A stretch of DNA of 64,000 nucleotides from Kingella negevensis. GTDB lineage: Bacteria; Pseudomonadota; Gammaproteobacteria; Burkholderiales; Neisseriaceae. Shown piece after piece: positions 1 through 64,000 of this stretch. How positions within the stretch are numbered: the first letter of the stretch is position 1; each line of letters opens with the position of its first letter. Under the pieces are notes generated by a model, which saw nothing but the letters and a program-made list of their open reading frames with translations, was not told the origin of the DNA and did not search any database. The stretch is taken from NCBI RefSeq assembly GCF_030177895.1, contig NZ_CP123448.1, forward strand, positions 1,922,001 through 1,986,000, in the 5' to 3' direction. The position numbers and the translations under genes are program-made.

Positions 1-124
1 TGAGACTTCCCTTGCGGTTTAACCGCACTAAAGAGTCGTTCTAGACCAGGACGTTGATAGGTTAGGTGTGGAAGAGTGGTAACACTTGAAGCTAACTAAT
101 ACTAATTGCTCGTGAGGCTTGACT
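1..124 (+). rRNA. rrl: 23S ribosomal RNA, 3' end (partial)
   Basis: The window opens inside the last part of a 23S rRNA gene. The stretch running through GACGTTGATAGGTTAGGTGTG and ending near GCTCGTGAGGCTTGACTC matches the conserved 3' end of beta-proteobacterial 23S rRNA. The exact mature end is estimated from that motif. A 5S gene follows about 120 bases downstream, as in a normal rRNA operon. Confidence 0.93.
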
Positions 125-243
125 CTATCATTTGAAGAACTTTAAAATAAAACCTTTTAAAGTATCAAATATAAAGCTTACTGATAAATACAGTTCATCA
201 CCTAATAGTTGATTAAATAACGGCTTACCAATTTACAGTTTTT

Positions 244-356
244 GTTTGGCGACCATAGCGGTTTGGTCCCACTCCTTCCCATTTCGAACAGGACAGTGAA
301 ACAAACCAGCGCCGATGATAGTATAGTCCCTATGCGAAAGTAGGTCATCGCCAAAC
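244..356 (+). rRNA. rrf: 5S ribosomal RNA
   Basis: The first and last bases pair (GTTTGGCGA with TCGCCAAAC) to form helix I, and the interior holds the conserved 5S blocks TCCCATTTCGAACAGGA and GCGCCGATGATAGT. The length of about 113 bases fits 5S rRNA. It lies downstream of the 23S 3' end and just before a strong terminator, so it closes the rRNA operon. Confidence 0.93.
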
Positions 357-367
357 TATTTATTCTA

Positions 368-400
368 AACCCTCTGCTAGTTATTAGTAGAGGGTTTTAT
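368..400 (+). terminator. Rho-independent terminator of the rRNA operon
   Basis: AACCCTCTGCTA pairs with TAGTAGAGGGTT across a short loop, followed by TTTAT. It sits 11 bases after the 5S gene. Confidence 0.85.
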
Positions 401-425
401 CTATCTATAAGCTATATGAAAAATT

Positions 426-1232
426 GGTGGTGTCCTGAAAAGTGTGCTGTAAAACTAAACAATGCCAAAGTGAATATCAAAGAAAGCTAAATCAAAAACT
501 TTCTTGTGATAAAACATACTTTTAGAAAAACAACACGTTTTTCTAACCGCTCGCCTTACTTTGTGCCGTAAACGACAGTTATTACCCTCAATGCCAACTG
601 TGTGTTGCTTACCAACTAGATGCCATTCTTCATTTGAAAAGACATTTAAAAATGCAGCCCAGTCGTCGGTCGCAATTCTGTCATAGGTTACACGCAACTC
701 TTTCAAACGCCGTTTGAGTGCTCGCGCTGTTGCTAAATCGCGCTTACCCCAAACGTAAGCGACAATTTCGCCACTTTCTCTGTGATAGGCATAGACTAGC
801 CACACTTTATTAGACTTGTTACCGACAAATGTCCAAAACTCGTCTATTTCAAGTGTAGAGTAATGTTTTTGTTTAGGAAATGGCTCAAACTCATGGCGTT
901 TTAAGGCAGCCTGAACTTTGTCTTTGCTGTAACCCGTAATTGCTGCAATATCGCGAATGCCACAACCTCTAACGGTCATTCTCCAAACCTGTTCATCAGC
1001 TTTGGAATGACAACCCTTATAGGTAAGGTTATGGTCGCCAATAAAATTACGGCAGCAATCTTTACAAAAATACTTTTGTTTACGATTGCCAGAGTAGCCA
1101 TTTTTCTTTATATTTTGTCCTTGGCAGCGAGGACAAATTAGAGTTATTTCTGTTTTCACACACTCAAATATACTCTGTTTTCGCTGCTTTTTTATTGCTT
1201 ATTTTTTACAGCACACTTTTCAGGACACCACC
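426..1232 (-). mobile_element. IS1-family insertion sequence, copy 1
   Basis: This 807-bp element is bounded by inverted repeats GGTGGTGTCCTGAAAAGTG and CACTTTTCAGGACACCACC and holds one transposase gene on the minus strand. Copy 2 lies only 8 bp to the right in the same orientation. The left flank (ending GAAAAATT) does not match the right flank AAATTATA, so this copy lacks a clean target duplication. The two copies differ at about four positions, all within the last 120 bp of the transposase end. It may have entered first, or the pair may have arisen by tandem transposition. Confidence 0.9.
455..1159 (-). CDS. IS1-family transposase (copy 1)
   Basis: A 234-residue single-frame transposase. 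The N-terminus is a zinc ribbon (C-P-R-C near residue 9 and C-K-D-C near 32), followed by a helix-turn-helix-like stretch (IRDIAAITGYSKDKV) and an IS1-type catalytic domain with DEFWTFVG, ATDDWAAF and GIEGNNCRLRHK blocks. In the original IS1 the product is made by a frameshift between insA and insB. Here both parts are in one frame, as in many single-ORF IS1 relatives. It appears intact and differs from the neighbouring copy by one residue near the C-terminus (V instead of F in RRAVRKTCC). Transposition would be autonomous. Confidence 0.9.
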   Translation of the reverse strand: MKTEITLICPRCQGQNIKKNGYSGNRKQKYFCKDCCRNFIGDHNLTYKGCHSKADEQVWRMTVRGCGIRDIAAITGYSKDKVQAALKRHEFEPFPKQKHYSTLEIDEFWTFVGNKSNKVWLVYAYHRESGEIVAYVWGKRDLATARALKRRLKELRVTYDRIATDDWAAFLNVFSNEEWHLVGKQHTVGIEGNNCRLRHKVRRAVRKTCCFSKSMFYHKKVFDLAFFDIHFGIV

Positions 1233-1240
1233 AAATTATA

Positions 1241-2047
1241 GGTGGTGTCCTGAAAAGTGTGCTGTAAAACTAAACAATGCCAAAATGAATATCAAAGAAA
1301 GCCAAATCAAAAACTTTCTTGTGATAAAACATACTTTTAGAAAAGCAACACGTTTTTCTAAACGCTCGCCTTACTTTGTGCCGTAAACGACAGTTATTAC
1401 CCTCAATGCCAACTGTGTGTTGCTTACCAACTAGATGCCATTCTTCATTTGAAAAGACATTTAAAAATGCAGCCCAGTCGTCGGTCGCAATTCTGTCATA
1501 GGTTACACGCAACTCTTTCAAACGCCGTTTGAGTGCTCGCGCTGTTGCTAAATCGCGCTTACCCCAAACGTAAGCGACAATTTCGCCACTTTCTCTGTGA
1601 TAGGCATAGACTAGCCACACTTTATTAGACTTGTTACCGACAAATGTCCAAAACTCGTCTATTTCAAGTGTAGAGTAATGTTTTTGTTTAGGAAATGGCT
1701 CAAACTCATGGCGTTTTAAGGCAGCCTGAACTTTGTCTTTGCTGTAACCCGTAATTGCTGCAATATCGCGAATGCCACAACCTCTAACGGTCATTCTCCA
1801 AACCTGTTCATCAGCTTTGGAATGACAACCCTTATAGGTAAGGTTATGGTCGCCAATAAAATTACGGCAGCAATCTTTACAAAAATACTTTTGTTTACGA
1901 TTGCCAGAGTAGCCATTTTTCTTTATATTTTGTCCTTGGCAGCGAGGACAAATTAGAGTTATTTCTGTTTTCACACACTCAAATATACTCTGTTTTCGCT
2001 GCTTTTTTATTGCTTATTTTTTACAGCACACTTTTCAGGACACCACC
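1241..2047 (-). mobile_element. IS1-family insertion sequence, copy 2
   Basis: Same 807-bp length, termini and orientation as copy 1. It is flanked on both sides by AAATTATA (1233-1240 and 2048-2055), an 8-bp target duplication typical of IS1. The intact duplication and near identity to copy 1 point to a recent insertion. Confidence 0.92.
1270..1974 (-). CDS. IS1-family transposase (copy 2)
   Basis: A 234-residue transposase almost identical to that of the left-hand copy: zinc ribbon with paired CxxC motifs at the N-terminus, then the IS1 catalytic domain. It carries F where copy 1 has V in the RRAFRKTCC stretch near residue 206; the other base differences nearby look synonymous or conservative. 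The reading frame is open throughout, so both tandem copies could be active. The gene is transcribed away from parE and towards the rRNA operon terminator. Confidence 0.9.
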   Translation of the reverse strand: MKTEITLICPRCQGQNIKKNGYSGNRKQKYFCKDCCRNFIGDHNLTYKGCHSKADEQVWRMTVRGCGIRDIAAITGYSKDKVQAALKRHEFEPFPKQKHYSTLEIDEFWTFVGNKSNKVWLVYAYHRESGEIVAYVWGKRDLATARALKRRLKELRVTYDRIATDDWAAFLNVFSNEEWHLVGKQHTVGIEGNNCRLRHKVRRAFRKTCCFSKSMFYHKKVFDLAFFDIHFGIV

Positions 2048-2088
2048 AAATTATATTGGCACACAATGCCGAATCACTCAGAGAAATA

Positions 2089-2197
2089 TATAGTTGATGC
2101 AATTATTTTTTAATACAAGACGACAACGCCCGCTGTGTACGAATAGTACATAAGGGCGTTTGTAACGCTGTATTAAAAGATAAGTGCATTAACTATA
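2089..2197. repeat. Correia-like miniature repeat, copy A
   Basis: A 109-bp non-coding element with terminal inverted repeats TATAGTTGATGCA and TGCATTAACTATA. Its interior contains ACAAGACGACAACGCCCGC and a central dyad GTAC...GTAC. The same arrangement recurs at 31315, 35423 and 45230 in this window. The TATAG ends and the ACAAGGCGACAACGC block recall the Correia repeat enclosed elements of Neisseria. It encodes no transposase, so it would be mobilised in trans. Confidence 0.75.
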
Positions 2198-2206
2198 CTA
2201 AATAAA

Positions 2207-2936
2207 GGGGCTGTCCTAGATAACTAGGGAAATTCAAATTAAGTTAGAATTATCCCTATGCGAAAAAGTCGTCTAAGTCAGTACAAACAAAACAAACTCA
2301 TTGAGCTATTTGTCGCAGGTGTAACCGCAAGAACAGCAGCAGAGTTAGTAGGTGTTAATAAAAATACCGCAGCCTATTATTTTCATCGTTTACGATTACT
2401 TATTTATCAAAACAGTCCACATTTGGAAATGTTTGATGGCGAAGTAGAAGCTGATGAAAGTTATTTTGGCAGACAACGTAAAGGCAAGCACGGTCGTGGT
2501 TCAGCTGGCAAAGTCGCTGTATTCGGGCTTTTGAAGCGAAATGGCAAGATTTATACGGTTACTGTACCGAATACCCAAACCGCTACTTTATTGCCTATTA
2601 TCCGCGAACAAGTGAAACCTGACAGCATTGTTGTTATCGCAGCTATGATGTATTAGATGTGAGTGATAAAGCCATTTTAGCTTCGCTGAAACTTCGTTTT
2701 CGTATCAATCACAGTACACATTTTGCTGAACGACAAAATCATATTAACGGAATTGAGAACTTTGGGAACCAAGCAGAACGCCATTTACGCAAATTTAACG
2801 GCATTCCCAAAAAGCATTTTGAGCTGTATTTAAAGGAGTGCGAATGGCGTTTTAACAACAGTGAGATAAAAGTTCAAGTTTCCATTTTAAAACAGTTAGT
2901 AAAATCGAGTTTATCCTAGTTATCTAGGACAGCCCC
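2207..2936 (+). mobile_element. IS1016-type (IS1595-family) insertion sequence, decayed
   Basis: Bounded by GGGGCTGTCCTAGATAACTA and the matching inverted TAGTTATCTAGGACAGCCCC, 730 bp in all. It encloses a transposase gene broken by a small deletion. The flanking bases do not show a clear target duplication. Its position immediately right of a Correia-like element and two IS1 copies makes this stretch an insertion hotspot between the rRNA operon and parE. Confidence 0.88.
2258..2919 (+). pseudogene. IS1016-type transposase, frameshifted
   Basis: The first 130 codons read as the N-terminus and DDE-like domain of an IS1595-family (IS1016 group) transposase, including VEADESYFGRQRKGKHGRG. The frame is lost after PDSIV near 2633. 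The next bases TGTTATCGCAGCTATGATG still encode C-Y-R-S-Y-D in another frame, so a few codons were deleted here. The C-terminal part (FRINHSTHFAERQNHINGIE onward) continues from about 2659 to 2919. The product would be inactive. Confidence 0.85.
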
Positions 2937-3013
2937 AAATATTAAGTCGCAAAATGTATTGTCGGCGAGCCGCCGACGCTCCACAGCATTTTCATAAAAA
3001 GACATTCAAAAAA

Positions 3014-4987
3014 ATGACAAAAAGCAATTATTCAGAAGACAGCATCAAAGTCTTAAAAGGGCTAGAACCTGTCAAAGAACGCCCAGGGATGTACACGCGC
3101 ACCGACAGCCCAACCCACATTTGCCAAGAAGTGATAGACAACGCGGCAGACGAAGCATTGGGCGGTTTCGCCACGCAAATTGACGTGGAAATTCACGCGG
3201 ACGGCTCGCTTTCCGTGCGCGACAACGGGCGCGGCATTCCCACAGGCTTGCACCCGATTGAGCAAATTCCCGTTGTGGAACTGGTGTTTACGCAATTACA
3301 CGCAGGCGGCAAATTCAACAAAAAATCAGGCAACGGCGCATATGCGTTTTCGGGCGGTTTGCACGGCGTGGGCGTGTCGGTAACGAATGCGCTTTCTACA
3401 CGCTTGGAAGTTACCGTAAAACGCGAAGGCAAAATTTCGCGCATCGTGTTTTCGGGCGGCGATGTGGTTGAACCGTTGGCGCAAATCGGCAAATGCGTGG
3501 CGAAAGACACAGGCACAGAAGTGCGCGTGTATCCTGACGCGAAATATTTTGAAAATCCGAATTACAGTATCGGTGAATTGGAACGCTTGTTACGCGCCAA
3601 AGCGGTTTTGTTACAAGGCGTTACCGTTACACTCACGCGCGAAATTAAGGGGCTGCCTGAAAAACAAACGTGGCATTATCCGCAAGGTTTACGCAGTTAT
3701 TTAGCGGATTTGCTGGAAAACGCGCAGGAAGCCGTGCCAATTTTCGCGACTGAAAATTATATTTCAGGCAGCCACGACGATTTTCAGGCAGGCGAAGGCG
3801 CGGCGTTTGCGCTGACTTGGTTGGAAGATGGCAGTTGCGCCAATGAAAGTTATGTGAATTTGATTCCGACACCGCTCGGCGGCACGCACGAAGCTGGTTT
3901 GAAGCAGGCTGCATTTAATGCGGTAAACAATTTTATCGCGCACCATAATTTGCTGCCGCGTGGCGTGAAATTGCAGAGTGATGATGTGTTTAGCCGCGTG
4001 GCGTTTGTGCTGTCGGCGCGTGTGCTTGACCCACAATTTCAGGGGCAAACGAAAGACAAATTGACCAACCGCGACGCGCTGAAATTGGTGGCGGCGGTGT
4101 CGGGCGACCCATTGGAATTGTGGCTCAATGAAAACGTGGAATTTGGCAAAAAAATTGCCGAATTGGCGATTCGTCAGGCGCAGGCGCGTATGCGTTCTGT
4201 GAAAAAAATTGAGAAGAAAAAGGGTTCGGGCGTTGCCGTTTTACCTGGGAAATTGACGGATTGCGAAAGCGAAGACGTGCGCGAAAATGAATTGTTTTTG
4301 GTAGAAGGCGATTCGGCTGGCGGTTCGGCGAAATTAGCGCGTGATAAGAGTTTTCAGGCTGTGTTGCCGTTGCGCGGTAAGGTGTTGAATTCGTTTGAAG
4401 TTCATCGCGACCAGTTGTTTGGCAATGCGGAAATTCACGATATTTCGGTGGCGATTGGCATTGACCCACACGGCAAAGATGATGATGTGGATTTGAGCGG
4501 TTTGCGTTATGGCAAAATTGCGATTTTGTCGGACGCGGACGTGGACGGCTCGCATATTCAGGTGTTGCTATTGACGCTGTTTTATCGCCATTTTCCGAAA
4601 TTGGTGGAATTGGGGCATATTTATGTGGCGCAACCGCCGCTGTTCCGCGTGGACGTGAACGCGCAAGGCAAAAACAAGCCAGCGCGGAAATTGTACGCGC
4701 TAGACCAAGCGGAATTAGACGGCATTTTGGAACGCTTGAACGCGGAAAAAGTGCGCGAAACGGCGTATTCTATCAGCCGATTCAAAGGTTTGGGTGAGAT
4801 GAATCCCAACCAACTGAAAGACACGACTTTGCACCCTGATACGCGCCGTTTGTTGCAAGTTCGCATTCCCGATGAAATGGAAGCGGCGACAGAAAGTGTG
4901 TTTTTGAAATTGATGGGCAAAGGCGAAGCTAGCAGCCGCCGCGCTTGGATGGAAGTGGAAGGAGATAAGGTGGAAGGGGATATTTGA
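3014..4987 (+). CDS. parE: DNA topoisomerase IV subunit B
   Basis: ParE is the ATPase subunit of topoisomerase IV and works with ParC to decatenate daughter chromosomes. The 657-residue product has a GHKL ATP-binding domain (DNAADEAL and DNGRGIP motifs), a GyrB-type transducer domain and a TOPRIM domain with EGDSAGGSAK and the metal-binding DADVDGSHI. I chose the ATG at 3014 because MTKSNYSEDSIKVLKGLEPV is the usual ParE start. An upstream ATG at 2954 is in frame but lies in sequence next to the IS1016 end. No RBS as strong as AGGAGG is evident. An inverted DUS pair follows the stop. Confidence 0.96.
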   Translation: MTKSNYSEDSIKVLKGLEPVKERPGMYTRTDSPTHICQEVIDNAADEALGGFATQIDVEIHADGSLSVRDNGRGIPTGLHPIEQIPVVELVFTQLHAGGKFNKKSGNGAYAFSGGLHGVGVSVTNALSTRLEVTVKREGKISRIVFSGGDVVEPLAQIGKCVAKDTGTEVRVYPDAKYFENPNYSIGELERLLRAKAVLLQGVTVTLTREIKGLPEKQTWHYPQGLRSYLADLLENAQEAVPIFATENYISGSHDDFQAGEGAAFALTWLEDGSCANESYVNLIPTPLGGTHEAGLKQAAFNAVNNFIAHHNLLPRGVKLQSDDVFSRVAFVLSARVLDPQFQGQTKDKLTNRDALKLVAAVSGDPLELWLNENVEFGKKIAELAIRQAQARMRSVKKIEKKKGSGVAVLPGKLTDCESEDVRENELFLVEGDSAGGSAKLARDKSFQAVLPLRGKVLNSFEVHRDQLFGNAEIHDISVAIGIDPHGKDDDVDLSGLRYGKIAILSDADVDGSHIQVLLLTLFYRHFPKLVELGHIYVAQPPLFRVDVNAQGKNKPARKLYALDQAELDGILERLNAEKVRETAYSISRFKGLGEMNPNQLKDTTLHPDTRRLLQVRIPDEMEAATESVFLKLMGKGEASSRRAWMEVEGDKVEGDI

Positions 4988-5055
4988 GTATTTCAGGCTG
5001 CCTGAAATACTCAAACAATAGGAAAAGCAGCCTGAAATTGTTTCGGGCTGCTTTT
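4984..5055 (+). terminator. Two stem-loops after parE, built on DUS pairs
   Basis: The parE stop is followed by a nearly perfect palindrome around TTTCAGGCTGCCTGAAA (4984-5014). A second stem, AAAAGCAGCCTGAAA with TTTCGGGCTGCTTTT, spans 5023-5055. The second has a T-rich tail and probably terminates parE transcription. Confidence 0.65.
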
Positions 5056-5326
5056 AATTAAGCATCTTTTCATTCAATTTCCTAATCAGGATTAGCGTCT
5101 TGTGTTGCTTTCAAATTAAATAGTTCAGACTGAATATTATGTTTAAAAGTTTCTTTACTTTTCAGGATACCACCAGAAATCTTTATTTGGTAGGAATAAG
5201 GTTTATCCTTGTCCAATTTTTAACTTTCTGAAAATTTTAATTTTTCTGAACGATGAAAAGGACTGGGATAAATTCTGTCCCTGCCAAATAGCAGTTTTGC
5301 AAAGTTTTCAGGCAGCCTGAAAACTT
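5056..5326. other. Intergenic stretch with relics of repeats
   Basis: No gene is visible in this AT-rich 270 bp. ACTTTTCAGGATACCACC at 5157-5174 matches the right end of the IS1 element near 1.2 kb except for one base, so it may be an IS1 end relic. Just right of it, TTATTTGGTAGGAATAAGG (from 5184) recurs with changes at 53437. A DUS (AGGCAGCCTGAAAA) lies near 5310, next to the 3' end of the leftward gene that follows. Confidence 0.5.
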
Positions 5327-5917
5327 TTACCCGTCCGCACGTTCCATCAGCATCAACATCATGCAAGATAAAGTAACCAATTCATCATTTGCCGCATTGC
5401 CCGTTTTCTGCAACGAAAATTTGCGTTCCAAAAGCGAAGCCTCTTTTTGCAATAAATAGTCCTGCTTGCCTTGCGTGTCCGTAATCGTGTAGCTTGGGTT
5501 GAAGAAATAGCCTGTGAACATACCCAAAATAGGCACTTCGCCAAGCAAACCGTCCAGCACCGAAATCCACGGGTTCGTTTCTTGAATATCATACAATTTC
5601 AAACTATTTGCGCCAAAAATTTCATAATGCGTTTGCCATAATGAACGCATACCCGAACGGCGAATGCTGCCCAATTCCAAACCTTGTTCATTCGTAATTT
5701 TGTAACATGCGTTGAAATCCAAAATGCGGTCGGCATTGATTTGATACAAACGCTCTTGACGACTGCTGTTGCGGAAAATTTCAATACCTTCTTTGAGCTT
5801 GAAGATTTTTTGGCGCGTGTAAGCAACCTCGTTACCTTGCGTGTCTAATACGCTGAAATCGTTGGACGGTGTGAGAATTTTGAATTGAAAATTCAAAGGA
5901 AATTGTATATTTTTCAT
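5327..5917 (-). CDS. LURP-one-related family protein
   Basis: A 196-residue soluble protein with no signal peptide. The pattern of short beta strands (FKILTPSNDFSVLDTQGNEV, then YTITDTQGKQDYLLQKEA near the end) and the repeated 'D-x-Q-G' turns resemble the LURP-one/Tubby-like barrel fold. Bacterial members of that family have no settled function; some Tubby-like proteins bind membrane lipids. It is a single gene, leftward, followed by a DUS. The family assignment rests on pattern only, and the role is unknown. Confidence 0.55.
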   Translation of the reverse strand: MKNIQFPLNFQFKILTPSNDFSVLDTQGNEVAYTRQKIFKLKEGIEIFRNSSRQERLYQINADRILDFNACYKITNEQGLELGSIRRSGMRSLWQTHYEIFGANSLKLYDIQETNPWISVLDGLLGEVPILGMFTGYFFNPSYTITDTQGKQDYLLQKEASLLERKFSLQKTGNAANDELVTLSCMMLMLMERADG

Positions 5918-6018
5918 GAGTTTGCTTTCGGGTTGGAGAAAAGCAAAATTATAGCGTAGATTTCATAAAATGCAGCCTGAAAAAAAGGTTTTGGTAATTC
6001 ACCAAAACCCTGTTTTCA

Positions 6019-6432
6019 TTATTTCAAAAAGTTCTGCATCACAATACGCGCAATGTCGTCCAAACCAAAACCGTCTGCATCAGCAGCGTTGCCGTTTGGG
6101 GTGAGCATATCCACCACTTGCGGCAAGTATTGCGACAATAAATCGCTAGCAGCACCGCTATCCAAACCCAATTTTGAAGCCACTTCGCCCAAGTTGCCGC
6201 CCAAAGCGTTTTGAATTTGAGAAGCGTCCACGTTTGCGTTTTCGCCTGTGCCAATCCAGCTTTGCAGCGCGTCGCCCAAACCGCCTTGTTGCAGTTGATT
6301 CAATAAGCCGCCTACGTTGCCACCGTTTTGTTGAATCAGTTGTGTAACCAATTCAATCGCTTGACCTTGTTTGCTATCGCCGCCCAGCATTGAAGAAGCG
6401 GCTGTGCTAATCAAAGAATCCAATAAGCCCAT
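6019..6432 (-). CDS. YidB/DUF937 family protein
   Basis: A 137-residue small protein rich in G, Q, L and N, matching the DUF937 (YidB) family: MGLLDSLISTAASSMLGG at the start, then GGLLNQLQQGGLGDALQSWI and the C-terminal GLDDIARIVMQNFL. Its biochemical role is not known. The start at 6432 is preferred over the upstream in-frame ATG at 6489 because the family begins with MGLLD. A DUS lies just past the stop. It is divergent from glyA. Confidence 0.8.
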   Translation of the reverse strand: MGLLDSLISTAASSMLGGDSKQGQAIELVTQLIQQNGGNVGGLLNQLQQGGLGDALQSWIGTGENANVDASQIQNALGGNLGEVASKLGLDSGAASDLLSQYLPQVVDMLTPNGNAADADGFGLDDIARIVMQNFLK

Positions 6433-6635
6433 GATTTTTTCTTGTAAAGTGTAGTGTTTAAAGGCGCGAATTGTAGCAAATAAAAACAACTATAATCCGT
6501 TTTTAATGCGCATTAGCATAAAATAGCGCAAGATTACTAAAAATCGTTTTCAGGCTGCCTGAAAATGGAAATTTACGTTACAATCCGCCCACTCTCCTCT
6601 GTTTCTTAACTCTATTTAACAAGGAAATCAGAATT

Positions 6636-7886
6636 ATGTTTAACAAAAATCAAACCATTGAAACTTACGACCCTGAATTATTTGCAGCCATTGCCGCTGA
6701 AAACCAACGTCAGCAAGACCACATTGAATTGATTGCGTCTGAAAACTACGTCAGCTACGCCGTGATGGAAGCGCAAGGCAGCCAACTCACCAACAAATAC
6801 GCCGAAGGCTACCCAAGTAAACGCTATTATGGCGGCTGCGAACACGTGGACGTTGCTGAACAATTAGCGATTGACCGCGTGAAAAAACTGTTTGGCGCCA
6901 AATATGCCAACGTGCAACCTCATTCAGGCAGCCAAGCCAACCAAGCCGTTTACGCATCAGTTTTAAAACCAGGCGACACCATTTTGGGCATGAGCTTGGC
7001 GCACGGCGGACATTTGACTCATGGCGCAAGCGTGAACGCATCAGGCAAATTGTATAACGCGATTACCTACGGTTTGGACGAAAACGAAGTGTTGGATTAC
7101 GCCGAAGTAGAACGCTTGGCGTTGGAACACAAGCCGAAAATGATTGTGGCAGGTGCGTCTGCGTATTCATTGGAAATCGACTGGGCGCGTTTCCGCGAAA
7201 TCGCCGACAAAGTGGGCGCGTATTTGTTTGTGGACATGGCGCACTATGCTGGTTTGGTGGCTGGTGGCGAATATCTAAACCCTGTTCCGTTTGCCGATTT
7301 TGTTACCACTACCACACATAAAACCTTGCGCGGTCCACGCGGCGGCGTGATTTTGGCGCGTGATTTGACGCACGAAAAAGCGTTAAATTCTGCCGTATTT
7401 CCGAACTTGCAAGGCGGCCCATTGATGCACGTCATCGCCGCGAAAGCCGTAGCGTTCAAAGAAGCGTTGCAGCCTGAATTTAAGCAATACACGAAACAAG
7501 TGAAAATCAACGCTGCAGCAATGGCAGAAGAATTGACCAAACGCGGCTTGCGTATCGTGTCTGGCAAAACCGAAAGCCACGTTTTCTTGTTGGACTTGCG
7601 CGCAAAACACATCACAGGCAAAGAAGCTGAAGCCGCATTGGGCAAAGCGCACATCACCACCAACAAAAACGCGATTCCAAACGACCCTGAAAAACCGTTT
7701 GTAACATCAGGCATTCGCATTGGTTCAGCAGCGATTACCACACGCGGTTTTGATGAAGCAGACGCGCGCGCGTTGGCGAATTTGGTGGCGGACGTGTTGG
7801 ATAATCCAAACGATGAAGCGAACTTGGCGCGTGTTGCTGAGCAAGCGAAAGCGTTGTGCGAGAAGCACCCTGTTTATGGTGCATAA
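6636..7886 (+). CDS. glyA: Serine hydroxymethyltransferase
   Basis: GlyA interconverts serine and glycine using PLP and tetrahydrofolate, supplying one-carbon units. The 416-residue product is full length for bacterial GlyA. It shows the N-terminal [11 protein letters not shown] block, the [13 protein letters not shown] substrate region and the PLP lysine within [13 protein letters not shown]. The start is preceded by AAGGAAATCAG. A DUS-containing inverted repeat sits upstream near 6550 and another follows the stop. No riboswitch-like structure was seen in the 200-bp leader. Confidence 0.97.
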
Positions 7887-7927
7887 CTGATTTTCAGGCT
7901 GCCTGAAAACAACGATTGGAAATAAAT

Positions 7928-8539
7928 ATGACAAAAAAACTGTTTTCAGCCATTGCAACAGCCATTCTGCTAGCAAGCCCACTTATCGCGCAAGCCAAAT
8001 TGCATTTTCCTGATGAAAATGCAGCCACATGGCAACCAGCATTAGACGAATTTATTGTGAGCAGCTTGGCTTTTGATGCTACCCAAAATAAAACAGCCTC
8101 TTATTTACTCAGCAGCGCAGCCAATACCAAAGGTTTGAGTGAATAAGAAACGAATGATTTAATGCAAAAAATCATGCAAGGGCTGGTTAATCGTTCACAT
8201 CAAACGCTGCAACGCTATGTTAATCAATGTGTTACGAAAAAAAGCAGTGATTTTCGTGCGCAATTAGACACCGCTTATCAAGCTGGAATGGACGAAAAAC
8301 GCCAAGATATGCCAGCCGAAATGAAAGAATTGAATTTAACTATTCCTAAATTCGGCATCAACGCTAAAACACGCCAATGGCAAAGCAAACACGCTGATGA
8401 AGCCGCACAAATTCGCAAAGCGGCAATAAGCAAAAGTAGCACGAAAACCGCGTTCACGCGTTTGCAAAATTCATCTGATTGGGAAACGCGTGTAGAACAA
8501 ACTACGCAAACCATTGAACGCTTGTGGCAACAAAAATAA
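7928..8539 (+). pseudogene. Periplasmic hypothetical protein with premature stop
   Basis: The frame starting at 7928 encodes a signal peptide (MTKKLFSAIATAILLASPLIAQA) and about 50 further residues, then meets TAA at 8144-8146. The same frame stays open from 8147 to 8539 and encodes a further 130 charged, helical residues. The simplest reading is one 203-residue secreted protein interrupted by a nonsense mutation after GLSE. No family is recognised. It lies between glyA and a sodium symporter. A sequencing error or stop-codon readthrough cannot be excluded. Confidence 0.7.
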
Positions 8540-8611
8540 GTTTTCATTTTCAGGCAGCCTGAAAAACGTATCTTTCAGGCTGCTTTTTATATTTATTAAC
8601 GAGGCAAACCT

Positions 8612-9949
8612 ATGTCAGCCCCATCAAATTGGACATCAAAAATCGGCTTTATTCTTTCCGCAGCAGGCTCTGCGATTGGTTTGGGCGCGATTTGGAAATT
8701 CCCCTACACCGCAGGCACAAACGGGGGCGCAGTTTTCTTTTTAATTTTCTTGCTGTTCACCGTTTTGGTGGGCTTGCCCGTGCTGCTGGCTGAATTTTTC
8801 ATCGGTCGCAAAACAGGCAAAAACCCGATTAACGCGCTCAAAGAAATCGTGCAGCACCCTGCTTGGGCGTGGATTGGGCGCATGGGCATGGCGGCTTGTT
8901 TCGTGTTGCTGTCGTTTTACAGCGTGGTGGGCGGCTGGGTGTTTGCCTACGTTTGGCACGCGATTTCGGGCGCAATCACGCCAAGCATAGATTTTGGCGC
9001 ATTATTCGGCAGCACAATTTCAAACCCCACTTTGGTACTGATTTTTCAGGCTGCATTTATGTTTGTCACCGTTTGGGTGGTGCAAAACGGCGTTTCTTCG
9101 GGCATCGAACGCGCGAATAAATACTTGATGCCATTGCTGTTTATTATGTTTTTGCTGTTGGCAGCGCGCTCGCTCACGTTACCCAACGCCATGGAAGGTG
9201 TGAAATTTTTGCTGAAACCTGATTTCAGCGCGGTAACGCCTGTCACTTGGCTCACCGCGTTGGGGCAAGCATTTTTTGCCTTGAGTTTGGGCGTGTCCAC
9301 CATGATGACTTATGCGTCTTATTTGGATAACAAACAGGATTTGTTCCGCTCGGCAAACAGCATTATGTGGTTGAATATGTTGGTTTCTTTGCTAGCTGGC
9401 TTGGTGATTTTCCCTGCGGTGTTTGCGTTTGGGTTCAAGCCTGATTCTGGGCCTGGGTTGATTTTCATTGTGTTGCCTGCCGTGTTCCAAAAAATGCCGT
9501 TTGGTACGCTGCTGTTCGCTATCTTTATGATTTTGGTGGCGTTTGCCACTTTAACTTCGGCGTTTTCTATGCTGGAAACGGCGATTGCATATTTTGTGCA
9601 AAAACAACCGTCTAGCCGCCGCCGTATTTCTTGGGTGGCTGGCGTGGCGATTTTCATTGTTGGCATTCCGTCTGCGCTGTCGTTTGGCGTGTTGGGTGAG
9701 TTCAAAATCATCGGCAAAACGGTGTTTGATTTGTGGGATTATTTGATTACGTCTTGGATTATGCCGTTGAGTTCGCTGGCGGTTTGCGCGCTGGTGGCTT
9801 GGGTGTTGAAACGTGATGATGTGATTGCGCACATGCGAGAGGGCAGCGATTTGCCGCCTGTGGTGGCGGTGGTGTGGCGCAATATGTTGCGTTATATTGC
9901 GCCTGTGGCGATTTTGCTGGTGTTTGCGAATACTTTGGGTTGGATTTGA
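8612..9949 (+). CDS. Sodium-dependent transporter, SNF family
   Basis: A 445-residue inner-membrane protein of the neurotransmitter:sodium symporter (SNF) family, which couples sodium entry to uptake of amino acids or related solutes. TM1 holds the signature GSAIGLGAIWKFPYTAGTNGG. About 11 hydrophobic segments follow, including the SLGVSTMMTYASYL region of TM6/TM7. The substrate cannot be told from sequence. It is preceded by a DUS pair that may terminate the upstream pseudogene, and followed by another DUS pair near 9957. Confidence 0.9.
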   Translation: MSAPSNWTSKIGFILSAAGSAIGLGAIWKFPYTAGTNGGAVFFLIFLLFTVLVGLPVLLAEFFIGRKTGKNPINALKEIVQHPAWAWIGRMGMAACFVLLSFYSVVGGWVFAYVWHAISGAITPSIDFGALFGSTISNPTLVLIFQAAFMFVTVWVVQNGVSSGIERANKYLMPLLFIMFLLLAARSLTLPNAMEGVKFLLKPDFSAVTPVTWLTALGQAFFALSLGVSTMMTYASYLDNKQDLFRSANSIMWLNMLVSLLAGLVIFPAVFAFGFKPDSGPGLIFIVLPAVFQKMPFGTLLFAIFMILVAFATLTSAFSMLETAIAYFVQKQPSSRRRISWVAGVAIFIVGIPSALSFGVLGEFKIIGKTVFDLWDYLITSWIMPLSSLAVCALVAWVLKRDDVIAHMREGSDLPPVVAVVWRNMLRYIAPVAILLVFANTLGWI

Positions 9950-10025
9950 GTTTTTCAGGCAGCCTGAAAATGAAAAAGCACATTTTAATCAATGTGCTTT
10001 TTTTGTGAATATGCAGCCTGAAAGC

Positions 10026-10812
10026 TTAAACTGTGCAATACCCTGCTTCTTCAATCGCCTGAACCATGCTTGCTTGCAAACTAGCACGGTCTGCCGTATC
10101 CAAATTTTTAATCACGGTTAAACCTAAATCTACTACAACAGGCGTTCCTCCTTTTGCAGGCATAAACGCCGCTAAATACAGGTTTTGTTCATTATCGATT
10201 ACCAAGAAGGAGAATTTATCTTTGCCAAAATTGGCAGGTAATGGAACTTCTTTGCCTTGAAATTTCACACGATATTCAAAAGTGCCATTTTTAAATTTAG
10301 ATGGTTTTACTAAAACTAATCGCCATGGCTGCTAATTAGTACGATTTAATCATTCCAAAATTTGCTTATGGCGTGGCATCACAACAAAAGCGGTAAACAG
10401 CCCCAAACCTAGCATGCCTAATCCAATCCCTGCGATAAACATCACATAAAATCCACGAGCCATTATTTTATCGGCAGCTATATCAAGCGTTACTTGTTCA
10501 GTGCGGTCGCGATTGGCAATCGCTTGAACTTCAATATCCCCTGTCATACCTATGTAACTAAATTCTTTTTTGGTTACACCATTTTCATGCGTAATCACCA
10601 CATCACAGGATACAAAAAACAATTTTCGTGCACGACATCGTCCATCAATTTGCGCGTCAATCACTTCACTATTTTGTCCAATTCGATAATCTTTTCGAAT
10701 ACCGCCAATTTCACTCAAGCCAAAATAAGCAACCAAAGCACCAAACAGCATAAAAAATTGCCAACCAAATCATTTTTCCGATAGAAAGTGAACCAATCGA
10801 AGCTATTTTCAT
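10026..10812 (-). pseudogene. Small membrane protein gene with a frameshift and two internal stops
   Basis: Three open pieces fit one gene read leftward. It starts at ATG 10812 (MKIASIGSLSIGKMIWLAIF), then a frame change at a run of six T residues near 10755 leads into MLFGALVAYFGLSEIGG. That frame continues to TGA at 10350-10352. The same frame then runs through a second stop (TAG, 10335-10337) into LVLVKPSKFKNGTFEYR and on to 10026. The intact protein would have a membrane segment near each end of a DUF3592-like extracytoplasmic domain. The domain guess is weak; the in-frame relation of the last two pieces is exact (27 codons apart). Confidence 0.65.
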
Positions 10813-11031
10813 CGTTTTATTGATAGGCGAAACAAAATTTAATTTAATCATTCAAAATCTCAAATCGGTTAAAAGAAGGCTTATCATGCCGTATTTCAGG
10901 CAGCCTGAAATAAATTTCTTGACTAAATTTAAAAAAAACTAACTGAATTATTTTCAGGCTGCGCCACCTTTTCACGTAGCCTGAAAAATTGTTATATTTG
11001 TCTTTTTTTAACGCTATTTCAAAGAGTAAAA

Positions 11032-11808
11032 ATGAAAACAAAATTATCTGTATTACTTCTCACACTCAGCTTAACCGCTTGTAACATCATGGACAGCGCA
11101 ACAATTAACAGCCAAGCGGCGCAAAGTTATCGCCAAACCGTTAGCCAAGCACAAGAGCATAGAATGATTGACACCACGTCTAACACGGCAAAACGTGTGC
11201 AACGCGTGTTTCAAAAATTAGTGCCGTATGCAACAGCGGCAAACACGACGGGGCAGCCGTTTCAGTGGGAAATGAACGTGATTCGTTCTGATGAATTGAA
11301 CGCGTGGGCGATGCCTGGGGGCAAAATGGTGGTGTACACAGGGATTGTGGAAAAGCTGAATTTGAGCGATGCGGAATTGGCGGCAATTGTGGGGCATGAA
11401 ATGACACATGCACTGCTAGAACACAGCAAAAAAGAGGCGAATCGCAGCATTGGTTTGAATTTGGGCGCACAAATCGGCGCGAATATTTTAACAGCGGCGA
11501 CTGGAATTGACGGTAATTTGATTGGCACAGGCGTGGGCTTGGCTACAGATTTGGGGATTGCGAAACCGTTTAGCCGCAGCGCGGAACGTGAGGCGGATTT
11601 GGGCGGTTTGAAGCTGATGGCGCAAGCGGGCTACAATCCTGAAGCGGCGATTACGGTGTGGACGAAAATGAATCAGGAAAATGATAACAATAATGCGGCA
11701 AATGCGATTTTATCCACACACCCAACCAATAACGCGCGTATTGAGTTGATTCGTCAGGAATTGCCGAAAGTGATGCCGATTTATCAGCAGGCGATTGCGA
11801 AGAAATAA
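11032..11808 (+). CDS. M48-family metalloprotease lipoprotein
   Basis: A 258-residue lipoprotein: signal peptide with lipobox LSLTAC (Cys17), then an M48 peptidase domain. The zinc motif HExxH appears as VGHEMTHALLEH near residue 125, with a third ligand expected in READLGGLKLMAQAGY. It resembles LoiP/YggG-type periplasmic proteases that act on outer-membrane proteins under stress. A strong terminator follows at 11827. Single gene; the upstream region holds a DUS near 10900 and a variant with GTAGCCTGAAA near 10976. Confidence 0.88.
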   Translation: MKTKLSVLLLTLSLTACNIMDSATINSQAAQSYRQTVSQAQEHRMIDTTSNTAKRVQRVFQKLVPYATAANTTGQPFQWEMNVIRSDELNAWAMPGGKMVVYTGIVEKLNLSDAELAAIVGHEMTHALLEHSKKEANRSIGLNLGAQIGANILTAATGIDGNLIGTGVGLATDLGIAKPFSRSAEREADLGGLKLMAQAGYNPEAAITVWTKMNQENDNNNAANAILSTHPTNNARIELIRQELPKVMPIYQQAIAKK

Positions 11809-11826
11809 AAAGCAGTTTGAAAAGAA

Positions 11827-11858
11827 AAAGGTCAAACATTATCTGTTTGACCTTTTTT
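11827..11858 (+). terminator. Bidirectional terminator
   Basis: AAAGGTCAAACA pairs with TGTTTGACCTTTTTT around a short loop. It separates the rightward M48 gene from the leftward solute-binding gene and can serve both. Confidence 0.85.
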
Positions 11859-11868
11859 GTGGTTTATT

Positions 11869-12741
11869 TTATTTCAACCATTTTTCTTCAATTTTCGCCA
11901 AAGTGCCGTCTTCTTTGATTTTCGCTAAGGCTTTGTTGATGTCATCGCGCAATTGAACCTTGTCTTTGTTCACCAAGATAACCAAACGCGCAGATGGCTC
12001 TGATTCGTTTTCGTAATTCACGGAGAACGTTTTGTATTCTGTGTTGGTTTTGGCTAACTGGTTGAGTAATAAGCTATCCTGTGCAATCACGTCCACTTCT
12101 TTTTTCAACATACCTGTGAACAATAGATAAGTTGAGTTATAGCGCACGATGCTTTTGGCTTTGTTGGCTGCGGTGATTTGTGAATCCTGTTTGGATTCTC
12201 CCAACACGCCAACCGTTAAACCTTCTAAGCTGCTTAAGTCTTTCACTTTACCGTTTAAGTCTTCACGGATAAACATTAAGCTGCTTGGGTTGAAGGCGTA
12301 AGAATTTGAAATGGCGTATTTTTTTTCACGTTCATCGGTGTATGAGATGCCTGAAATGGCTAAATCAGATTCGCCTGTTTCAACAGAATCCAACATGTTT
12401 ACCCAAGGTTTTTTATGGAATTGCACTTTAAAGCCTGCTTCTTCACCGATTTTACGAATCACATCAACATCCATGCCAATCAGCTGACCTGCGTTATCAG
12501 AGAAAGAAAATGGCAGAGTTTTACCCACTGTTGCTACATTCACTGTAGGAGCATTGGCTGGTAGTGGGCTAACATAGTTGTCTGCTGCAACGGGAACGTT
12601 ATTGGCTGGTGCGCTGGCTTTTTGGGCTTCTGCTTGAGCAGGTTGTGCTGTGCTTGATGAAGAGGCTTGTTCTGAACCACCGCAAGCTGCTAATACGGTA
12701 GACATGGCGCTAACCAAAAGTAATTTTTTAAACGTTTTCAT
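11869..12741 (-). CDS. Amino-acid ABC transporter substrate-binding lipoprotein
   Basis: A family-3 periplasmic solute-binding protein that would deliver polar amino acids to an ABC importer. The ATG at 12741 gives a lipoprotein signal (KLLLVSAMSTVLAACGG) and an Ala/Gln/Pro-rich linker. The binding domain then begins near VGKTLPFSFSDNAGQLIGMD, with IGMDVDVIRKIGEEAGF and DLAISGISYTDEREKKYAIS blocks typical of the family. No permease or ATPase gene is adjacent. The nearest candidate ATPase is at 28751. It lies in a run with two related genes to the right, one of them broken. Confidence 0.88.
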   Translation of the reverse strand: MKTFKKLLLVSAMSTVLAACGGSEQASSSSTAQPAQAEAQKASAPANNVPVAADNYVSPLPANAPTVNVATVGKTLPFSFSDNAGQLIGMDVDVIRKIGEEAGFKVQFHKKPWVNMLDSVETGESDLAISGISYTDEREKKYAISNSYAFNPSSLMFIREDLNGKVKDLSSLEGLTVGVLGESKQDSQITAANKAKSIVRYNSTYLLFTGMLKKEVDVIAQDSLLLNQLAKTNTEYKTFSVNYENESEPSARLVILVNKDKVQLRDDINKALAKIKEDGTLAKIEEKWLK

Positions 12742-12856
12742 GATTTTATCCTTAATGGTATGTTGGTGTTTCATAGAGACAACATCTCTATGGGTTGAAT
12801 TATACTCTTTAATTTACAAAAATTTAAAATTTTGGTTTTAATTTAACTATAAATAA

Positions 12857-12897
12857 AAAAGCAGGCTGAAACTTTATCTATTTCAGCCTGCTTTTTA
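12857..12897 (-). terminator. Stem-loop with GCAGGCTGAAA arms
   Basis: AAAAAAGCAGGCTGAAA pairs with TTTCAGCCTGCTTTTT. The arms resemble a DUS pair but with a GGC/GCC change (GCAGGCTGAAA), so this is not a canonical uptake sequence. It lies downstream of the broken solute-binding gene on the minus strand. Confidence 0.7.
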
Positions 12898-12906
12898 TCA
12901 AACAGA

Positions 12907-13713
12907 TTAGTTAACCCATTTGCTTACGATTTTTTGATAAGTGCCGTTGGCTTTCAAATCGTCGATGCCTTTATCCAATTTTGCTTTTAATTCGTTGTTG
13001 CCTTTTTTCAATACCCAGCCCATTGTGATTTTACCTGCTTTAGGGTCTGGAATAGTGTAGTAGTTTGGTTGTGATTTGGTGTAAGTATTCAATACCACGT
13101 CCACATCATATACAGCGTCCACATCGCCACGAGCGATACCATTCAAACCTAAGTAAACGGTTTCGATTGGTACGATTTGGTCTGTGATGCCAGATTCTTT
13201 CAATTTGGTTTCAGACGAACTAGCTTTTTGTGCCGCAACTTTTTTGTCTTTCAAATCAGCTAAGCTATTGAATTGTTATTTGGTTTTTTCTGCTGTAACC
13301 ACCCAGTTACCTTCCATGTAAGGTTTTGTGAAAGTGAATTGTTGTTCGCGTTCTGGGGTGATGTTGATACCAGATGCTACGATGTCCACATTGCTGGTAT
13401 TTAATGCTTCAAATAAGCCTCCCATAGCGTATGGCACAAATTGCACGTTGAAGCCTTCTTTTTTCGCGATTTCTTGCAACAAATCCATGTCCAAGCCTTC
13501 TAATTGACCTTTTTGGTTGCGGTTCACGAAAGGAGGGTAGGCAGTTAAGCTGGCTACAGTGTAAGTTTTGCCATCATTGTTTTGTGGTGCTGCGGCTGCA
13601 GGTTTGCTTTCGCTTGAAGCAGGTTTTTCAGCTTCTGATGGTGCTGGAGAATTATTACATGCTGCCAATAAGAACATTGGCATCATCATGCCAGCTAGAG
13701 TTTTGATTTTCAT
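12907..13713 (-). pseudogene. Amino-acid ABC substrate-binding lipoprotein, interrupted by a stop
   Basis: Read leftward from ATG 13713, the gene encodes a lipoprotein signal (MMMPMFLLAACNN), a low-complexity linker and the first lobe of a family-3 binding protein. It then stops at TAA 13276-13278 after VTAEKTK. The same frame continues without a break to 12907 with the second lobe (DLKDKKVAAQKAS through the C-terminal KIVSKWVN). The intact relative at 14021-14845 aligns through the stop, so this is a single-base nonsense mutation in a recent paralogue. The lobes are otherwise well conserved, suggesting recent inactivation. Confidence 0.85.
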
Positions 13714-14020
13714 GGTACACCCTTTATGAATTTAATTAATGTTGTGTAAAGATAGAATAAGAATGCGATAAATTCTATTCTATGGTATGCTATTGATATG
13801 ATTTTAAATAAATAACAAATTATATTAATCATTCATTATATCCCAAATAGTGATTGGGTGAGTTAATAAGTGAAACTCATTTGATGTGTATCAGTAATTA
13901 AAAATCTCCTTTATGTGAATCAATTTCATGTTAAATCTGATGCCTTGTGCAAATTGACAATATAAAACCCTAAAATAATGATTTATTTTGGGGTTTTATG
14001 CCATTTTCAGGCTGCCTGAA
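13714..14020. other. AT-rich spacer between paralogous binding-protein genes
   Basis: No gene is seen. On the minus strand it should hold the promoter of the broken gene to the left. At its right end, AAAACCCTAAAATAA pairs with TTATTTTGGGGTTTT (about 13964-13997), a likely terminator for the leftward gene at 14021. A DUS (AGGCTGCCTGAA) lies between that stem and the stop codon. Confidence 0.6.
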
Positions 14021-14845
14021 TTATTGTTTTGGATACCATTTATCTAAGATTTTTTGATAAGTGCCATCGGCTTTCAAGTCGTCGATGCCTTTATCCAATT
14101 TCTCTTTCAATTCGGTATTGCCTTTTTTCAATACCCAACCAAATGGAACTTTGCCTGATTTTTCATCTACCACTGAATAGTAAGGTGCGTCTGCTTTCAA
14201 ATAAGTGTTCAATACTGCATCTACATCGTAAACAGCTTCATTTTCACCGCGTGCAATGCCATTCAAGCCCAAGTAAACCGTCTCCACAGAAACGATTTGG
14301 CTGGTGATGCCTGTTGATTTCAATTGTGTTTCAGATAAGCTGGCTTTTTGTGCAGCAATTTTTTTGTCTTTCAAATCAGCAAAACTAGCAAATTTGGTTT
14401 TGTTTTTATCGGCTACGACAATCCAGTTGGCTTCCAAATAAGGTTTGGAGAAGGTGTAGGTTTGTTCGCGCTCTGGCGTGATGTTTACGCCAGTTGCCAC
14501 AATGTCCGCCGCGCCTGTGTTCACGGTTTCCAGCAAGCCTTCCATTGTGTGTGGCACGAATGTCAAATTGAAGCCTTCTTTTTTCGCGATTTCTTGTAGC
14601 AAGTCTATATCCAAGCCCACCAATTCGCCTTTTTCGTTGCGTGAAGCGAAAGGTGGGTAAGCTGGTTGGCTAACCACTACGTATGTTTTGCCGCCATTGC
14701 TGGCTTGTGGTGCTGATGCGTCTGCTTTTGCTTCAGAAGATTGTGCAGATTGTGCAGCATCTGTTTTGGCTGGCGCAGGTGCGTCGTTACAAGCAGCTAA
14801 TAACATCATCGGTAACATTAATGTGGAAAGAGATTTAAGTTTCAT
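14021..14845 (-). CDS. Amino-acid ABC transporter substrate-binding lipoprotein
   Basis: The intact paralogue of the broken gene to its left: 274 residues, lipoprotein signal ending MLLAACND, Ala/Ser-rich linker, then a family-3 solute-binding domain (VVVSQPAYPPFASRNEKGEL, DIVATGVNITPEREQTYTFS, GLNGIARGENEAVYDVDAVL). The start at 14845 is chosen because it gives a complete lipobox. A longer in-frame extension to 14968 lacks a sensible signal. The three binding proteins in this stretch suggest expansion by duplication, perhaps with different amino-acid specificities. Confidence 0.9.
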   Translation of the reverse strand: MKLKSLSTLMLPMMLLAACNDAPAPAKTDAAQSAQSSEAKADASAPQASNGGKTYVVVSQPAYPPFASRNEKGELVGLDIDLLQEIAKKEGFNLTFVPHTMEGLLETVNTGAADIVATGVNITPEREQTYTFSKPYLEANWIVVADKNKTKFASFADLKDKKIAAQKASLSETQLKSTGITSQIVSVETVYLGLNGIARGENEAVYDVDAVLNTYLKADAPYYSVVDEKSGKVPFGWVLKKGNTELKEKLDKGIDDLKADGTYQKILDKWYPKQ

Positions 14846-15144
14846 AATTAATGACCCTTTTATAAGTGATATGTATGTACCCAAAAATTGTGTTTTCACA
14901 CAAGAACTACCTTGTGAAACAGTCAGTAGTGTGAAAATAATCATAGGCTTTTTCAGGCTGCGCTTCAATTTGAAACGTTAAAAATGGAGCAAAAAGAATA
15001 AAGAAAAGTGATGTTTTGTGAAAATTTGCAACACTTTTGAGATTTATCAAATAGAGAATAATATTTTTTGAAGGTTTTTTTTTGAGGCGAAATAAAGAAA
15101 AACGCAGCCTGAAAATATTTTTAGGCTGCGTTTGATGAGCAAAA

Positions 15145-16269
15145 TTATTTACCTATTTTCAATTTTTGCCACAAAGTAGTGGTTTGTTTTTTCGTTGCAT
15201 CAGACATTTGTGGCATCACAAAACCGTCTGCCATATCTTGAGCGGTTGGGAAAATAGAACGCGTTTCAACCAATGCTTTGTCCATTTTCTCACGAGCTGG
15301 CAAGCTCGCTGGTGCAAATGTTACAGCATTGCCGTTTTTCGCTGCGATTTCAGGGTCAAGCGTGTAGTTGATGTATTTGTGCGCATTTGCCACGTTTTTC
15401 GCATCTTTCGGAATTACCCAAGATTCAATCCAGAAGCCCATGCCTTTTGGTGTCAGCACTTCAATGCCCACATTGTTTTTCGCTTCTTCAGCGCGCGCTT
15501 TTGCCAAGTTTAAATCGCCGCCGTTACCTGCCACCAAGCAGATTTCGCCACGCGCCAAGCTATCAATATAAGACGCGCTAAACTGTTTCACATCAGGGCG
15601 AATGCCTTGCAACACTTTTGCTGCTTCTTCCACATCAGCAGGGTTCGTGCCTTTCGGGTCTTTACCGATGTATTTCAACACAATCGGGAACATTTCGCTT
15701 GGCGTATCCCACAATGCAATGCCGCAAGATTTCAATTTGTTGGTGTATTCAGGTTTGAACATCAAGTCCCAACCATTTTCAGGCAGCTTACCACCCAACA
15801 ATTCTTTACCCTTCGCTGTAATCGCCAACGTGTTCACGCCAGAGAAATAAGGCACAGCGTATTCGTTACCAGGGTCAGCGTCTGTCAACAATTTTAACAA
15901 ATTCGGGTCGATATTTTTATAATTTGGAATCAAACTCTTATCAACTTTTTGATAAGCACCTGCTTTGATTTGACGTGGCAAGAACGCAATACCTGGCACA
16001 CCCAAGTCGTAACCAGATTTACCAGTCAGCATTTTTGCTTCAAGCGTTTCATTGTTTTCGTACAAATCATAAGTTAGCTTCAAATTATTGGCTTTTTTGA
16101 AGTCTTCAACGGTTGATTCATCTACATAGTTAGACCAGTTGTAGATATTCAGCTCGTTGGTTGCAGTGGCTGTGCCAGAGGCTGCAGCGGCTGGTTTATC
16201 AACAGATTTCTGTCCGCCACAGGCTGCCAGAGTCATCAATAAGATGGTGCTTAACAGAGTTTTCTTCAT
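15145..16269 (-). CDS. potD: Spermidine/putrescine-binding lipoprotein PotD
   Basis: PotD captures polyamines in the periplasm for the PotABC importer. The 374-residue product has a lipoprotein signal with LMTLAACGG. The mature part begins with the PotD-type LNIYNWSNYVDESTVEDF, and DLGVPGIAFLPRQIKAGAY and GFWIESWVIPKDAKNVANA follow. No potABC genes are adjacent, as in Neisseria where potD paralogues stand alone. A DUS inverted repeat at about 15099-15133 follows the stop and probably terminates it. Confidence 0.92.
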   Translation of the reverse strand: MKKTLLSTILLMTLAACGGQKSVDKPAAAASGTATATNELNIYNWSNYVDESTVEDFKKANNLKLTYDLYENNETLEAKMLTGKSGYDLGVPGIAFLPRQIKAGAYQKVDKSLIPNYKNIDPNLLKLLTDADPGNEYAVPYFSGVNTLAITAKGKELLGGKLPENGWDLMFKPEYTNKLKSCGIALWDTPSEMFPIVLKYIGKDPKGTNPADVEEAAKVLQGIRPDVKQFSASYIDSLARGEICLVAGNGGDLNLAKARAEEAKNNVGIEVLTPKGMGFWIESWVIPKDAKNVANAHKYINYTLDPEIAAKNGNAVTFAPASLPAREKMDKALVETRSIFPTAQDMADGFVMPQMSDATKKQTTTLWQKLKIGK

Positions 16270-16483
16270 TATATTATCTTCTCGTTAGAGTGGTTAAAAA
16301 AGGAAAAGAAATTTTAAGATGATTTTTATTAAAAATCAAACAGTTTTTGCCGTTGAAAATCAAGTTTCAGGCTGCGATTTGGCTTATTTGCAGCCTGAAA
16401 AAACATTTGCCTTTTTTAAAGTTGAATTAACCTTTGTAAACAGGTAAACTTCACCACTTCAATAGAATAAAACAATCGCCACC

Positions 16484-17308
16484 ATGAAAGCCGCATTTGA
16501 ACTCAAATCTGCACGTTTGCGCTTAGAAGCCTTGACGCTGCGCCTATTTTCCGCCCAACTTGATGAAATCAAACAATTATTAACTGATAAAGCAGAGCAG
16601 TATCAAATGTTCACGTCTATGCCATTTATTTTGGACGCGAGCAGCCTGAAAATATCGGATAATTTAGACGTGAAAGCCGTGGTTGCGTTGTTTGCGGAAC
16701 ATGGTTTGCGTGTGGTGGCGTTGCGACACGAAGAAGCGCATTGGGCAGATATTGCGCGTGAAACAGGTTTGTTGTGGTTGCAATCAGAAAAAGCAGAAAC
16801 ACAAGTTTCGCAGCCTGAAAACGCGGACGCGGTTGAAGAAACGGCTGAAACGCAGCCTGAAAATTCATCGGAAGAACAAACAGAAACTACCGAAGAAACG
16901 CAGCCTGAAAACGCAGAAACTTCAGCAGAAGAATCCGAAAAAGCCGCCCCAGTTTTAGAACTCACTGCGCGACCAACCTTAGTGATTACACACCCCGTCC
17001 GCACAGGGCAACAAATCTACGCCGAAAAAGCCGATTTAATCGTGCTGGGCATGGTGAGCGAAGGCGCGGAAGTGATTGCAGATGGCAATATCCACATTTA
17101 CGCCCCTATGCGTGGACGCGCGTTGGCAGGCGAATCAGGCGACCAAAACGTGCGTATTTTCATGCAATCCATGCAAGCCGAGTTGGTTTCCATTGCAGGC
17201 ATTTATCGCGTGTTTGAACAAGATTTGCCGCCACATTTGCATAAACAAGCCGTGCAAATTTCATTGGATAACGAACGCTTGGTTATCGCCGCGATTGACG
17301 CAAGATAA
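16484..17308 (+). CDS. minC: Septum site-determining protein MinC
   Basis: MinC blocks FtsZ ring assembly away from midcell together with MinD. At 274 residues it is longer than usual. Residues 1-100 form the MinC_N domain. The C-terminal beta-helical domain begins near [19 protein letters not shown], with the [19 protein letters not shown] signature. The linker between them (about residues 102-160) is acidic and low in complexity. It contains three copies of Q-P-E-N encoded by GCAGCCTGAAAA uptake sequences. First gene of minCDE-oxyR. Confidence 0.95.
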
Positions 17309-17344
17309 TTTTCAGGCAGCCTGAAAATGTTGCATAACTGTAGA

Positions 17345-17364
17345 GTGCGCGAGGCACACCCTAC
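17345..17364. repeat. Short dispersed repeat GTGCGCGAGGCACACCCTAC
   Basis: Lies between minC and minD. The reverse complement, with one base changed, occurs at 41758-41777 after deoA. Function unknown. Confidence 0.55.
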
Positions 17365-17431
17365 GCTAAAAAAGCAGCCTGAATACCCCATTCAACCATT
17401 TTAAATTTAACCCGAAAGAGAAGGTATAAAA

Positions 17432-18244
17432 GTGTCAAAAATCATCGTAGTAACATCAGGTAAAGGCGGTGTGGGCAAAACCACCACATCAGCCAGTATC
17501 GCCACAGGTTTAGCATTGCGCGGTCACAAAACCGCCGTGATTGACTTTGACGTAGGTTTGCGAAACCTAGATTTGATTATGGGCTGCGAACGCCGCGTGG
17601 TATACGATTTGGTAAACGTGATTCAAGGTGAAGCAACCTTGAATCAAGCCTTAATTAAAGACAAACATTGCGACAATTTGTTCATTTTGCCAGCGTCTCA
17701 AACACGCGATAAAGACGCTTTAACTAAAGAAGGCGTGGCAAAAGTGTTGAGTGGTTTGGTGAAAGAATTGGACTTCGAATATGTGGTGTGCGATTCGCCA
17801 GCAGGTATCGAAACAGGCGCGTTGATGGCGTTGTATTTTGCAGACGAAGCGATTATCACAACCAACCCAGAAGTATCTTCAGTGCGCGACTCTGACCGTA
17901 TTTTGGGTATTTTGCAAAGCAAATCACGCAAAGCCGAAAAAGGCGAGCGCATTAAAGAACATTTGTTGATTACACGTTACTCACCAGAGCGCGTGGAAAA
18001 AGGTGAAATGCTGTCTGTGCAAGACATTCAAGACATTTTGCGTGTGCCTTTGATTGGTGTGATTCCAGAATCGCAAAACGTATTGCAAGCATCTAACTCT
18101 GGTTCGCCAGTGATTCATCAATCAGATGCCATCGCTGCGCAAGCATATCAAGACGTTGTGGCGCGTTTGCTGGGCGAAAACCGCGAAATCCGTTTCTTGG
18201 AAGCCGAGAAAAAAGGTTTCTTCCAAAAATTGTTTGGGGGTTAA
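17432..18244 (+). CDS. minD: Septum site-determining protein MinD
   Basis: MinD is the membrane-binding ATPase that recruits MinC and is displaced by MinE. The product is 270 residues. The deviant Walker A motif GKGGVGKTT is at residues 10-18, VIDFDVGLRNLDL is the switch region, and the C-terminal amphipathic membrane helix ends KKGFFQKLFGG. Translation starts with GTG at 17432, preceded by GAGAAGG. Only three bases separate its stop from minE. Confidence 0.97.
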   Translation: MSKIIVVTSGKGGVGKTTTSASIATGLALRGHKTAVIDFDVGLRNLDLIMGCERRVVYDLVNVIQGEATLNQALIKDKHCDNLFILPASQTRDKDALTKEGVAKVLSGLVKELDFEYVVCDSPAGIETGALMALYFADEAIITTNPEVSSVRDSDRILGILQSKSRKAEKGERIKEHLLITRYSPERVEKGEMLSVQDIQDILRVPLIGVIPESQNVLQASNSGSPVIHQSDAIAAQAYQDVVARLLGENREIRFLEAEKKGFFQKLFGG

Positions 18245-18247
18245 ACC

Positions 18248-18571
18248 ATGTCGCTGATTGACAAACTTTTTGGTAAAAAACCAAAAACTGCCACTTTGGC
18301 GCGCGACCGTTTGCAAATCATCATCACGCAAGAACGTGCGAGCCGCGATGCTGAAAGTAATACTCCAGATTATTTGCCTACCTTGCAAAAAGAATTGTTG
18401 GAAGTATTGTCTAAATACGTGAAGATTGAGTTGAACGACATCAATATTTCACGAGAAGAACAAGACGGCGTGGAAATGTTGGCGTTGAATATCACGCTGC
18501 CTGAAACAAAAGCAGCAGAAACGCAGCCTGAAAACGCTGAGACACCGAAATCTGAAGAAGAGAAAGCATAA
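18248..18571 (+). CDS. minE: Cell division topological specificity factor MinE
   Basis: MinE drives MinCD oscillation by stimulating MinD ATPase. The product is 107 residues, about 20 longer than the usual 87-90. The first 85 contain the MinD-interacting helix ([17 protein letters not shown]) and dimer domain ([18 protein letters not shown]). The extra acidic tail ([20 protein letters not shown]) includes a Q-P-E-N encoded by an uptake sequence, like the repeats in the MinC linker. It is tightly coupled to minD upstream and oxyR downstream (2 bases). Confidence 0.95.
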
Positions 18572-18573
18572 GC

Positions 18574-19494
18574 ATGACTTTAACTGAGTTGCGCTACATC
18601 GTTGCTGTGGCAAAAGAAAAACATTTTGGACGTGCGGCGCAACGCTGCCATGTGAGCCAGCCCACGTTGTCTATCGCCATTAAAAAATTGGAAGAAGAAC
18701 TGGGCGTTTCCTTGTTTGACCGCAGTAGCAGCGAAATTTTGACTACTGAAGCAGGCACACGAATCGTTACACAGGCTTTGCGCGTGTTGGACGAAGTGGA
18801 CGTGATTCGCCACATGGCAAACGAAGAGCAAAATCAGTTGGAAGGCACTTTTAAACTGGGCTTGATTTTCACCGTTGCGCCCTATTTGTTGCCCAAATTG
18901 ATTATGTCGCTGCGAACTGTTGCGCCGCACATGCCTTTGATTTTGGAAGAAAACTATACCGCAACGCTGACAGAAATGCTCAAACGTGCAGAAGTGGACG
19001 CGATTGTGGTTGCTGAACCTTATGCTGAGCCTGGCATTGACACCATTCCCTTGTATGACGAACCGTTTTTCGTGGTTGTGCCAAAAGGACACCGCTTTGA
19101 AGAACTGGATTCTATTTCCACCGCAGATTTGGCAGAAGAAAACGTGTTATTGCTGACAGAAGGCAACTGCATGCGTGACCAAGTGTTAGGCTCGTGCAGC
19201 GAATTAGCCGCAAAACAGCGCGTGGCAGGTTTGGCGAACACCTTGCAAGGCAGTTCGTTGAACACCATTCGCCACATGGTTGCCAGCGGCTTGGGGATTA
19301 GCTTGTTGCCGTCCACATCGCTGACGGACAACGACCATTTGCTGTTTTCCATTGTGCCGTTTGAAGCTCCAGCACCTAGCCGCCGCGTGGTGTTAGCGTA
19401 TCGCCGCAACTTCGTTCGTCCGCAAGCATTAACTGCCATCGCACAAGCCATTACACACGCGCAACTGGCTGGTGTAACGTTTGTGAAAGAGTAA
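18574..19494 (+). CDS. oxyR: Hydrogen peroxide-responsive LysR regulator OxyR
   Basis: A 306-residue LysR-family activator. The N-terminal winged helix (LRYIVAVAKEKHFGRAAQRC) is followed by a substrate-type domain holding the OxyR redox pair, with cysteines in GNCMRDQVLGSC near residue 200. Oxidation by peroxide should form a disulfide and switch transcription of catalase and peroxidase genes. Its location directly after minE is conserved in Neisseria. A DUS pair that can act as a terminator follows at 19557-19590. Confidence 0.93.
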   Translation: MTLTELRYIVAVAKEKHFGRAAQRCHVSQPTLSIAIKKLEEELGVSLFDRSSSEILTTEAGTRIVTQALRVLDEVDVIRHMANEEQNQLEGTFKLGLIFTVAPYLLPKLIMSLRTVAPHMPLILEENYTATLTEMLKRAEVDAIVVAEPYAEPGIDTIPLYDEPFFVVVPKGHRFEELDSISTADLAEENVLLLTEGNCMRDQVLGSCSELAAKQRVAGLANTLQGSSLNTIRHMVASGLGISLLPSTSLTDNDHLLFSIVPFEAPAPSRRVVLAYRRNFVRPQALTAIAQAITHAQLAGVTFVKE

Positions 19495-19506
19495 ATTGGA
19501 ACGTAG

Positions 19507-19526
19507 GTCGGATTCTTGAATCCGAC
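19507..19526. repeat. Palindromic dispersed repeat GTCGGATTCTTGAATCCGAC
   Basis: A near-perfect 20-base palindrome just after oxyR. A copy with the centre inverted (GTCGGATTCAAGAATCCGAC) lies at 53516-53535 upstream of xerD. Both sit next to GTAGG. Confidence 0.7.
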
Positions 19527-19556
19527 ATTTGGCGACAATATTCAAATATCACAACC

Positions 19557-19590
19557 AAATGCAGCCTGAAAACCCTTTCAGGCTGCATTT
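19557..19590 (+). terminator. DUS inverted pair after oxyR
   Basis: AAATGCAGCCTGAAAA pairs with TTTCAGGCTGCATTTT. It is a typical DUS hairpin at the end of the min-oxyR operon. Confidence 0.7.
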
Positions 19591-19620
19591 TCATATCACA
19601 TTTTTCAGGCTGCAAAACCC

Positions 19621-20721
19621 ATGCAAACCTTGCCCTACCAAAACACCCAAACCGAATACCGCAATGAAAGCACCCAAAAGCCCCCACGCGAAGTCATTGC
19701 CGTGCGCGAAGCGTCCGCCGAACACATCATACAAGCTGCGCGAAACAACATCGCCACCGTATGGCACGGCGATTTTCACAACGCCAAACAAGTTCTGTCC
19801 GCCATCAAAAAGCGCGCCCAACCCAAACCCAAAACCGAAACCGACCCAGCCACCGCGTTCCACAAACACCGCCTAGCTCAATCGCAAACTGCCCGACTGG
19901 TAAATATGTTGCTGGTAGAAATCCACGCCGATTTTATGCTGGATTTGCCACGTTCCCCCAATGTTCAGGCTGCGTTGCGCGATGTGTATGGCGAACCCAA
20001 CACGCAAACTTTTCTGTTGCCACTCAATCAGTTACTCGGCTTTATCGGCGCACACGAATGGCACAAAAAAGGCGTAGCAATCCCCGAACTCGGTGGCAAC
20101 ATTCACGTTCCATTCGGCGTATTTTCCCCCATTCGCGGCGAATATTTATCGCTGCTTTTTCAGGCTGCATTGCCTGAAAACTGCGAAATCGCGCACGACA
20201 TCGGCACAGGCAGCGGCGTGATTGCCGCCATTTTGGCAAAACGCGGCGTGAAAAACATCATCGCCACCGACAACAATCCACGCGCGATTAATTGTGCGCG
20301 TGAAAACATCGCCCGATTAGGTTTTACCAAGCAAGTTTCAGTTTTAGAACAAGATTTGTTCCCCGAAACGCAAGCCGATTTAATCGTCTGCAATCCGCCT
20401 TGGTTGCCAGCCAAACCCACTTCAGCCGTAGAAACCGCGCTATACGACCCCGAACATAGCATGCTACGTGCTTTTTTGCGTGGCGCGGCGACACATTTGC
20501 GTGAAAACGGGCAAGTTTGGCTGATTATTTCAGATTTAGCCGTGCATTTAGGGCTGCGTGGTGCGGATGATTTAGCCGCGTGGTTTGATGAATACGGCTG
20601 GACAATTTCAGGCAACCTGAAAACCACACCGCAACACGGAAAAGCACGTGATATGCGCGACCCATTGGCGTTTGCGCGTTCACAAGAGATTACTTATCTG
20701 TATGTTTTGAAACGGAAATAA
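19621..20721 (+). CDS. Class I SAM-dependent methyltransferase
   Basis: A 366-residue cytoplasmic protein. The C-terminal half (from about residue 185) is a Rossmann-fold methyltransferase with motif I DIGTGSGVIAAILAKRG, acidic loop ATDNNPRAI and catalytic motif CNPPWLP. The NPPW form is typical of N-methyltransferases acting on nitrogen in nucleic acids or glutamine. The N-terminal 180 residues have no recognised domain. The substrate is not known. It starts 30 bases after the oxyR hairpin, and a small gene follows one base after the stop, so the two are likely co-transcribed. Confidence 0.8.
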   Translation: MQTLPYQNTQTEYRNESTQKPPREVIAVREASAEHIIQAARNNIATVWHGDFHNAKQVLSAIKKRAQPKPKTETDPATAFHKHRLAQSQTARLVNMLLVEIHADFMLDLPRSPNVQAALRDVYGEPNTQTFLLPLNQLLGFIGAHEWHKKGVAIPELGGNIHVPFGVFSPIRGEYLSLLFQAALPENCEIAHDIGTGSGVIAAILAKRGVKNIIATDNNPRAINCARENIARLGFTKQVSVLEQDLFPETQADLIVCNPPWLPAKPTSAVETALYDPEHSMLRAFLRGAATHLRENGQVWLIISDLAVHLGLRGADDLAAWFDEYGWTISGNLKTTPQHGKARDMRDPLAFARSQEITYLYVLKRK

Positions 20722-20722
20722 T

Positions 20723-21016
20723 ATGCAATGGACAATCACCAATCGGCTGCCTGAAAACGAACCCGATGAAACCAATCGTGCAGAATACGCCCACCCACAA
20801 CTGATGGGTGGCGCGTCTGACGATGGGCGTTTTGTGTTTGATGTGGTTTGGGCGGAAATGGAAGAATGTTTTGTGCTGACGTTTTTGTGGGTAAATGATG
20901 AATTTGGTTTTTTGGAAGACCAAATCCGCGAATATCCGAAAACGCGCACGGATTTGTTGGCACGAGTGGCGGAATTTCAGGCTGCGCCAGAGTTGGCGTT
21001 TCAAAATGCAGCCTGA
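20723..21016 (+). CDS. Conserved hypothetical protein
   Basis: A 97-residue acidic protein with no signal or membrane segment; no family recognised. It begins one base after the methyltransferase stop, implying translational coupling. Its stop codon is supplied by a DUS: the last codons GCA GCC TGA are part of GCAGCCTGAAAA. An internal DUS-like stretch encodes RLPENE near the start. The next gene begins 19 bases later. Confidence 0.65.
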   Translation: MQWTITNRLPENEPDETNRAEYAHPQLMGGASDDGRFVFDVVWAEMEECFVLTFLWVNDEFGFLEDQIREYPKTRTDLLARVAEFQAAPELAFQNAA

Positions 21017-21034
21017 AAACAGAAAGGTTTAAAC

Positions 21035-22295
21035 ATGAATAACACTTCAGCAGCGCAATGGCTTCAGGCTGCCAATCAGTTTGACAGCGCAGGCGATTGG
21101 CAACAGGCTCTAGACGCTTATCAACAGGCTTACGCGCTTGAGCCGTCCATTGAAACGCAGTTTTCAATCATTTATTGCAAAGGCAAAACAGCGTTTTCTG
21201 CGGACGAATTGCGCGGCGTGATTGAGCTGTGGAATGCCTTTATCGCACAGCAAAGCGCGTTTCAATGGCAGTTTGCCGCGTTTTACAACCGTGGCACGAT
21301 TTTCAGGCTGCTTAATGAATGTGAGTCAGCGAAGCAAGATTTTGAACACGCGTTGCAGCTCAATCCTCAGTTTACGCAAGCACGAAAAGCGTTGGGTTTG
21401 CTGAAGTTAATGCACAGCAAAAACCAAGATGGCTGGCTGGAATATCAAGCGCGATATGAATGCGAAACTAAGCGTTATCCCATTCCTGAATGGTCGGCGG
21501 AGCAGGGGATAGATTGCGGTGTTTACCTGTATGCAGAGCAAGGTTTGGGCGACAATATTCACTTTTTCCGCTATGCGTTGACAGCGAAAAAGCTAGGGCT
21601 GAATGTGGTTGTTAAAAACCATGCGGCTTTGAATGATTTGCTGAACTTTAATTTGCAAGCGCAGGGCATTAAACCCATGCAGGGCGATGGTTTTTCGGTG
21701 CAATATCAAGCGAGTTTGATGGATATGCCTTATCTGCTTGCACCGCTTTTACCACAAATTCCTGACACGCAAGGTTATTTAAAAGTGCAGCCTGAAAAGT
21801 TACAAACGTGGCAAAACCCGTTTTCAGGCTGCAAATGGATTGAATATTGGTGTCGTCTGGTCAAGTATTTCACAAACAACTTTCTTGCATTATCGCAATG
21901 TTTTATTGCCAGAATTTGCCGCGCTGTTTGACAGTCCGCACATGTTTCACTGCTTGCAAAAAGAAATTTCAGCAGAAGACAGAGCGCAGTTAGCGCAGTT
22001 TGAAAACGTAAAATTGTGGGATGAAAATCTGAACGATTTTTCCGACACCGCCGCGTTAATCATGCAGCTTGATTTAGTGATTTGCGTGGACACCGCCGTG
22101 GCGCATCTAGCAGGCGCATTGGGCAAACCCGTGTGGATTTTGATTCCGTTTTCGCCTGATTTTCGTTGGCTGGATAAGGGCGAGCGCAGTATTTGGTATG
22201 ACAGTGCGCGGTTGTTCCGTCAGCAGCAAGTGGGAGACTGGTGCGAACCGTTAGCGCAGGTTAAACAAGCGTTAAATCACTTTCAGGCTGCCTGA
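21035..22295 (+). pseudogene. TPR protein with glycosyltransferase-like domain, frameshifted
   Basis: The first frame (21035 to about 21838) encodes TPR-like helices (SAGDWQQALDAYQQAYALEP, FEHALQLNPQFTQARKALG) and the start of a GT-B-like domain (YLYAEQGLGDNIHFFRYAL). The frame is lost at GCAAATGGATTGAATATTGG. The next frame continues the domain as NIGVVWSS and then the donor-site-like VICVDTAVAHLAGALGKPVW, ending at 22295. A one-base indel near 21835 explains both pieces. The stop codon TGA is part of a DUS. TPR plus heptosyltransferase-like fusions are known in flagellin and surface glycosylation. Confidence 0.75.
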
Positions 22296-22341
22296 AACCG
22301 ACTATAATTTTTCATTTCAACATTGAAACAGGAGCTTACCC

Positions 22342-22719
22342 ATGAAACACGCACTGATATTAGCCACGGCGGCAATGCTGCTTTCTGCCTGTGCGCTCAC
22401 GCCAGAAGAGCAAGCCAAACGCGCCGTAGAACAAAAACGATACGAACAAGATTTGCAAGTTTCCCTAGCCGCACAATGCGACAAAGACACCGCAGCCTTA
22501 ATCCGCCAGCAATTCGACCAGCCTGAATTTGCTAGCGAAAGAGAAAAACAAGATTTCAGGCTGCGTTATGTGGAAAAAGTGAACGACCCGATGTTCCAAT
22601 CATGCTACAAAATGGCGTGGCAAAACTATTCTGCACAACGCCGCTTGCGCCAAATGGAGAACTATTACGATGACTGGGGCTGGCGACGTTTCCCATTCCA
22701 TCATCCGTTTTGGTGGTAA
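22342..22719 (+). CDS. Hypothetical lipoprotein
   Basis: A 125-residue putative outer-membrane or periplasmic lipoprotein: signal MKHALILATAAMLLSACAL with lipobox LSAC, then a charged helical body and an aromatic C-terminus (DDWGWRRFPFHHPFWW). The latter is rich in Trp and His and could be surface-active or bind metal, but no family is recognised. It is preceded by AACAGGAGC, a good ribosome-binding site. A DUS follows the stop. Confidence 0.65.
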   Translation: MKHALILATAAMLLSACALTPEEQAKRAVEQKRYEQDLQVSLAAQCDKDTAALIRQQFDQPEFASEREKQDFRLRYVEKVNDPMFQSCYKMAWQNYSAQRRLRQMENYYDDWGWRRFPFHHPFWW

Positions 22720-22837
22720 TGTTTCAGGCTGCGTAATTCTTCATTAGATTACGTAAATCGCGTTGGCAAAATGCAAACCAGTCTTTAGAATTTATAGAGT
22801 TACTACACTTAATCAATAAATATCAAAGGACTAGAGT

Positions 22838-23149
22838 ATGAAAAAAATGTGTCGCATCGGATTATTGCTCACTTGCGCGATGTCGCTTTCCGCTTGTATC
22901 ATTTTGGACGCGGAGCAACCAGTAGGGTATTCACGGCCGTCTCACCGTTCACGTTCCACAGGTTTTGGCAATGACGTGATAGTGAACTTTGACGGCGTGC
23001 GCAACCATCAAAGCGGCAGCCGTTCACAAATGGAACAAAACAGCTCGTTTTCCATACAGCGCAGCGACAGCCACAACGGTTCGTATTTCGACCATCAACA
23101 CCGCGAGCAGCATAACCGTTCGCGCAGTGAATCTTCATTTTCTTGGTGA
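22838..23149 (+). CDS. Hypothetical lipoprotein rich in Ser, His and Arg
   Basis: A 103-residue protein with a lipoprotein signal (LLLTCAMSLSACII) and a mature part of low complexity, rich in Ser, Arg, His and Asn (HRSRSTGFGND, REQHNRSRSESSFSW). No domain is recognised. It is preceded by AAGGACTAGAGT. A divergent Correia-like repeat begins about ten bases after the stop. Confidence 0.6.
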   Translation: MKKMCRIGLLLTCAMSLSACIILDAEQPVGYSRPSHRSRSTGFGNDVIVNFDGVRNHQSGSRSQMEQNSSFSIQRSDSHNGSYFDHQHREQHNRSRSESSFSW

Positions 23150-23159
23150 TTGCGCTTTA

Positions 23160-23246
23160 AATTTGAATGAATACTGCGTTGCCAACGCCTTTATGTACTA
23201 CGCGTACACGGCGGGCGTTGTCGCCTTGTCTTCATTCGAATTTGAA
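23160..23246. repeat. Divergent Correia-like repeat with different arms
   Basis: The core TACTGCGTTGCCAACGCC...GTACACGGCGGGCGTTGTCGCC matches the interior of the repeats at 31315 and 45230. The arms are instead AAATTTGAATGAA and TTCATTCGAATTT, an inverted pair unrelated to TATAGTT(G/A)ATGCA. Either the arms have been replaced or this is a second subfamily. Confidence 0.6.
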
Positions 23247-23263
23247 ACGCAATTAAATAAAAC

Positions 23264-23302
23264 GCAGCCTGAAAACTATTTTTCAGGCTGCGTTTTAGTT
23301 TA
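23264..23302 (+). terminator. DUS inverted pair
   Basis: AAACGCAGCCTGAAAA pairs with TTTTCAGGCTGCGTTTT, about 37 bases before the next gene. It probably ends transcription of the lipoprotein gene. Confidence 0.6.
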
Positions 23303-23338
23303 AAATTCACGCCGTTTAAAAATATAGAAAGAAACATA

Positions 23339-24289
23339 ATGCAAACAAAAATCCCAGTATTAGCCGATTTTCAGGCTGCCAAAGTGTTGGTGGTGGGTGA
23401 TGTGATGTTAGACCGCTATTGGTTTGGCGATGTAACGCGCATTTCGCCCGAAGCCCCTGTTCCCGTTGCCAAAATTGCGAAAACTGACCATCGCGCAGGC
23501 GGTGCGGCAAACGTAGCGCGAAACATTGCTGCATTAGGTGGACGCGTGGGTTTGCTATCCGTGGTGGGTGACGATGAAGCGGCGGATATGCTGGTGGATT
23601 TACTCAATCAAGACGGTGTGGCAAGCCATTTGCATCGCAGCAAAACCGCACCGACTACGCTGAAATTACGTGTTTTGGCACGTAATCAGCAGCTTATTCG
23701 CTTGGATTTTGAAGAAAAACCTGATTCAGGCAGCCTGAAAAATGTGATGCAAGAATTTGCTGAGTTGGTGGGGCAATATGATGTTGTGATTTTGTCGGAT
23801 TACGGCAAAGGCGTTTTGGACGATGTGGCGGTGCTGATTGCGACGGCGCGCGCGTTGGGCAAACCTGTGTTGATTGACCCGAAAGGCTCGGATTACAGCC
23901 GCTATTATGGAGCGACTTTGCTCACGCCTAACCGTGCGGAATTGAAAGATGCGGCTGGCTCATGGAGCAACGAGGCAGAATTGACAGCAAAAGCGCAAGC
24001 GTTGCGCGAAGAATTGGATTTGGTGGCTTTGCTGGTAACGCGAAGTGAAGAGGGTATGAGCTTGTTCCGTGAGAACGATGTGGTTCATCAGCCAACGCGT
24101 GCGCAAGAAGTGTTTGATGTTTCGGGCGCAGGCGATACGGTGATTGCGGCGATGGGTTTGTGTTTGGCGGCTGGCTATGAGTTGCCTGAAGCCATGCACA
24201 CGGCAAACGCGGCGGCTGGTGTGGTGGTTGCCAAGCTGGGAACGGCAGTTTGCTCATTTGATGAATTAGTTAATGCTTTGGGTAAGTAA
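23339..24289 (+). CDS. hldA: D-glycero-beta-D-manno-heptose-7-phosphate kinase
   Basis: This PfkB-family kinase phosphorylates heptose 7-phosphate at C1 in the ADP-heptose pathway for the lipooligosaccharide core. The 316-residue product has the N-terminal VLVVGDVMLDRYWFGDVTRI, the GGAANVARN block and the C-terminal anion hole and base DVSGAGDTVIAAMG. It lacks the nucleotidyltransferase domain of the bifunctional enterobacterial HldE, as is usual in Neisseriaceae. A terminator follows at 24301. Confidence 0.93.
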   Translation: MQTKIPVLADFQAAKVLVVGDVMLDRYWFGDVTRISPEAPVPVAKIAKTDHRAGGAANVARNIAALGGRVGLLSVVGDDEAADMLVDLLNQDGVASHLHRSKTAPTTLKLRVLARNQQLIRLDFEEKPDSGSLKNVMQEFAELVGQYDVVILSDYGKGVLDDVAVLIATARALGKPVLIDPKGSDYSRYYGATLLTPNRAELKDAAGSWSNEAELTAKAQALREELDLVALLVTRSEEGMSLFRENDVVHQPTRAQEVFDVSGAGDTVIAAMGLCLAAGYELPEAMHTANAAAGVVVAKLGTAVCSFDELVNALGK

Positions 24290-24300
24290 TCGTAGCTTGA

Positions 24301-24332
24301 AAAATGCTTGTTGTATTGAACAAGCATTTTTT
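24301..24332 (+). terminator. Rho-independent terminator after hldA
   Basis: AAAATGCTTGTT pairs with AACAAGCATTTT and is followed by TT. Confidence 0.85.
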
Positions 24333-24463
24333 ATTTTCAGGCAGCCTGAAAACGTGAATTTCAGTTAAAATCACGCCATTCTAATATTTCATTTTTTCAG
24401 GCTTCGTTTTATACAAAAAGCAGCCTGAAAACACGTTTTCAATTAACCAAAGGTAGCAAAAAT

Positions 24464-26137
24464 ATGGCTCAATACGTTTATTCCATGTTGCGCGTGAGCA
24501 AAGTCGTTCCGCCGCAAAAAACCATTATCAAAGACATTTCCTTGTCGTTTTTCCCCGGCGCAAAAATCGGTTTGCTGGGCTTGAACGGCGCGGGTAAATC
24601 CACCGTTTTACGCATTATGGCGGGCGTGGACAAGGAATTTGAAGGCGAAGCCGTGCCAATGAGCGGTTTGAAAATCGGTTATCTGCCGCAAGAACCTGAA
24701 TTAGACCCTGAAAAAACCGTCCGCGAAGAAGTGGAAAGCGGTTTGGGCGAAGTGGCAGCCGCACAAAAACGTTTGGAAGAAGTCTATGCAGCCTATGCTG
24801 ACCCTGACGCGGATTTTGACGCTTTGGCGGAAGAGCAAGGACGTTTGGAAGCGATTATCGCGGCAGGTTCTAGCACAGGCGGTGGCGCGGAACACGAATT
24901 GGAAATCGCGGCGGACGCGTTGCGTTTGCCTGAATGGGACGCGAAAATCGGTAACTTGTCGGGTGGCGAAAAACGCCGCGTGGCGTTGTGCAAGTTGCTG
25001 TTGAGCAAACCTGATATGTTGCTGTTGGACGAGCCGACTAACCACTTGGACGCGGAATCGGTTGATTGGCTGGAACAATTTTTGGTGCGTTTCCCCGGTA
25101 CAGTGGTGGCGGTTACGCACGACCGCTATTTCTTGGACAACGCGGCGGAGTGGATTTTGGAGCTTGACCGCGGACATGGTATCCCTTGGAAAGGCAATTA
25201 TTCGTCTTGGTTGGAGCAAAAAGAGCAACGCCTTGAAAATGAAGCGAAATCGGAAGCGGCGCGTATCAAGGCAATGAAACAGGAATTGGAATGGGTACGC
25301 CAAAACGCGAAAGGTCGTCAGGCGAAATCCAAAGCGCGTTTGGCACGTTTTGAAGAAATGTCTAATTACGAATACCAAAAACGCAATGAAACACAGGAAA
25401 TTTTTATCCCTGTTGCCGAGCGTTTGGGTAATGAAGTGATTGAATTTGAAAATGTTTCTAAATCGTTTGGCGACCGTGTGTTGATTGATGATTTGAGTTT
25501 CAAAATTCCAGCAGGCGCGATTGTCGGCGTGATTGGTGCGAACGGTGCGGGTAAATCCACATTGTTCAAATTGATTTCGGGCAAAGAACAACCCGATTCA
25601 GGCAGCGTGAAAATTGGTCAAACGGTAAAAATGTCATTGATTGACCAAAGCCGTGAAGGTTTGCAAAATGATAAAACGGTGTTTGATAACATCGCGGAAG
25701 GTCGTGATATTTTGCAAGTGGGGCAATTTGAAATCCCTGCGCGTGCGTATTTGGGGCGTTTCAATTTCAAGGGTAGCGACCAAAGTAAAATTGCTGGGCA
25801 GTTGTCGGGCGGCGAACGTGGACGTTTACATTTGGCGAAAACGCTGTTGGCTGGCGGCAATGTGTTGTTGCTTGACGAGCCGTCTAACGATTTGGACGTG
25901 GAAACTTTGCGTGCGTTGGAAGATGCGTTGTTAGAATTTGCAGGCAGCGTAATGGTGATTTCGCATGACCGTTGGTTCTTGGACAGAATTGCGACACATA
26001 TTTTGGCTTGCGAGGGCGATTCAAAATGGGTGTTTTTTGACGGCAACTATCAGGAATACGAAGCGGATAAAAAACGCCGTTTGGGTGAAGAAGCGGCGAA
26101 ACCAAAACGCATTAAGTATAAACCTGTAACACGTTGA
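24464..26137 (+). CDS. ettA: Energy-dependent translational throttle protein EttA
   Basis: EttA is an ABC-F ATPase that binds the ribosomal E site and gates entry into elongation according to ATP/ADP level. The 557-residue product has two ABC domains, Walker A GLNGAGKST and GANGAGKST, two LSGGE signatures (NLSGGEKRRVAL and QLSGGERGRLHL), and catalytic motifs DEPTNHLD and DEPSNDLD. The charged linker between them (about residues 240-310) is the P-site tRNA-interaction motif. No membrane segments. It stands alone behind a DUS pair. Confidence 0.95.
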   Translation: MAQYVYSMLRVSKVVPPQKTIIKDISLSFFPGAKIGLLGLNGAGKSTVLRIMAGVDKEFEGEAVPMSGLKIGYLPQEPELDPEKTVREEVESGLGEVAAAQKRLEEVYAAYADPDADFDALAEEQGRLEAIIAAGSSTGGGAEHELEIAADALRLPEWDAKIGNLSGGEKRRVALCKLLLSKPDMLLLDEPTNHLDAESVDWLEQFLVRFPGTVVAVTHDRYFLDNAAEWILELDRGHGIPWKGNYSSWLEQKEQRLENEAKSEAARIKAMKQELEWVRQNAKGRQAKSKARLARFEEMSNYEYQKRNETQEIFIPVAERLGNEVIEFENVSKSFGDRVLIDDLSFKIPAGAIVGVIGANGAGKSTLFKLISGKEQPDSGSVKIGQTVKMSLIDQSREGLQNDKTVFDNIAEGRDILQVGQFEIPARAYLGRFNFKGSDQSKIAGQLSGGERGRLHLAKTLLAGGNVLLLDEPSNDLDVETLRALEDALLEFAGSVMVISHDRWFLDRIATHILACEGDSKWVFFDGNYQEYEADKKRRLGEEAAKPKRIKYKPVTR

Positions 26138-26146
26138 TTTTAAACT

Positions 26147-26178
26147 ATTCAGGTAGCCTGAAAATAATCTTTCAGGCT
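26147..26178 (+). terminator. Imperfect DUS inverted pairs after ettA
   Basis: TTCAGGTAGCCTGAAAA and TTTCAGGCTGCCTGAAA follow ettA in succession. The first contains AGGCTACCTGAA on the minus strand, the form reported for Eikenella, here probably a point mutant of the local dialect. Confidence 0.5.
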
Positions 26179-26199
26179 GCCTGAAATACCGAGAAAATT

Positions 26200-27078
26200 A
26201 TGATTTACCAAATTATCGCGCTTATCATTTGGGGAAGCGCGTTTATTTCTGCCAAATACGCGCAAATGATGTTAGACCCGATTTTGCTGGTGCAATTTCG
26301 TCTAACCATTGCCGCGATTATTGTCGCGCCAATGGCATTGCGGCACGTTCATCGCATTAAACGCCCATCTTGGAAGCCGTTGATTGCCATGGCGTTTCTC
26401 AATTATGTCGCCGTGTTATTCTTGCAATTCAAAGGTTTGCAATACACATCAGCTTCCAGTGCTGTAACGATTTTGGGGCTTGAGCCACTGATTGTCGTGT
26501 TTTTGGGGCATTTTTTCTTTAAAGATAAAGCGAAAAGTTACCACTGGTTTTGTGGGCTTTTAGCGTTTATCGGCGTGATTACCCTGATTGCAGGCGGACA
26601 CGGTGCGGAAATTGGCGGTGAAATCAGTTTACTGGGTTGTTTTTTGGTGTTTTTGGGCAGCATTACTTTTGCTTGCATTTTGCGCCCCACTCAAGCCCTG
26701 TTGAAAAATATTTCAGCATCAAGTTATTCATTATTATCGCTTTTGTTCGCACCATTTCTTGCGCTGCCGTTCACAGCCATTTTCACGCAAACGTGGGAAA
26801 TTCATTGGAATACGCAAGGTGTATTGGGCTTGCTGTATCTCGGCATTTGCTGCAACTGGCTAGCTTATTGGCTGTGGAACAAAGGCATGGATAGCGTGCC
26901 AGCCAATTTGTCGGGTTTGCTGGCTGCGCTTGAGCCGATTTTTGGCGTGGCGATGGCAGTGTTGCTGCTGCACGAACAGATTACATGGATTTCGTGGATT
27001 GGCATTGGTATTGTGACTTTTTCTACCGTTTTGGCAACGATTTTGCCGCGTTTTGAAAAGAAAGCAGCGGTTAATTGA
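26200..27078 (+). CDS. EamA-family (DMT superfamily) transporter
   Basis: A 292-residue inner-membrane protein with about ten hydrophobic segments arranged as two EamA repeats. The first begins at IIALIIWGSAFISAKYAQ and the second near GCFLVFLGSITFACILR. Both end with the typical L-E-P motif (TILGLEPLIVVFLG and LAALEPIFGVAMAVLL). Members export amino acids or metabolites, but the substrate is not predictable. It sits alone between ettA and hda and is followed by a DUS pair. Confidence 0.88.
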   Translation: MIYQIIALIIWGSAFISAKYAQMMLDPILLVQFRLTIAAIIVAPMALRHVHRIKRPSWKPLIAMAFLNYVAVLFLQFKGLQYTSASSAVTILGLEPLIVVFLGHFFFKDKAKSYHWFCGLLAFIGVITLIAGGHGAEIGGEISLLGCFLVFLGSITFACILRPTQALLKNISASSYSLLSLLFAPFLALPFTAIFTQTWEIHWNTQGVLGLLYLGICCNWLAYWLWNKGMDSVPANLSGLLAALEPIFGVAMAVLLLHEQITWISWIGIGIVTFSTVLATILPRFEKKAAVN

Positions 27079-27191
27079 AATGTGCTATTTTTCAGGCTGC
27101 GTTTAAGATTAAATGCAGCCTGAAAACCTATACAATCCTTGTCTAACCCTTTACAATCCTACCACTTTCGTATTTTCAACCATTCAACACC

Positions 27192-27860
27192 GTGAACCAA
27201 CAAGCTTTTGATTTTGACGAACCAGCCTACCCCCGTTTTGACAAACTATTGGGTACAGCCAATGCAGAACTCATCTACATTCTGCAACAGGAACACGACC
27301 AATTTTTGTATATTTGGGGCGAACAAGGCTCAGGGAAAAGCCATATTTTGCAAGCATGGGTTGGACAAGCCGTGCAAGCAGGTTATCAAGCCGTTTATAT
27401 AGACGTGGGCAGCACGCCATTAACCGACAATGTTGCCAACGCCGATTTCATCGCGATTGACCAAATTGAAAAACTCAGCACAGAAGAACAAGCCACTTTA
27501 TTCTATATTTTCAACAGCTTCCGCAATAGCCACAAAGGGCATTTGCTGTTATCTGCCGAAGTGCCACCAGCCAAATTGCAACTGCGCGAAGATCTGCGCA
27601 CACGCATGGGTTTTTGTTTAGCGTATGAAGTGAAATCGCTGAGCAAAGAAGAAAAAATAGACGCACTCACCAATATGGCAAAAACGCGCCAGTTGAATAT
27701 CGACCCGATTATCTACCAATATTTGCTGGAACATTGGCGACAAGATTTGAACAGTTTAATCAAAATGTTCAATGATTTAGCCAATTATTCGATTACGCAA
27801 GGCAAACCAATTACTCTGCCTTTGCTGCGCCGATTATTGAAACAGCAAGAAACCAAATAA
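27192..27860 (+). CDS. hda: DnaA regulatory inactivator Hda
   Basis: Hda is an AAA+ protein that, with the sliding clamp, promotes ATP hydrolysis by DnaA and prevents re-initiation. The 222-residue product is DnaA-domain-III-like with Walker A GEQGSGKSHIL near residue 46. The box VII region (LRTRMGFCLAYEV) and the sensor 2-containing C-terminus (HWRQDLNSLIKMFNDL) are present. Translation starts at GTG 27192. The N-terminus NQQAFDFDE supplies a clamp-binding Q-x-x-L/F-type motif. A DUS hairpin follows. Confidence 0.88.
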   Translation: MNQQAFDFDEPAYPRFDKLLGTANAELIYILQQEHDQFLYIWGEQGSGKSHILQAWVGQAVQAGYQAVYIDVGSTPLTDNVANADFIAIDQIEKLSTEEQATLFYIFNSFRNSHKGHLLLSAEVPPAKLQLREDLRTRMGFCLAYEVKSLSKEEKIDALTNMAKTRQLNIDPIIYQYLLEHWRQDLNSLIKMFNDLANYSITQGKPITLPLLRRLLKQQETK

Positions 27861-27900
27861 TTTTCAGGCTGCGATTAAACCCTAATCGCAGCCTGAAAAT
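27861..27900 (+). terminator. DUS hairpin after hda
   Basis: TTTTCAGGCTGCGATTA pairs with TAATCGCAGCCTGAAAA, a 17-base stem directly after the stop codon. Confidence 0.7.
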
Positions 27901-27945
27901 TTAGTTTATAATTCAACCTATTCATTATCTTTAATAAAACTAAAC

Positions 27946-28725
27946 ATGACTGAACATAAAGCCCGCAAGCGTTTTGGGCAAAACTTTCTGCAAGATACGC
28001 GCATTATCAGCGATATTGTGAACGCCGTTCGCCCCAATCCTGACGATGTTGTGATTGAAATTGGTCCCGGTTTGGCAGCGATTACCGAGCCGCTCACCCG
28101 CAAACTCAATCAATTACACGTTTGCGAAATCGACCGCGATATTATCACTTTCCTGAAAAAACAACCGTTTGCCAACAAACTCGTGATTCATGATGGCGAC
28201 GTGTTGCAATTTGATTTTCGCAGCATTGCAGGGCACAAAAAAGTGGTGGGTAATCTGCCATATAACATTTCGACGCCGTTGCTGTTTCGCTTGGCGGAGA
28301 TTGCCGATGAAGTGATTGATATGCACTTTATGCTGCAAAAAGAAGTGGTTGAGCGCATGGTTGCTACGCCAAAAACTAACGACTACGGACGTTTGAGCGT
28401 GATGTTGCAATATTTCTTTGACATGGAAATGTTGATTGAAGTGCCGCCGGAATCGTTTGACCCTGCGCCGAAAGTGGATTCCGCCGTGGTGCGCATGATT
28501 CCTGTAGAAAATCGAATTGGCAAAGCAGATAATTTCAAACATTTCAGCGATTTGGTACGCGATGCGTTTCATCAACGCCGCAAAACCATTCGCAATAATT
28601 TGAAAGAAATCGCCACAGACGACGATTTACAAGCAGTCGGTATTCAACCGCAACAACGCGCGGAAGAAATCGAGCCTGAATTGTATGTGAAATTGTCTAA
28701 TTATTTGGTTGCAAAAGCAGCCTGA
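27946..28725 (+). CDS. rsmA: 16S rRNA (adenine(1518)-N6/adenine(1519)-N6)-dimethyltransferase
   Basis: RsmA (KsgA) dimethylates two adjacent adenines near the 3' end of 16S rRNA. The 259-residue protein has [10 protein letters not shown] at the N-terminus, SAM motif [12 protein letters not shown], the catalytic NLPYNIS and the C-terminal [12 protein letters not shown]. Its last codons KAA and stop TGA are supplied by the DUS GCAGCCTGAAAA, and the next gene begins 26 bases later. Confidence 0.96.
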
Positions 28726-28750
28726 AAAAATAACAAAGAAAGAAATTAAA

Positions 28751-29509
28751 ATGAGTGAACAGCAAAATAATAATGAAGAATACGTAGTGAGCTTTAAAAA
28801 CGTTCACAAATATTTCAAAGACTTGCACGTGATTAACGGCGTGAATTTGAACATCAAACAAGGCGAAGTGGTGGTGGTTTGTGGGCCTTCAGGTTCGGGT
28901 AAATCTACATTGATTCGTACTGTGAACCAACTGGAAACGATTGAATCAGGCGAAATCTGGGTAAACGGCGTAAACGTTGCCGACCCAAAAACGGATTTGA
29001 ACAAAGTCCGTACGGAAGTGGGTTTTGTGTTCCAGCACTTTAATTTGTATCCGCATTTAACCGTTTTGGAAAACATCACGCTATCGCCAATTAAAGTGAA
29101 AGGTGTGAAAAAAGAAGAAGCTGAAGCTAAAGCAATGGAATTGCTGGAAAAAGTGGGTTTGGCGCACAAAAAAGATGCGCTGCCAACGCAATTATCAGGT
29201 GGTCAGCAGCAGCGTGTGGCGATTGCACGTGGCTTGGCAATGGAGCCGCGTGTGATGTTGTTTGATGAACCGACTTCTGCGCTTGACCCTGAAATGGTGG
29301 GCGAAGTGCTGAAAGTGATGAAAGATTTGGCGCAGTCTGGCATGACGATGATGTGCGTGACCCACGAAATGGGTTTTGCGCGTGAAGTGGCGGATTATGT
29401 GATTTTTGTGGACCACGGGCAAATTGTGGAACAGGCAGACCCTGAAACGTTCTTCAATAATCCGCAAACAGAACGTGCGCAACAGTTCTTGAATCAGATT
29501 GCTAGTTAA
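28751..29509 (+). CDS. Polar amino-acid ABC transporter ATPase (GlnQ-type)
   Basis: A 252-residue ABC ATPase that powers import of polar amino acids. Walker [13 protein letters not shown]-loop region [20 protein letters not shown], signature [17 protein letters not shown] and Walker [16 protein letters not shown] are all present, and the sequence is typical of GlnQ/GltL. The ATG at 28751 ([10 protein letters not shown]) is preferred over an in-frame ATG at 28709 inside rsmA; AAGAAAGAAA precedes it. The matching permease is not in the window. It could partner the binding proteins at 11869-14845. Confidence 0.9.
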
Positions 29510-29580
29510 AATTTCAGGCTGCGTTTTAGTGGTATCAAAATAAATATTGCTCTTCATCTTTTTTGAAAAGGGAAACATGC

Positions 29581-30265
29581 ATGAAAAAATATTTTGCTGA
29601 ATTTTTCGGCACATTCTGGTTAGTATTCGGCGGTTGCGGCAGGCATTCCTGATTTGGGCATCGGCTACGCTGGTGTATCTTTGGCGTTTGGTTTAACCGT
29701 TTTGACGATGGCTTACGCAGTCGGTTATATTTCTGGCGGACACTTTAACCCAGCCGTTTCAATCGGTTTGATGGTTGGCGGCCGCTTCAATAGCAAAGAT
29801 TTGGTGCCATACATTGTGGCACAAGTGGTAGGCGGTATCGCTGCAGCAGCATTGTTGTACACAATCGCTTCTGGTGTACCAGGTTTTGATGCTGCGGCAA
29901 GCGGTTTTGCAAGCAATGGTTACGGCGAACACTCTCCGCACGGCTATACAATGTTGTCAGCTTTGTTGATTGAAGTGGTATTGACTGCCATTTTCTTGTT
30001 TGTGATTATGGGTTCAACTGATAGCCGCGCACCTGCTGGCTTTGCTCCTATCGCAATTGGTTTGTGCTTAACGCTGATTCACTTGGTGAGCATTCCTGTT
30101 ACCAACACTTCTGTAAACCCTGCGCGTTCAACTGCGGTAGCGATTTTCCAAGGTTCTTGGGCGATTCAACAATTGTGGTTGTTCTGGGTTGCGCCAATCG
30201 TTGGCGGCGTAATCGGTGCATTGTGCTACAAATTTGTTTCAGCAGAAGAAAAAACTGCTGCTTAA
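29581..30265 (+). pseudogene. aqpZ: Aquaporin Z, frameshifted by a small deletion
   Basis: The ATG at 29581 opens a normal AqpZ start ([19 protein letters not shown]) but the frame ends within a few codons. From about 29640 another frame carries the rest: [19 protein letters not shown], the first NPA box HFNPAVS, the second SVNPARS and the C-terminus at 30265. The residues normally between GGCG and GIP (SAVLAA in relatives) are missing. This fits loss of about 17 bases between two GCGGCAG repeats. Without six residues of TM1 and with the frame lost, no functional water channel is expected. Confidence 0.85.
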
Positions 30266-30291
30266 TAAAAATATCCAGTTATGACGTGAAA

Positions 30292-30325
30292 ATGCAGCCT
30301 GAAAATCATTTCAGGCTGCGTTTTT
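30292..30325 (+). terminator. DUS inverted pair after aqpZ
   Basis: AATGCAGCCTGAAAATCATTTCAGGCTGCGTTTTTT-type hairpin: GCAGCCTGAAA pairs with TTTCAGGCTGC, followed by a T run. Confidence 0.7.
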
Positions 30326-30390
30326 TATAGTTGATTAAAATAAAAATGAGACAAGGCAACAACGTCCGCCGTGTGCATATAGCACATAAT
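30326..30390 (+). repeat. Half of a Correia-like element
   Basis: TATAGTTGATTAAAATAAA followed by GAGACAAGGCAACAACGTC and CCGCCGTGTGCATATAGCAC resembles the left half of the repeats at 2089 and 35423. Its first 19 bases are even closer to the Neisseria Correia terminus (TATAGTGGATTAA...). No right end is found; an IS630 relic begins directly after it. Confidence 0.6.
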
Positions 30391-30399
30391 TTTCGGACT

Positions 30400-30845
30400 A
30401 CCCGCTTGTTTATTTGGATGAAACAGGATTTGATACCTATTTCTTTCGTCCGTATGCTCGTAGTCCGAAAGGGGAAATTGTTAAAACCAAGATAAGCGGT
30501 AGAAAATACCAACGCTTATCATGAGTTGCAGCGCAAATTGGGCAAAATTTAATTGTGCTAATGATTTATCAAAATACAATGACCAGCGATTTTTTTGAAG
30601 CATGGTTTGAAACTATGCTATTGCCCAATTTACCCGAAAAGTCATTGATTATTTTAGATAATGCTAGATTTCACAGAATGGGTATTCCGCAAGAAATGGT
30701 GCATCATTTGGGGCATAAAATGCTACCGCTTGCACCTTATTCGCCTGAATGAAATCCAATAGAAAAAACATGGGCAAATATTAAGAAATATATGCGTTCA
30801 ATTTTGCCTAGTTATGATAATTTCACAGATGCGTTACTATCCTAT
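30400..30845 (+). mobile_element. IS630-family transposase relic
   Basis: Fragments of a DDE transposase of the IS630 (Tc1/mariner-like) type: VYLDETGFDTYFFRPYARSP, then after a frame change AAQIGQNLI, then LIILDNARFHRMGIPQE and PYSPE. A TGA (where W is expected) leads into NPIEKTWANIKKYMRS. The three catalytic acidic blocks are recognisable. The N-terminal DNA-binding part is absent and there are at least one frameshift and one nonsense change. It is inactive. Confidence 0.8.
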
Positions 30846-31285
30846 CTTTCTATATATTCTACGCGGCGCAAGGGCAGGGCGTGTATATTGGGTTTTAGCG
30901 CGAACCACCAGTAGGCGAGTTGCTTGGGTTTCTTCACATCATTTGTTTTACAAAATGCAAACGCGCTGTTATGAATGCAGTCGAACGATTGCTTATGCCA
31001 TGCTTGCGGCAATGAACGTTTGAAGCGCGACACTTCGCTATTGCTGGATACGCGCAATAAACAACCGCTTGAGCGGCGGCATAGTGTTTGCCAAGTTTGT
31101 TTGCCGACGCGTGTTTCTGCATGCCATTGTTTGCCTGCTAAACGGTAACGCATTTGCATTTTGGTTGGCTTAAATTTTGCGTCCAAAAGGGTAAAAATGC
31201 CTGAATTATTGCTGTTGAATGCGTGTGCGTTGGGTGCGAGAAAGAGGACTAGGATAATCAGTAAAATAAAACGATAAAGTTGCAT
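30842..31285 (-). CDS. Hypothetical secreted protein
   Basis: A 147-residue protein with a clear signal peptide (LFLAPNAHA, cleavage near residue 22) and a mature part holding four cysteines (about CRRSSGCLLRV, SFDCIHNSAFAFC), so disulfides are possible. No family is recognised. Its 3' end overlaps the edge of the IS630 relic; the last residues RRVEYIER and stop may come from the insertion, so the native C-terminus may have been altered. A DUS lies upstream near 31300. Confidence 0.55.
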   Translation of the reverse strand: MQLYRFILLIILVLFLAPNAHAFNSNNSGIFTLLDAKFKPTKMQMRYRLAGKQWHAETRVGKQTWQTLCRRSSGCLLRVSSNSEVSRFKRSLPQAWHKQSFDCIHNSAFAFCKTNDVKKPKQLAYWWFALKPNIHALPLRRVEYIER

Positions 31286-31314
31286 GTGTTAATTTCAAAA
31301 TTTCAGGCTGCATT

Positions 31315-31423
31315 TATAGTTAATGCACTTATCTTTTGCTACTGCGTTGCCAACGCCCTTATGCGCTAAATGCACACGGTGGTCGTTGTCGCTTTGTATC
31401 AAAAAATAATTGCATCAACTATA
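31315..31423. repeat. Correia-like miniature repeat, copy B
   Basis: A 109-bp element, TATAGTTAATGCA at the left and TGCATCAACTATA at the right, with the core TACTGCGTTGCCAACGCCC...CGTTGTCGCTTTGT. It is in the opposite orientation to copies A and C. It lies between the secreted protein gene and the 3' end of hemN. Confidence 0.75.
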
Positions 31424-31449
31424 TTAATTATTGCAGCCTGAAAAAGTTA

Positions 31450-32853
31450 TCAAACCGTTTGCGAATATTTCGCTTTGGTTTCTTTGTTTCTCAAATAATA
31501 GTCAAAAATCATGGCGATGTTGCGAATCAGGAATCGACCTTTCGGTGTTACTTTCAGGCTGCCTGAAACGGCGTTCCATTCAACCAATCCTAGTTTTGCC
31601 ATATTGTTTAATTCGGGCAATTCTGCGACGAAATAGTCCACAAAATCCACGCCATAATCTGCCAATTCTAAGGCAAAGCGACACATTAAATCTTGGATAA
31701 TTTGGCGGCGCAATACGTCGTCTGCATTCAATTGGAAACCGCGCATAACGGGTAATTGGTTTGCGTCCAAATCTGCGTAGTAGTCTTCAAGCAAACGCTG
31801 ATTTTGGCTGTATGTGTCGCCCACTTTGCCGATGCTGGAAACGCCAATTGCGATTAAATCGCAATCGGCATAAGTGGAGTAACCTTGGAAATTGCGCTGC
31901 AAACGTCCTTCGCGCAAGGCAATCGCCAACTCATCTTCAGGTTTCGCAAAATGATCCATGCCAATGAATACATAACCGCGCTCGTCTAACAAATGGACGG
32001 CGTATTGCAGAATATCTAATTTTTCTTCGCTAGACGGTACGGCATTGGTATCAATGCGGCGTTGTGGTTTGAAAATGTGTGGCAAATGTGCGTAATGATA
32101 CAGGGCTAAACGGTCTGGGTTTAGCGATAAAACAGTGTCTAAAGTCGGCTTAATGCTTTCTACGGATTGATGTGGCAAGCCGTAAATCAAGTCCACGCTA
32201 ATGGATTTGAAACCTGCTTCTTGTGCGGAATCAATCACGTTTTTGGTTTCTTCTACTGTTTGAATGCGGTTTACGGCAGCCTGAACTTTGGGATCGAAAT
32301 CTTGAATGCCGACGCTCATGCGGTTGAAACCGAGTTTTGCTAGTTTGAATACGCTTTCGCGACTAACTTTGCGTGGGTCGATTTCAATGGAATATTCGCC
32401 GTCTGGCAGTAATTCAAAATGTTCGCGAATCATATTGAACACGCGTTCAAGCTGTTCGTCGCTTAAGAATGTGGGTGTGCCGCCACCAAAGTGCAATTGG
32501 GCTAATTTATGTTTGCTGTGCAAGTGGGGCTTGAGCAATGCCATTTCTTTTTCTAAATAGTTGAGATAGTCGTCGGCTTTTGAGGTGTCTTTTGTGATGA
32601 CTTTGTTGCAGCCGCAGTAATAACAGATGACGTTGCAAAAGGGAATGTGAATGTATAGGGAAACGGGTTTGTCGTTGCCGTTTAGAACTGTATCGAGTGT
32701 TTGTGTGTATTCAGGCTGCCTGAAGCCGTCGTGAAATCGGTCTGCGGTGGGATAGGAGGTGTAGCGTGGTCCTTGGTTGGGCAGGCTGGAAATGAGTTCG
32801 CGGTCAAATTCAAATAGGGTGTGTTTGCTGGGGGTGATGGTAATGGTTTTCAT
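31450..32853 (-). CDS. hemN: Oxygen-independent coproporphyrinogen III oxidase
   Basis: HemN is a radical-SAM enzyme that decarboxylates coproporphyrinogen III to protoporphyrinogen IX without oxygen. The 467-residue protein has GPRYTSYPTADRF at the start and the radical-SAM cysteine motif CNVICYYCGC (C-x3-C-x2-C). GGGTPTFLS and the C-terminal HemN domain follow. Start 32853 is chosen because the upstream in-frame extension to 32943 has no HemN features. It is divergent from fnr, which fits anaerobic control. Confidence 0.95.
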   Translation of the reverse strand: MKTITITPSKHTLFEFDRELISSLPNQGPRYTSYPTADRFHDGFRQPEYTQTLDTVLNGNDKPVSLYIHIPFCNVICYYCGCNKVITKDTSKADDYLNYLEKEMALLKPHLHSKHKLAQLHFGGGTPTFLSDEQLERVFNMIREHFELLPDGEYSIEIDPRKVSRESVFKLAKLGFNRMSVGIQDFDPKVQAAVNRIQTVEETKNVIDSAQEAGFKSISVDLIYGLPHQSVESIKPTLDTVLSLNPDRLALYHYAHLPHIFKPQRRIDTNAVPSSEEKLDILQYAVHLLDERGYVFIGMDHFAKPEDELAIALREGRLQRNFQGYSTYADCDLIAIGVSSIGKVGDTYSQNQRLLEDYYADLDANQLPVMRGFQLNADDVLRRQIIQDLMCRFALELADYGVDFVDYFVAELPELNNMAKLGLVEWNAVSGSLKVTPKGRFLIRNIAMIFDYYLRNKETKAKYSQTV

Positions 32854-33070
32854 GTTAAAAGTGAATATATTTTGTTTTATGTCAAACTTTGATAAAATGA
32901 TGGGATTAGTCAATGTTGAAATTGGGTTTGTTTTCAATCTCATAATTATATAGCTAAAAGTAATAAAAAGGTGAGTAGTATGGGGATTCAGATAATGGAT
33001 AACAATAAAACAAGTTATTTGGTTTTTTTTAAATTTTTTAGTGGAATCAATTGTTTAGGATTGTCAAAAT

Positions 33071-33805
33071 ATGGCAAAAACATCACTTGCGTGTAAAGCT
33101 CAATGTTCAAATTGCTCGTTGCATGAAATCTGTATGCCTGCGGGTTTGCAGGAGGCGGATTTTCAGAACTTTGGCTTGGTCATTAAGCAAAGTAGAAGGG
33201 TCAAAAAAGGGGAGTATTTATTCCATTCTGGGGAGCCTTTTTCTTCTCTTTATGCGATTCGCACGGGTTTTTTCAAAACTACAGTGAATTTGCAAGATGG
33301 TCGCGACCAAGTTACTGGCTTTTTTATGTCGGGAGAATTAGTGGGAATGGACGGCATCAGTATCAATAAATATATTTGTGATGCTGTTGCTTTGGAAGAT
33401 AGTGAAGTGTGTGAATTGCCGTTTGATAAGTTGGAAGAACTGCAAAAATATGCGCCTCACATAACGTTACATTTTTTCCGATTGATGAGCCGTGAAATTG
33501 TGCGCGACCAGTCTGTTATGTTGTTGTTGGGTAATATGCGCGCGGAAGAGCGTTTGGCGGTGTTCTTGATGAACCTGTCCGACCGTTTGAGTATGCGTGG
33601 CTTTGCGGCTTATGATTTTATTTTGCGTATGTCGCGCGAGGAAATTGGTAGCTATTTGGGATTGAAACTGGAAACAGTCAGCCGTACGTTGTCTCGTTTT
33701 AATCAGGAAGGGCTGATTTCTGTGGAACATAGACACATTAAAATTTTGCAGCCTGAAGCGTTGCAAAAAATTGTGTCGAGTTCTGATGGTAGGAAGTTTC
33801 TTTAA
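33071..33805 (+). CDS. fnr: Oxygen-sensing transcriptional regulator FNR
   Basis: FNR activates anaerobic genes when its [4Fe-4S] cluster is intact. The 244-residue product has the N-terminal cysteine cluster (CKAQCSNCSLHEIC), a fourth cysteine in NKYICDAVALED, a CRP-type cyclic-nucleotide-binding fold and a C-terminal helix-turn-helix with the FNR recognition helix E-x-x-S-R (LKLETVSRTLSRF). hemN, a typical FNR-regulated gene, is divergent 217 bases away. A hairpin at 33831 terminates it. Confidence 0.95.
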   Translation: MAKTSLACKAQCSNCSLHEICMPAGLQEADFQNFGLVIKQSRRVKKGEYLFHSGEPFSSLYAIRTGFFKTTVNLQDGRDQVTGFFMSGELVGMDGISINKYICDAVALEDSEVCELPFDKLEELQKYAPHITLHFFRLMSREIVRDQSVMLLLGNMRAEERLAVFLMNLSDRLSMRGFAAYDFILRMSREEIGSYLGLKLETVSRTLSRFNQEGLISVEHRHIKILQPEALQKIVSSSDGRKFL

Positions 33806-33830
33806 GTCTTTTCAGGCAGCCTGAAAATAA

Positions 33831-33861
33831 AAAAAACGCATGAGATTATCATGCGGTTTTT
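33831..33861 (+). terminator. Terminator between fnr and gloA
   Basis: ACGCATGA pairs with TCATGCGG across a short loop, with A-rich and T-rich flanks, so it can act on both strands. A DUS pair lies just upstream. Confidence 0.7.
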
Positions 33862-33864
33862 GTT

Positions 33865-34272
33865 TTACTTGCTGTAAGTGTCGTTACCTGAACGTTTTTG
33901 AATGAACTCAATTTTGTAACCGTCTGGGTCTTCCACAAAAGCGATAACGGTGGTGCCGTGTTTCATAGGACCTGCTTCGCGCGTTACTTTGCAACCTTTG
34001 GCGCGAACGGCATCGCAAGCGGCGTAAGCATCGTCTACTTCAACGGCGATGTGTCCGTAACCTGTGCCTAAGTCGTATGCTGGTGTATCCCAGTTGTGCG
34101 TGAGTTCCAACACGGTGGTGTCGCTTTCTTCGCCATAACCTACAAATGCTAAGGTGAAGCGTCCTTCTGGATAATCTTTGCGGCGCAAGAGTTTCATGTC
34201 CAAAACTTCGGTGTAAAACGCGAGTGATTTGTCTAAATCGCCTACGCGTAACATGGTGTGGAGTAATCGCAT
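33865..34272 (-). CDS. gloA: Lactoylglutathione lyase (glyoxalase I)
   Basis: GloA converts the methylglyoxal-glutathione hemithioacetal to S-lactoylglutathione. The 135-residue protein is a single glyoxalase fold with the two halves [20 protein letters not shown] and [19 protein letters not shown]. Metal ligands are expected at His5, Glu56, His74 and Glu122, the last in [14 protein letters not shown]. The length and sequence are typical of proteobacterial nickel-type enzymes. It is convergent with fnr. Confidence 0.95.
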
Positions 34273-34411
34273 AATGTGTTCCTTGTTTTTTGTGAAAAAT
34301 GGAACGGAAATTTTAGCACGCTTTGTTTTTTAGGCAGCCTGAAAGAAGTTGAGTAAATAAGTTAAATTACATACAATCCAGTTTTCATGTGATTATAAAG
34401 AATACAGATTT

Positions 34412-35371
34412 ATGCGATATGCTAAGATTTTGGGGACTGGCAGTTACTTGCCTGCCAGCCGTGTAACAAACGATGATTTAGCCAAAAAAATTGATACATC
34501 AGACGAATGGATTACCACGCGCACAGGGATTAAAGCGCGTCATATTGCGGCAGAAAATGAGAAAACCAGCGATTTAGCCACGCAAGCAGCACAACAAGCG
34601 TTGGCTGCGGCTGGTATTCAGGCTGCGGATATTGATTTGATTATTGTGGCGACGACTACGCCTGATATGCAATTCCCTTCAACAGCAACGATTGTGCAAA
34701 ATAAACTGGGCATTTCAGGCTGCCCTGCATTTGATGTTCAGGCTGTGTGCGCTGGTTTTATGTATGCGATTGCCACAGCGAACGCGTACATCAAAAGCGG
34801 TATGGCAAACAAAGCGTTGGTGATTGGTGCGGATATTTTCAGCCGTATTGTGGACTGGGAAGACCGTGGCACTTGTGTTTTATTTGGCGACGGTGCTGGC
34901 GCAGTGGTGTTGGGCACATCAGATGAGAGCGGCATTATTCACAGCAAGCTGCATGCTGATGGCGCGTATTTGCATTTATTGAACGTGCCTGCGCAGATGA
35001 ACGAGGGCAAAATTGAAGGTTTGCCGTTTGTGAAAATGGACGGACAGGGCGTGTTTAAATTTGCGGTGAAACAATTGTCTGCGGTGGCTGATGAAGTATT
35101 GAGTGAATCGGGTTACACGAAAGAGCAAATTGACTGGCTTGTGCCGCATCAAGCCAATCGCCGCATTATTGAATCGACAGCGAAGCACTTGGGCTTGAGT
35201 ATGGATAAAGTGATTTTGACGGTGCAAGAACATGCGAATACTTCTGCGGCTTCTATTCCGTTGGCTTTGGACGAAGGTGTGCGCGATGGTCGCATTCAAC
35301 GCGGTCAGCATGTGATGCTGGAAGGCATTGGTGGCGGCTTTGCTTGGGGTGCGGTGTTGTTGAAATACTGA
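34412..35371 (+). CDS. fabH: Beta-ketoacyl-ACP synthase III
   Basis: FabH starts fatty-acid synthesis by condensing acetyl-CoA with malonyl-ACP. The 319-residue protein shows the active-site cysteine in AVCAGFMYA (about 112), the histidine in [11 protein letters not shown] and the asparagine in [10 protein letters not shown], completing the Cys-His-Asn triad. The N-terminus [14 protein letters not shown] is standard. No plsX or fabD is adjacent, so it is apparently transcribed alone. It is followed by a DUS pair and a Correia-like repeat. Confidence 0.96.
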
Positions 35372-35382
35372 TTGAAATAAAT

Positions 35383-35422
35383 TTTCAGGCTGCATTTTGA
35401 TTTCAAAATGCAGCCTGAAAAC
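35383..35422 (+). terminator. DUS hairpin after fabH
   Basis: TTTTCAGGCTGCATTTTGA pairs with TCAAAATGCAGCCTGAAAA, directly before the Correia-like repeat. Confidence 0.7.
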
Positions 35423-35529
35423 TATAGTTGATGGAATTATTTTTTGATACAAGGCGACAACGCCCGCCGTGTACGAAAGTACATAAGGGTGTTGGCAACG
35501 CAGTAGTAAAAGATAAGTGCATCAACTAT
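35423..35529. repeat. Correia-like miniature repeat, copy C
   Basis: TATAGTTGATG(G)AATTATTTTTTGAT at the left and GTGCATCAACTAT at the right, with ACAAGGCGACAACGCCCGCC inside. The right terminal repeat overlaps the 3' end of the leftward gene at 35526 and provides its TAG stop codon. Confidence 0.75.
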
Positions 35530-36149
35530 TCCGCACACGCCGAATAAACTTTATGATTATGTGCCGCAGGTTCTACCAAAATATGCGCCACTGCATGAGC
35601 CAAACCATTGCGCGACATATAATTTTGCGGCATTTCCAAACGATTTTCCGTCAAACAATATTGCTCGCTCTCATCGTTATTCAAACCACACGGACGGACA
35701 ATCGTCCAATTCAACGCGCTTTCACGCAACCTATTTTCCGCTTCTGTTTTCGCCAACAATGCTTCGCCGAGAAATTGGCGAACTGGCTCGCTGGTGTGTT
35801 CCCATTGCTCGCCGCAACCCATGCTGGTAATCAGCACCAAATGGGCATTTGGCGCGTGTGTGCAGGCTGCCTGAATAATATGAATATTGCCCACCGCATC
35901 ACTGCGAATGCCTTGCTCGTTTTTGCCACCGACAAAGCTCACAATGATCTGCGGCTGATGTTTCGCCACCAACGCGGCAACAGCTTCCGCGTCCAAAGCG
36001 TCCGCAACGTCAGTCGCCACATTTCGCGCCGCAAAAAAATCATCTTCTGCAGGAACGCGCAACGCTGCCAACGTGGTTTTAGGGTTGAGCAGCGCAATCA
36101 ATTCGCGCCCACTCGCGCCGTTTGCGCCAAAAATCACATTCATCATCAA
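35526..36149 (-). CDS. NAD(P)-binding SDR-like protein of the haem locus
   Basis: A 207-residue Rossmann-fold protein of the atypical SDR/NmrA group: nucleotide-binding start MNVIFGANGASGRELIALL and TSMGCGEQWEH, and NWTIVRPCGL in the substrate region. Such a gene accompanies hutW-type genes in some haem-use loci, probably as a reductase. Its ATG overlaps the hutWX stop by four bases (ATGA), so the two are translationally coupled. Its stop TAG lies in the terminal repeat of a Correia-like element, so the C-terminus may have been shortened or replaced. Confidence 0.78.
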   Translation of the reverse strand: MMMNVIFGANGASGRELIALLNPKTTLAALRVPAEDDFFAARNVATDVADALDAEAVAALVAKHQPQIIVSFVGGKNEQGIRSDAVGNIHIIQAACTHAPNAHLVLITSMGCGEQWEHTSEPVRQFLGEALLAKTEAENRLRESALNWTIVRPCGLNNDESEQYCLTENRLEMPQNYMSRNGLAHAVAHILVEPAAHNHKVYSACAE

Positions 36150-37972
36150 GCCCCTGCTTTCATCAATTCGCGCATTTTTTCAATTTGATGCGCTTTCAAT
36201 TCACCGTTTTCATCGCGTGAAACAAAAATCTTGAACATCGCGCCGCCGTTGCGATTGATAAAATTCAAAGAAACTGTGCTTTTTCCCATAAATGGGCGTT
36301 CCAGCAAATAAATTGCCGCACAATTTTCATAATAAATATGACCGTGAACGCCGCCTTCTTTTGCGTGTTCAAAATTATAAAAACCGCCGCCCACTTTGCC
36401 GTTTGGGATTTTGCCTGTTACTTCCACAATCGCGTCAGGCGTGTGCGCGATAAACGTAACGGCTTCGTCCCAAGCGGCAATCGCTTGCAAAAATTCCACA
36501 ATGCGACCGCCTTCGGTTTTTTTAACCATATCCACAGGCAAGCATTCAATCACTTCTTCAAATGTGCATTGATGTTGCATTGCCAACATTTCCAAAATTT
36601 GCCCAGCGTTGTCTGCCAAAGAATTGCGTAAAACGGTTTTTTGTTCAGGAGTTAATTTATTCATAGCTGTGTCCTTATCAGCAGGTGGAGTGAGTGCAAA
36701 CATCAGTTTGCGCGTTAAAGTCGGCGACCAATAGCGACCGCTCGTGTTTAAATGGGCAATGCCCGATTTATCGTCGATTTCCAGCAACGAAAGCGATTGC
36801 CATTGCTGCAATAATTTCTGCGCTTCATCGCTGCCTGAAAATAATTTCGTATCCAAAAAGCCCAGCTCAATATCGTGTTGAACCACGCCTAAAATCTCTT
36901 TTTGTGGACTGTGTTTACTCAAAAACGACAAACTTTTTTCGTGCAGGCTGCCTAAAAGATAGGCTTGCAAATCGTTTTGCACCTGATAACTCAATCCGCC
37001 AAAATTACCGCCAGCCCCCGAGCCAAATGCCAAACACGGCATATTCGATTTAACTAGTGTGTTGTAACGATTGCGTTCGCCGCGATTGGGATAGGCAAAA
37101 TGGTTATTGCTGACCTGATTCCAGCCCGAGCGTTCCAATTCCGCCACCGCGTAAGCGTATTGCTGCGACTGCTGGTCAAATCCCAACGGTTTCGGAAACG
37201 CGCCTTTTTCAATCATGCGGTTAATCGGCAAAAAGGGATAACAATTAAACGCATAAGTATCCAAACCCGACAACGGCAACTGACTGGCAATCGCAATATC
37301 ATTCTGCCAAATTTCATCGGTTTGCGCTGGTAGCCCAAAAATCAAATCCGCCACAGTAACCACATCATAACCGCACAATTTTTCTAAATACGCACGCGCT
37401 TCATCGCCCGAATGTTTGCGTCCCAAACGGCGGCGAATGGCGGTATCAAACGTTTGTACGCCAATCGAAATACGATTCACGCCAGCACTAATGGCAGCCT
37501 GAATTTTCTCGTCATCAAAATGGCTCATGCGCCCTTCAAGCGTAAATTCACAATCATCAGCCAACGGCAAATAGCGGTAACACGCTTCCACTAAACGCGC
37601 TAAATCACGGCTGTACAACGCGGTCGGCGTGCCACCACCAAAATAGACTGCCTGAATTTTGCCCGAACCTGTGCGGATTTCGGCTTCACGTTTCAATTCT
37701 GCAATCACGCGGTCGGTGTAGCCTGCGCTGATGTCGTCTTTCCAAGCGTTGCGATAAAAGCCGCAAAATACGCAATGATTCGCGCAAAAGGGAATGTGGA
37801 CGTATGCCAAGCCGTCTTCGTCTAATGAATGGGGTAATTTGCTTTCCCAAATGGTGTGCCATTTGTCGTTTGGGATAGAGAGTCCACCCCAAATCGGCAT
37901 CAGTGCGCTGCGGTCGGGGAAGGCGTTAGGCGCGGCTTGGGTGGGTTTAAATTGGAGGGTTTGAGTGGTCAT
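36146..37972 (-). CDS. hutW: HutW-HutX fusion: radical-SAM haem-degrading protein with haem-binding domain
   Basis: Residues 1-435 match the HutW/ChuW group of HemN-like radical-SAM proteins that open the haem ring anaerobically: YVHIPFCANHCVFCGFY (cysteines 63, 67, 70) and VYFGGGTPTALYSRDL. From Met437 the protein continues as a HutX-type cytosolic haem-binding or storage domain (KLTPEQKTVLRNSLADNAGQ, GKVGGGFYNFEHAKEGGVHG). In most bacteria these are separate genes. Here they form one 608-residue frame, although internal initiation at Met437 is possible. The upstream AT-rich region may hold a Fur site. Confidence 0.9.
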   Translation of the reverse strand: MTTQTLQFKPTQAAPNAFPDRSALMPIWGGLSIPNDKWHTIWESKLPHSLDEDGLAYVHIPFCANHCVFCGFYRNAWKDDISAGYTDRVIAELKREAEIRTGSGKIQAVYFGGGTPTALYSRDLARLVEACYRYLPLADDCEFTLEGRMSHFDDEKIQAAISAGVNRISIGVQTFDTAIRRRLGRKHSGDEARAYLEKLCGYDVVTVADLIFGLPAQTDEIWQNDIAIASQLPLSGLDTYAFNCYPFLPINRMIEKGAFPKPLGFDQQSQQYAYAVAELERSGWNQVSNNHFAYPNRGERNRYNTLVKSNMPCLAFGSGAGGNFGGLSYQVQNDLQAYLLGSLHEKSLSFLSKHSPQKEILGVVQHDIELGFLDTKLFSGSDEAQKLLQQWQSLSLLEIDDKSGIAHLNTSGRYWSPTLTRKLMFALTPPADKDTAMNKLTPEQKTVLRNSLADNAGQILEMLAMQHQCTFEEVIECLPVDMVKKTEGGRIVEFLQAIAAWDEAVTFIAHTPDAIVEVTGKIPNGKVGGGFYNFEHAKEGGVHGHIYYENCAAIYLLERPFMGKSTVSLNFINRNGGAMFKIFVSRDENGELKAHQIEKMRELMKAGA

Positions 37973-38040
37973 TGTGCGTTCCGTTTTTTGAAGTTTTTAA
38001 GCAAAAATTCGGTTAGCATTATAAGAGTAAATTTTAATAA

Positions 38041-38075
38041 ATGAAAATAATTGATAATTACTATTGACAATAATC
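38041..38075 (-). promoter_or_regulatory. Possible Fur-controlled promoter region of hutWX
   Basis: Upstream of hutWX, TTGATAATTACTATTGACAAT contains overlapping NATWAT-like hexamers of the kind bound by Fur. Agreement with the 19-bp consensus is only about half, so the call leans on the haem function of the gene. Confidence 0.3.
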
Positions 38076-38112
38076 AATAATAAGAGTTTTTATTAATAAA
38101 TATGTGAAAAAT

Positions 38113-38146
38113 AATGCAGCCTGAAAATGATTTTTCAGGCTGCATT
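38113..38146. terminator. DUS hairpin downstream of cdd
   Basis: AATGCAGCCTGAAAA pairs with TTTTCAGGCTGCATT. It lies 8 bases past the stop of the leftward cdd gene. Confidence 0.7.
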
Positions 38147-38153
38147 TCATATT

Positions 38154-38951
38154 TTATTTCACAAACACTGTTTCTAATTTGCATTCGCCCACTTGTTCCC
38201 ACAGTGCGTTCGTCATTTCTTGATGACCGCCGTGTTCTGTGCAAACCAAAACGGCACGTTTCACATCTTTGGTGTGATGACCGCTCAGGCGCAACAAGTT
38301 AATGGCAACTTGCAAAGGTGGCAGGGTAGGGTTGTACGCTGCGTTTTCTGCGTAACGACCTGTGATGATTTCATTGCTCAAATCCAACGCTACGCCAGCA
38401 TAAGCCTTACTATACGGTGCATAACAGCTTTTTGCAGCCTGAAAAGCGGCTTGCGCGACTTTATCCAAACCAGCAGGTTCAGTAATTGGGTTGTCCAAAT
38501 GGTCTAACAAGCGTTCTTCCATGTCCAAATCTTTGGGCGAGAAGCTGTCTGGCAAGTAGCTGCTGAGCAAGTTATCACGGCTGTGTGGCAAGTGGATTTT
38601 CAGCTCTTCTGCACCACGTAATTCGTTTAAGAATTGGCGACAGTGTCCGCAAGGCGTGTAATTCACAACAATATCGGTAATGCGTTTCGCGCCGCGTTGC
38701 CATGCGTGGGAAATTGCGCTTTGTTCGGCGTGAACGGTTTGCCCCATGCTGGCGGTCGCGCATTCTTGGTTTGCGCCGAAATAGAAGTTGCTGTCTTCAT
38801 CAATCGCAATCGCGCCCACGTGAAATTGTGAGACTGGGACTACAGCTAATTTCGCTGCTTCAGGCAGCAAAGATAAGGCTAAAGCAATTTTGTCTTGGTT
38901 AAAGTCTGCGATTTTCTGATTTACGTCAGAAGAGTTCAAAAAACTAGTCAT
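38154..38951 (-). CDS. cdd: Cytidine deaminase
   Basis: Cdd deaminates cytidine and deoxycytidine to uridine and deoxyuridine. The 265-residue protein is the two-domain, enterobacterial-type enzyme. The catalytic zinc site is in the first domain with HAE in TVHAEQSAISHAW and the cysteine pair in YTPCGHCRQFLNEL. The second, degenerate domain follows. It is divergent from nupC across 129 bases, consistent with joint control of pyrimidine salvage. Confidence 0.95.
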   Translation of the reverse strand: MTSFLNSSDVNQKIADFNQDKIALALSLLPEAAKLAVVPVSQFHVGAIAIDEDSNFYFGANQECATASMGQTVHAEQSAISHAWQRGAKRITDIVVNYTPCGHCRQFLNELRGAEELKIHLPHSRDNLLSSYLPDSFSPKDLDMEERLLDHLDNPITEPAGLDKVAQAAFQAAKSCYAPYSKAYAGVALDLSNEIITGRYAENAAYNPTLPPLQVAINLLRLSGHHTKDVKRAVLVCTEHGGHQEMTNALWEQVGECKLETVFVK

Positions 38952-39080
38952 AATTGAAAATTCCTGTAGTGAAATCTAGTTAAATTTAGTATGATACGAA
39001 CCAGTGCAGCAAACACAATTTTAAACGTAATTTTAACCAAATTTACATCACAATACTAACTAAATTGGAGACTTTCAATC

Positions 39081-40352
39081 ATGGGTATTTTAAATAGCCT
39101 TATCGGCATGGTAACCCTCATCGCTATTGCTGTTGCGCTTTCCAAACATCGTAAAGCCATCAATAAACGCACGGTTGGCGTTGCGTTTTTGATTCAGTTT
39201 ATGATTGGTGCGATTGTGCTTTATGTCCCAGTGGGGCGCGATATTTTGAACGCGCTTTCAGATGGTGTTTCTAAAGTGCTGAGCTATGGTAATCAAGGTG
39301 TTTCTTTTGTGTTTGGCGGCTTGGTTGATGCCAAAATGTTTGAATTATTTGGTGGTAACGGTTTCATTTTTGCATTCCGTGTCTTGCCAATGATTATCTT
39401 CTTCTCTTCTCTGATTTCTGTTTTCTATTATCTCGGCATTATGGGTTTCGTGGTGAAATTCTTGGGCGGCGGTTTGCAAAAAGCCCTTGGTACTTCACGC
39501 ACAGAAAGCCTTTCTGCAGCAGCTAACGTGTTTGTGGGTCAAACTGAAGCGCCGTTGGTTGTGAAACCTTTCATCGCAAAAATGACACAATCTGAATTGT
39601 TTGCCATTATGACTGGCGGTTTGGCGTCTATTGCAGGTTCTGTATTGGGTGGTTATGCCGCTATGGGTGTGCCATTGCCTTACTTGATTGCTGCGTCATT
39701 CATGGCAGCACCAGGTGGCTTGTTATTCGCTAAATTGATGCACCCTGAAACTGAAACCCCTGAATTGGTTACTGATGACCACTTGAGTTTCGTAGCGGAA
39801 GGCGAGGCGCCTCCAACTAACGCGATTGACGCGGCTGCGGCTGGTGCATCAACTGGTTTGCAAATTGCCTTGAACGTGGGTGCAATGTTGATTGCATTCG
39901 TGGCAATCATCGCCTTGTTGAACGGTATGGTTGGCGGCGTGGGCAGCATGATTGGCTATCCAGAATTGTCATTGCAAAAAATCTTGGGCTGGGTGTTCTC
40001 ACCATTGGCGTTGTTGATTGGTGCGCCTTGGGCTGACGCGCAAGCTGCTGGTTCATTCATCGGTCAAAAATTGGTGGTAAACGAATTTGTGGCTTACTCT
40101 GAATTCACTAACTACATCAAAGATGCTTCATTGCCAGCTTTGAACGAAAAAACCAAAGCGATTATTTCATTCGCATTGTGCGGTTTTGCTAACTTGAGCT
40201 CTATCGCGATTTTGGTAGGAGGTTTGTCTATCATGGCTCCTAACCGTCGCGGCGACATTGCTAAATTAGGTATTCGTGCCTTGATTGCTGGCACATTATC
40301 TAACTTGATGAGCGCAACAATCGCAGGTCTGTTTATTGGTTTAACTCTGTAA
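39081..40352 (+). CDS. nupC: Concentrative nucleoside transporter NupC
   Basis: A 423-residue inner-membrane nucleoside:cation symporter of the CNT family, with an N-terminal three-helix part and the core containing [15 protein letters not shown] and the C-terminal [15 protein letters not shown]. It brings nucleosides to the catabolic enzymes encoded next to it. The start is preceded by TTGGAGAC. A DUS pair separates it from deoA, but the common theme suggests one regulon. Confidence 0.95.
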
Positions 40353-40444
40353 TCTACATTTTCAGGCTGCTTTTTTAAGCAGCCTGAAACACGAAAAGGC
40401 TCAAATGCAGCCTGAAAAGTTTATTTATAAGCAAGGAGCAAATT

Positions 40445-41752
40445 ATGCTAATCCAAGAAGTTATTCGTAAAAAACGCGACAACCAAGTCATCAGTAAAGA
40501 AGAAATCGACTTCTACGCAAAAGGCGTGTCTGACAACAGCATCAGCGAAGGTCAAATCGCCGCGATGTGTATGGCAATTTACTTCAATAAATTGAACTTG
40601 GAAGAACGCACCAATTTAACATTGGCGATGCGCGACAGCGGCGACACGTTGAACTGGGATAAATACAACTTGAACGCGCCAACTTTGGACAAACACTCAA
40701 CAGGTGGCGTGGGCGATGTGGTTTCATTGATGTTAGCCCCAATGTTGGCGGCTTGTGGCGGTTTTGTGCCAATGATTGCAGGTCGTGGCTTGGGTCATAC
40801 AGGCGGCACGTTGGACAAATTGGAAAGTATCCAAGGCTTTGATATTTTCCCTAGCCCACAAAAAATGCAAGAGTTGGTCAAACAAGTTGGCTGCGTGATT
40901 GTGGGTCAAACTGGTAACTTAGCCCCTGCTGACCGCAAAATCTATGCGACACGCGACGTAACTGCGACAGTGGAAAGCATTGATTTGATTACTGCGTCTA
41001 TCTTGTCTAAAAAATTGGCTGAAGGCTTGACCAGCTTGGTTATGGACGTGAAAGTGGGTAGCGGCGCATTCATGCCAACTTACGAATTGTCTAAACAATT
41101 GGCGCAAAGTATCGCAGCCGTTGCGACACACGCTGGCTGCCAAACTACTGCTTTGCTGACTGATATGAACGAAGTGTTGGCTTCAAGTGCAGGTAACGCG
41201 GTGGAAGTGCGCGAGGCGGTTCGCTACTTGCGTGGCGAAGGTGTTCGCAATCCACGCTTGCACGAAATCACAATGGCATTGAGCGCAGAAGCGTTGGTAA
41301 ACGGCAAGTTGGCGGCGACTCGTGAAGAAGCGCGTGCGAAATTGCAAGTGGTTTTGGATAACGGTAAAGCCTACGAATTGTTTGAAAAAATGGTTGTAGC
41401 TCAAGGCGGTTCAACTGAATTTGATAAATTGCCAACGGCTAACGTGATTAAACCTGTTTTGGCTGGCACGGAAGGCTATATCCAAGCGATGAACACTCGC
41501 GATATTGGTATTGCCGTGATTAACTTGGGCGGTGGTCGCCGCGTGGCTAGCGATAAAATTGACTACAGCGTGGGCTTTGACGAAGTGTTGCCGATTGGCA
41601 CGAAAGTTACCGCAGACACGCCATTGGCAATGATTCACGCGAAAAGCGAAGACGATTGGCAAGCGGCGGCACAAGCATACCGCGCAGCGTTGCAGTTTGG
41701 CGAAACGCAGCCTGAAAGCCGTCCGATGGTTTACGAAACATTGACTGCTTAG
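40445..41752 (+). CDS. deoA: Thymidine phosphorylase
   Basis: DeoA cleaves thymidine and deoxyuridine with phosphate, giving deoxyribose 1-phosphate. The 435-residue protein carries the family signature [15 protein letters not shown] in the phosphate and substrate site, the [12 protein letters not shown] block and the C-terminal [14 protein letters not shown] region. The ribosome-binding site AAGGAG lies just before the ATG. It lies between the transporter and the phosphomutase. Confidence 0.96.
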
Positions 41753-41757
41753 TGATT

Positions 41758-41777
41758 GTAGGGTGTGCCACGCGCAC
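41758..41777. repeat. Short dispersed repeat GTAGGGTGTGCCACGCGCAC
   Basis: Reverse-complement partner of the 20-base repeat at 17345-17364, differing at one base. It lies just after deoA. Confidence 0.55.
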
Positions 41778-41850
41778 CAATATTTTCAGGCTGCGTGATA
41801 TAAAATGTAGCCTGAAAACTATTGTCTATCAATAAAAATAAGGATTTACC

Positions 41851-43503
41851 ATGACTTACCTATCTCAAGCCGAAAACTGGCTGAAACAAGACCCAGACCC
41901 AGAGACACGCGAAGAACTCAGCGCAATCATCGCCGCAGCAAAATCAGGCGACAAAGCCGCCGAAGCGGAATTAGAAAGCCGTTTCAATGGGCGTTTACAA
42001 TTTGGTACAGCAGGCTTGCGCGGTCGCCAACAAGCTGGCTCAATGGGCATGAACCGCGTTTTGGTTTCACAAGCTGCAAAAGGTTTGGCAGACTATATCT
42101 TGCAATTTGACCCAGAAAACCCAAGCATTATCATTGGTTATGATGGTCGCAAAAATTCAGACGTGTACGCAAAAGACACCGCTGAAATCATGGCAGCCGC
42201 TGGCATTAAAACACGTCTGCTGCCACGTTGCTTGCCAACCCCAGTTTTGGCATACGGCATTCGCCACTTTGATACCACAGCAGGCGTAATGGTTACAGCC
42301 AGCCACAATCCGCCAGCCGACAATGGTTACAAAGTGTATTTGGGCAAAAGCAACGGTGGCGGTCAAATCGTATCGCCAGCCGACCACGACATCTCTGCGT
42401 TGATTGAAAAAGCCACACAAACCCCAATCAACGAATACGCTCGCAGCACCGATTATGAAGTGCTGGACGAAACTGTGATTGAAGCGTACATTGCCAAAAC
42501 CGCAGCGTTGGCACAAGAGCCAGCTTGCGAATTGAACTACGTTTACACCGCTATGCACGGTGTGGGCAAAGAAGTGTTGCTGAAAACATTGAACGCAGCC
42601 AACTTGCCATTGCCACACATCGTGGCAGAACAAGCTGACCCAGACCCAACTTTCCGCACCGTAGCGTTCCCGAATCCTGAAGAAAAAGGCGCATTGGATT
42701 TGGCAATCGCATTAGCGAAAAAAGAAAACGCCGAATTTATCATCGCCAACGACCCCGATGCTGACCGTTTGGCAGTGGCAATCGCAGACGAAAACGGCAA
42801 CTGGAAATCATTGCATGGCAACGTAGTGGGCTGCTATTTGGGCTGGTATTTGGCGCAAAAACACCAAGGCAAAAAAGGCACATTGGCTTGCTCACTCGTG
42901 TCATCGCCAGCGTTGGAACACATCGCCAAAAAATACGGCTTTGCCAACGAAGAAACTTTGACAGGCTTCAAATACATTTCAAAAACACCAAACTTGGTAT
43001 TCGGTTTTGAAGAAGCATTGGGCTACTTGGTAGACCCAGACAAAGTGCGCGATAAAGACGGTATTTCAGCTGCCGTTGTGTTCTTGGATTTGGTTCGCAG
43101 CCTGAAAGCACAAGGCAAAACCTTGTTAGACCACGCCAAAGACTTTGAAAAAACATTTGGCGCATACGTTAGCTCACAAATTTCTATCCGCGTGAGCGAC
43201 TTGGCAGACATCGGCAAATTGATGACCGCCTTGCGTGAAAACCGCCCAACACAAATCGGCGGACACAAAGTAGCGCAATTCATCGACCACTTGCAAACCG
43301 ACCGCAACGACAATATTTTGGTGTTCTATTTGACAAACGGCAGCCGCTTGATTGTTCGTCCATCTGGCACAGAACCAAAAGTGAAATTCTATTTGGATTC
43401 TAAAGGCACAGACGCAGCAGATGCGCAAAACGTATTGGCATCGTTTGAAGAATCTGTGCGCGAATTGTTGCGCCAAGAAACTTACGGCGCACAAAACTGT
43501 TAA
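41851..43503 (+). CDS. Phospho-sugar mutase (PgcA-type alpha-D-phosphohexomutase)
   Basis: A 550-residue phosphohexomutase. The phosphoserine loop is [13 protein letters not shown] (Ser near 151), the metal loop is [10 protein letters not shown], the sugar loop [13 protein letters not shown], and the phosphate-binding loop [12 protein letters not shown]. Its size and the two-stretch N-terminus are of the PgcA/phosphopentomutase-like subgroup. In this neighbourhood, with deoA and deoD but no deoB, it may convert (deoxy)ribose 1-phosphate to the 5-phosphate. A role with glucose phosphates is also possible. DUS pairs flank it. Confidence 0.85.
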
Positions 43504-43576
43504 AACATTTTTTAAAAACCATTCAGGCAGCCTGAAAAATGGCAGCCTGAAAACTATTTTCATAAGGAAAAAGACT

Positions 43577-44284
43577 ATGGCAACTCCACATATTTCCGCT
43601 GTTGATGGCGCATTTGCAGAAACCGTTTTAATGCCTGGTGACCCACTTCGCGCAAAATACATCGCAGAAACATTCTTGGAAAACGCAGAACAAGTAACCG
43701 CTGTTCGCAACGTGTACGGTTACACAGGTACTTACAAAGGCAAACGCATTTCTATCATGGCGCACGGCATGGGCATTCCATCTTGCTCAATCTACGCTAA
43801 GGAATTGATTACAGAATACGGCGTGAAAAACTTAATCCGCATCGGCTCTTGTGGCGCAGTTTTGGACGATGTTCACGTGCGTGATGTTGTGATTGGCATG
43901 GGCGCAAGCACAGACAGCAGCGTAAACCGTATGCGTTTCAATAACTACGACTTCGCAGCGTTGGCGGATTTCGGCATCGTGCAAGCCTTGGACGCAGCCG
44001 CAAAAGCACACGGCGTAAACGCAAAAGTGGGTAACATCTTCTCTTCAGACTTGTTCTACCACCCACACAGCAACGCCGAAATGTTCCGTAAATACAATAT
44101 TTTGGGCGTGGAAATGGAAGCTGCTGGTATCTACGGCGTAGCAGCAGAATTTGGCGCAAAAGCAGCCACTATCTGCACCGTGTCAGACCACATTGTTCGT
44201 GAAGAATACACAACAGCAGAAGAACGCCAATTGACATTCAACGACATGATTAAAATTGCGTTGGACGCAGCGATTACTTTGTAA
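43577..44284 (+). CDS. deoD: Purine nucleoside phosphorylase, DeoD type
   Basis: DeoD phosphorolyses purine (deoxy)nucleosides. The 235-residue protein begins [27 protein letters not shown]. It has the [16 protein letters not shown] block ([16 protein letters not shown]), the substrate-binding [16 protein letters not shown] and the catalytic aspartate in CTVSDHIV. The ATG at 43577 follows AAGGAAAAAG. An in-frame extension upstream into the mutase 3' end is not used by the family. A DUS terminator follows. Confidence 0.96.
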
Positions 44285-44296
44285 TCTAGTCCTATA

Positions 44297-44336
44297 AAAA
44301 TGCAGCCTGAAAAGTTTTCAGGCTGCATTTTTTTAT
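44297..44336 (+). terminator. DUS hairpin after deoD
   Basis: AAAAATGCAGCCTGAAAA pairs with TTTTCAGGCTGCATTTTT, ending the nucleoside block. Confidence 0.75.
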
Positions 44337-44396
44337 AAACACAAGCAATCGCAGCCTGAAACTTTTATAATTTGCCCCTTTCAAAGCAGCCTGAAA

Positions 44397-45182
44397 ATGA
44401 TGAAACGCTACGCACTCACCTTATCCTACGACGGCAGCCAATTTTTCGGCTGGCAAAAACAAGCAGACGGCATTCTCACCGTGCAAACCGCACTGGAACA
44501 CGCCCTGTCACAAATCGCACAAGAAAACATCAATACCATCGCCGCAGGTCGTACCGACACGGGTGTACACGCCACCGCGCAAGTGGTGCATTTTGACAGC
44601 ACCGCCAATCGCCCACTCAGCGCATGGGTTCGCGGTGTAAACGCGCATTTGCCAGACGGCGTTGCCGTGTTGCATGCGCAAGAAGTCGCGCCCAATTTCC
44701 ACGCGCGTTTTGACGCATTTGGTCGCCGATACCGCTATTTGCTGCAATCCGCGCCCGTTCGCTCGCCCTTGTTGGCAAACCGCGCTGGCTGGACGCATTA
44801 CGCGCTAGATTTAGCAACGATGCAGCAAGCCGCACAAATTTTGGTTGGCGAACACGATTTTTCCAGTTTCAGGGCGGCGGAATGCCAAGCGAAATCGCCG
44901 ATTAAAACGATGTATCGTGTGGAACTTTCAGGCTGCAATGGGTTGATTAAATTGGATTTACACGCGAATGCGTTTTTGCATCACATGGTTCGCAATATTG
45001 TGGGCGCGTTGGTGTATGTGGGCAGTGGGCGGTTGAGTGTGGCGGAATTTGGCGAATTGCTCGTGGCAAAAAGTCGCCTCACCGCACCGCCTACATTTAT
45101 GCCAGATGGTTTGTATTTAACGGGTGTGGACTATCCTGAAGAGTGGGGGATTTTGCAGCCTGAAATTCCTGAGTGGTTGTAA
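44397..45182 (+). CDS. truA: tRNA pseudouridine(38-40) synthase
   Basis: TruA isomerises uridines 38-40 in the anticodon stem of many tRNAs. The 261-residue protein begins [18 protein letters not shown], has the catalytic aspartate in [11 protein letters not shown] (near residue 55) and the conserved [15 protein letters not shown]. The start is at the first or second of two adjacent ATGs, both immediately after a DUS (GCAGCCTGAAAATGATG), so the uptake sequence occupies the ribosome-binding-site position. Confidence 0.95.
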
Positions 45183-45229
45183 AGTTTCAGGCTGCAAAGA
45201 ATTTACATAAAAATCGCAGCCTGAAAGCC

Positions 45230-45337
45230 ATAGTTAATGCACTTATCTTTTAATACTGCGTTGCCAACGCCCTTATGTACTAGATGTACACGGCGGACGT
45301 TGTCGCTTTGTCTTAAAAAATAATTGCATCAACTATA
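45230..45337. repeat. Correia-like miniature repeat, copy D
   Basis: ATAGTTAATGCACTTATCTTT at the left and TTGCATCAACTATA at the right, with the same core as copy B (TACTGCGTTGCCAACGCCC, CGTTGTCGCTTTGTC). It lies between truA and pldA and could carry promoter-like sequence for pldA. Confidence 0.75.
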
Positions 45338-45412
45338 TTTCAGGCTTACTGTATAACAACAAAATCAGTTAAAATCTCGCCCACTTTTTAATTGCAAGAA
45401 AACAAAATTACC

Positions 45413-46540
45413 ATGAAAAAAATCATCTTTACGCTTGCTATATTGCCTTTTGGTGCAACTGTCGCGCAAGCCGAAACGCCTCCAGAAGACCCAGCTTTGC
45501 TTTGTGCTACGGTAAAAGACAACGCGGCACGCTTGGCGTGTTTTGATAAAGTGTACGCAGCGCAGTTTCCACCAAAAAAAGCGTTGCCTACTCAAACCGT
45601 AGAGTCAAAAGCCATTGATTTGGAAAAAACATACGAAGCCAGCAAAGAAGCGCAAGCTCCGCAAATCGTGTTTGCCAATAATGTGCCAACTAACGTAACG
45701 GTCGCCCAAACTGATGCATACACCCCATTGTCGCAAATGTATGATTTAGACCAAAACGATGACAGTGGCATTTTGAGCATTCGCGAACACGAGCCGATGT
45801 ATTTAATGCCTGCTTGGTATCGCACCAGCCCGAATTATTATCCGTACACATCCACACGAGGCACAGCCGTAAACGATGTGCAAACCGACCAAAAACGTTT
45901 AGAAACCAAAATGCAAATCTCCGTAAAAACAAAAGTTTGGGAAGATTTGTTCAAAACGCGCGCCGATTTGTGGGTTGGTTATACGCAAAATTCCAACTGG
46001 CAGTTGTATAACCAAGGCAAAAAATCTGCGCCATTCCGTAATACAGACTACATGCCTGAAATTTTCATCACGCAGCCTGTAAAAGCCGATTTGCCGTTTG
46101 GTTTCAAATTGCGCATGATTGGCGGCGGTTACGTTCACCAATCTAACGGACAACCGCGCCCATTGTCGCGTTCATGGAACAGATTTTATGCCATGGCGGG
46201 TTTAGAAAAAGGCAAGCTGACCGTGATTCCACGCGTGTGGACACGCATCGACCCAAGCGGTGATAAGGACGATAATCCAGACATCATGCATTACATGGGC
46301 TACGGCGATGTGCGTCTGATTTATCAGTTGCCAAAACAACGCACCGTATCTTCAACCATTCGCTATAATCCAGCGCATAACCGTGGCGCAGTCCGCGTCA
46401 ATTACACCTTCCCAATCAAAGGCAAATTGAAAGGCTTTGTGGAAGGTTTCCATGGCTACGGCGAAAACCTGTTGGAATATAACCACAAGCAAACAGGCTT
46501 AGGCGTTGGCATCATGTTCAATAGCTTGGACGCGTTTTAA
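45413..46540 (+). CDS. pldA: Outer-membrane phospholipase A
   Basis: OMPLA hydrolyses phospholipids that reach the outer leaflet of the outer membrane. The 375-residue precursor has a signal peptide (KKIIFTLAILPFGATVAQA), a roughly 90-residue N-terminal extension and a 12-stranded barrel. The catalytic histidine and serine lie in GGYVHQSNGQPRPLSRSWNR, and a calcium-binding region follows. The final residue is Phe, as needed for barrel insertion. Start 45413 is chosen because it gives a proper signal peptide. Confidence 0.93.
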   Translation: MKKIIFTLAILPFGATVAQAETPPEDPALLCATVKDNAARLACFDKVYAAQFPPKKALPTQTVESKAIDLEKTYEASKEAQAPQIVFANNVPTNVTVAQTDAYTPLSQMYDLDQNDDSGILSIREHEPMYLMPAWYRTSPNYYPYTSTRGTAVNDVQTDQKRLETKMQISVKTKVWEDLFKTRADLWVGYTQNSNWQLYNQGKKSAPFRNTDYMPEIFITQPVKADLPFGFKLRMIGGGYVHQSNGQPRPLSRSWNRFYAMAGLEKGKLTVIPRVWTRIDPSGDKDDNPDIMHYMGYGDVRLIYQLPKQRTVSSTIRYNPAHNRGAVRVNYTFPIKGKLKGFVEGFHGYGENLLEYNHKQTGLGVGIMFNSLDAF

Positions 46541-46625
46541 TTTCACGCAGCCTGAAAACCACAAAATAGCGCAAACCGCGTATAATGCGCGTTTTGCGCT
46601 TTGCATTCACGGATAGACAAAATAA

Positions 46626-47279
46626 ATGGCAGAAAAACCCAGTGGCACAATCGCCCGCCACCTCAAAAAATACATGATGACAGGTATGCTTGTATGGCTA
46701 CCAATAACCGTAACCGTTTGGGTCGTTACCTACATCATCAACGCAACAGACAAACTCAGTAATTTACTGCCTGTTGAATGGCGCGCCGAAACCTATTTGG
46801 GCTTTCAAATTCCAGGGCAAGGTTTTTTGGTTGCTGTAGTTGTTTTGTTTGTTACGGGCGTGTTTGCGGCAAACGTGCTGGGGCGCAAAATTTTAGAAGG
46901 TTGGGATAGCTTGCTGGGACGGATTCCTGTGATTAAGTCTGTGTATTCCAGCGTGAAAAAAGTATCTGAAAGTTTGCTTTCTGATAATGCCCGTTCTTTT
47001 AAAACGCCCGTGTTAATCCCCTTTCCGCAACCTAATATTTGGACGATTGCTTTTGTCTCAGGCGAAGTGCCACACGCTGTTAATAACGCGCTGCCTGAAA
47101 AAACAGGCTATGTTTCCGTGTATGTGCCGACCACGCCAAATCCGACTGGCGGTTATTACATCATGGTGCGTGAAACCGATATTCGTGAACTAGATATGTC
47201 GGTTGATGATGCGTTGAAATATGTGATTTCGCTTGGTATGGTGATGCCAGACGATTTACCGATAAAACATAAAGATTGA
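46626..47279 (+). CDS. DUF502 family membrane protein
   Basis: A 217-residue inner-membrane protein with two hydrophobic segments (MLVWLPITVTVWVVTYII and GFLVAVVVLFVTGVFA), then a cytoplasmic or periplasmic domain with IPVIKSVYSSVKKVSESLL and VYVPTTPNPTGGYYIMV. It belongs to DUF502, whose function is unknown. It immediately precedes aspS, an arrangement also common in other beta-proteobacteria. A DUS pair sits between them. Confidence 0.88.
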   Translation: MAEKPSGTIARHLKKYMMTGMLVWLPITVTVWVVTYIINATDKLSNLLPVEWRAETYLGFQIPGQGFLVAVVVLFVTGVFAANVLGRKILEGWDSLLGRIPVIKSVYSSVKKVSESLLSDNARSFKTPVLIPFPQPNIWTIAFVSGEVPHAVNNALPEKTGYVSVYVPTTPNPTGGYYIMVRETDIRELDMSVDDALKYVISLGMVMPDDLPIKHKD

Positions 47280-47365
47280 ATTTTTCAGGCTGCCTATTTT
47301 CAGGCTGCCTGAAACCCCATTTAAACCATTTTTAAATTTCCACAAATTTAACCAAGGAAAAAACT

Positions 47366-49174
47366 ATGCGTACCAACTACTGCGGTCTAATCAGCGAACA
47401 ATATTTAGACCAAACCGTAACCGTAAAAGGCTGGGTTCATCGCCGCCGCGATCATGGCGGTGTGATTTTCATTGACTTGCGCGACCGCGAAGGTATCGTA
47501 CAAGTTGTGATTGACCCAGACACGCCCGAAGCATTCAAATTGGCGGATTCAGCGCGTAATGAATTTGTGTTGAGCATTACAGGACGTGTCCGCAACCGCC
47601 CAGAGGGCACAAGCAACGACAAAATGATTTCAGGCAAAATTGAAATTTTGGCGAAAGAAATTGAAATCCTGAACGCTGCTGCCACGCCGCCATTTATGAT
47701 TGACGATGAAAACATCAGCGAAACCGTGCGTTTGACCAACCGCGTGATTGATTTGCGCCGCCCTGTAATGCAAAAAAATCTGCGTTTGCGCTATCAAGTG
47801 GCAATGGGCGTGCGCCGTTATTTGGACGCGCAAGGCTTTATTGACATTGAAACGCCAATGCTGACACGCTCAACGCCTGAAGGTGCGCGTGATTATCTCG
47901 TACCTAGCCGCGTTCACGCTGGCGAATTTTTCGCGTTGCCACAATCGCCGCAATTATTCAAACAGTTGTTAATGGTTGCAGGTTTTGACCGCTATTATCA
48001 AATTACCAAATGTTTCCGCGATGAAGATTTACGCGCCGACCGCCAGCCTGAATTTACGCAAATCGACTTGGAAACTTCGTTCTTGAACGAAGATGAAATC
48101 ATGGATATTACCGAAGGCATGGCAAAACAAGTGTTTAAAGACGCTTTGGGTGTGGATTTGGGCGATTTCCCACGCATGCAATATTGGGACGCGATGTTCA
48201 ACTACGGTTCAGACAAACCTGATATGCGTATCTCGTTGAAATTTACCGAATTAACCGATTTGATGAAAACGGAAGAATTTAAAGTATTCCGTGGCGCGGC
48301 AGACATGAAAGGCGGTCGCGTGGTGGCGTTGCGTGTGCCAAATGGTGCGAAATTCAGTCGCAAAGAAATTGACGAATACACGCAATTTGTCGGCATTTAC
48401 GGCGCGAAAGGCCTAGCATACATCAAAGTAAACGATGTAACCAATTTGTCAAACGGCGAAAATAGCGGTTTGCAAAGCCCAATCGTGAAATTCTTGTCGG
48501 AAAACGCTTTGAAAGAAATCATCACACGCACAGGTGCGGAAAATGGCGACATCATTTTCTTCGGCGCGGACAAGGCGAAAGTGGTAAACGAAGCGATTGG
48601 CGCGTTGCGTATCAAAATCGGTAAGGAACACGGCTTGGAAAACGGCTATTTCGTGGACGAATGGAAACCGTTGTGGGTTGTGGATTTCCCAATGTTTGAA
48701 TATGACGAAGAAGCTGACCGTTATGTGGCGGTACACCACCCATTTACCGCGCCAAAAGAAGGTCATGTGGATTTGATGACCAGCGACCCTGAAAAATGCT
48801 TGGCTCGCGCTTATGATATGGTGTTGAACGGCTGGGAAATCGGCGGGGGTTCTATCCGTATCCACCGTGCGGATATGCAAGAAAAAGTGTTCGCGGCGTT
48901 GAAAATCAGCTCTGAAGAGCAACAAGAGAAATTCGGTTTCTTGTTGGATAACTTGAAATTTGGTGCGCCACCACACGGCGGTTTGGCGTTTGGTTTAGAC
49001 CGTTTGGTAACATTGATGACGGGTGCGGAATCGATTCGCGATGTGATTGCATTCCCGAAAACACAACGCGCGCAATGTTTGCTGACGAATGCGCCAAATA
49101 CGGTTGATGAGAAACAGTTGCGTGAATTGTCTTTGCGTTTGCGCGTGAAACAAACTGAAACCAAAGAAGCGTAA
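47366..49174 (+). CDS. aspS: Aspartate--tRNA ligase
   Basis: AspRS charges tRNA-Asp. The 602-residue product is the bacterial type: an N-terminal anticodon-binding OB fold ([20 protein letters not shown]), class II motif 2 ([20 protein letters not shown]), the insertion (GAD) domain near residues 280-420 and motif 3 ([15 protein letters not shown]). The [10 protein letters not shown] aspartate site is intact. The ribosome-binding site AAGGAAAA precedes the start. A DUS terminator follows at 49185. Confidence 0.97.
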
Positions 49175-49184
49175 TTGCTGAAAT

Positions 49185-49220
49185 AAAATGCAGCCTGAAA
49201 AGTTTTCAGGCTGCATTTTT
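49185..49220 (+). terminator. DUS hairpin after aspS
   Basis: AAAATGCAGCCTGAAAA pairs with TTTTCAGGCTGCATTTTT. Confidence 0.75.
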
Positions 49221-49313
49221 TAGTTCTACTAAATCATTTAATCAGTAAAATACCACTAATCACGCAGCCTGAAAACCGCTATCATGCGCGGCTCACATCA
49301 ATAGGAAAACAAC

Positions 49314-49748
49314 ATGAAACTGACTTATCTTTCAACCCACTGTGCGATTAGTGCTACGGCGCAAGCAATGGTGTAGCGAAATTAGCGCAAGAAAACGAAA
49401 TCATCTTCATGCCCACAGGTTTGTTCAGCGAAACAGGGCAAATGATGAGCGCATCTTTCGCAGAACACGCATGGAACAACGACCAACGTATCTCCAAATT
49501 GACGGGCTTGGTGTTTAGCGAAACTTATCGCGAGCAAATTTTAAATCGCGCTACGCCGTTTGATTCGTTTAATGCGGTGGTGGCATTGGCGGCGGTGCGT
49601 GGATTGGCAGCAAAAAGCACGGGCGTGGATAGAGCAGGGCGCGGATTTGGCAAACCGTTTGGGTGTGCGTGGTGTGCCGCAGATGGTGGCGGATTCGGAA
49701 GAAGATTGGCAGGTTTTGGACAGCCGTGTGCTGTTTCAGGTTGCCTGA
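49314..49748 (+). pseudogene. DsbA-family thiol oxidoreductase, multiply broken
   Basis: The gene starts MKLTYL at 49314 but the frame shifts at CTTTCAACCC. The corrected frame reads NPLCD, then a TAG in place of the expected TGG, then CYGASNGVAKLAQENEIIFM. The stop therefore falls inside the C-x-x-C active site. The frame continues through SFAEHAWNNDQRISKL and FNAVVALAAVRG, then shifts again near 49600. The C-terminus WIEQGADLANRLGVRGVPQM (with the cis-Pro loop V-P) and SEEDWQVLDSRVLFQ lies in another frame, ending at 49748. Three separate lesions mean the gene is dead. Confidence 0.8.
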
Positions 49749-50057
49749 AAAAAGATAAAAGAGAAAGCAGCCTGAAATGGTTTTCAGGCTGCTTTTTATT
49801 GTGTTGTTATTATGCAGCCTGAAAGCAACAGATATTCTGAATGTTTAAAATCGTTATTTTTATTAAGAAAAATGTGAATTTAATGATAGAAAATAGTAAT
49901 TTTCAAACATAAATTGACCTTTATTTGCAAAAAATAGCGCAAAGCATGTTTTTTTGTAACGAAGGGGAGTAAAATTAACTAATTATCGATTAAAAATTAT
50001 TAATATAAAAGTATTAGTTGTTTTTTGTTTTTATTGACCATTAGGAGTAGTACATTT
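49749..50057. other. Intergenic region with DUS hairpin and lctP leader
   Basis: No gene is seen. AAAGCAGCCTGAAA pairs with TTTCAGGCTGCTTTTT near 49768-49799, and another DUS lies near 49815. From 49840 on the sequence is very AT-rich with several TAATAT-like stretches (for example near 49985-50015), the likely promoter zone of lctP. The ribosome-binding site TTAGGAGTAG is at its right end. Confidence 0.6.
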
Positions 50058-51641
50058 ATGTTTTCCCCTACGTTTGACCCACTAGGTAGCATTTGGTTGT
50101 CTGCATTGGTTGCAGCCATTCCGATTGTGTTGTTTTTGCTTGGTTTAACCGTGTTGAAGCTGAAAGGCATTCATGCGGCTTTGATGACTTTGATTGCGAC
50201 GACAATCTTGTCTATTTTCCCTTTTAGCCTGCCATTTGGCGCGGTGTTTGGCGCGATTGCGCAAGGTTTTTGGGCTGGTTTCTGGCCGATTGGCTACATC
50301 ATCATCATGGCGATGTGGCTGTATCGCTTAACTGTGGCGACTGGCAAAATTGATGTGATTAAAGGCTCGCTGACGATGATGTCTGCTGACCAACGCATTC
50401 AATTATTGTTGATTGGTTTCTGCTTTGGCGGTTTCTTGGAAGGTGCGGCAGGTTTTGGTGTGCCGATTGCTATTTGTAGCGTGATGTTGGCGGCTTTGGG
50501 CTTCAATCCATTGCAAGCAGCGATGTTGTGCTTGATTTCCAATGCCGCAACAGGCGCATGGGGCGCGATTGGTATTCCAGTAGCGATTGTGGACACGTTT
50601 AAATTAGACAGCGTTACCGCTTTGGGCGTGTCTCGCGCAACAAACACTACTTTGCCGATTGTAGCATTTACTGTGCCATTCTTAATCGTTTGGATTTTGG
50701 ACGGTGTGAAAGGGATTAAAGAAACCTTGCCAGCGATTTTGGTTACATCAATCGTGTTTACTCTGTCTCAAATGGTGGTGAGCTATTTCTTAGGCCCAGA
50801 ATTGGTGGACATTGTACCTCCATTGGTAACCTTAGTTGCTGTAGCCGTGTTGTGTACCAAATGGAAACCTAAAAACATTTTCCGTTTGGTGGCAGAAGAT
50901 GAAAGCAGCAAAGTTAACTATACAACCAAACAAATTATTGATGCTTGGATGCCATTTATCTTATTGAGCGTTGCCGTGATTGTTTGGAGTATGCCATTCT
51001 TTAAAGTATTGTTTGCAAAAGACGGTGCGTTGGCGTTTACCACATTTGGTTTTGATGTGTATGCTGACGGTGCGAAAAAAATTGGCGTATCTTTGGATTT
51101 AATTAAAGCAACGGGTACGGCAATTTTAGTGGCTGTGTTGATTACTATCTTTACCAACACTCAATCTATCACGCCAGCAAAAGCATTTGGCATTTTGAAA
51201 GAAACTTGCAAATCTTTCTGGATTGCCGTGGTAACCATTTCTTGCATTTTGGCGATTGCTAAATTGATGACTTACACTGGCATGACTAAAGTGCTGGGCG
51301 AAGCGATTGCTGAAACAGGCAGCGTGTTCCCATTGTTGTCGCCAGTATTAGGTTGGATTGGCGTGTTTATGACAGGCTCTGTGGTAAACAACAACACCTT
51401 GTTTGCAGGTGTACAAAGCACCGTAGCCAACAAATTAAGCATTGACCCTAACTTGCTGGTGTCTGCCAACACCGCAGGTGGTACGATGGCTAAATTGGTA
51501 TCGCCACAATCTATCGCGATTGCAACTGGTGCATTAGGTCAAGCAGGTCAAGAATCTGCCGTGTTGAAAATGGTGTTGAAATATAGTATTTCATTGCTCG
51601 TTTTTGTATGCGTTTGGACGTTTATTTTGACTATGTTCTAA
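50058..51641 (+). CDS. lctP: L-lactate permease
   Basis: LctP (LldP family) imports lactate with protons, a major carbon source for oral Neisseriaceae. The 527-residue protein has about 13 hydrophobic segments, with the family stretches GFWAGFWPIGYIIIMAMWLY, FLEGAAGFGVPIAI and the C-terminal GGTMAKLVSPQSIAIA. Start 50058 (MFSPTFDPLGSIW) is supported by TTAGGAGTAG ten bases upstream. A longer in-frame start at 50025 has no RBS. It stands alone. Confidence 0.94.
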   Translation: MFSPTFDPLGSIWLSALVAAIPIVLFLLGLTVLKLKGIHAALMTLIATTILSIFPFSLPFGAVFGAIAQGFWAGFWPIGYIIIMAMWLYRLTVATGKIDVIKGSLTMMSADQRIQLLLIGFCFGGFLEGAAGFGVPIAICSVMLAALGFNPLQAAMLCLISNAATGAWGAIGIPVAIVDTFKLDSVTALGVSRATNTTLPIVAFTVPFLIVWILDGVKGIKETLPAILVTSIVFTLSQMVVSYFLGPELVDIVPPLVTLVAVAVLCTKWKPKNIFRLVAEDESSKVNYTTKQIIDAWMPFILLSVAVIVWSMPFFKVLFAKDGALAFTTFGFDVYADGAKKIGVSLDLIKATGTAILVAVLITIFTNTQSITPAKAFGILKETCKSFWIAVVTISCILAIAKLMTYTGMTKVLGEAIAETGSVFPLLSPVLGWIGVFMTGSVVNNNTLFAGVQSTVANKLSIDPNLLVSANTAGGTMAKLVSPQSIAIATGALGQAGQESAVLKMVLKYSISLLVFVCVWTFILTMF

Positions 51642-51741
51642 TTGCAGCCTGAAAAGCATAATAACGCAGCCTGGAAAGTTGGTTTTCAGGCTGCTTACAC
51701 ATTGATAAAATTGAATAATTCAATGAAATGAGAGAAAAATC

Positions 51742-52165
51742 ATGCGATTAGTACAAAAGAAAAAATTACAAACACAAGCCATTGTAATGGGCTGGAAAGC
51801 CAATCACAAAAAGCATAACGGTAGCAGGTGAATTTAATCATTACGAATTTAGCAAAGACGGCGCATATATCACGCCCAAAGTGAATGGCGAAAGTTATAT
51901 TTTGCGACACGTTCATCTTGTGCCATTTATCAATTTACAAGACAAAATGCGTTGGGACAGAGCGTGGCAAATGGGGTGAAAACGCACCAGCGACCGCGCT
52001 TTGATTTATGTGGCAGATGGCGACATTCATTTATTGATTGCGATTTTGGACGAACCAACCGCGCACCAAATCGCCAAAATGGAAACGCCAACCGACCGCG
52101 CCATTATGGAACAGTTCGCGCAAATTGCAGATAAATTTGTTTATCATCGCGAGATTATTGCGTAA
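51742..52165 (+). pseudogene. YafO-family toxin gene, decayed
   Basis: Translation from ATG 51742 ends after 29 codons. In a shifted frame, from about 51805, ITVAGEFNHYEFSKDGAYIT, ILRHVHLVPF and WDRAWQMG are followed by a TGA. The frame then continues as RTSDRALIYVADGDIHLLIA, LDEPTAHQIAKMETPTDRA and a C-terminus at 52165. The later blocks resemble YafO-type mRNA-cleaving toxins of type II systems. One frameshift and one nonsense codon mean no toxin is made, and no antitoxin gene is seen beside it. The family call is from memory of the pattern. Confidence 0.6.
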
Positions 52166-52204
52166 ATGAATGCAGCCTGAAAACAATCTTTTCAGGCTGC
52201 ATGC

Positions 52205-52525
52205 TTAATACCGCTTCATCTCAGGCTCAACTTCTTGAGCCCAAGCATCAATCCCCCCGCGCAAATTATAAAGTTCCTCAAACCCAGCATGCTCCAAAAA
52301 TCGCGCCACATTCAGGCTGCGAATCCCATGATGACAATACACCACAATCGGCACTTCATCAGGCAACTCACTTTGGTGCAACGGCACCAAATTCATCGGA
52401 ATATGCACGCAGCCTGAAAGCTGACAAATCGCCAATTCCTCATCTTCGCGCACGTCCAACAAAATCGTATCAGGATGTTGCGCCAAAAATTCTTTCAATT
52501 CAATTGGTTTCAATTCAGTAATCAT
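52205..52525 (-). CDS. Rhodanese-like domain protein
   Basis: A 106-residue single-domain rhodanese (sulfurtransferase fold) similar to GlpE. It has TILLDVREDEELAICQL at the N-terminus, the catalytic cysteine in VVYCHHGIRSLNVARFL (Cys near 66) and GGIDAWAQEV at the end. Substrate unknown; it could pass sulfane sulfur or act on cyanide. Its ATG overlaps the xerD stop (ATGA), so it is translationally coupled to xerD. Confidence 0.88.
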   Translation of the reverse strand: MITELKPIELKEFLAQHPDTILLDVREDEELAICQLSGCVHIPMNLVPLHQSELPDEVPIVVYCHHGIRSLNVARFLEHAGFEELYNLRGGIDAWAQEVEPEMKRY

Positions 52526-53406
52526 GATTCATTCCTAGACCGTGGGTGAAATGAATCCACCACATTTTTCAAACGCTCATTCGCCACATGCGTATAAATC
52601 TGCGTGGTCGAAATATCCGCGTGTCCCAACAAAAGCTGCACCACGCGTAAATCCGCCCCATGGTTTACCAAATGCGTGGCAAAAGCATGGCGCAAACTGT
52701 GCGGCGAAACATGGCTGCCCATGCCCACCTGTTCCGCATAACGGCTCACCGCCATCCACGCCAACTGACGGCTCATGCCTACCTTTTTCTGCGACACAAA
52801 CAATTCATCACACCGCGCCCCTTTCAGCAAAATCCCACGCGCCTGCGACACATACAATTCCACCCAATAAACCGCCTCCTCACCCATCGGCACAATGCGC
52901 TGTTTATTGCCCTTACCAATCGTGTTCACCATACCGCTCTGCAAATTCACCTCGTCCAAACGCAAATTCACTGCTTCGCTCACACGCAACCCAGTCGCAT
53001 AAATCAACTCCAACAACGCCTTATCACGCAAACCGTAAACCGTTTCCGTGTCAGGCGCAGCCAACAACGCGTCCACATGCACCTCCGTGATAATCGGAGG
53101 TAACAAGCGCGGCTGCTTACCTGCTTTCAAATCACGACACGGATTGTCTTCACGCACGCCCGTTTCTTCCAGCCAAGTGTACAACCGCTTGCACGCCGAC
53201 AACGCACGCGCCTGAGAACGTAGCTTTTCCGTTTCCACATAAACCGCCGCCGCAATATCCGTGCTTTGCGCGTTCATAAAATCCAATTTCGCCGTCGCCA
53301 AACGCTGCGCCACCTTGTTCAAATCACGGCGATACGCCTCCAAAGTGTTTTGCGACAAACGCTCTTGTAACCACAAATGGTCTAATAACTTTTCAATCCA
53401 ATCCAT
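52522..53406 (-). CDS. xerD: Site-specific tyrosine recombinase XerD
   Basis: XerD with XerC resolves chromosome dimers at dif under control of FtsK. The 294-residue protein has the SAM-like N-terminal domain (LWLQERLSQNTLEAYRRDL) and a catalytic domain. Arg is in YATGLRVSEAVNL, Lys in TIGKGNKQRIVPM, His/Arg in SPHSLRHAFATHL, His in LLGHADISTTQIY, and the nucleophile is the Tyr in QIYTHV. It is the first gene of a two-gene unit with the rhodanese. Confidence 0.93.
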   Translation of the reverse strand: MDWIEKLLDHLWLQERLSQNTLEAYRRDLNKVAQRLATAKLDFMNAQSTDIAAAVYVETEKLRSQARALSACKRLYTWLEETGVREDNPCRDLKAGKQPRLLPPIITEVHVDALLAAPDTETVYGLRDKALLELIYATGLRVSEAVNLRLDEVNLQSGMVNTIGKGNKQRIVPMGEEAVYWVELYVSQARGILLKGARCDELFVSQKKVGMSRQLAWMAVSRYAEQVGMGSHVSPHSLRHAFATHLVNHGADLRVVQLLLGHADISTTQIYTHVANERLKNVVDSFHPRSRNES

Positions 53407-53436
53407 ATTTTCAGGCTGCTAATATTTTCAGGTTGT

Positions 53437-53464
53437 TATTTGGTAGGGACAAGGTTTATTCTTG
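53437..53464. repeat. Short repeat shared with the parE downstream region
   Basis: TTATTTGGTAGGGACAAGG and the following TTTATTCTTGT match the stretch from 5184 with a few differences. Function unknown. Confidence 0.45.
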
Positions 53465-53515
53465 TTTTTTCTCAATTTCACGCATCATTTAATCTGATTG
53501 GAAAATCGGAAAATT

Positions 53516-53535
53516 GTCGGATTCAAGAATCCGAC
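53516..53535. repeat. Palindromic dispersed repeat GTCGGATTCAAGAATCCGAC
   Basis: Second copy of the palindrome at 19507-19526, with the central bases in the opposite orientation and the same CCTAC/GTAGG flank. It lies upstream of xerD. Confidence 0.7.
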
Positions 53536-53639
53536 CTACAACGATATTAAAAGCGTCTTACCAAATAACGATTTTTAATGTAATCAAAATTTTCAGGCTG
53601 CGATATTGCAGCCTGAAACCCCATTTTGAGCTAACCGCT

Positions 53640-54011
53640 TCATGCCAAACTTTTCAAAATTATCTTCACAAACATCGCCCCCAACGCCACCACGCACACG
53701 CCACCGCCAATATGCAGCCCCAACATCGCCACCAAACCACCCCATTTTTCCTGTTCAATCTGCGTGACCAATTCCGCCGAAAAAGTAGAAAAAGTCGTTA
53801 AACTGCCCAAAAAGCCCGTAACAATCAGCAATTTCCAAAATTCAGGCAGCCTGAAAGCCAACGCCACCCCAATCAAAAAACAGCCAACCAAATTCGCCAC
53901 CAAAGTCCCCAACGGCAGCGCATTCAGGCTGCCATTTAGCCAAGCCCCTAACCGCCAACGCAGCAACGCACCACCCACGGCACCCAAAGCAATCGCTAAA
54001 ACATTCATCAT
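53640..54011 (-). CDS. crcB: Fluoride ion exporter CrcB/Fluc
   Basis: A small dual-topology membrane channel that expels fluoride. The 123-residue protein has four hydrophobic segments and the family motifs GALLRWRLGAW, GTLVANLVGCFLIG and TGFLGSLTTFSTFS (the phenylalanine/threonine track). ATG 54011 is chosen; GTG 54014 and ATG 54008 are alternatives. The start overlaps the TGA of the upstream DUF455 gene (TGATG), so the two are coupled. No fluoride riboswitch is visible because the coding region upstream is continuous. Confidence 0.92.
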   Translation of the reverse strand: MMNVLAIALGAVGGALLRWRLGAWLNGSLNALPLGTLVANLVGCFLIGVALAFRLPEFWKLLIVTGFLGSLTTFSTFSAELVTQIEQEKWGGLVAMLGLHIGGGVCVVALGAMFVKIILKSLA

Positions 54012-54832
54012 CACGCAGCCTGAAAACTCTTCTCAAAATCTTCCAACATATCCATTTCAAACTGAGAAAACCCAGCCCGTTCACGCGCCTCCAAGTTCAC
54101 ATAACCGCGAAAAATAAACATATCATGCTGGCGCAACAACTGACGGAACAACGCAATCGGCTCAAGCCCACGCTGTTCACACAAAAACTGATACCAATGA
54201 TTGCCAAATTTCACATGCCCCACTTCATCGCGATAAATCACGTCCAACACCGCGCACGTTTCCAAATCCCCACGCTGGCGAACTTTCTCACGAATCGCAG
54301 GCGTAACGTCCAAACCACGCGCCTCCAACACACGCGGCACTAACGCCATGCGCAGCAACGGGTCAAATGCCGTTTTCAAAGCCATGTCCCACAAATGCCC
54401 ATGCGCCGTGAAATCGCCATAATCATAACCATGCGCCAACAAACGCTCACGCATCAAGCCAAAATGTTCACATTCCTCTTTCGCCACTTGCAACCAATCT
54501 GCCACAAATTGTTCAGGCAGCGTGCGGAAACGATACGCCGTGTCCAATGCCAAGTTAATTGCGTTAAACTCAATATGCGCAATCGCGTGCAACATCGCCG
54601 CATAACCCTCAGGCGTGGACGGTTTGCGCTGTTCCACCTTAAATGGCGACACTAATTCAGGCTTAGCAGGGCGACCCGCCACCGCAATATCCTCGCAAGA
54701 AACCGACTTATTCATTTTCAGGCTGCCTGAATGATATTTTTCAAACAATTCAAAAGTTAAACGACATTTTTCACTCGGATTGGTTTCACACAAAGCCGCT
54801 TGCGCCAGCGTATAAAAATTTTCCATAATCAT
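54011..54832 (-). CDS. DUF455 family ferritin-like protein
   Basis: A 273-residue soluble protein of the DUF455 family, with a ferritin-like four-helix bundle. Candidate metal ligands lie in AHIEFNAINLALDTAYRF (E/H), AKEECEHFGLMRERL (E-x-x-H) and IYRDEVGHVKFGNHWY (E-x-x-H). Function unknown; a di-iron oxidase activity is plausible. The last codons FQAA are DUS-encoded, and the TGA stop overlaps the crcB start. ATG 54826 is an alternative start. Confidence 0.87.
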   Translation of the reverse strand: MIMENFYTLAQAALCETNPSEKCRLTFELFEKYHSGSLKMNKSVSCEDIAVAGRPAKPELVSPFKVEQRKPSTPEGYAAMLHAIAHIEFNAINLALDTAYRFRTLPEQFVADWLQVAKEECEHFGLMRERLLAHGYDYGDFTAHGHLWDMALKTAFDPLLRMALVPRVLEARGLDVTPAIREKVRQRGDLETCAVLDVIYRDEVGHVKFGNHWYQFLCEQRGLEPIALFRQLLRQHDMFIFRGYVNLEARERAGFSQFEMDMLEDFEKSFQAA

Positions 54833-54992
54833 AAAATCGGGTTAAAGTTTTAGAAGAAAATGTTTTAAAATAAAATACTTGAAGAATTGTATCATCTTTA
54901 CATTAAGAAGACAGGCATTTCAGGCAGCCTGAAAGTGTTAAGATAGCTGCTTGTTACAGTGTAACGAACACGATAAATGAAAGGATAACCCC

Positions 54993-55598
54993 ATGAAAAA
55001 ATTAGTATTCGCAGGATTGATGACCGCCTTAATGACCGCAGCCAACGCAGGCGGCATTGATGCACTTCGCAAATTCAACAACGACGCAGACGGCATTTCA
55101 GGCAGCTTCACACAAACTGTCCACGCCAAAAAGAAAACGCAAACCAGCTCAGGCAGCTTTCAAATTTTGCGCCCTGGTTTGTTCAAATGGGAATACACCA
55201 AACCTTATCAACAAAAAATTGTTGGCGACGGCAAACATATTTGGTTGTATGATGTTGATTTAAAACAAGTAACCCAGTCCAACCAAAACCAAGCGATTGG
55301 CGACAGTCCAGCTTCAATCCTGTCCAACAAAACCGCATTGGACGCAAGTTATTCGCTGAAAGAAGACGGTAGCAAAGACGGTATTGATTATGTGTTGGCA
55401 AGCCCGAAAAAAGCCAACGCAGGTTATCAATTTATCCGCATCGGCTTCAAAGACGACACGTTGGCAGCCATGGAATTGAAAGACAGCTTCGGCAATCAAA
55501 CCAGCATTCGCTTTGGCGGTGTGAACATGAAACCAAATTTGTCGCGCGGCGCGTTTACGTTTACGCCGCCAAAAGGGGTTGATGTGTTGAAAAACTAA
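54993..55598 (+). CDS. lolA: Outer-membrane lipoprotein carrier protein LolA
   Basis: LolA ferries lipoproteins from LolCDE across the periplasm to LolB. The 201-residue precursor has a signal peptide ending TAANA. The mature part begins with GGIDALRKFNNDADGISGSF, and the half-barrel features GLFKWEYTKPYQQKIVGDGK and DYVLASPKKANAGYQFIRIG follow. Length and sequence are typical. It is preceded by AAAGGATAACCCC and followed by a DUS terminator. Confidence 0.95.
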   Translation: MKKLVFAGLMTALMTAANAGGIDALRKFNNDADGISGSFTQTVHAKKKTQTSSGSFQILRPGLFKWEYTKPYQQKIVGDGKHIWLYDVDLKQVTQSNQNQAIGDSPASILSNKTALDASYSLKEDGSKDGIDYVLASPKKANAGYQFIRIGFKDDTLAAMELKDSFGNQTSIRFGGVNMKPNLSRGAFTFTPPKGVDVLKN

Positions 55599-55604
55599 AC
55601 TAAT

Positions 55605-55642
55605 AAATGCAGCCTGAAAATGATTTTTCAGGCTGCATTTTT
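55605..55642 (+). terminator. DUS hairpin after lolA
   Basis: AAATGCAGCCTGAAAATGA pairs with the following TTTTTCAGGCTGCATTTTT. Confidence 0.75.
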
Positions 55643-55685
55643 GTTTGTTACAATCAATCATTCATAAACAAATAGAAAGCCCATC

Positions 55686-56993
55686 ATGCACGAAATCAAA
55701 TGCCCCCATTGTCACACCGCGTTCACGATTAACGAAGCCAGTTATGCCGACATCTTAAACCAAGTCCGCACGCAAGAATTTCAAGCCGAAATTCACGAGC
55801 GATTAGTGCAACACCAAGCGCAAGCCAAAAGCGAATTGGCATTGCAACAAGCGCAAGCACAAACGCAATTTGAACAAACCTTAGCGCAAAAAAATGCTGA
55901 AATCGCCCAATTAAACAGCCAATTAGCATCGCATGAAAAAGACAGACAATTAGCCGTTGCTGAAGTTTCAGGCAGCCTGAAAGCGGATTTGGCAACGCGT
56001 GAACGCGAAATTGAGCAACTGCGCGCACAAAATGCTGCGTTGGTTGAGCGTATGAATTTGGAGCGTGATTTGGCAATTAGTCAAGCATTGGCGGCAAAAG
56101 AACGCGAGGTGCTGGATTTAGAGACTCAACTGAAATTGAGTGAATCAAAAAATGAATCAGAACAACGTGCGCTGCAAGATAAATTTCAAATGGTTTTGAA
56201 AATTAAAGATGAAGAGATTGCAGCTTATAGAGATTTCAAGGCGAAGCAGTCCACAAAAATGGTCGGCGAGAGCTTGGAATTGCATTGTGAAAACGAGTTC
56301 AACCGTGTGCGTGCGATGGCGTTTCCGCAGGCGCAGTTCGGCAAGGACAACGATGCGTCTTCAGGCAGCAAGGGCGATTATATTTTCCGCGAAACAGACG
56401 GGCAGGGCAGCGAAATCGTTTCCATTATGTTTGAAATGAAAAATGAAAACGATGGCACAGCAACCAAAAAGAAAAACGTGGATTTCCTGAAAGAATTGGA
56501 CAAAGACCGCCGCGAAAAAGGCTGTGAATATGCGGTGCTGGTGTCGCTGTTGGAAGCGGATAGTGATTTGTATAACGGCGGCATCGTGGACGTGTCGCAT
56601 CATTATCCGAAGATGTATGTGGTGCGTCCGCAGTTTTTTATTCCGATGATTTCGCTGTTGCGTAATGCGGGCTTGAATGCGTTGCAATACAAGCAGGAAG
56701 TGGCGACGATGCGCGCGCAGAATATTGATATTACAAACTTTGAAAGTGAGCTGGACGATTTCCGTGAGAAGTTTGGTCGCAATTATCGTTTGGCGAGTGA
56801 GAAGTTTCAGGCTGCGATTAAGCATATTGATGAAACGATTAAGCATTTGGAAAAGACGAAAGCGGATTTGCTCGGTGCGGAAAATAATTTGCGTTTGGCG
56901 AATGATAAGGCGGAAGATTTGACGGTGAAGAAATTGACGCGCAAAAATCCGACTATGAAAGCGAAATTTGATGCGTTGAATAATGGGGAATAA
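55686..56993 (+). CDS. DUF2130 family protein (coiled coil plus PD-(D/E)xK-like nuclease fold)
   Basis: A 435-residue cytoplasmic protein. A short N-terminal zinc-ribbon-like stretch ([12 protein letters not shown]) is followed by a long coiled coil rich in Gln, Ala and Glu (about residues 30-190). The DUF2130 domain comes next, with [12 protein letters not shown] and [13 protein letters not shown]. The D...E-x-K arrangement (GDY...FEMK) is compatible with a PD-(D/E)xK nuclease core. A C-terminal coiled coil ends the protein. Function unproven; RmuC-like roles in DNA metabolism have been suggested for such proteins. It borders the phosphorothioation island. Confidence 0.82.
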
Positions 56994-56994
56994 T

Positions 56995-57034
56995 AAAAAG
57001 CAGCCTGCACATAATTAAAGTGCAGGTTGCTTTT
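56995..57034. terminator. Hairpin with AAGCAGCCTGCA uptake sequence, left edge of island
   Basis: AAAAAGCAGCCTGCAC pairs imperfectly with GTGCAGGTTGCTTTTT. The left arm holds a perfect AAGCAGCCTGCA (56998-57009), a DUS dialect different from that of the rest of the window. It lies between the convergent DUF2130 gene and the FtsK-like gene. Confidence 0.7.
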
Positions 57035-58618
57035 TTATATGTTGTAGCCGTGTAAAAATCGCGTTTCGCTGCCGTCCCATTTAATTAAATGGTCGCCATA
57101 GCCTGCTAATCCTTCCGCACCCGATTCGCCCAAGATGATATTAGACGATTGGTGTTTGCCAACACGCAAGGCAACTTTGGAATTGAGATTGTCGCGCAAT
57201 CGTCCGCTTAATGTTGCAGAATCAGGGCGTTGTGTTGCCACGATTAGATGAATTCCTGCTGCGCGTGCTTTTTGCGCTAATCGTACCAAAGGCTCTTCGG
57301 CAGATTTATCGGCATCAAATAAATCGCCTGCTTCTTCTACTAAAACCACGCAATAAGGCGGTCTGGCATGGTCGGCTAAATCGCTGACTTTGTTTTTGTG
57401 ATGTGCCTCCAATAAACTATATCGCTCTTCCATTTCATCAACCAAATCATGCAAGGTTTGCACCATTTCATCAATTTCTGTGATGACGTTGCCACCTACT
57501 AAATGTGGATAACGCTTAAACTCTTGATAGTCCACGCGCTTGGGGTCAAGAATATACAATTTCACGTCTTTTTCCGAATTTAATTGACACAAACTGTGCA
57601 ACATGGCGCGGATAAACACGGATTTGCCTGATTTGGTTTCGCCAGCGACAACGCAATGCGGCGCATCGGTTAAATCGGCAAATTGTGCGTTGCCTGCTTC
57701 ATCAATGCCAATGCACACGGGCAATTTTTCGTTTTTGCGCTGAAATTGCGTTAAGGCAGCCTGAAATTCAGCTTTGCCAAAATCACGCCATTCTTTGCGC
57801 GGACGTAAGATTTTCAAATCAAACGTATAAAGCGTACCGCAACTGGTATTGCGTTCTATGCGTAAAGCATGGTCGGCAATATTGAGTTCGCTGCGTAAGG
57901 TTTTTTGTTTACTTTCGTTGCTGTCCAAATCGCTGGCTTGTTTGAGTTGCACACGAAAGCAGCCATAGCGCAAGCCATTGGCGATGAGTTCTACTTTTTC
58001 GGCAGCTAATTTTGCGCGTTCCAAGGCTTTTTTGACGATTTCGGCATCTAATACAATGCTGTTTTCGTGGTCTGAATGGTCATTATTTTGCAGGCTGCTT
58101 GGTGCGGTTTTTTTGCGTGAATTGGAATGTTTTTGCGCTAATTTTGCCAATTCTTCCAAAAATTGTTTTTGTGCGTCCAATTCAGAATGCTCGTTGTTTT
58201 TGCGATAGGTATACCACCGCTTTTCCAGCTCAACTGCGCCTGTGTGCCACAAATCTTGGATAAATTGATACAAATCATCTCGCGTGCAAGGTTTGCCTTG
58301 TTTCAATTCAAATAGGGCATCGCTTAAATAAGCCAGCCACAATCGGGCTTCTTTTTGAAAACAGGTTTCAAAATTGGGGATTTCGCTGCCTTTGGCATCG
58401 GGTGCGGTTTCTAAATGTGGTATTAAATCTTTTGCAAAACAATATGCAATGCAAAACATCGCCCAGTCGTAGTTATTATCAAAAGCGGGCAATGCGCCTT
58501 GATTGGCTAATTCTTTGCGAACTTCTTGGCTTTTCAGGCTGCCTTTGATTCTGGGTTTCATCAATTCGTGAAACCATTCTGTATCCCAGCCTGTTGCGGT
58601 ATTGACTTGATAGGACAT
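57035..58618 (-). CDS. FtsK/SpoIIIE-type DNA translocase with DndE-like N-terminus
   Basis: A 527-residue soluble protein. From about residue 200 it follows the FtsK alpha/beta core: KVELIANGLRYGCFRVQLKQ, Walker A GETKSGKSVF (from residue 326), KLYILDPKRVDYQEF, Walker B CVVLVEEAGD and IHLIVATQRPDSATLSGRLR. The transmembrane part and gamma domain of FtsK are absent. Residues 1-130, around NNYDWAMFCIAYCFAKDL and DDLYQFIQDLWHTGAVELEK, follow the helical layout of DndE, a small protein of phosphorothioation operons. The gene starts 9 bases after dndD. It probably moves or scans DNA for the Dnd machinery. The DndE link is inferred by eye. Confidence 0.75.
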   Translation of the reverse strand: MSYQVNTATGWDTEWFHELMKPRIKGSLKSQEVRKELANQGALPAFDNNYDWAMFCIAYCFAKDLIPHLETAPDAKGSEIPNFETCFQKEARLWLAYLSDALFELKQGKPCTRDDLYQFIQDLWHTGAVELEKRWYTYRKNNEHSELDAQKQFLEELAKLAQKHSNSRKKTAPSSLQNNDHSDHENSIVLDAEIVKKALERAKLAAEKVELIANGLRYGCFRVQLKQASDLDSNESKQKTLRSELNIADHALRIERNTSCGTLYTFDLKILRPRKEWRDFGKAEFQAALTQFQRKNEKLPVCIGIDEAGNAQFADLTDAPHCVVAGETKSGKSVFIRAMLHSLCQLNSEKDVKLYILDPKRVDYQEFKRYPHLVGGNVITEIDEMVQTLHDLVDEMEERYSLLEAHHKNKVSDLADHARPPYCVVLVEEAGDLFDADKSAEEPLVRLAQKARAAGIHLIVATQRPDSATLSGRLRDNLNSKVALRVGKHQSSNIILGESGAEGLAGYGDHLIKWDGSETRFLHGYNI

Positions 58619-58627
58619 TTTTTTCCC

Positions 58628-60688
58628 TTAATTAAAATATTGATTGGCAAGTACATGGGACTGTGCGCCACCTGTTGGCAACGATTTGGCGCGTACTAAA
58701 TAGGTGCTGCAAATGTGTTTAGCCAGCTCTTGACGGATTTCGGCGGTGATTTCGGTATCTTGCGATAATAAAATCACTTGTTGCGGCAAACGTGTCCAAT
58801 GGTTGAACAAGCCTTGGCGGTGTCCTGCGTCTAAACGTGCAAGCGGCGTATCAATCACCATTGGTGCGTGATAACGGGTAACTTGTGCCAATGCCGATAC
58901 CAGCGACATAATCAAAATTTGCATTTGTCCTGCGGCTAGGGCAGCCTGAATTTTTTCGCCATTACCACCATACAAACCCAGTTGTCCGCCTGCTTGTACT
59001 TCAATGCGTTGAATACGCTGGTCGTGTGCAATATTTTTGTGCAATTTGGTGGCGATGTTGCCCAAATCATTGGCTTTGGTTTGCAGCAATTTATTGGCGA
59101 GACTTTCAATCATTTGCTCCATGCGTTTGGCGCGTTCGGATTTTTGGTGCTGTGGCGAATTATTGGCAGATTCTTGGCGCAGTCGTTCTACTTCAAGTTG
59201 CCAGCGGTGGGTATTTTTTTCTTCTTGCTCACATTTGGTGAGCGCACCGCCTAATTTGCCATTTAAATCGTCCAATGCGTGATGAACTTGCTCTAATTCT
59301 TCCACTAATTCATCGTTGCCTGTGCCTTTGAGTATGGCGATTTTGCTTGCCATGTCTTGTGCAATGCGTTCTTGTTCGCTGATGTTATCCAAAATTTCGC
59401 CAATATTAGACAGGGGCGATGCGCTTAATTGACGGATTTGATTGCGAATATCTACCGATGCACTGGGCGATAAATAATTGTGTTCAATTTGTTCGGCGCA
59501 ATTTTCAGGCAGCGGATAAAACAAGCTATTCCAGCATTCTCGCACTGCGTCTTTCATCAGTTCATCAGATAAAATGGTTTGTGCAGAACGCCCTAACACT
59601 TCTTTTACTTTGTCGCTGTTTTGAAATTTATTCCAAAAATCATCAACTTTATCGCCAATTTGGTCTTTATTGCTTTCGTAGCCCAAACGGTTGGCTTCTT
59701 TTTCCAGTTGTAAATCCAATTTATCCAATCGCGCTTGCGGTAAAAACGCCAATGGCATGGCTAATACCGCTTCTTTCATCGTATCGCGGAATTTTTGCTG
59801 CATGATTTCGGCTTCTTTTTGCGCTTTGGCAAGGTCTTCGGTATGCACAATACTGCTGCTTCCGCCCAATGTTTGCGTTAATGTATCTCGGCGTTGGGTG
59901 TATTCATTGATTTGATTGAGTAGGGTTTCTTGTTTTTCGCGTTCTTCTTGCAAAATGGCTTCTGCTTGAATCAATTTGCTTTCCGCTTCTTTTAAAGCAG
60001 CCTGCACTTTGGCAGAAGCACTGGCGGAAATATTTTGAGTGCGAAATTGACTTAAACTTTCTTTAAGTTGATTGAGCAATGTAATGCCCAGCAAACCCAT
60101 CAACGCATCTTTTAGCCAAATACCTGCGCCACTTTGTGCGGCGGTTTGCACAATTTTTTCGCCATCAAAAAAGAAAAATGGTGCGTAATCCGATGGGGGA
60201 GCAAAGCGGCTAAAAAAGTTGCGTTGTTGTGAAGGAGGAATCAGTTTTTTGCCACTTTGGTCGTTACGCATATACCAAAGCGCATATTCACGCGAATTTT
60301 CGGCAGAATATGAGAAATTGCGGTTGGCATCAAAATACCATTTACGCGCGATTTTTAGTGTATGCACCACATCACGACTGCGTAGGCTAATTTCCAATTC
60401 CACCGACATGGTGTGATTGCCACGACGCGCTTGGGCTTGATGAAATAAGGCTTGATTGATAAAACGTGGATAGCTGTGTTCTTGCGAATTTAAACCTGCG
60501 CGATTCAAATGCACAATCGCATCGGCATCATATAAACCCAAATAAATTGCTTCGAGCAGCGTGGTTTTGCCGTGTCCGTTTTCTGCGCCAATCAACACCA
60601 AGTTTTTGCCGTTTTGCGGTTCCGGGAACGTAAATTCTGCATCGGCATACGATTTGAAATTGTGTAATTTAATTTTGCTAATCCACAT
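58628..60688 (-). CDS. dndD: DNA phosphorothioation ATPase DndD
   Basis: DndD is an SMC/Rad50-like ATPase of the DNA sulfur-modification complex. The 686-residue protein has ISKIKLHNFKSYADAEF, Walker A GAENGHGKTTLLEAIYLGLY (residues 34-43) and a central region of long coiled coils (about 230-300 and 470-560). It ends with the signature and Walker B region AAGQMQILIMSLVSALAQV and MVIDTPLARLD. No CxxC zinc hook is evident. Start 60688 is chosen since upstream residues of the frame overlap the preceding small gene. Four bases separate the two genes. Confidence 0.88.
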   Translation of the reverse strand: MWISKIKLHNFKSYADAEFTFPEPQNGKNLVLIGAENGHGKTTLLEAIYLGLYDADAIVHLNRAGLNSQEHSYPRFINQALFHQAQARRGNHTMSVELEISLRSRDVVHTLKIARKWYFDANRNFSYSAENSREYALWYMRNDQSGKKLIPPSQQRNFFSRFAPPSDYAPFFFFDGEKIVQTAAQSGAGIWLKDALMGLLGITLLNQLKESLSQFRTQNISASASAKVQAALKEAESKLIQAEAILQEEREKQETLLNQINEYTQRRDTLTQTLGGSSSIVHTEDLAKAQKEAEIMQQKFRDTMKEAVLAMPLAFLPQARLDKLDLQLEKEANRLGYESNKDQIGDKVDDFWNKFQNSDKVKEVLGRSAQTILSDELMKDAVRECWNSLFYPLPENCAEQIEHNYLSPSASVDIRNQIRQLSASPLSNIGEILDNISEQERIAQDMASKIAILKGTGNDELVEELEQVHHALDDLNGKLGGALTKCEQEEKNTHRWQLEVERLRQESANNSPQHQKSERAKRMEQMIESLANKLLQTKANDLGNIATKLHKNIAHDQRIQRIEVQAGGQLGLYGGNGEKIQAALAAGQMQILIMSLVSALAQVTRYHAPMVIDTPLARLDAGHRQGLFNHWTRLPQQVILLSQDTEITAEIRQELAKHICSTYLVRAKSLPTGGAQSHVLANQYFN

Positions 60689-60692
60689 GGTT

Positions 60693-60914
60693 TTACTCTT
60701 TCCAATAATCTGTATTGCCCAGCACATCATCAAAAGTGGCACGGCGATTGTCGGCGCGTCCACGTTCTTGTTGCGCCATTTCCCACGCCAGCAGTTCGGC
60801 TAACGCATCTTCGGGTACTTGAAATTCAACAGCGGTTTGACGCAACAATGAACGCGCTGTTTCATCTTGCCACAACATCAAATGTTCTAATTTTTCTTGT
60901 ACTTCTGCTTTCAT
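60693..60914 (-). CDS. Small Dnd-associated protein
   Basis: A 73-residue acidic, helical protein starting MKAEVQEKLEHLMLWQDETA, lying exactly between dndC and dndD. Its ATG overlaps the dndC stop (ATGA) and its stop is 4 bases before the dndD start, so all three are translationally coupled. It has no signal or membrane segment. Annotations of similar operons contain an uncharacterised 'DNA modification system-associated small protein' in this slot, and this is likely a member. It may be an adaptor between DndC and DndD. Confidence 0.75.
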   Translation of the reverse strand: MKAEVQEKLEHLMLWQDETARSLLRQTAVEFQVPEDALAELLAWEMAQQERGRADNRRATFDDVLGNTDYWKE

Positions 60915-62029
60915 TTTTTGCTCCGAGAGTGGGCGTTAATCACGTCTTTTGCCCAAGTTTGTTTAATCCATTCAATTTCTTTATCAGAAATCAGCTCCGC
61001 GCCAAAAGCAGCCTGCACTTCCAATAATTTATCCAACATCATTTTTCGCGCTTCAACGGTAAACGGGCCGGGAATGTGTTGCCCATTTTTGTATTCCACG
61101 CGTCCGTTGCGCCGTTCCATTTGGCGATATTCGGGCTTATTGCGAATCTCCACTAACCAATCCCGAAACTCAATCAATGGCAAAAATTCCGTTTTTCCTA
61201 CATCAACAAAGCCTTGCAGGCTGCGGTCTTTATTCACCACCGTGCAAGTCCAGCAGCCAAAACGACTGGAATTCGTGCCGCAGCCTGGGGCTTCTTCCTG
61301 CGATAACACAATCGGACATTCGCCGCCTGCTGCTTCACGATACAAACGAATCAAATCATCATGCGTACCGCCCCAAGGCGGATTGTTCGCTGCCAAAAAT
61401 TCCCACACATCATCGGTTGTTAAATCCACAATCGGGCGATAAACAAACGCATTGGGCAAATCATTGTGTGGCGTGAGATTGGAATTTTCTAAATTTTGAT
61501 GGCGTTCAATGCTGGCTTTGCGCGTGGACGATTCGTCTTTTCGCACGCCCAACACGATGATTGCTGCGCCGTTTTCATCCACTTTTTGCTTGATGTAGCC
61601 GCTAGTCGGTTGAATTTTCAGGCGGTCGGTACACCAACGCATGGAACGGTTTGGCGTGGGATAACCTTTACCAATCAACAATGTCCAAAAGGTTTCTTGC
61701 AATTTTGGAACAGTTACTTCCCCAGTTACAGGCAGCCTGAAAATTTCTGCTGCGTTCAAAATCGTATTCAGCGCGTTGCGCATGTGTTGCACGACCAGCG
61801 GACTTTCCACCAGCGTGTCATTAGAAACAAAATACACGTTTCGCTGACGCAAAGACGGTGGCAACGACAGAAGCATTTCAAAAACCAAATGCGCCACAAG
61901 CGTGCTGTCTTTGCCACCCGAAAACGTAACAATCCAAGGGTAATGCTGCGCCGTGCTTAAATATTCATCAGCAATGTTTTGTCGGATTTCATCAAAAGGC
62001 GAAAGGGGTTGAATCGGGATAACAGTCAT
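60911..62029 (-). CDS. dndC: DNA phosphorothioation sulfurtransferase DndC
   Basis: DndC is a PAPS-reductase-like enzyme that activates the DNA backbone with ATP and passes sulfur from a cysteine desulfurase. The 372-residue protein has the PP-loop SGGKDST at 37-43, SNDTLVESP, RWCTDRLKI (Cys133) and a cysteine group GCGTNSSRFGCWTC (Cys250, 259, 262). These four cysteines could hold the iron-sulfur cluster known for DndC. It is shorter than the about 500-residue Streptomyces enzyme. No dndA is adjacent, so the housekeeping IscS probably donates sulfur. It is the first gene of the leftward operon. Confidence 0.92.
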   Translation of the reverse strand: MTVIPIQPLSPFDEIRQNIADEYLSTAQHYPWIVTFSGGKDSTLVAHLVFEMLLSLPPSLRQRNVYFVSNDTLVESPLVVQHMRNALNTILNAAEIFRLPVTGEVTVPKLQETFWTLLIGKGYPTPNRSMRWCTDRLKIQPTSGYIKQKVDENGAAIIVLGVRKDESSTRKASIERHQNLENSNLTPHNDLPNAFVYRPIVDLTTDDVWEFLAANNPPWGGTHDDLIRLYREAAGGECPIVLSQEEAPGCGTNSSRFGCWTCTVVNKDRSLQGFVDVGKTEFLPLIEFRDWLVEIRNKPEYRQMERRNGRVEYKNGQHIPGPFTVEARKMMLDKLLEVQAAFGAELISDKEIEWIKQTWAKDVINAHSRSKK

Positions 62030-62060
62030 TTTTGTGGTTCATTTCATCGTTTTAATCTTA

Positions 62061-62083
62061 TTTGCTCCTAAAACAGGTGCAAA
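62061..62083. promoter_or_regulatory. Operator 1 of the divergent Dnd-XRE promoter region
   Basis: Imperfect dyad TTTGCTCC-TAAAACA-GGTGCAAA: 7 of 8 arm positions pair. It lies between divergent dndC and the XRE gene and is very like operator 2. The XRE protein encoded alongside is the probable ligand. Confidence 0.65.
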
Positions 62084-62087
62084 GCGG

Positions 62088-62110
62088 ATTGTACCTAAAA
62101 TTGGTGCAAT
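62088..62110. promoter_or_regulatory. Operator 2 of the divergent Dnd-XRE promoter region
   Basis: Imperfect dyad ATTGTACC-TAAAATT-GGTGCAAT: 7 of 8 arm positions pair and the 7-base spacer starts TAAAA as in operator 1. Its centre lies 27 bases to the right of that of operator 1. It abuts the earlier candidate start codon of the XRE gene (62109). Confidence 0.65.
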
Positions 62111-62147
62111 GAAAAACCCACGTTTATCCATACACTCCACAGAACAC

Positions 62148-62366
62148 ATGAAGTTGCGACAACTCCTTATTCGGCGGCGACTAGATTTAGGATTGTCGCA
62201 ACGCGCATTGGCGGAAAAATTAGACGTGGTGCATTCGTTTATCGGCAAAGTGGAAACAGGCGACAGAAGATTAGATGTATTTGAATTTGTGGAATATTGT
62301 CATGCGCTGGATTTGAACGCCGCCGACATTTTGCAGCAGCTACAAGCAGAATTGGACGCAGAATGA
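62148..62366 (+). CDS. XRE-family transcriptional repressor
   Basis: A small helix-turn-helix protein, 72 residues from ATG 62148 or 85 from ATG 62109. LRQLLIRRRLDLGLSQRALA and EKLDVVHSFIGKVETGDRRL form a Cro/C1-type HTH, and LDLNAADILQQLQAEL may be a dimerisation helix. It lies head to head with dndC across two dyad operators, so it probably represses both directions. Its stop overlaps the next start codon (ATGA). It could take the regulatory role played by DndB in other systems. The start is uncertain because no clear RBS is seen. Confidence 0.82.
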   Translation: MKLRQLLIRRRLDLGLSQRALAEKLDVVHSFIGKVETGDRRLDVFEFVEYCHALDLNAADILQQLQAELDAE

Positions 62367-62824
62367 ATCATCAATCATTGTTTTATTACGCGAATGGTTT
62401 TAGACAACTACACACCAATTTCACGCACAAAAACAACCAATCGCCACATAAATTTATTCTGATGCTCGCGGTTGTGGCGTTGTATGAAAAAAGCAGCCTG
62501 CACACAGAAAAAGTCGTTTTAAACGATGAATTGAAACAAGAATTTGAACGACAATGGGCGTTGTGGGTACAAAATTCGCATCATAAAATGAACTTCGGCA
62601 TGCCCTTGTATCACATGAAATCTGAACCGTTTTGGCGATTTCATCTCAAACCAGATAGCGAATCCGAGTTTGAAAACAAACACCGCATGAAAACCTTTTC
62701 CAGTTTGTGCGAAGTCGTGGAATATGTGGAATTGGACGCAGATTTGGTTGCGCTGTTCAAGCAGCCTGCAACGTGTCAGATATTAAAAGACGTGCTGTTG
62801 GCGCGATTATTTGAAATTCTGTAA
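62363..62824 (+). CDS. Stand-alone sulfur-binding-domain-like protein
   Basis: A 153-residue protein resembling the N-terminal sulfur-binding domain (SBD) of HNH endonucleases that cut phosphorothioated DNA. It has SPHKFILMLAVVALYEK (compare the family's KPxLLLAVLDL), VVLNDELKQEFERQW, GMPLYHMKSEPFWRF (compare PFFHLKSDGFW) and VEYVELDADLVALF. Unlike those enzymes it ends after the domain, with no HNH. It is translationally coupled to the XRE repressor and divergent from dndC. It may read phosphorothioate marks to signal to the repressor or to an effector. The start at 62363 overlaps the XRE stop. Two AAGCAGCCTGCA uptake sequences lie within it. Confidence 0.65.
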   Translation: MNHQSLFYYANGFRQLHTNFTHKNNQSPHKFILMLAVVALYEKSSLHTEKVVLNDELKQEFERQWALWVQNSHHKMNFGMPLYHMKSEPFWRFHLKPDSESEFENKHRMKTFSSLCEVVEYVELDADLVALFKQPATCQILKDVLLARLFEIL

Positions 62825-62860
62825 AAAAGCAGCCTGCAACTTAAATGTGCAGGCTGCTTT
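62825..62860 (+). terminator. Hairpin with paired AAGCAGCCTGCA uptake sequences, right edge of island
   Basis: AAAAGCAGCCTGCA pairs with TGCAGGCTGCTTT across an 8-9-base loop. Both arms are perfect copies of the AAGCAGCCTGCA dialect. It directly follows the SBD-like gene. Confidence 0.8.
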
Positions 62861-62907
62861 GTCCTATCTGCTAAAATACCGCCTTTTTTCATTTTAACCA
62901 TTCAATT

Positions 62908-64000
62908 ATGCACCACACAGACGAAAACCCAAACCAAACCTATTTCAGCGACAACCCAGAATTTCCCAGCAAAATCATTGTCTTCACCTTATTTATCGGC
63001 GCATTTTTCGGCTATCTAAACGACACCTTACTCAACGTCGCGCTCACCAAAATCATGGCAGATTTTCATGTTGATAAAACCACAGTCCAATGGCTCACCA
63101 CAGGCTTTTTGCTGATTATGGGCGCGTTCATCCCAATCACCGCCAACCTCATTCAATGGATTGAAACCCGAAAAATGGTCTTGATTACGCAGACTATTTT
63201 TCTGGTTGGCTCGTTAATTTGTATGTTCGCGCCGAATTTCCCCGTGTTGATGTTTGGGCGCATTTTTCAGGCGATTGCCGCCGCGTTTTTCGTCCCCATT
63301 TTGTTTAACGGCATCTTAACCATTTTCCCACCCAATCAACGCGGCAAAGTCATGGGCGTGATTACCATGATGTTCACCGCTGCCCCAGCCATGGGTCCCA
63401 CCATTTCAGGCGTGATTATTGACCACCTAAGCTGGCGTTACCTGTTCTGGCTGACCATTCCTTTTATGGTGTTGGCGATGCTATTAGTGAGCAAATTCTT
63501 AACCGTAAACCTGAGCGACATCACCAAACCCAAAGTAGATATTCCGTCAGCGATTGCGTCAATACTAGGTTTTGGCGGTTTGGTGTACGCCAGCAGCAAT
63601 TTTGAATCTTTACCATTGGCCGTATTCGTCGCCGTGATGATTATTTCCTTGATGATTATCGCCTTTTTCGTGAAACGCCAACTCACGCTAGATGTGCCAT
63701 TGCTCAATCTGCGCGTGTTCGAGTTCAAACAATTCCGTTATGTCGCCATTATTTTGGTGTGCGGCTCGTTTCTGTTTTTGGGCATGGAATTACTCCTCCC
63801 CATGTACACGCAACAAGTTTTATTGATGACAGGCACAGCCACAGGCTTAATGCTCATGCCAGCCAGTATCGCCCAAGCGATTGCTGCCCCACTTTTTGGC
63901 GCATTGCTAGACAAAAAAGGCAGACGATTCATGTTAATCCCAGCCACGATTGCGCTGCTCGGTTCATTGGGCGCAGCGTTTTTTGTTGGCATGACCAGCA
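62908..64000 (+). CDS. MFS drug:H+ antiporter (partial, runs off the window)
   Basis: The first 364 codons of a major-facilitator exporter of the DHA2 (14-helix) type. After a polar start, TM1 runs IIVFTLFIGAFFGYLNDTLL with the D1 aspartate-type motif, followed by VDKTTVQWLTTGFLLIMGAF. The family antiporter motif appears as AAPAMGPTISGVIIDHLSWR in TM5. Ten or more hydrophobic segments are visible before the sequence ends. It probably exports drugs or toxic compounds. It lies just outside the uptake-sequence-bracketed island and uses no island-type DUS that I can see. Confidence 0.9.
   Translation, partial: MHHTDENPNQTYFSDNPEFPSKIIVFTLFIGAFFGYLNDTLLNVALTKIMADFHVDKTTVQWLTTGFLLIMGAFIPITANLIQWIETRKMVLITQTIFLVGSLICMFAPNFPVLMFGRIFQAIAAAFFVPILFNGILTIFPPNQRGKVMGVITMMFTAAPAMGPTISGVIIDHLSWRYLFWLTIPFMVLAMLLVSKFLTVNLSDITKPKVDIPSAIASILGFGGLVYASSNFESLPLAVFVAVMIISLMIIAFFVKRQLTLDVPLLNLRVFEFKQFRYVAIILVCGSFLFLGMELLLPMYTQQVLLMTGTATGLMLMPASIAQAIAAPLFGALLDKKGRRFMLIPATIALLGSLGAAFFVGMTS

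Follow-up and report, generated by a model that had tools for sequence, protein, structure and literature searches.

A predicted motor-assisted phosphorothioate writer of the DndE::HerA/FtsK subtype in Kingella negevensis, with a small protein homologous to the DndC tail

A subtype of Dnd DNA modification systems in which DndE is fused to a HerA/FtsK-type ATPase was described in 2024 (PMC10853773, which cites Krishnan 2020). In the parts of that paper available to us, a DndD-related ABC ATPase adjoins the DndE-HerA/FtsK fusion, and related systems are known to have a small protein (SP). Here we describe an island of Kingella negevensis which belongs to this subset, as its DndE fusion adjoins a DndD-related ATPase. 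It lies within a stretch of 64,000 nt, hereafter the window (contig NZ_CP123448.1 of assembly GCF_030177895.1, positions 1,922,001 to 1,986,000). The island differs from the subtype, as far as the accessible text describes it, in an SP identified as a detached DndC tail, an XRE regulator with tandem operators and a stand-alone sulfur-binding-domain (SBD) protein; in PMC10853773 the SBD is treated, in the parts seen, as part of an HNH protein, and the term 'xre' has 0 occurrences in the main text seen. The classical DndBCDE system of Escherichia coli (Ecol_316, L187) shares homologues of DndC, DndD and DndE in the same order, but has a tail-fused DndC of 544 residues, no annotated SP, a DndB and a separate DndE of 117 aa. 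Loci of the type DndC(long)-DndD-DndE::FtsK (L207-L211, L213) have the DndE::FtsK fusion and DndD in common with the island, but still carry the SP domain on DndC, which is broken in L213. PbeABCD/CxC systems possess a small protein as well and their PbeC is the best PADLOC model for the ATPase of the island, whereas the island lacks the HKD-helicase PbeA and the zinc hook and has a DndC. Finally, the island SBD shares fold and sulfur-pocket residues with the type IV phosphorothioate (PT)-dependent endonucleases ScoMcrA and SprMcrA and with SBD_Hga (8h0l), yet unlike ScoMcrA and SprMcrA it has no HNH or SRA domain and adjoins a predicted PT writer. For SBD-HNH genes beside PT writers a value of <3.6% is given in the text seen of PMC7461809; this disagrees with the count of 698 taxa with wHTH+SAD+HNH in Dnd loci in the parts of PMC10853773 at hand.

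The island consists of six open frames at 57035-62824 of the window, a leftward operon dndC-SP-dndD-dndE::ftsK and a divergent rightward pair XRE-SBD (Table 1). A sequence-only reading had proposed this gene content, order and orientation, and all six frames indeed proved intact in an ORF check; the starts of dndD (ATG), XRE and SBD were corrected to those listed. The start/stop overlaps which it had pointed out are ATGA sequences at dndC/SP and at XRE/SBD, and the remaining leftward intergenic gaps measure 4 and 9 bp. The island is flanked by a DUF2130 gene on the left (55686-56993) and a gene for an MFS transporter on the right (62908 to past the window end). About 4 kb to the left a phage-integrase-family gene is located (52522-53406). 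PADLOC revealed no clear defence gene among 10 other large genes of the window, one of which (24464-26137) matches generic ATPase models, and phage records gave no DNA match.

Table 1. Coordinates of the island features in the window and of a gene pair in sister loci (positions of the latter refer to the respective locus).
Feature	Position	Strand	Description
dndE::ftsK	57035..58618	-	527 aa; DndE ~1-145; low-confidence linker 166-187; FtsK alpha+beta motor ~190-527
dndD	58628..60688	-	686 aa; DndD/PbeC-type ABC ATPase without CxC or CxxC zinc hook
SP	60693..60914	-	73 aa; PF20306 (Sp-DndD); overlaps dndC stop (ATGA); homologous to C-terminus of long DndC
dndC	60911..62029	-	372 aa; TIGR03183; PP-loop SGGKDS; C133, C238, C250, C259, C262
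operator 1 (putative)	62061-62083		one of a tandem pair, TTTGC(T/A)CCT-N5-AGGTGCAAA; palindromic
operator 2 (putative)	62088-62110		27 bp from operator 1; overlaps XRE start codon
XRE	62109..62366	+	85 aa; controller-protein-like regulator; PF01381
SBD	62363..62824	+	153 aa; stand-alone sulfur-binding-domain protein; pocket H29, K30, P81; ATGA overlap with XRE
left-end AAGCAGCCTGCA copy	56998..57009	+	12-mer
inverted AAGCAGCCTGCA pair	62827..62859		directly after SBD stop; possible terminator and right island end
ATPase + second gene	L207 7848-9892; L209 8027-10096; L210 1787-3860; L211 111-2192; L213 1408-3512		after DndC-DndD-DndE::FtsK

We searched for relatives of the island in 83 genomes of one family, the Neisseriaceae, reached via a Snodgrassella contig. 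The DndE-containing N-terminal half was found in 18 of them and a DndC above the cut-off in 17, all within these 18; the remaining one, G030, is decayed. The four genes dndC, SP, dndD and dndE::ftsK occur together in 17 of the 83 genomes; four of these have frames that are broken or shortened (G017, G026, G043, G061), and in G041 a contig break divides the core. Plasmids of Aureimonas, Burkholderia glumae and Rhizobium phaseoli carry the same four genes, for which the existing annotation reads DndC, 'DNA modification system-associated small protein', DndD and FtsK. As the core is recurrent and the DndE::HerA/FtsK subtype is in print, the island is not a new system. Recurrence of the complete six-gene order, which the sequence-only reading had brought up, thus holds for the four-gene core, but XRE stands beside dndC in 14 of the 18 relatives and an intact SBD beside the core in just 4 of 18. 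Several flanking genes are common to G023 and G047 only; in the other genomes just a few individual flank genes were seen again, and the majority were not. Since the flanks mostly differ among genomes, the block has moved as a unit. G023 and G047 (L103, L114) have the same chromosomal flanks but differ clearly in how their DndD and DndE::FtsK score against the proteins of the window, which looks as though one allele had taken the place of the other. Decayed or broken copies with interrupted frames were seen in L113 (G030), L117 (G017), L111 (G026) and on a Moraxella osloensis plasmid (L119). On two plasmids an annotated TusA-family sulfurtransferase gene follows directly after dndE::ftsK (L120 10347-10583 in Aureimonas, L122 10386-10589 in R. 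phaseoli); it is perhaps a dedicated sulfur carrier.

DndC scores 371.6 bits against TIGR03183 (cut-off 290.4). DndD matches TIGR03185 over its full length with a score of 224.1, just below the cut-off of 245.85, so that the assignment to curated families proposed by the sequence-only reading succeeded for DndC and fell short for DndD. The PP-loop and the cysteines which had been recognised in DndC are present according to motif positions and an alignment of 20 DndCs. A comparison of DndC with the PDB gave no match. Its specificity loop reads N-R-S; in the same alignment relatives have N-R-S, N-R-N or others. The published classes, in the text seen of PMC12193691, are T-R-S for GAAC/GTTC, T-Q-N or N-Q-T for GATC and R-X-K/R for GGCC. 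The N-R-S loop is nearest to T-R-S but in none of these three classes. This would fit an island that writes a different modification or is inactive, as would the broken frames in G017, G026, G030 and G061 and the Dnd cores without PT genes mentioned in the parts of PMC10853773 seen. As the window DndC has both PP-loop and Fe-S cysteines, and all six frames are intact, we consider this very improbable.

The match of DndC to TIGR03183 stops at model position 362 of 447, and the island DndC is without the C-terminal, DndD-docking part of long DndCs. The adjacent SP is above the cut-off of PF20306 (43.6 versus 27.2), a family for which Pfam states no more than 'found in certain Dnd DNA modification systems'. 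Several observations connect it to the missing part. In the family search, the last positions of the DndC model (372-446) hit SP in G048 with 19.4 bits (E 5.9e-4); the match of this model in G061 continues through two stops into SP. Comparing a profile of 22 SPs with 11 long-DndC tails yielded a probability of 94 and a score of 42.8. Of 200 column-shuffled tails none scored above 19.0, and the reversed tail scored 10.3; for DndD, the FtsK family, SBD and DndC without tail the maximum was 17.0. Restricting the SPs to those of Neisseriaceae gave 35.5, and restricting them to the three from outside this family gave 41.1. Against classical DndC tails only, the result was 94.1% with a score of 43.8, and the fit to tails of DndE::FtsK-type long DndCs was lower (79.4%, 31.5). 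Among 12 long DndCs, the SP model recognised the tail of seven with E values no higher than 2e-4, and that of the other five only weakly. It aligns to residues 437-486 of the E. coli DndC of L187. In E. coli B7A, residues 433-482 of DndC bind the DndD head according to AlphaFold3 and pull-downs (PMC12193691, in the part seen). In both E. coli DndCs the specificity loop starts at residue 135 and the total lengths differ by four. When the curated PF20306 model was run on 398 genomes, two matches appeared, both C-terminal on long DndC frames, one above the cut-off of 27.2 (29.5) and one below (20.9).

Also the distribution of SP follows DndC length: SP partners a short DndC in 19 of 19 cases and a long one in 0 of 12, these being related and not independent sequences. 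This count omits G017 and G148 (broken DndC), G030 (no DndC), G203 and G140 (partial DndC), G043 (late start of the DndC frame, SP present), M. amorphae L124 (SP away from DndC and poorly aligned) and the low-scoring or unclustered DndC-like proteins L169-L171 and L173-L176. Three imperfect cases were kept, G061 with DndD and G026 with DndE::FtsK spread over two frames each and G041 with its core over two contigs, and the E. coli locus was entered as a long DndC without SP on its annotation. No SP gene was found in the five intact sister DndE::FtsK loci, where the tail is still on DndC. Thus, with the homology of SP to the DndC tail, its occurrence with short DndC only and the fused state in sister systems, a gene split or fusion has taken place. 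By sequence comparison SP is the split-off C-terminus of DndC, and its predicted role is that of a DndC-DndD docking adaptor; for the corresponding interface, the prediction and the pull-downs concern E. coli proteins only. A different function has been proposed for the SP of CxC systems (PMC10853773, in the parts seen), namely that of a disordered protein acting as negative regulator or as sensor of viral triggers, and the SP here is small and divergent. The homology to the DndC tail and the strict association with short DndC speak against such a regulator, which we regard as quite unlikely in this island. The literature searched, including the accessible parts of PMC10853773, contained no mention of a link between SP and DndC, relative to which the identity of SP as DndC tail is new. 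It provides a specific and cheaply testable function for SP and accounts for the short DndC in these systems.

The second unusual protein is DndE::FtsK. Its FtsK core, noticed already from the sequence, passed PF01580 and shows the FtsK motor fold in the predicted model, with a Walker A motif GETKSGKS at residue 326. The N-terminal DndE domain was recognised by profile comparison with PF08870-positive relatives and stand-alone DndE. PF08870 itself did not match the window protein even at E 1, nor did a single-sequence E. coli DndE match the N-terminal profile. The structure search of the model listed no DndE fold; its ranks were filled by FtsK-type motors and it is neutral with regard to DndE. 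The nearest FtsK-fusion protein is 98% identical and bears the name Kingella kingae. A contig search with one protein as query gave no match; with profile A1 it gave 80 loci, the match ranges of which resemble ordinary FtsK motors. For DndD, the PADLOC model of PbeC scored higher than the DndD models (387.5 versus 245.3 bits).

PADLOC and profile searches of the six proteins agree with the earlier statement that dndB, dptFGH and sspE are missing. Within the island we found no DndF, DndG or DndH, neither SspB nickase nor SspE, and among its six genes no cysteine desulfurase. In the 83 relatives DndB was above the cut-off in none, with one weak match. The same holds for dnd_assoc_3 (TIGR03238), which we take to be one of the DndFGH set, with 39 weak matches. 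We scanned six neighbours of XRE, dndC or FtsK in Neisseriaceae for hidden effectors, and none was supported: four encode an acyltransferase of the LpxL type, a permease, an ATPase of the ParA type and a protein of fatty-acid synthesis, and the remaining two gave no Pfam match. Five of the six sister loci (L207, L209-L211, L213) end with an AAA ATPase and a second gene. The pair in L209 and L211 matches the PARIS AriA and AriB models, and the pairs of the remaining loci share homology with it. Its ATPase half has matches to more than 100 PADLOC models altogether, for instance PtuA, and DUF4435 was just above the Pfam cut-off in L209 only. From these matches, the AriA/AriB-like pair is a possible effector pair without counterpart in the Kingella island. 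A more distant pair of ATPase and second gene follows FtsK in Mesorhizobium amorphae (L124).

Could the island nevertheless be a complete, self-contained defence system in which the FtsK motor and/or the SBD serves as restriction part instead of DndFGH or SspE? The sequence-only reading had inferred a minimal variant of this kind. Its compact Dnd-type gene set stands, but the assignment of FtsK or SBD as restriction part found no support, as neither a restriction function nor a nuclease was recognised in the island, and we consider a self-contained system improbable. The lack of a recognised nuclease favours a writer whose restriction partner is unlinked or absent.

In C-protein-controlled restriction-modification systems a small XRE-type gene is located upstream of the endonuclease gene and overlaps it, with tandem operators and a divergent modification operon. 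The island resembles this layout in the small XRE-type gene overlapping the next one, the tandem operators and the divergent modification operon, but the gene in the endonuclease position, SBD, has no nuclease domain. The best PDB matches of XRE were 3eus and 3f6w, both uncharacterised HTH proteins, then C.BclI (1.2e-5) and others including C.AhdI (1.2e-3), and PADLOC 'control protein' models match it at 3e-5. The operators which the two operons had been thought to share are borne out as a direct repeat of two palindromic sites with 9-bp arms between them. Their pattern, written from these sites and those of relatives, has 2 matches in the window and 0 in 100 shuffles. Thus a C-type HTH protein, tandem operators (predicted) and a divergent modification operon come together in this island. 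Two sites exactly 27 bp apart, with at least 13 of 18 arm positions, were found in 9 of the 14 XRE-bearing relatives; the other five have a single site at this threshold, with a weaker second copy visible in three. In the four relatives lacking XRE no pair was found over the stretches analysed, and none in the four plasmid loci. One stray 13-of-18 site occurs in L113, away from the dnd remains. From this arrangement we infer that XRE binds the operators and sets the expression of both operons.

The SBD protein matches NF045808 weakly (2.2e-4), in the SBD part of that model. A profile of nine SBD sequences matches SBD_Hga (PDB 8h0l) at 8e-20. An AF2 model (pLDDT 89.0) spans the SBD fold, and in Foldseek the two PDB matches with an E value of 0.001 or less are both chains of 8h0l (TM 0.82), the next ranks being mostly other SBD-PT-DNA complexes. 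H29, K30 and P81 are invariant in all nine sequences and were equated, via the 8h0l alignment and not a direct ScoMcrA alignment, with the ScoMcrA sulfur pocket H116, R117(K) and P165 (PMC6224610, in the text seen); the position equivalent to ScoMcrA Y164 is M or L. Pfam and the model revealed no nuclease domain in the 153 aa. By fold and pocket residues the protein is a predicted nuclease-free PT reader, but an optional one. In R. phaseoli an HNH gene occupies the XRE/SBD position (L122); it was rejected as an SBD-HNH homologue as no similarity was found.

SBD relatives exist in 11 of the 83 genomes. An intact SBD lies beside the core in G004, G023, G041 and G047 and a fragment in G014; it is located elsewhere in four core genomes (G010; G025, partial; G030, decayed core; G048) and occurs without core in G003 and G059. 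Altogether it is absent, broken or elsewhere in 14 of the 18 core relatives. The SBDs of L139 (6000-6470; G003, coreless) and L141 (5930-6502; G048, core elsewhere) are away from any dnd core and, by eye, near genes resembling carbamoyl-phosphate synthase. XRE and SBD might therefore be an unrelated passenger pair, for instance the relic of a type IV enzyme acting on PT-DNA, or an orphan regulator, as suggested by this scattered location, by the two coreless genomes and by the uncharacterised HTH proteins ranking ahead of C proteins. On the other hand, XRE keeps to dndC in most relatives, and over the stretches analysed the operators go with it. Moreover, SBD is found in 9 of 18 core genomes versus 2 of 65 others (p 6e-6, a value which ignores kinship, in a count that takes in one fragment, one partial gene and one decayed core), and the pocket is kept in 9 of 9. 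For unlinked SBDs only, the ratio is 4 of 13 versus 2 of 65 (p 0.006, likewise ignoring kinship). We therefore judge a passenger pair rather unlikely. As a control and reader arm, XRE with its tandem operators together with SBD was not found in the literature searched and is new in this respect.

The island is also marked by its uptake sequences. All 8 copies of the 12-mer AAGCAGCCTGCA in the window lie at 56998-62859 and mark the island ends (chance about 5e-9 under an even spread). The sequence AGGCAGCCTGAA has 29 copies across the window, 3 of them in the island, where an even spread expects 2.7. We take AAGCAGCCTGCA and AGGCAGCCTGAA to be the AA-king3 and AG-king DNA uptake dialects, respectively. 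Both dialects are named in PMC3630211, in the seen text of which the letters are not printed. Within the window only the island carries this second uptake dialect, which suggests that the island was acquired by transformation from a Kingella with another dialect.

Summarizing, the island is most likely a motor-assisted PT writer, the identities of its proteins being seen by sequence and structure prediction and the PT chemistry following from these by inference. For the full reading, a compact PT DNA writer of the DndE::HerA/FtsK subtype with SP docking in trans, a motor, XRE control and an optional SBD reader, we estimate a probability of roughly two in three. DndC would carry activated sulfur, possibly from a housekeeping desulfurase such as IscS. 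SP, judged by its homologues, would supply the missing docking part in trans and dock DndC on the DndD head. DndE would read and hold the DNA, tied physically to an FtsK-type dsDNA motor which, from its fold, may move the writer along DNA. The controller-like XRE on its two tandem operators would set the expression of both divergent operons, and in some strains the nuclease-free SBD, co-expressed with XRE, may bind PT-DNA as a reader. The benefit probably lies in the PT marks as such or in protection against a partner nuclease located elsewhere.

A more far-reaching idea joins these elements: PF20306 SPs would be detachable adaptors, ABC ATPase and DndE a modular scanning platform pulled by FtsK, and the SBD would read the mark and feed back without cutting. 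We think it unlikely that all of this applies. If true, separating DndC from its DndD-docking tail would make the platform loadable with different enzymes, and a nuclease-free SBD would fill the endonuclease position of a controller-type circuit. A four-gene writer, one regulator and one nuclease-free reader form a small natural set with which one may ask if PT marking has a job without restriction. The island is equally suited to the question whether the placement of PT is altered by a translocating motor.
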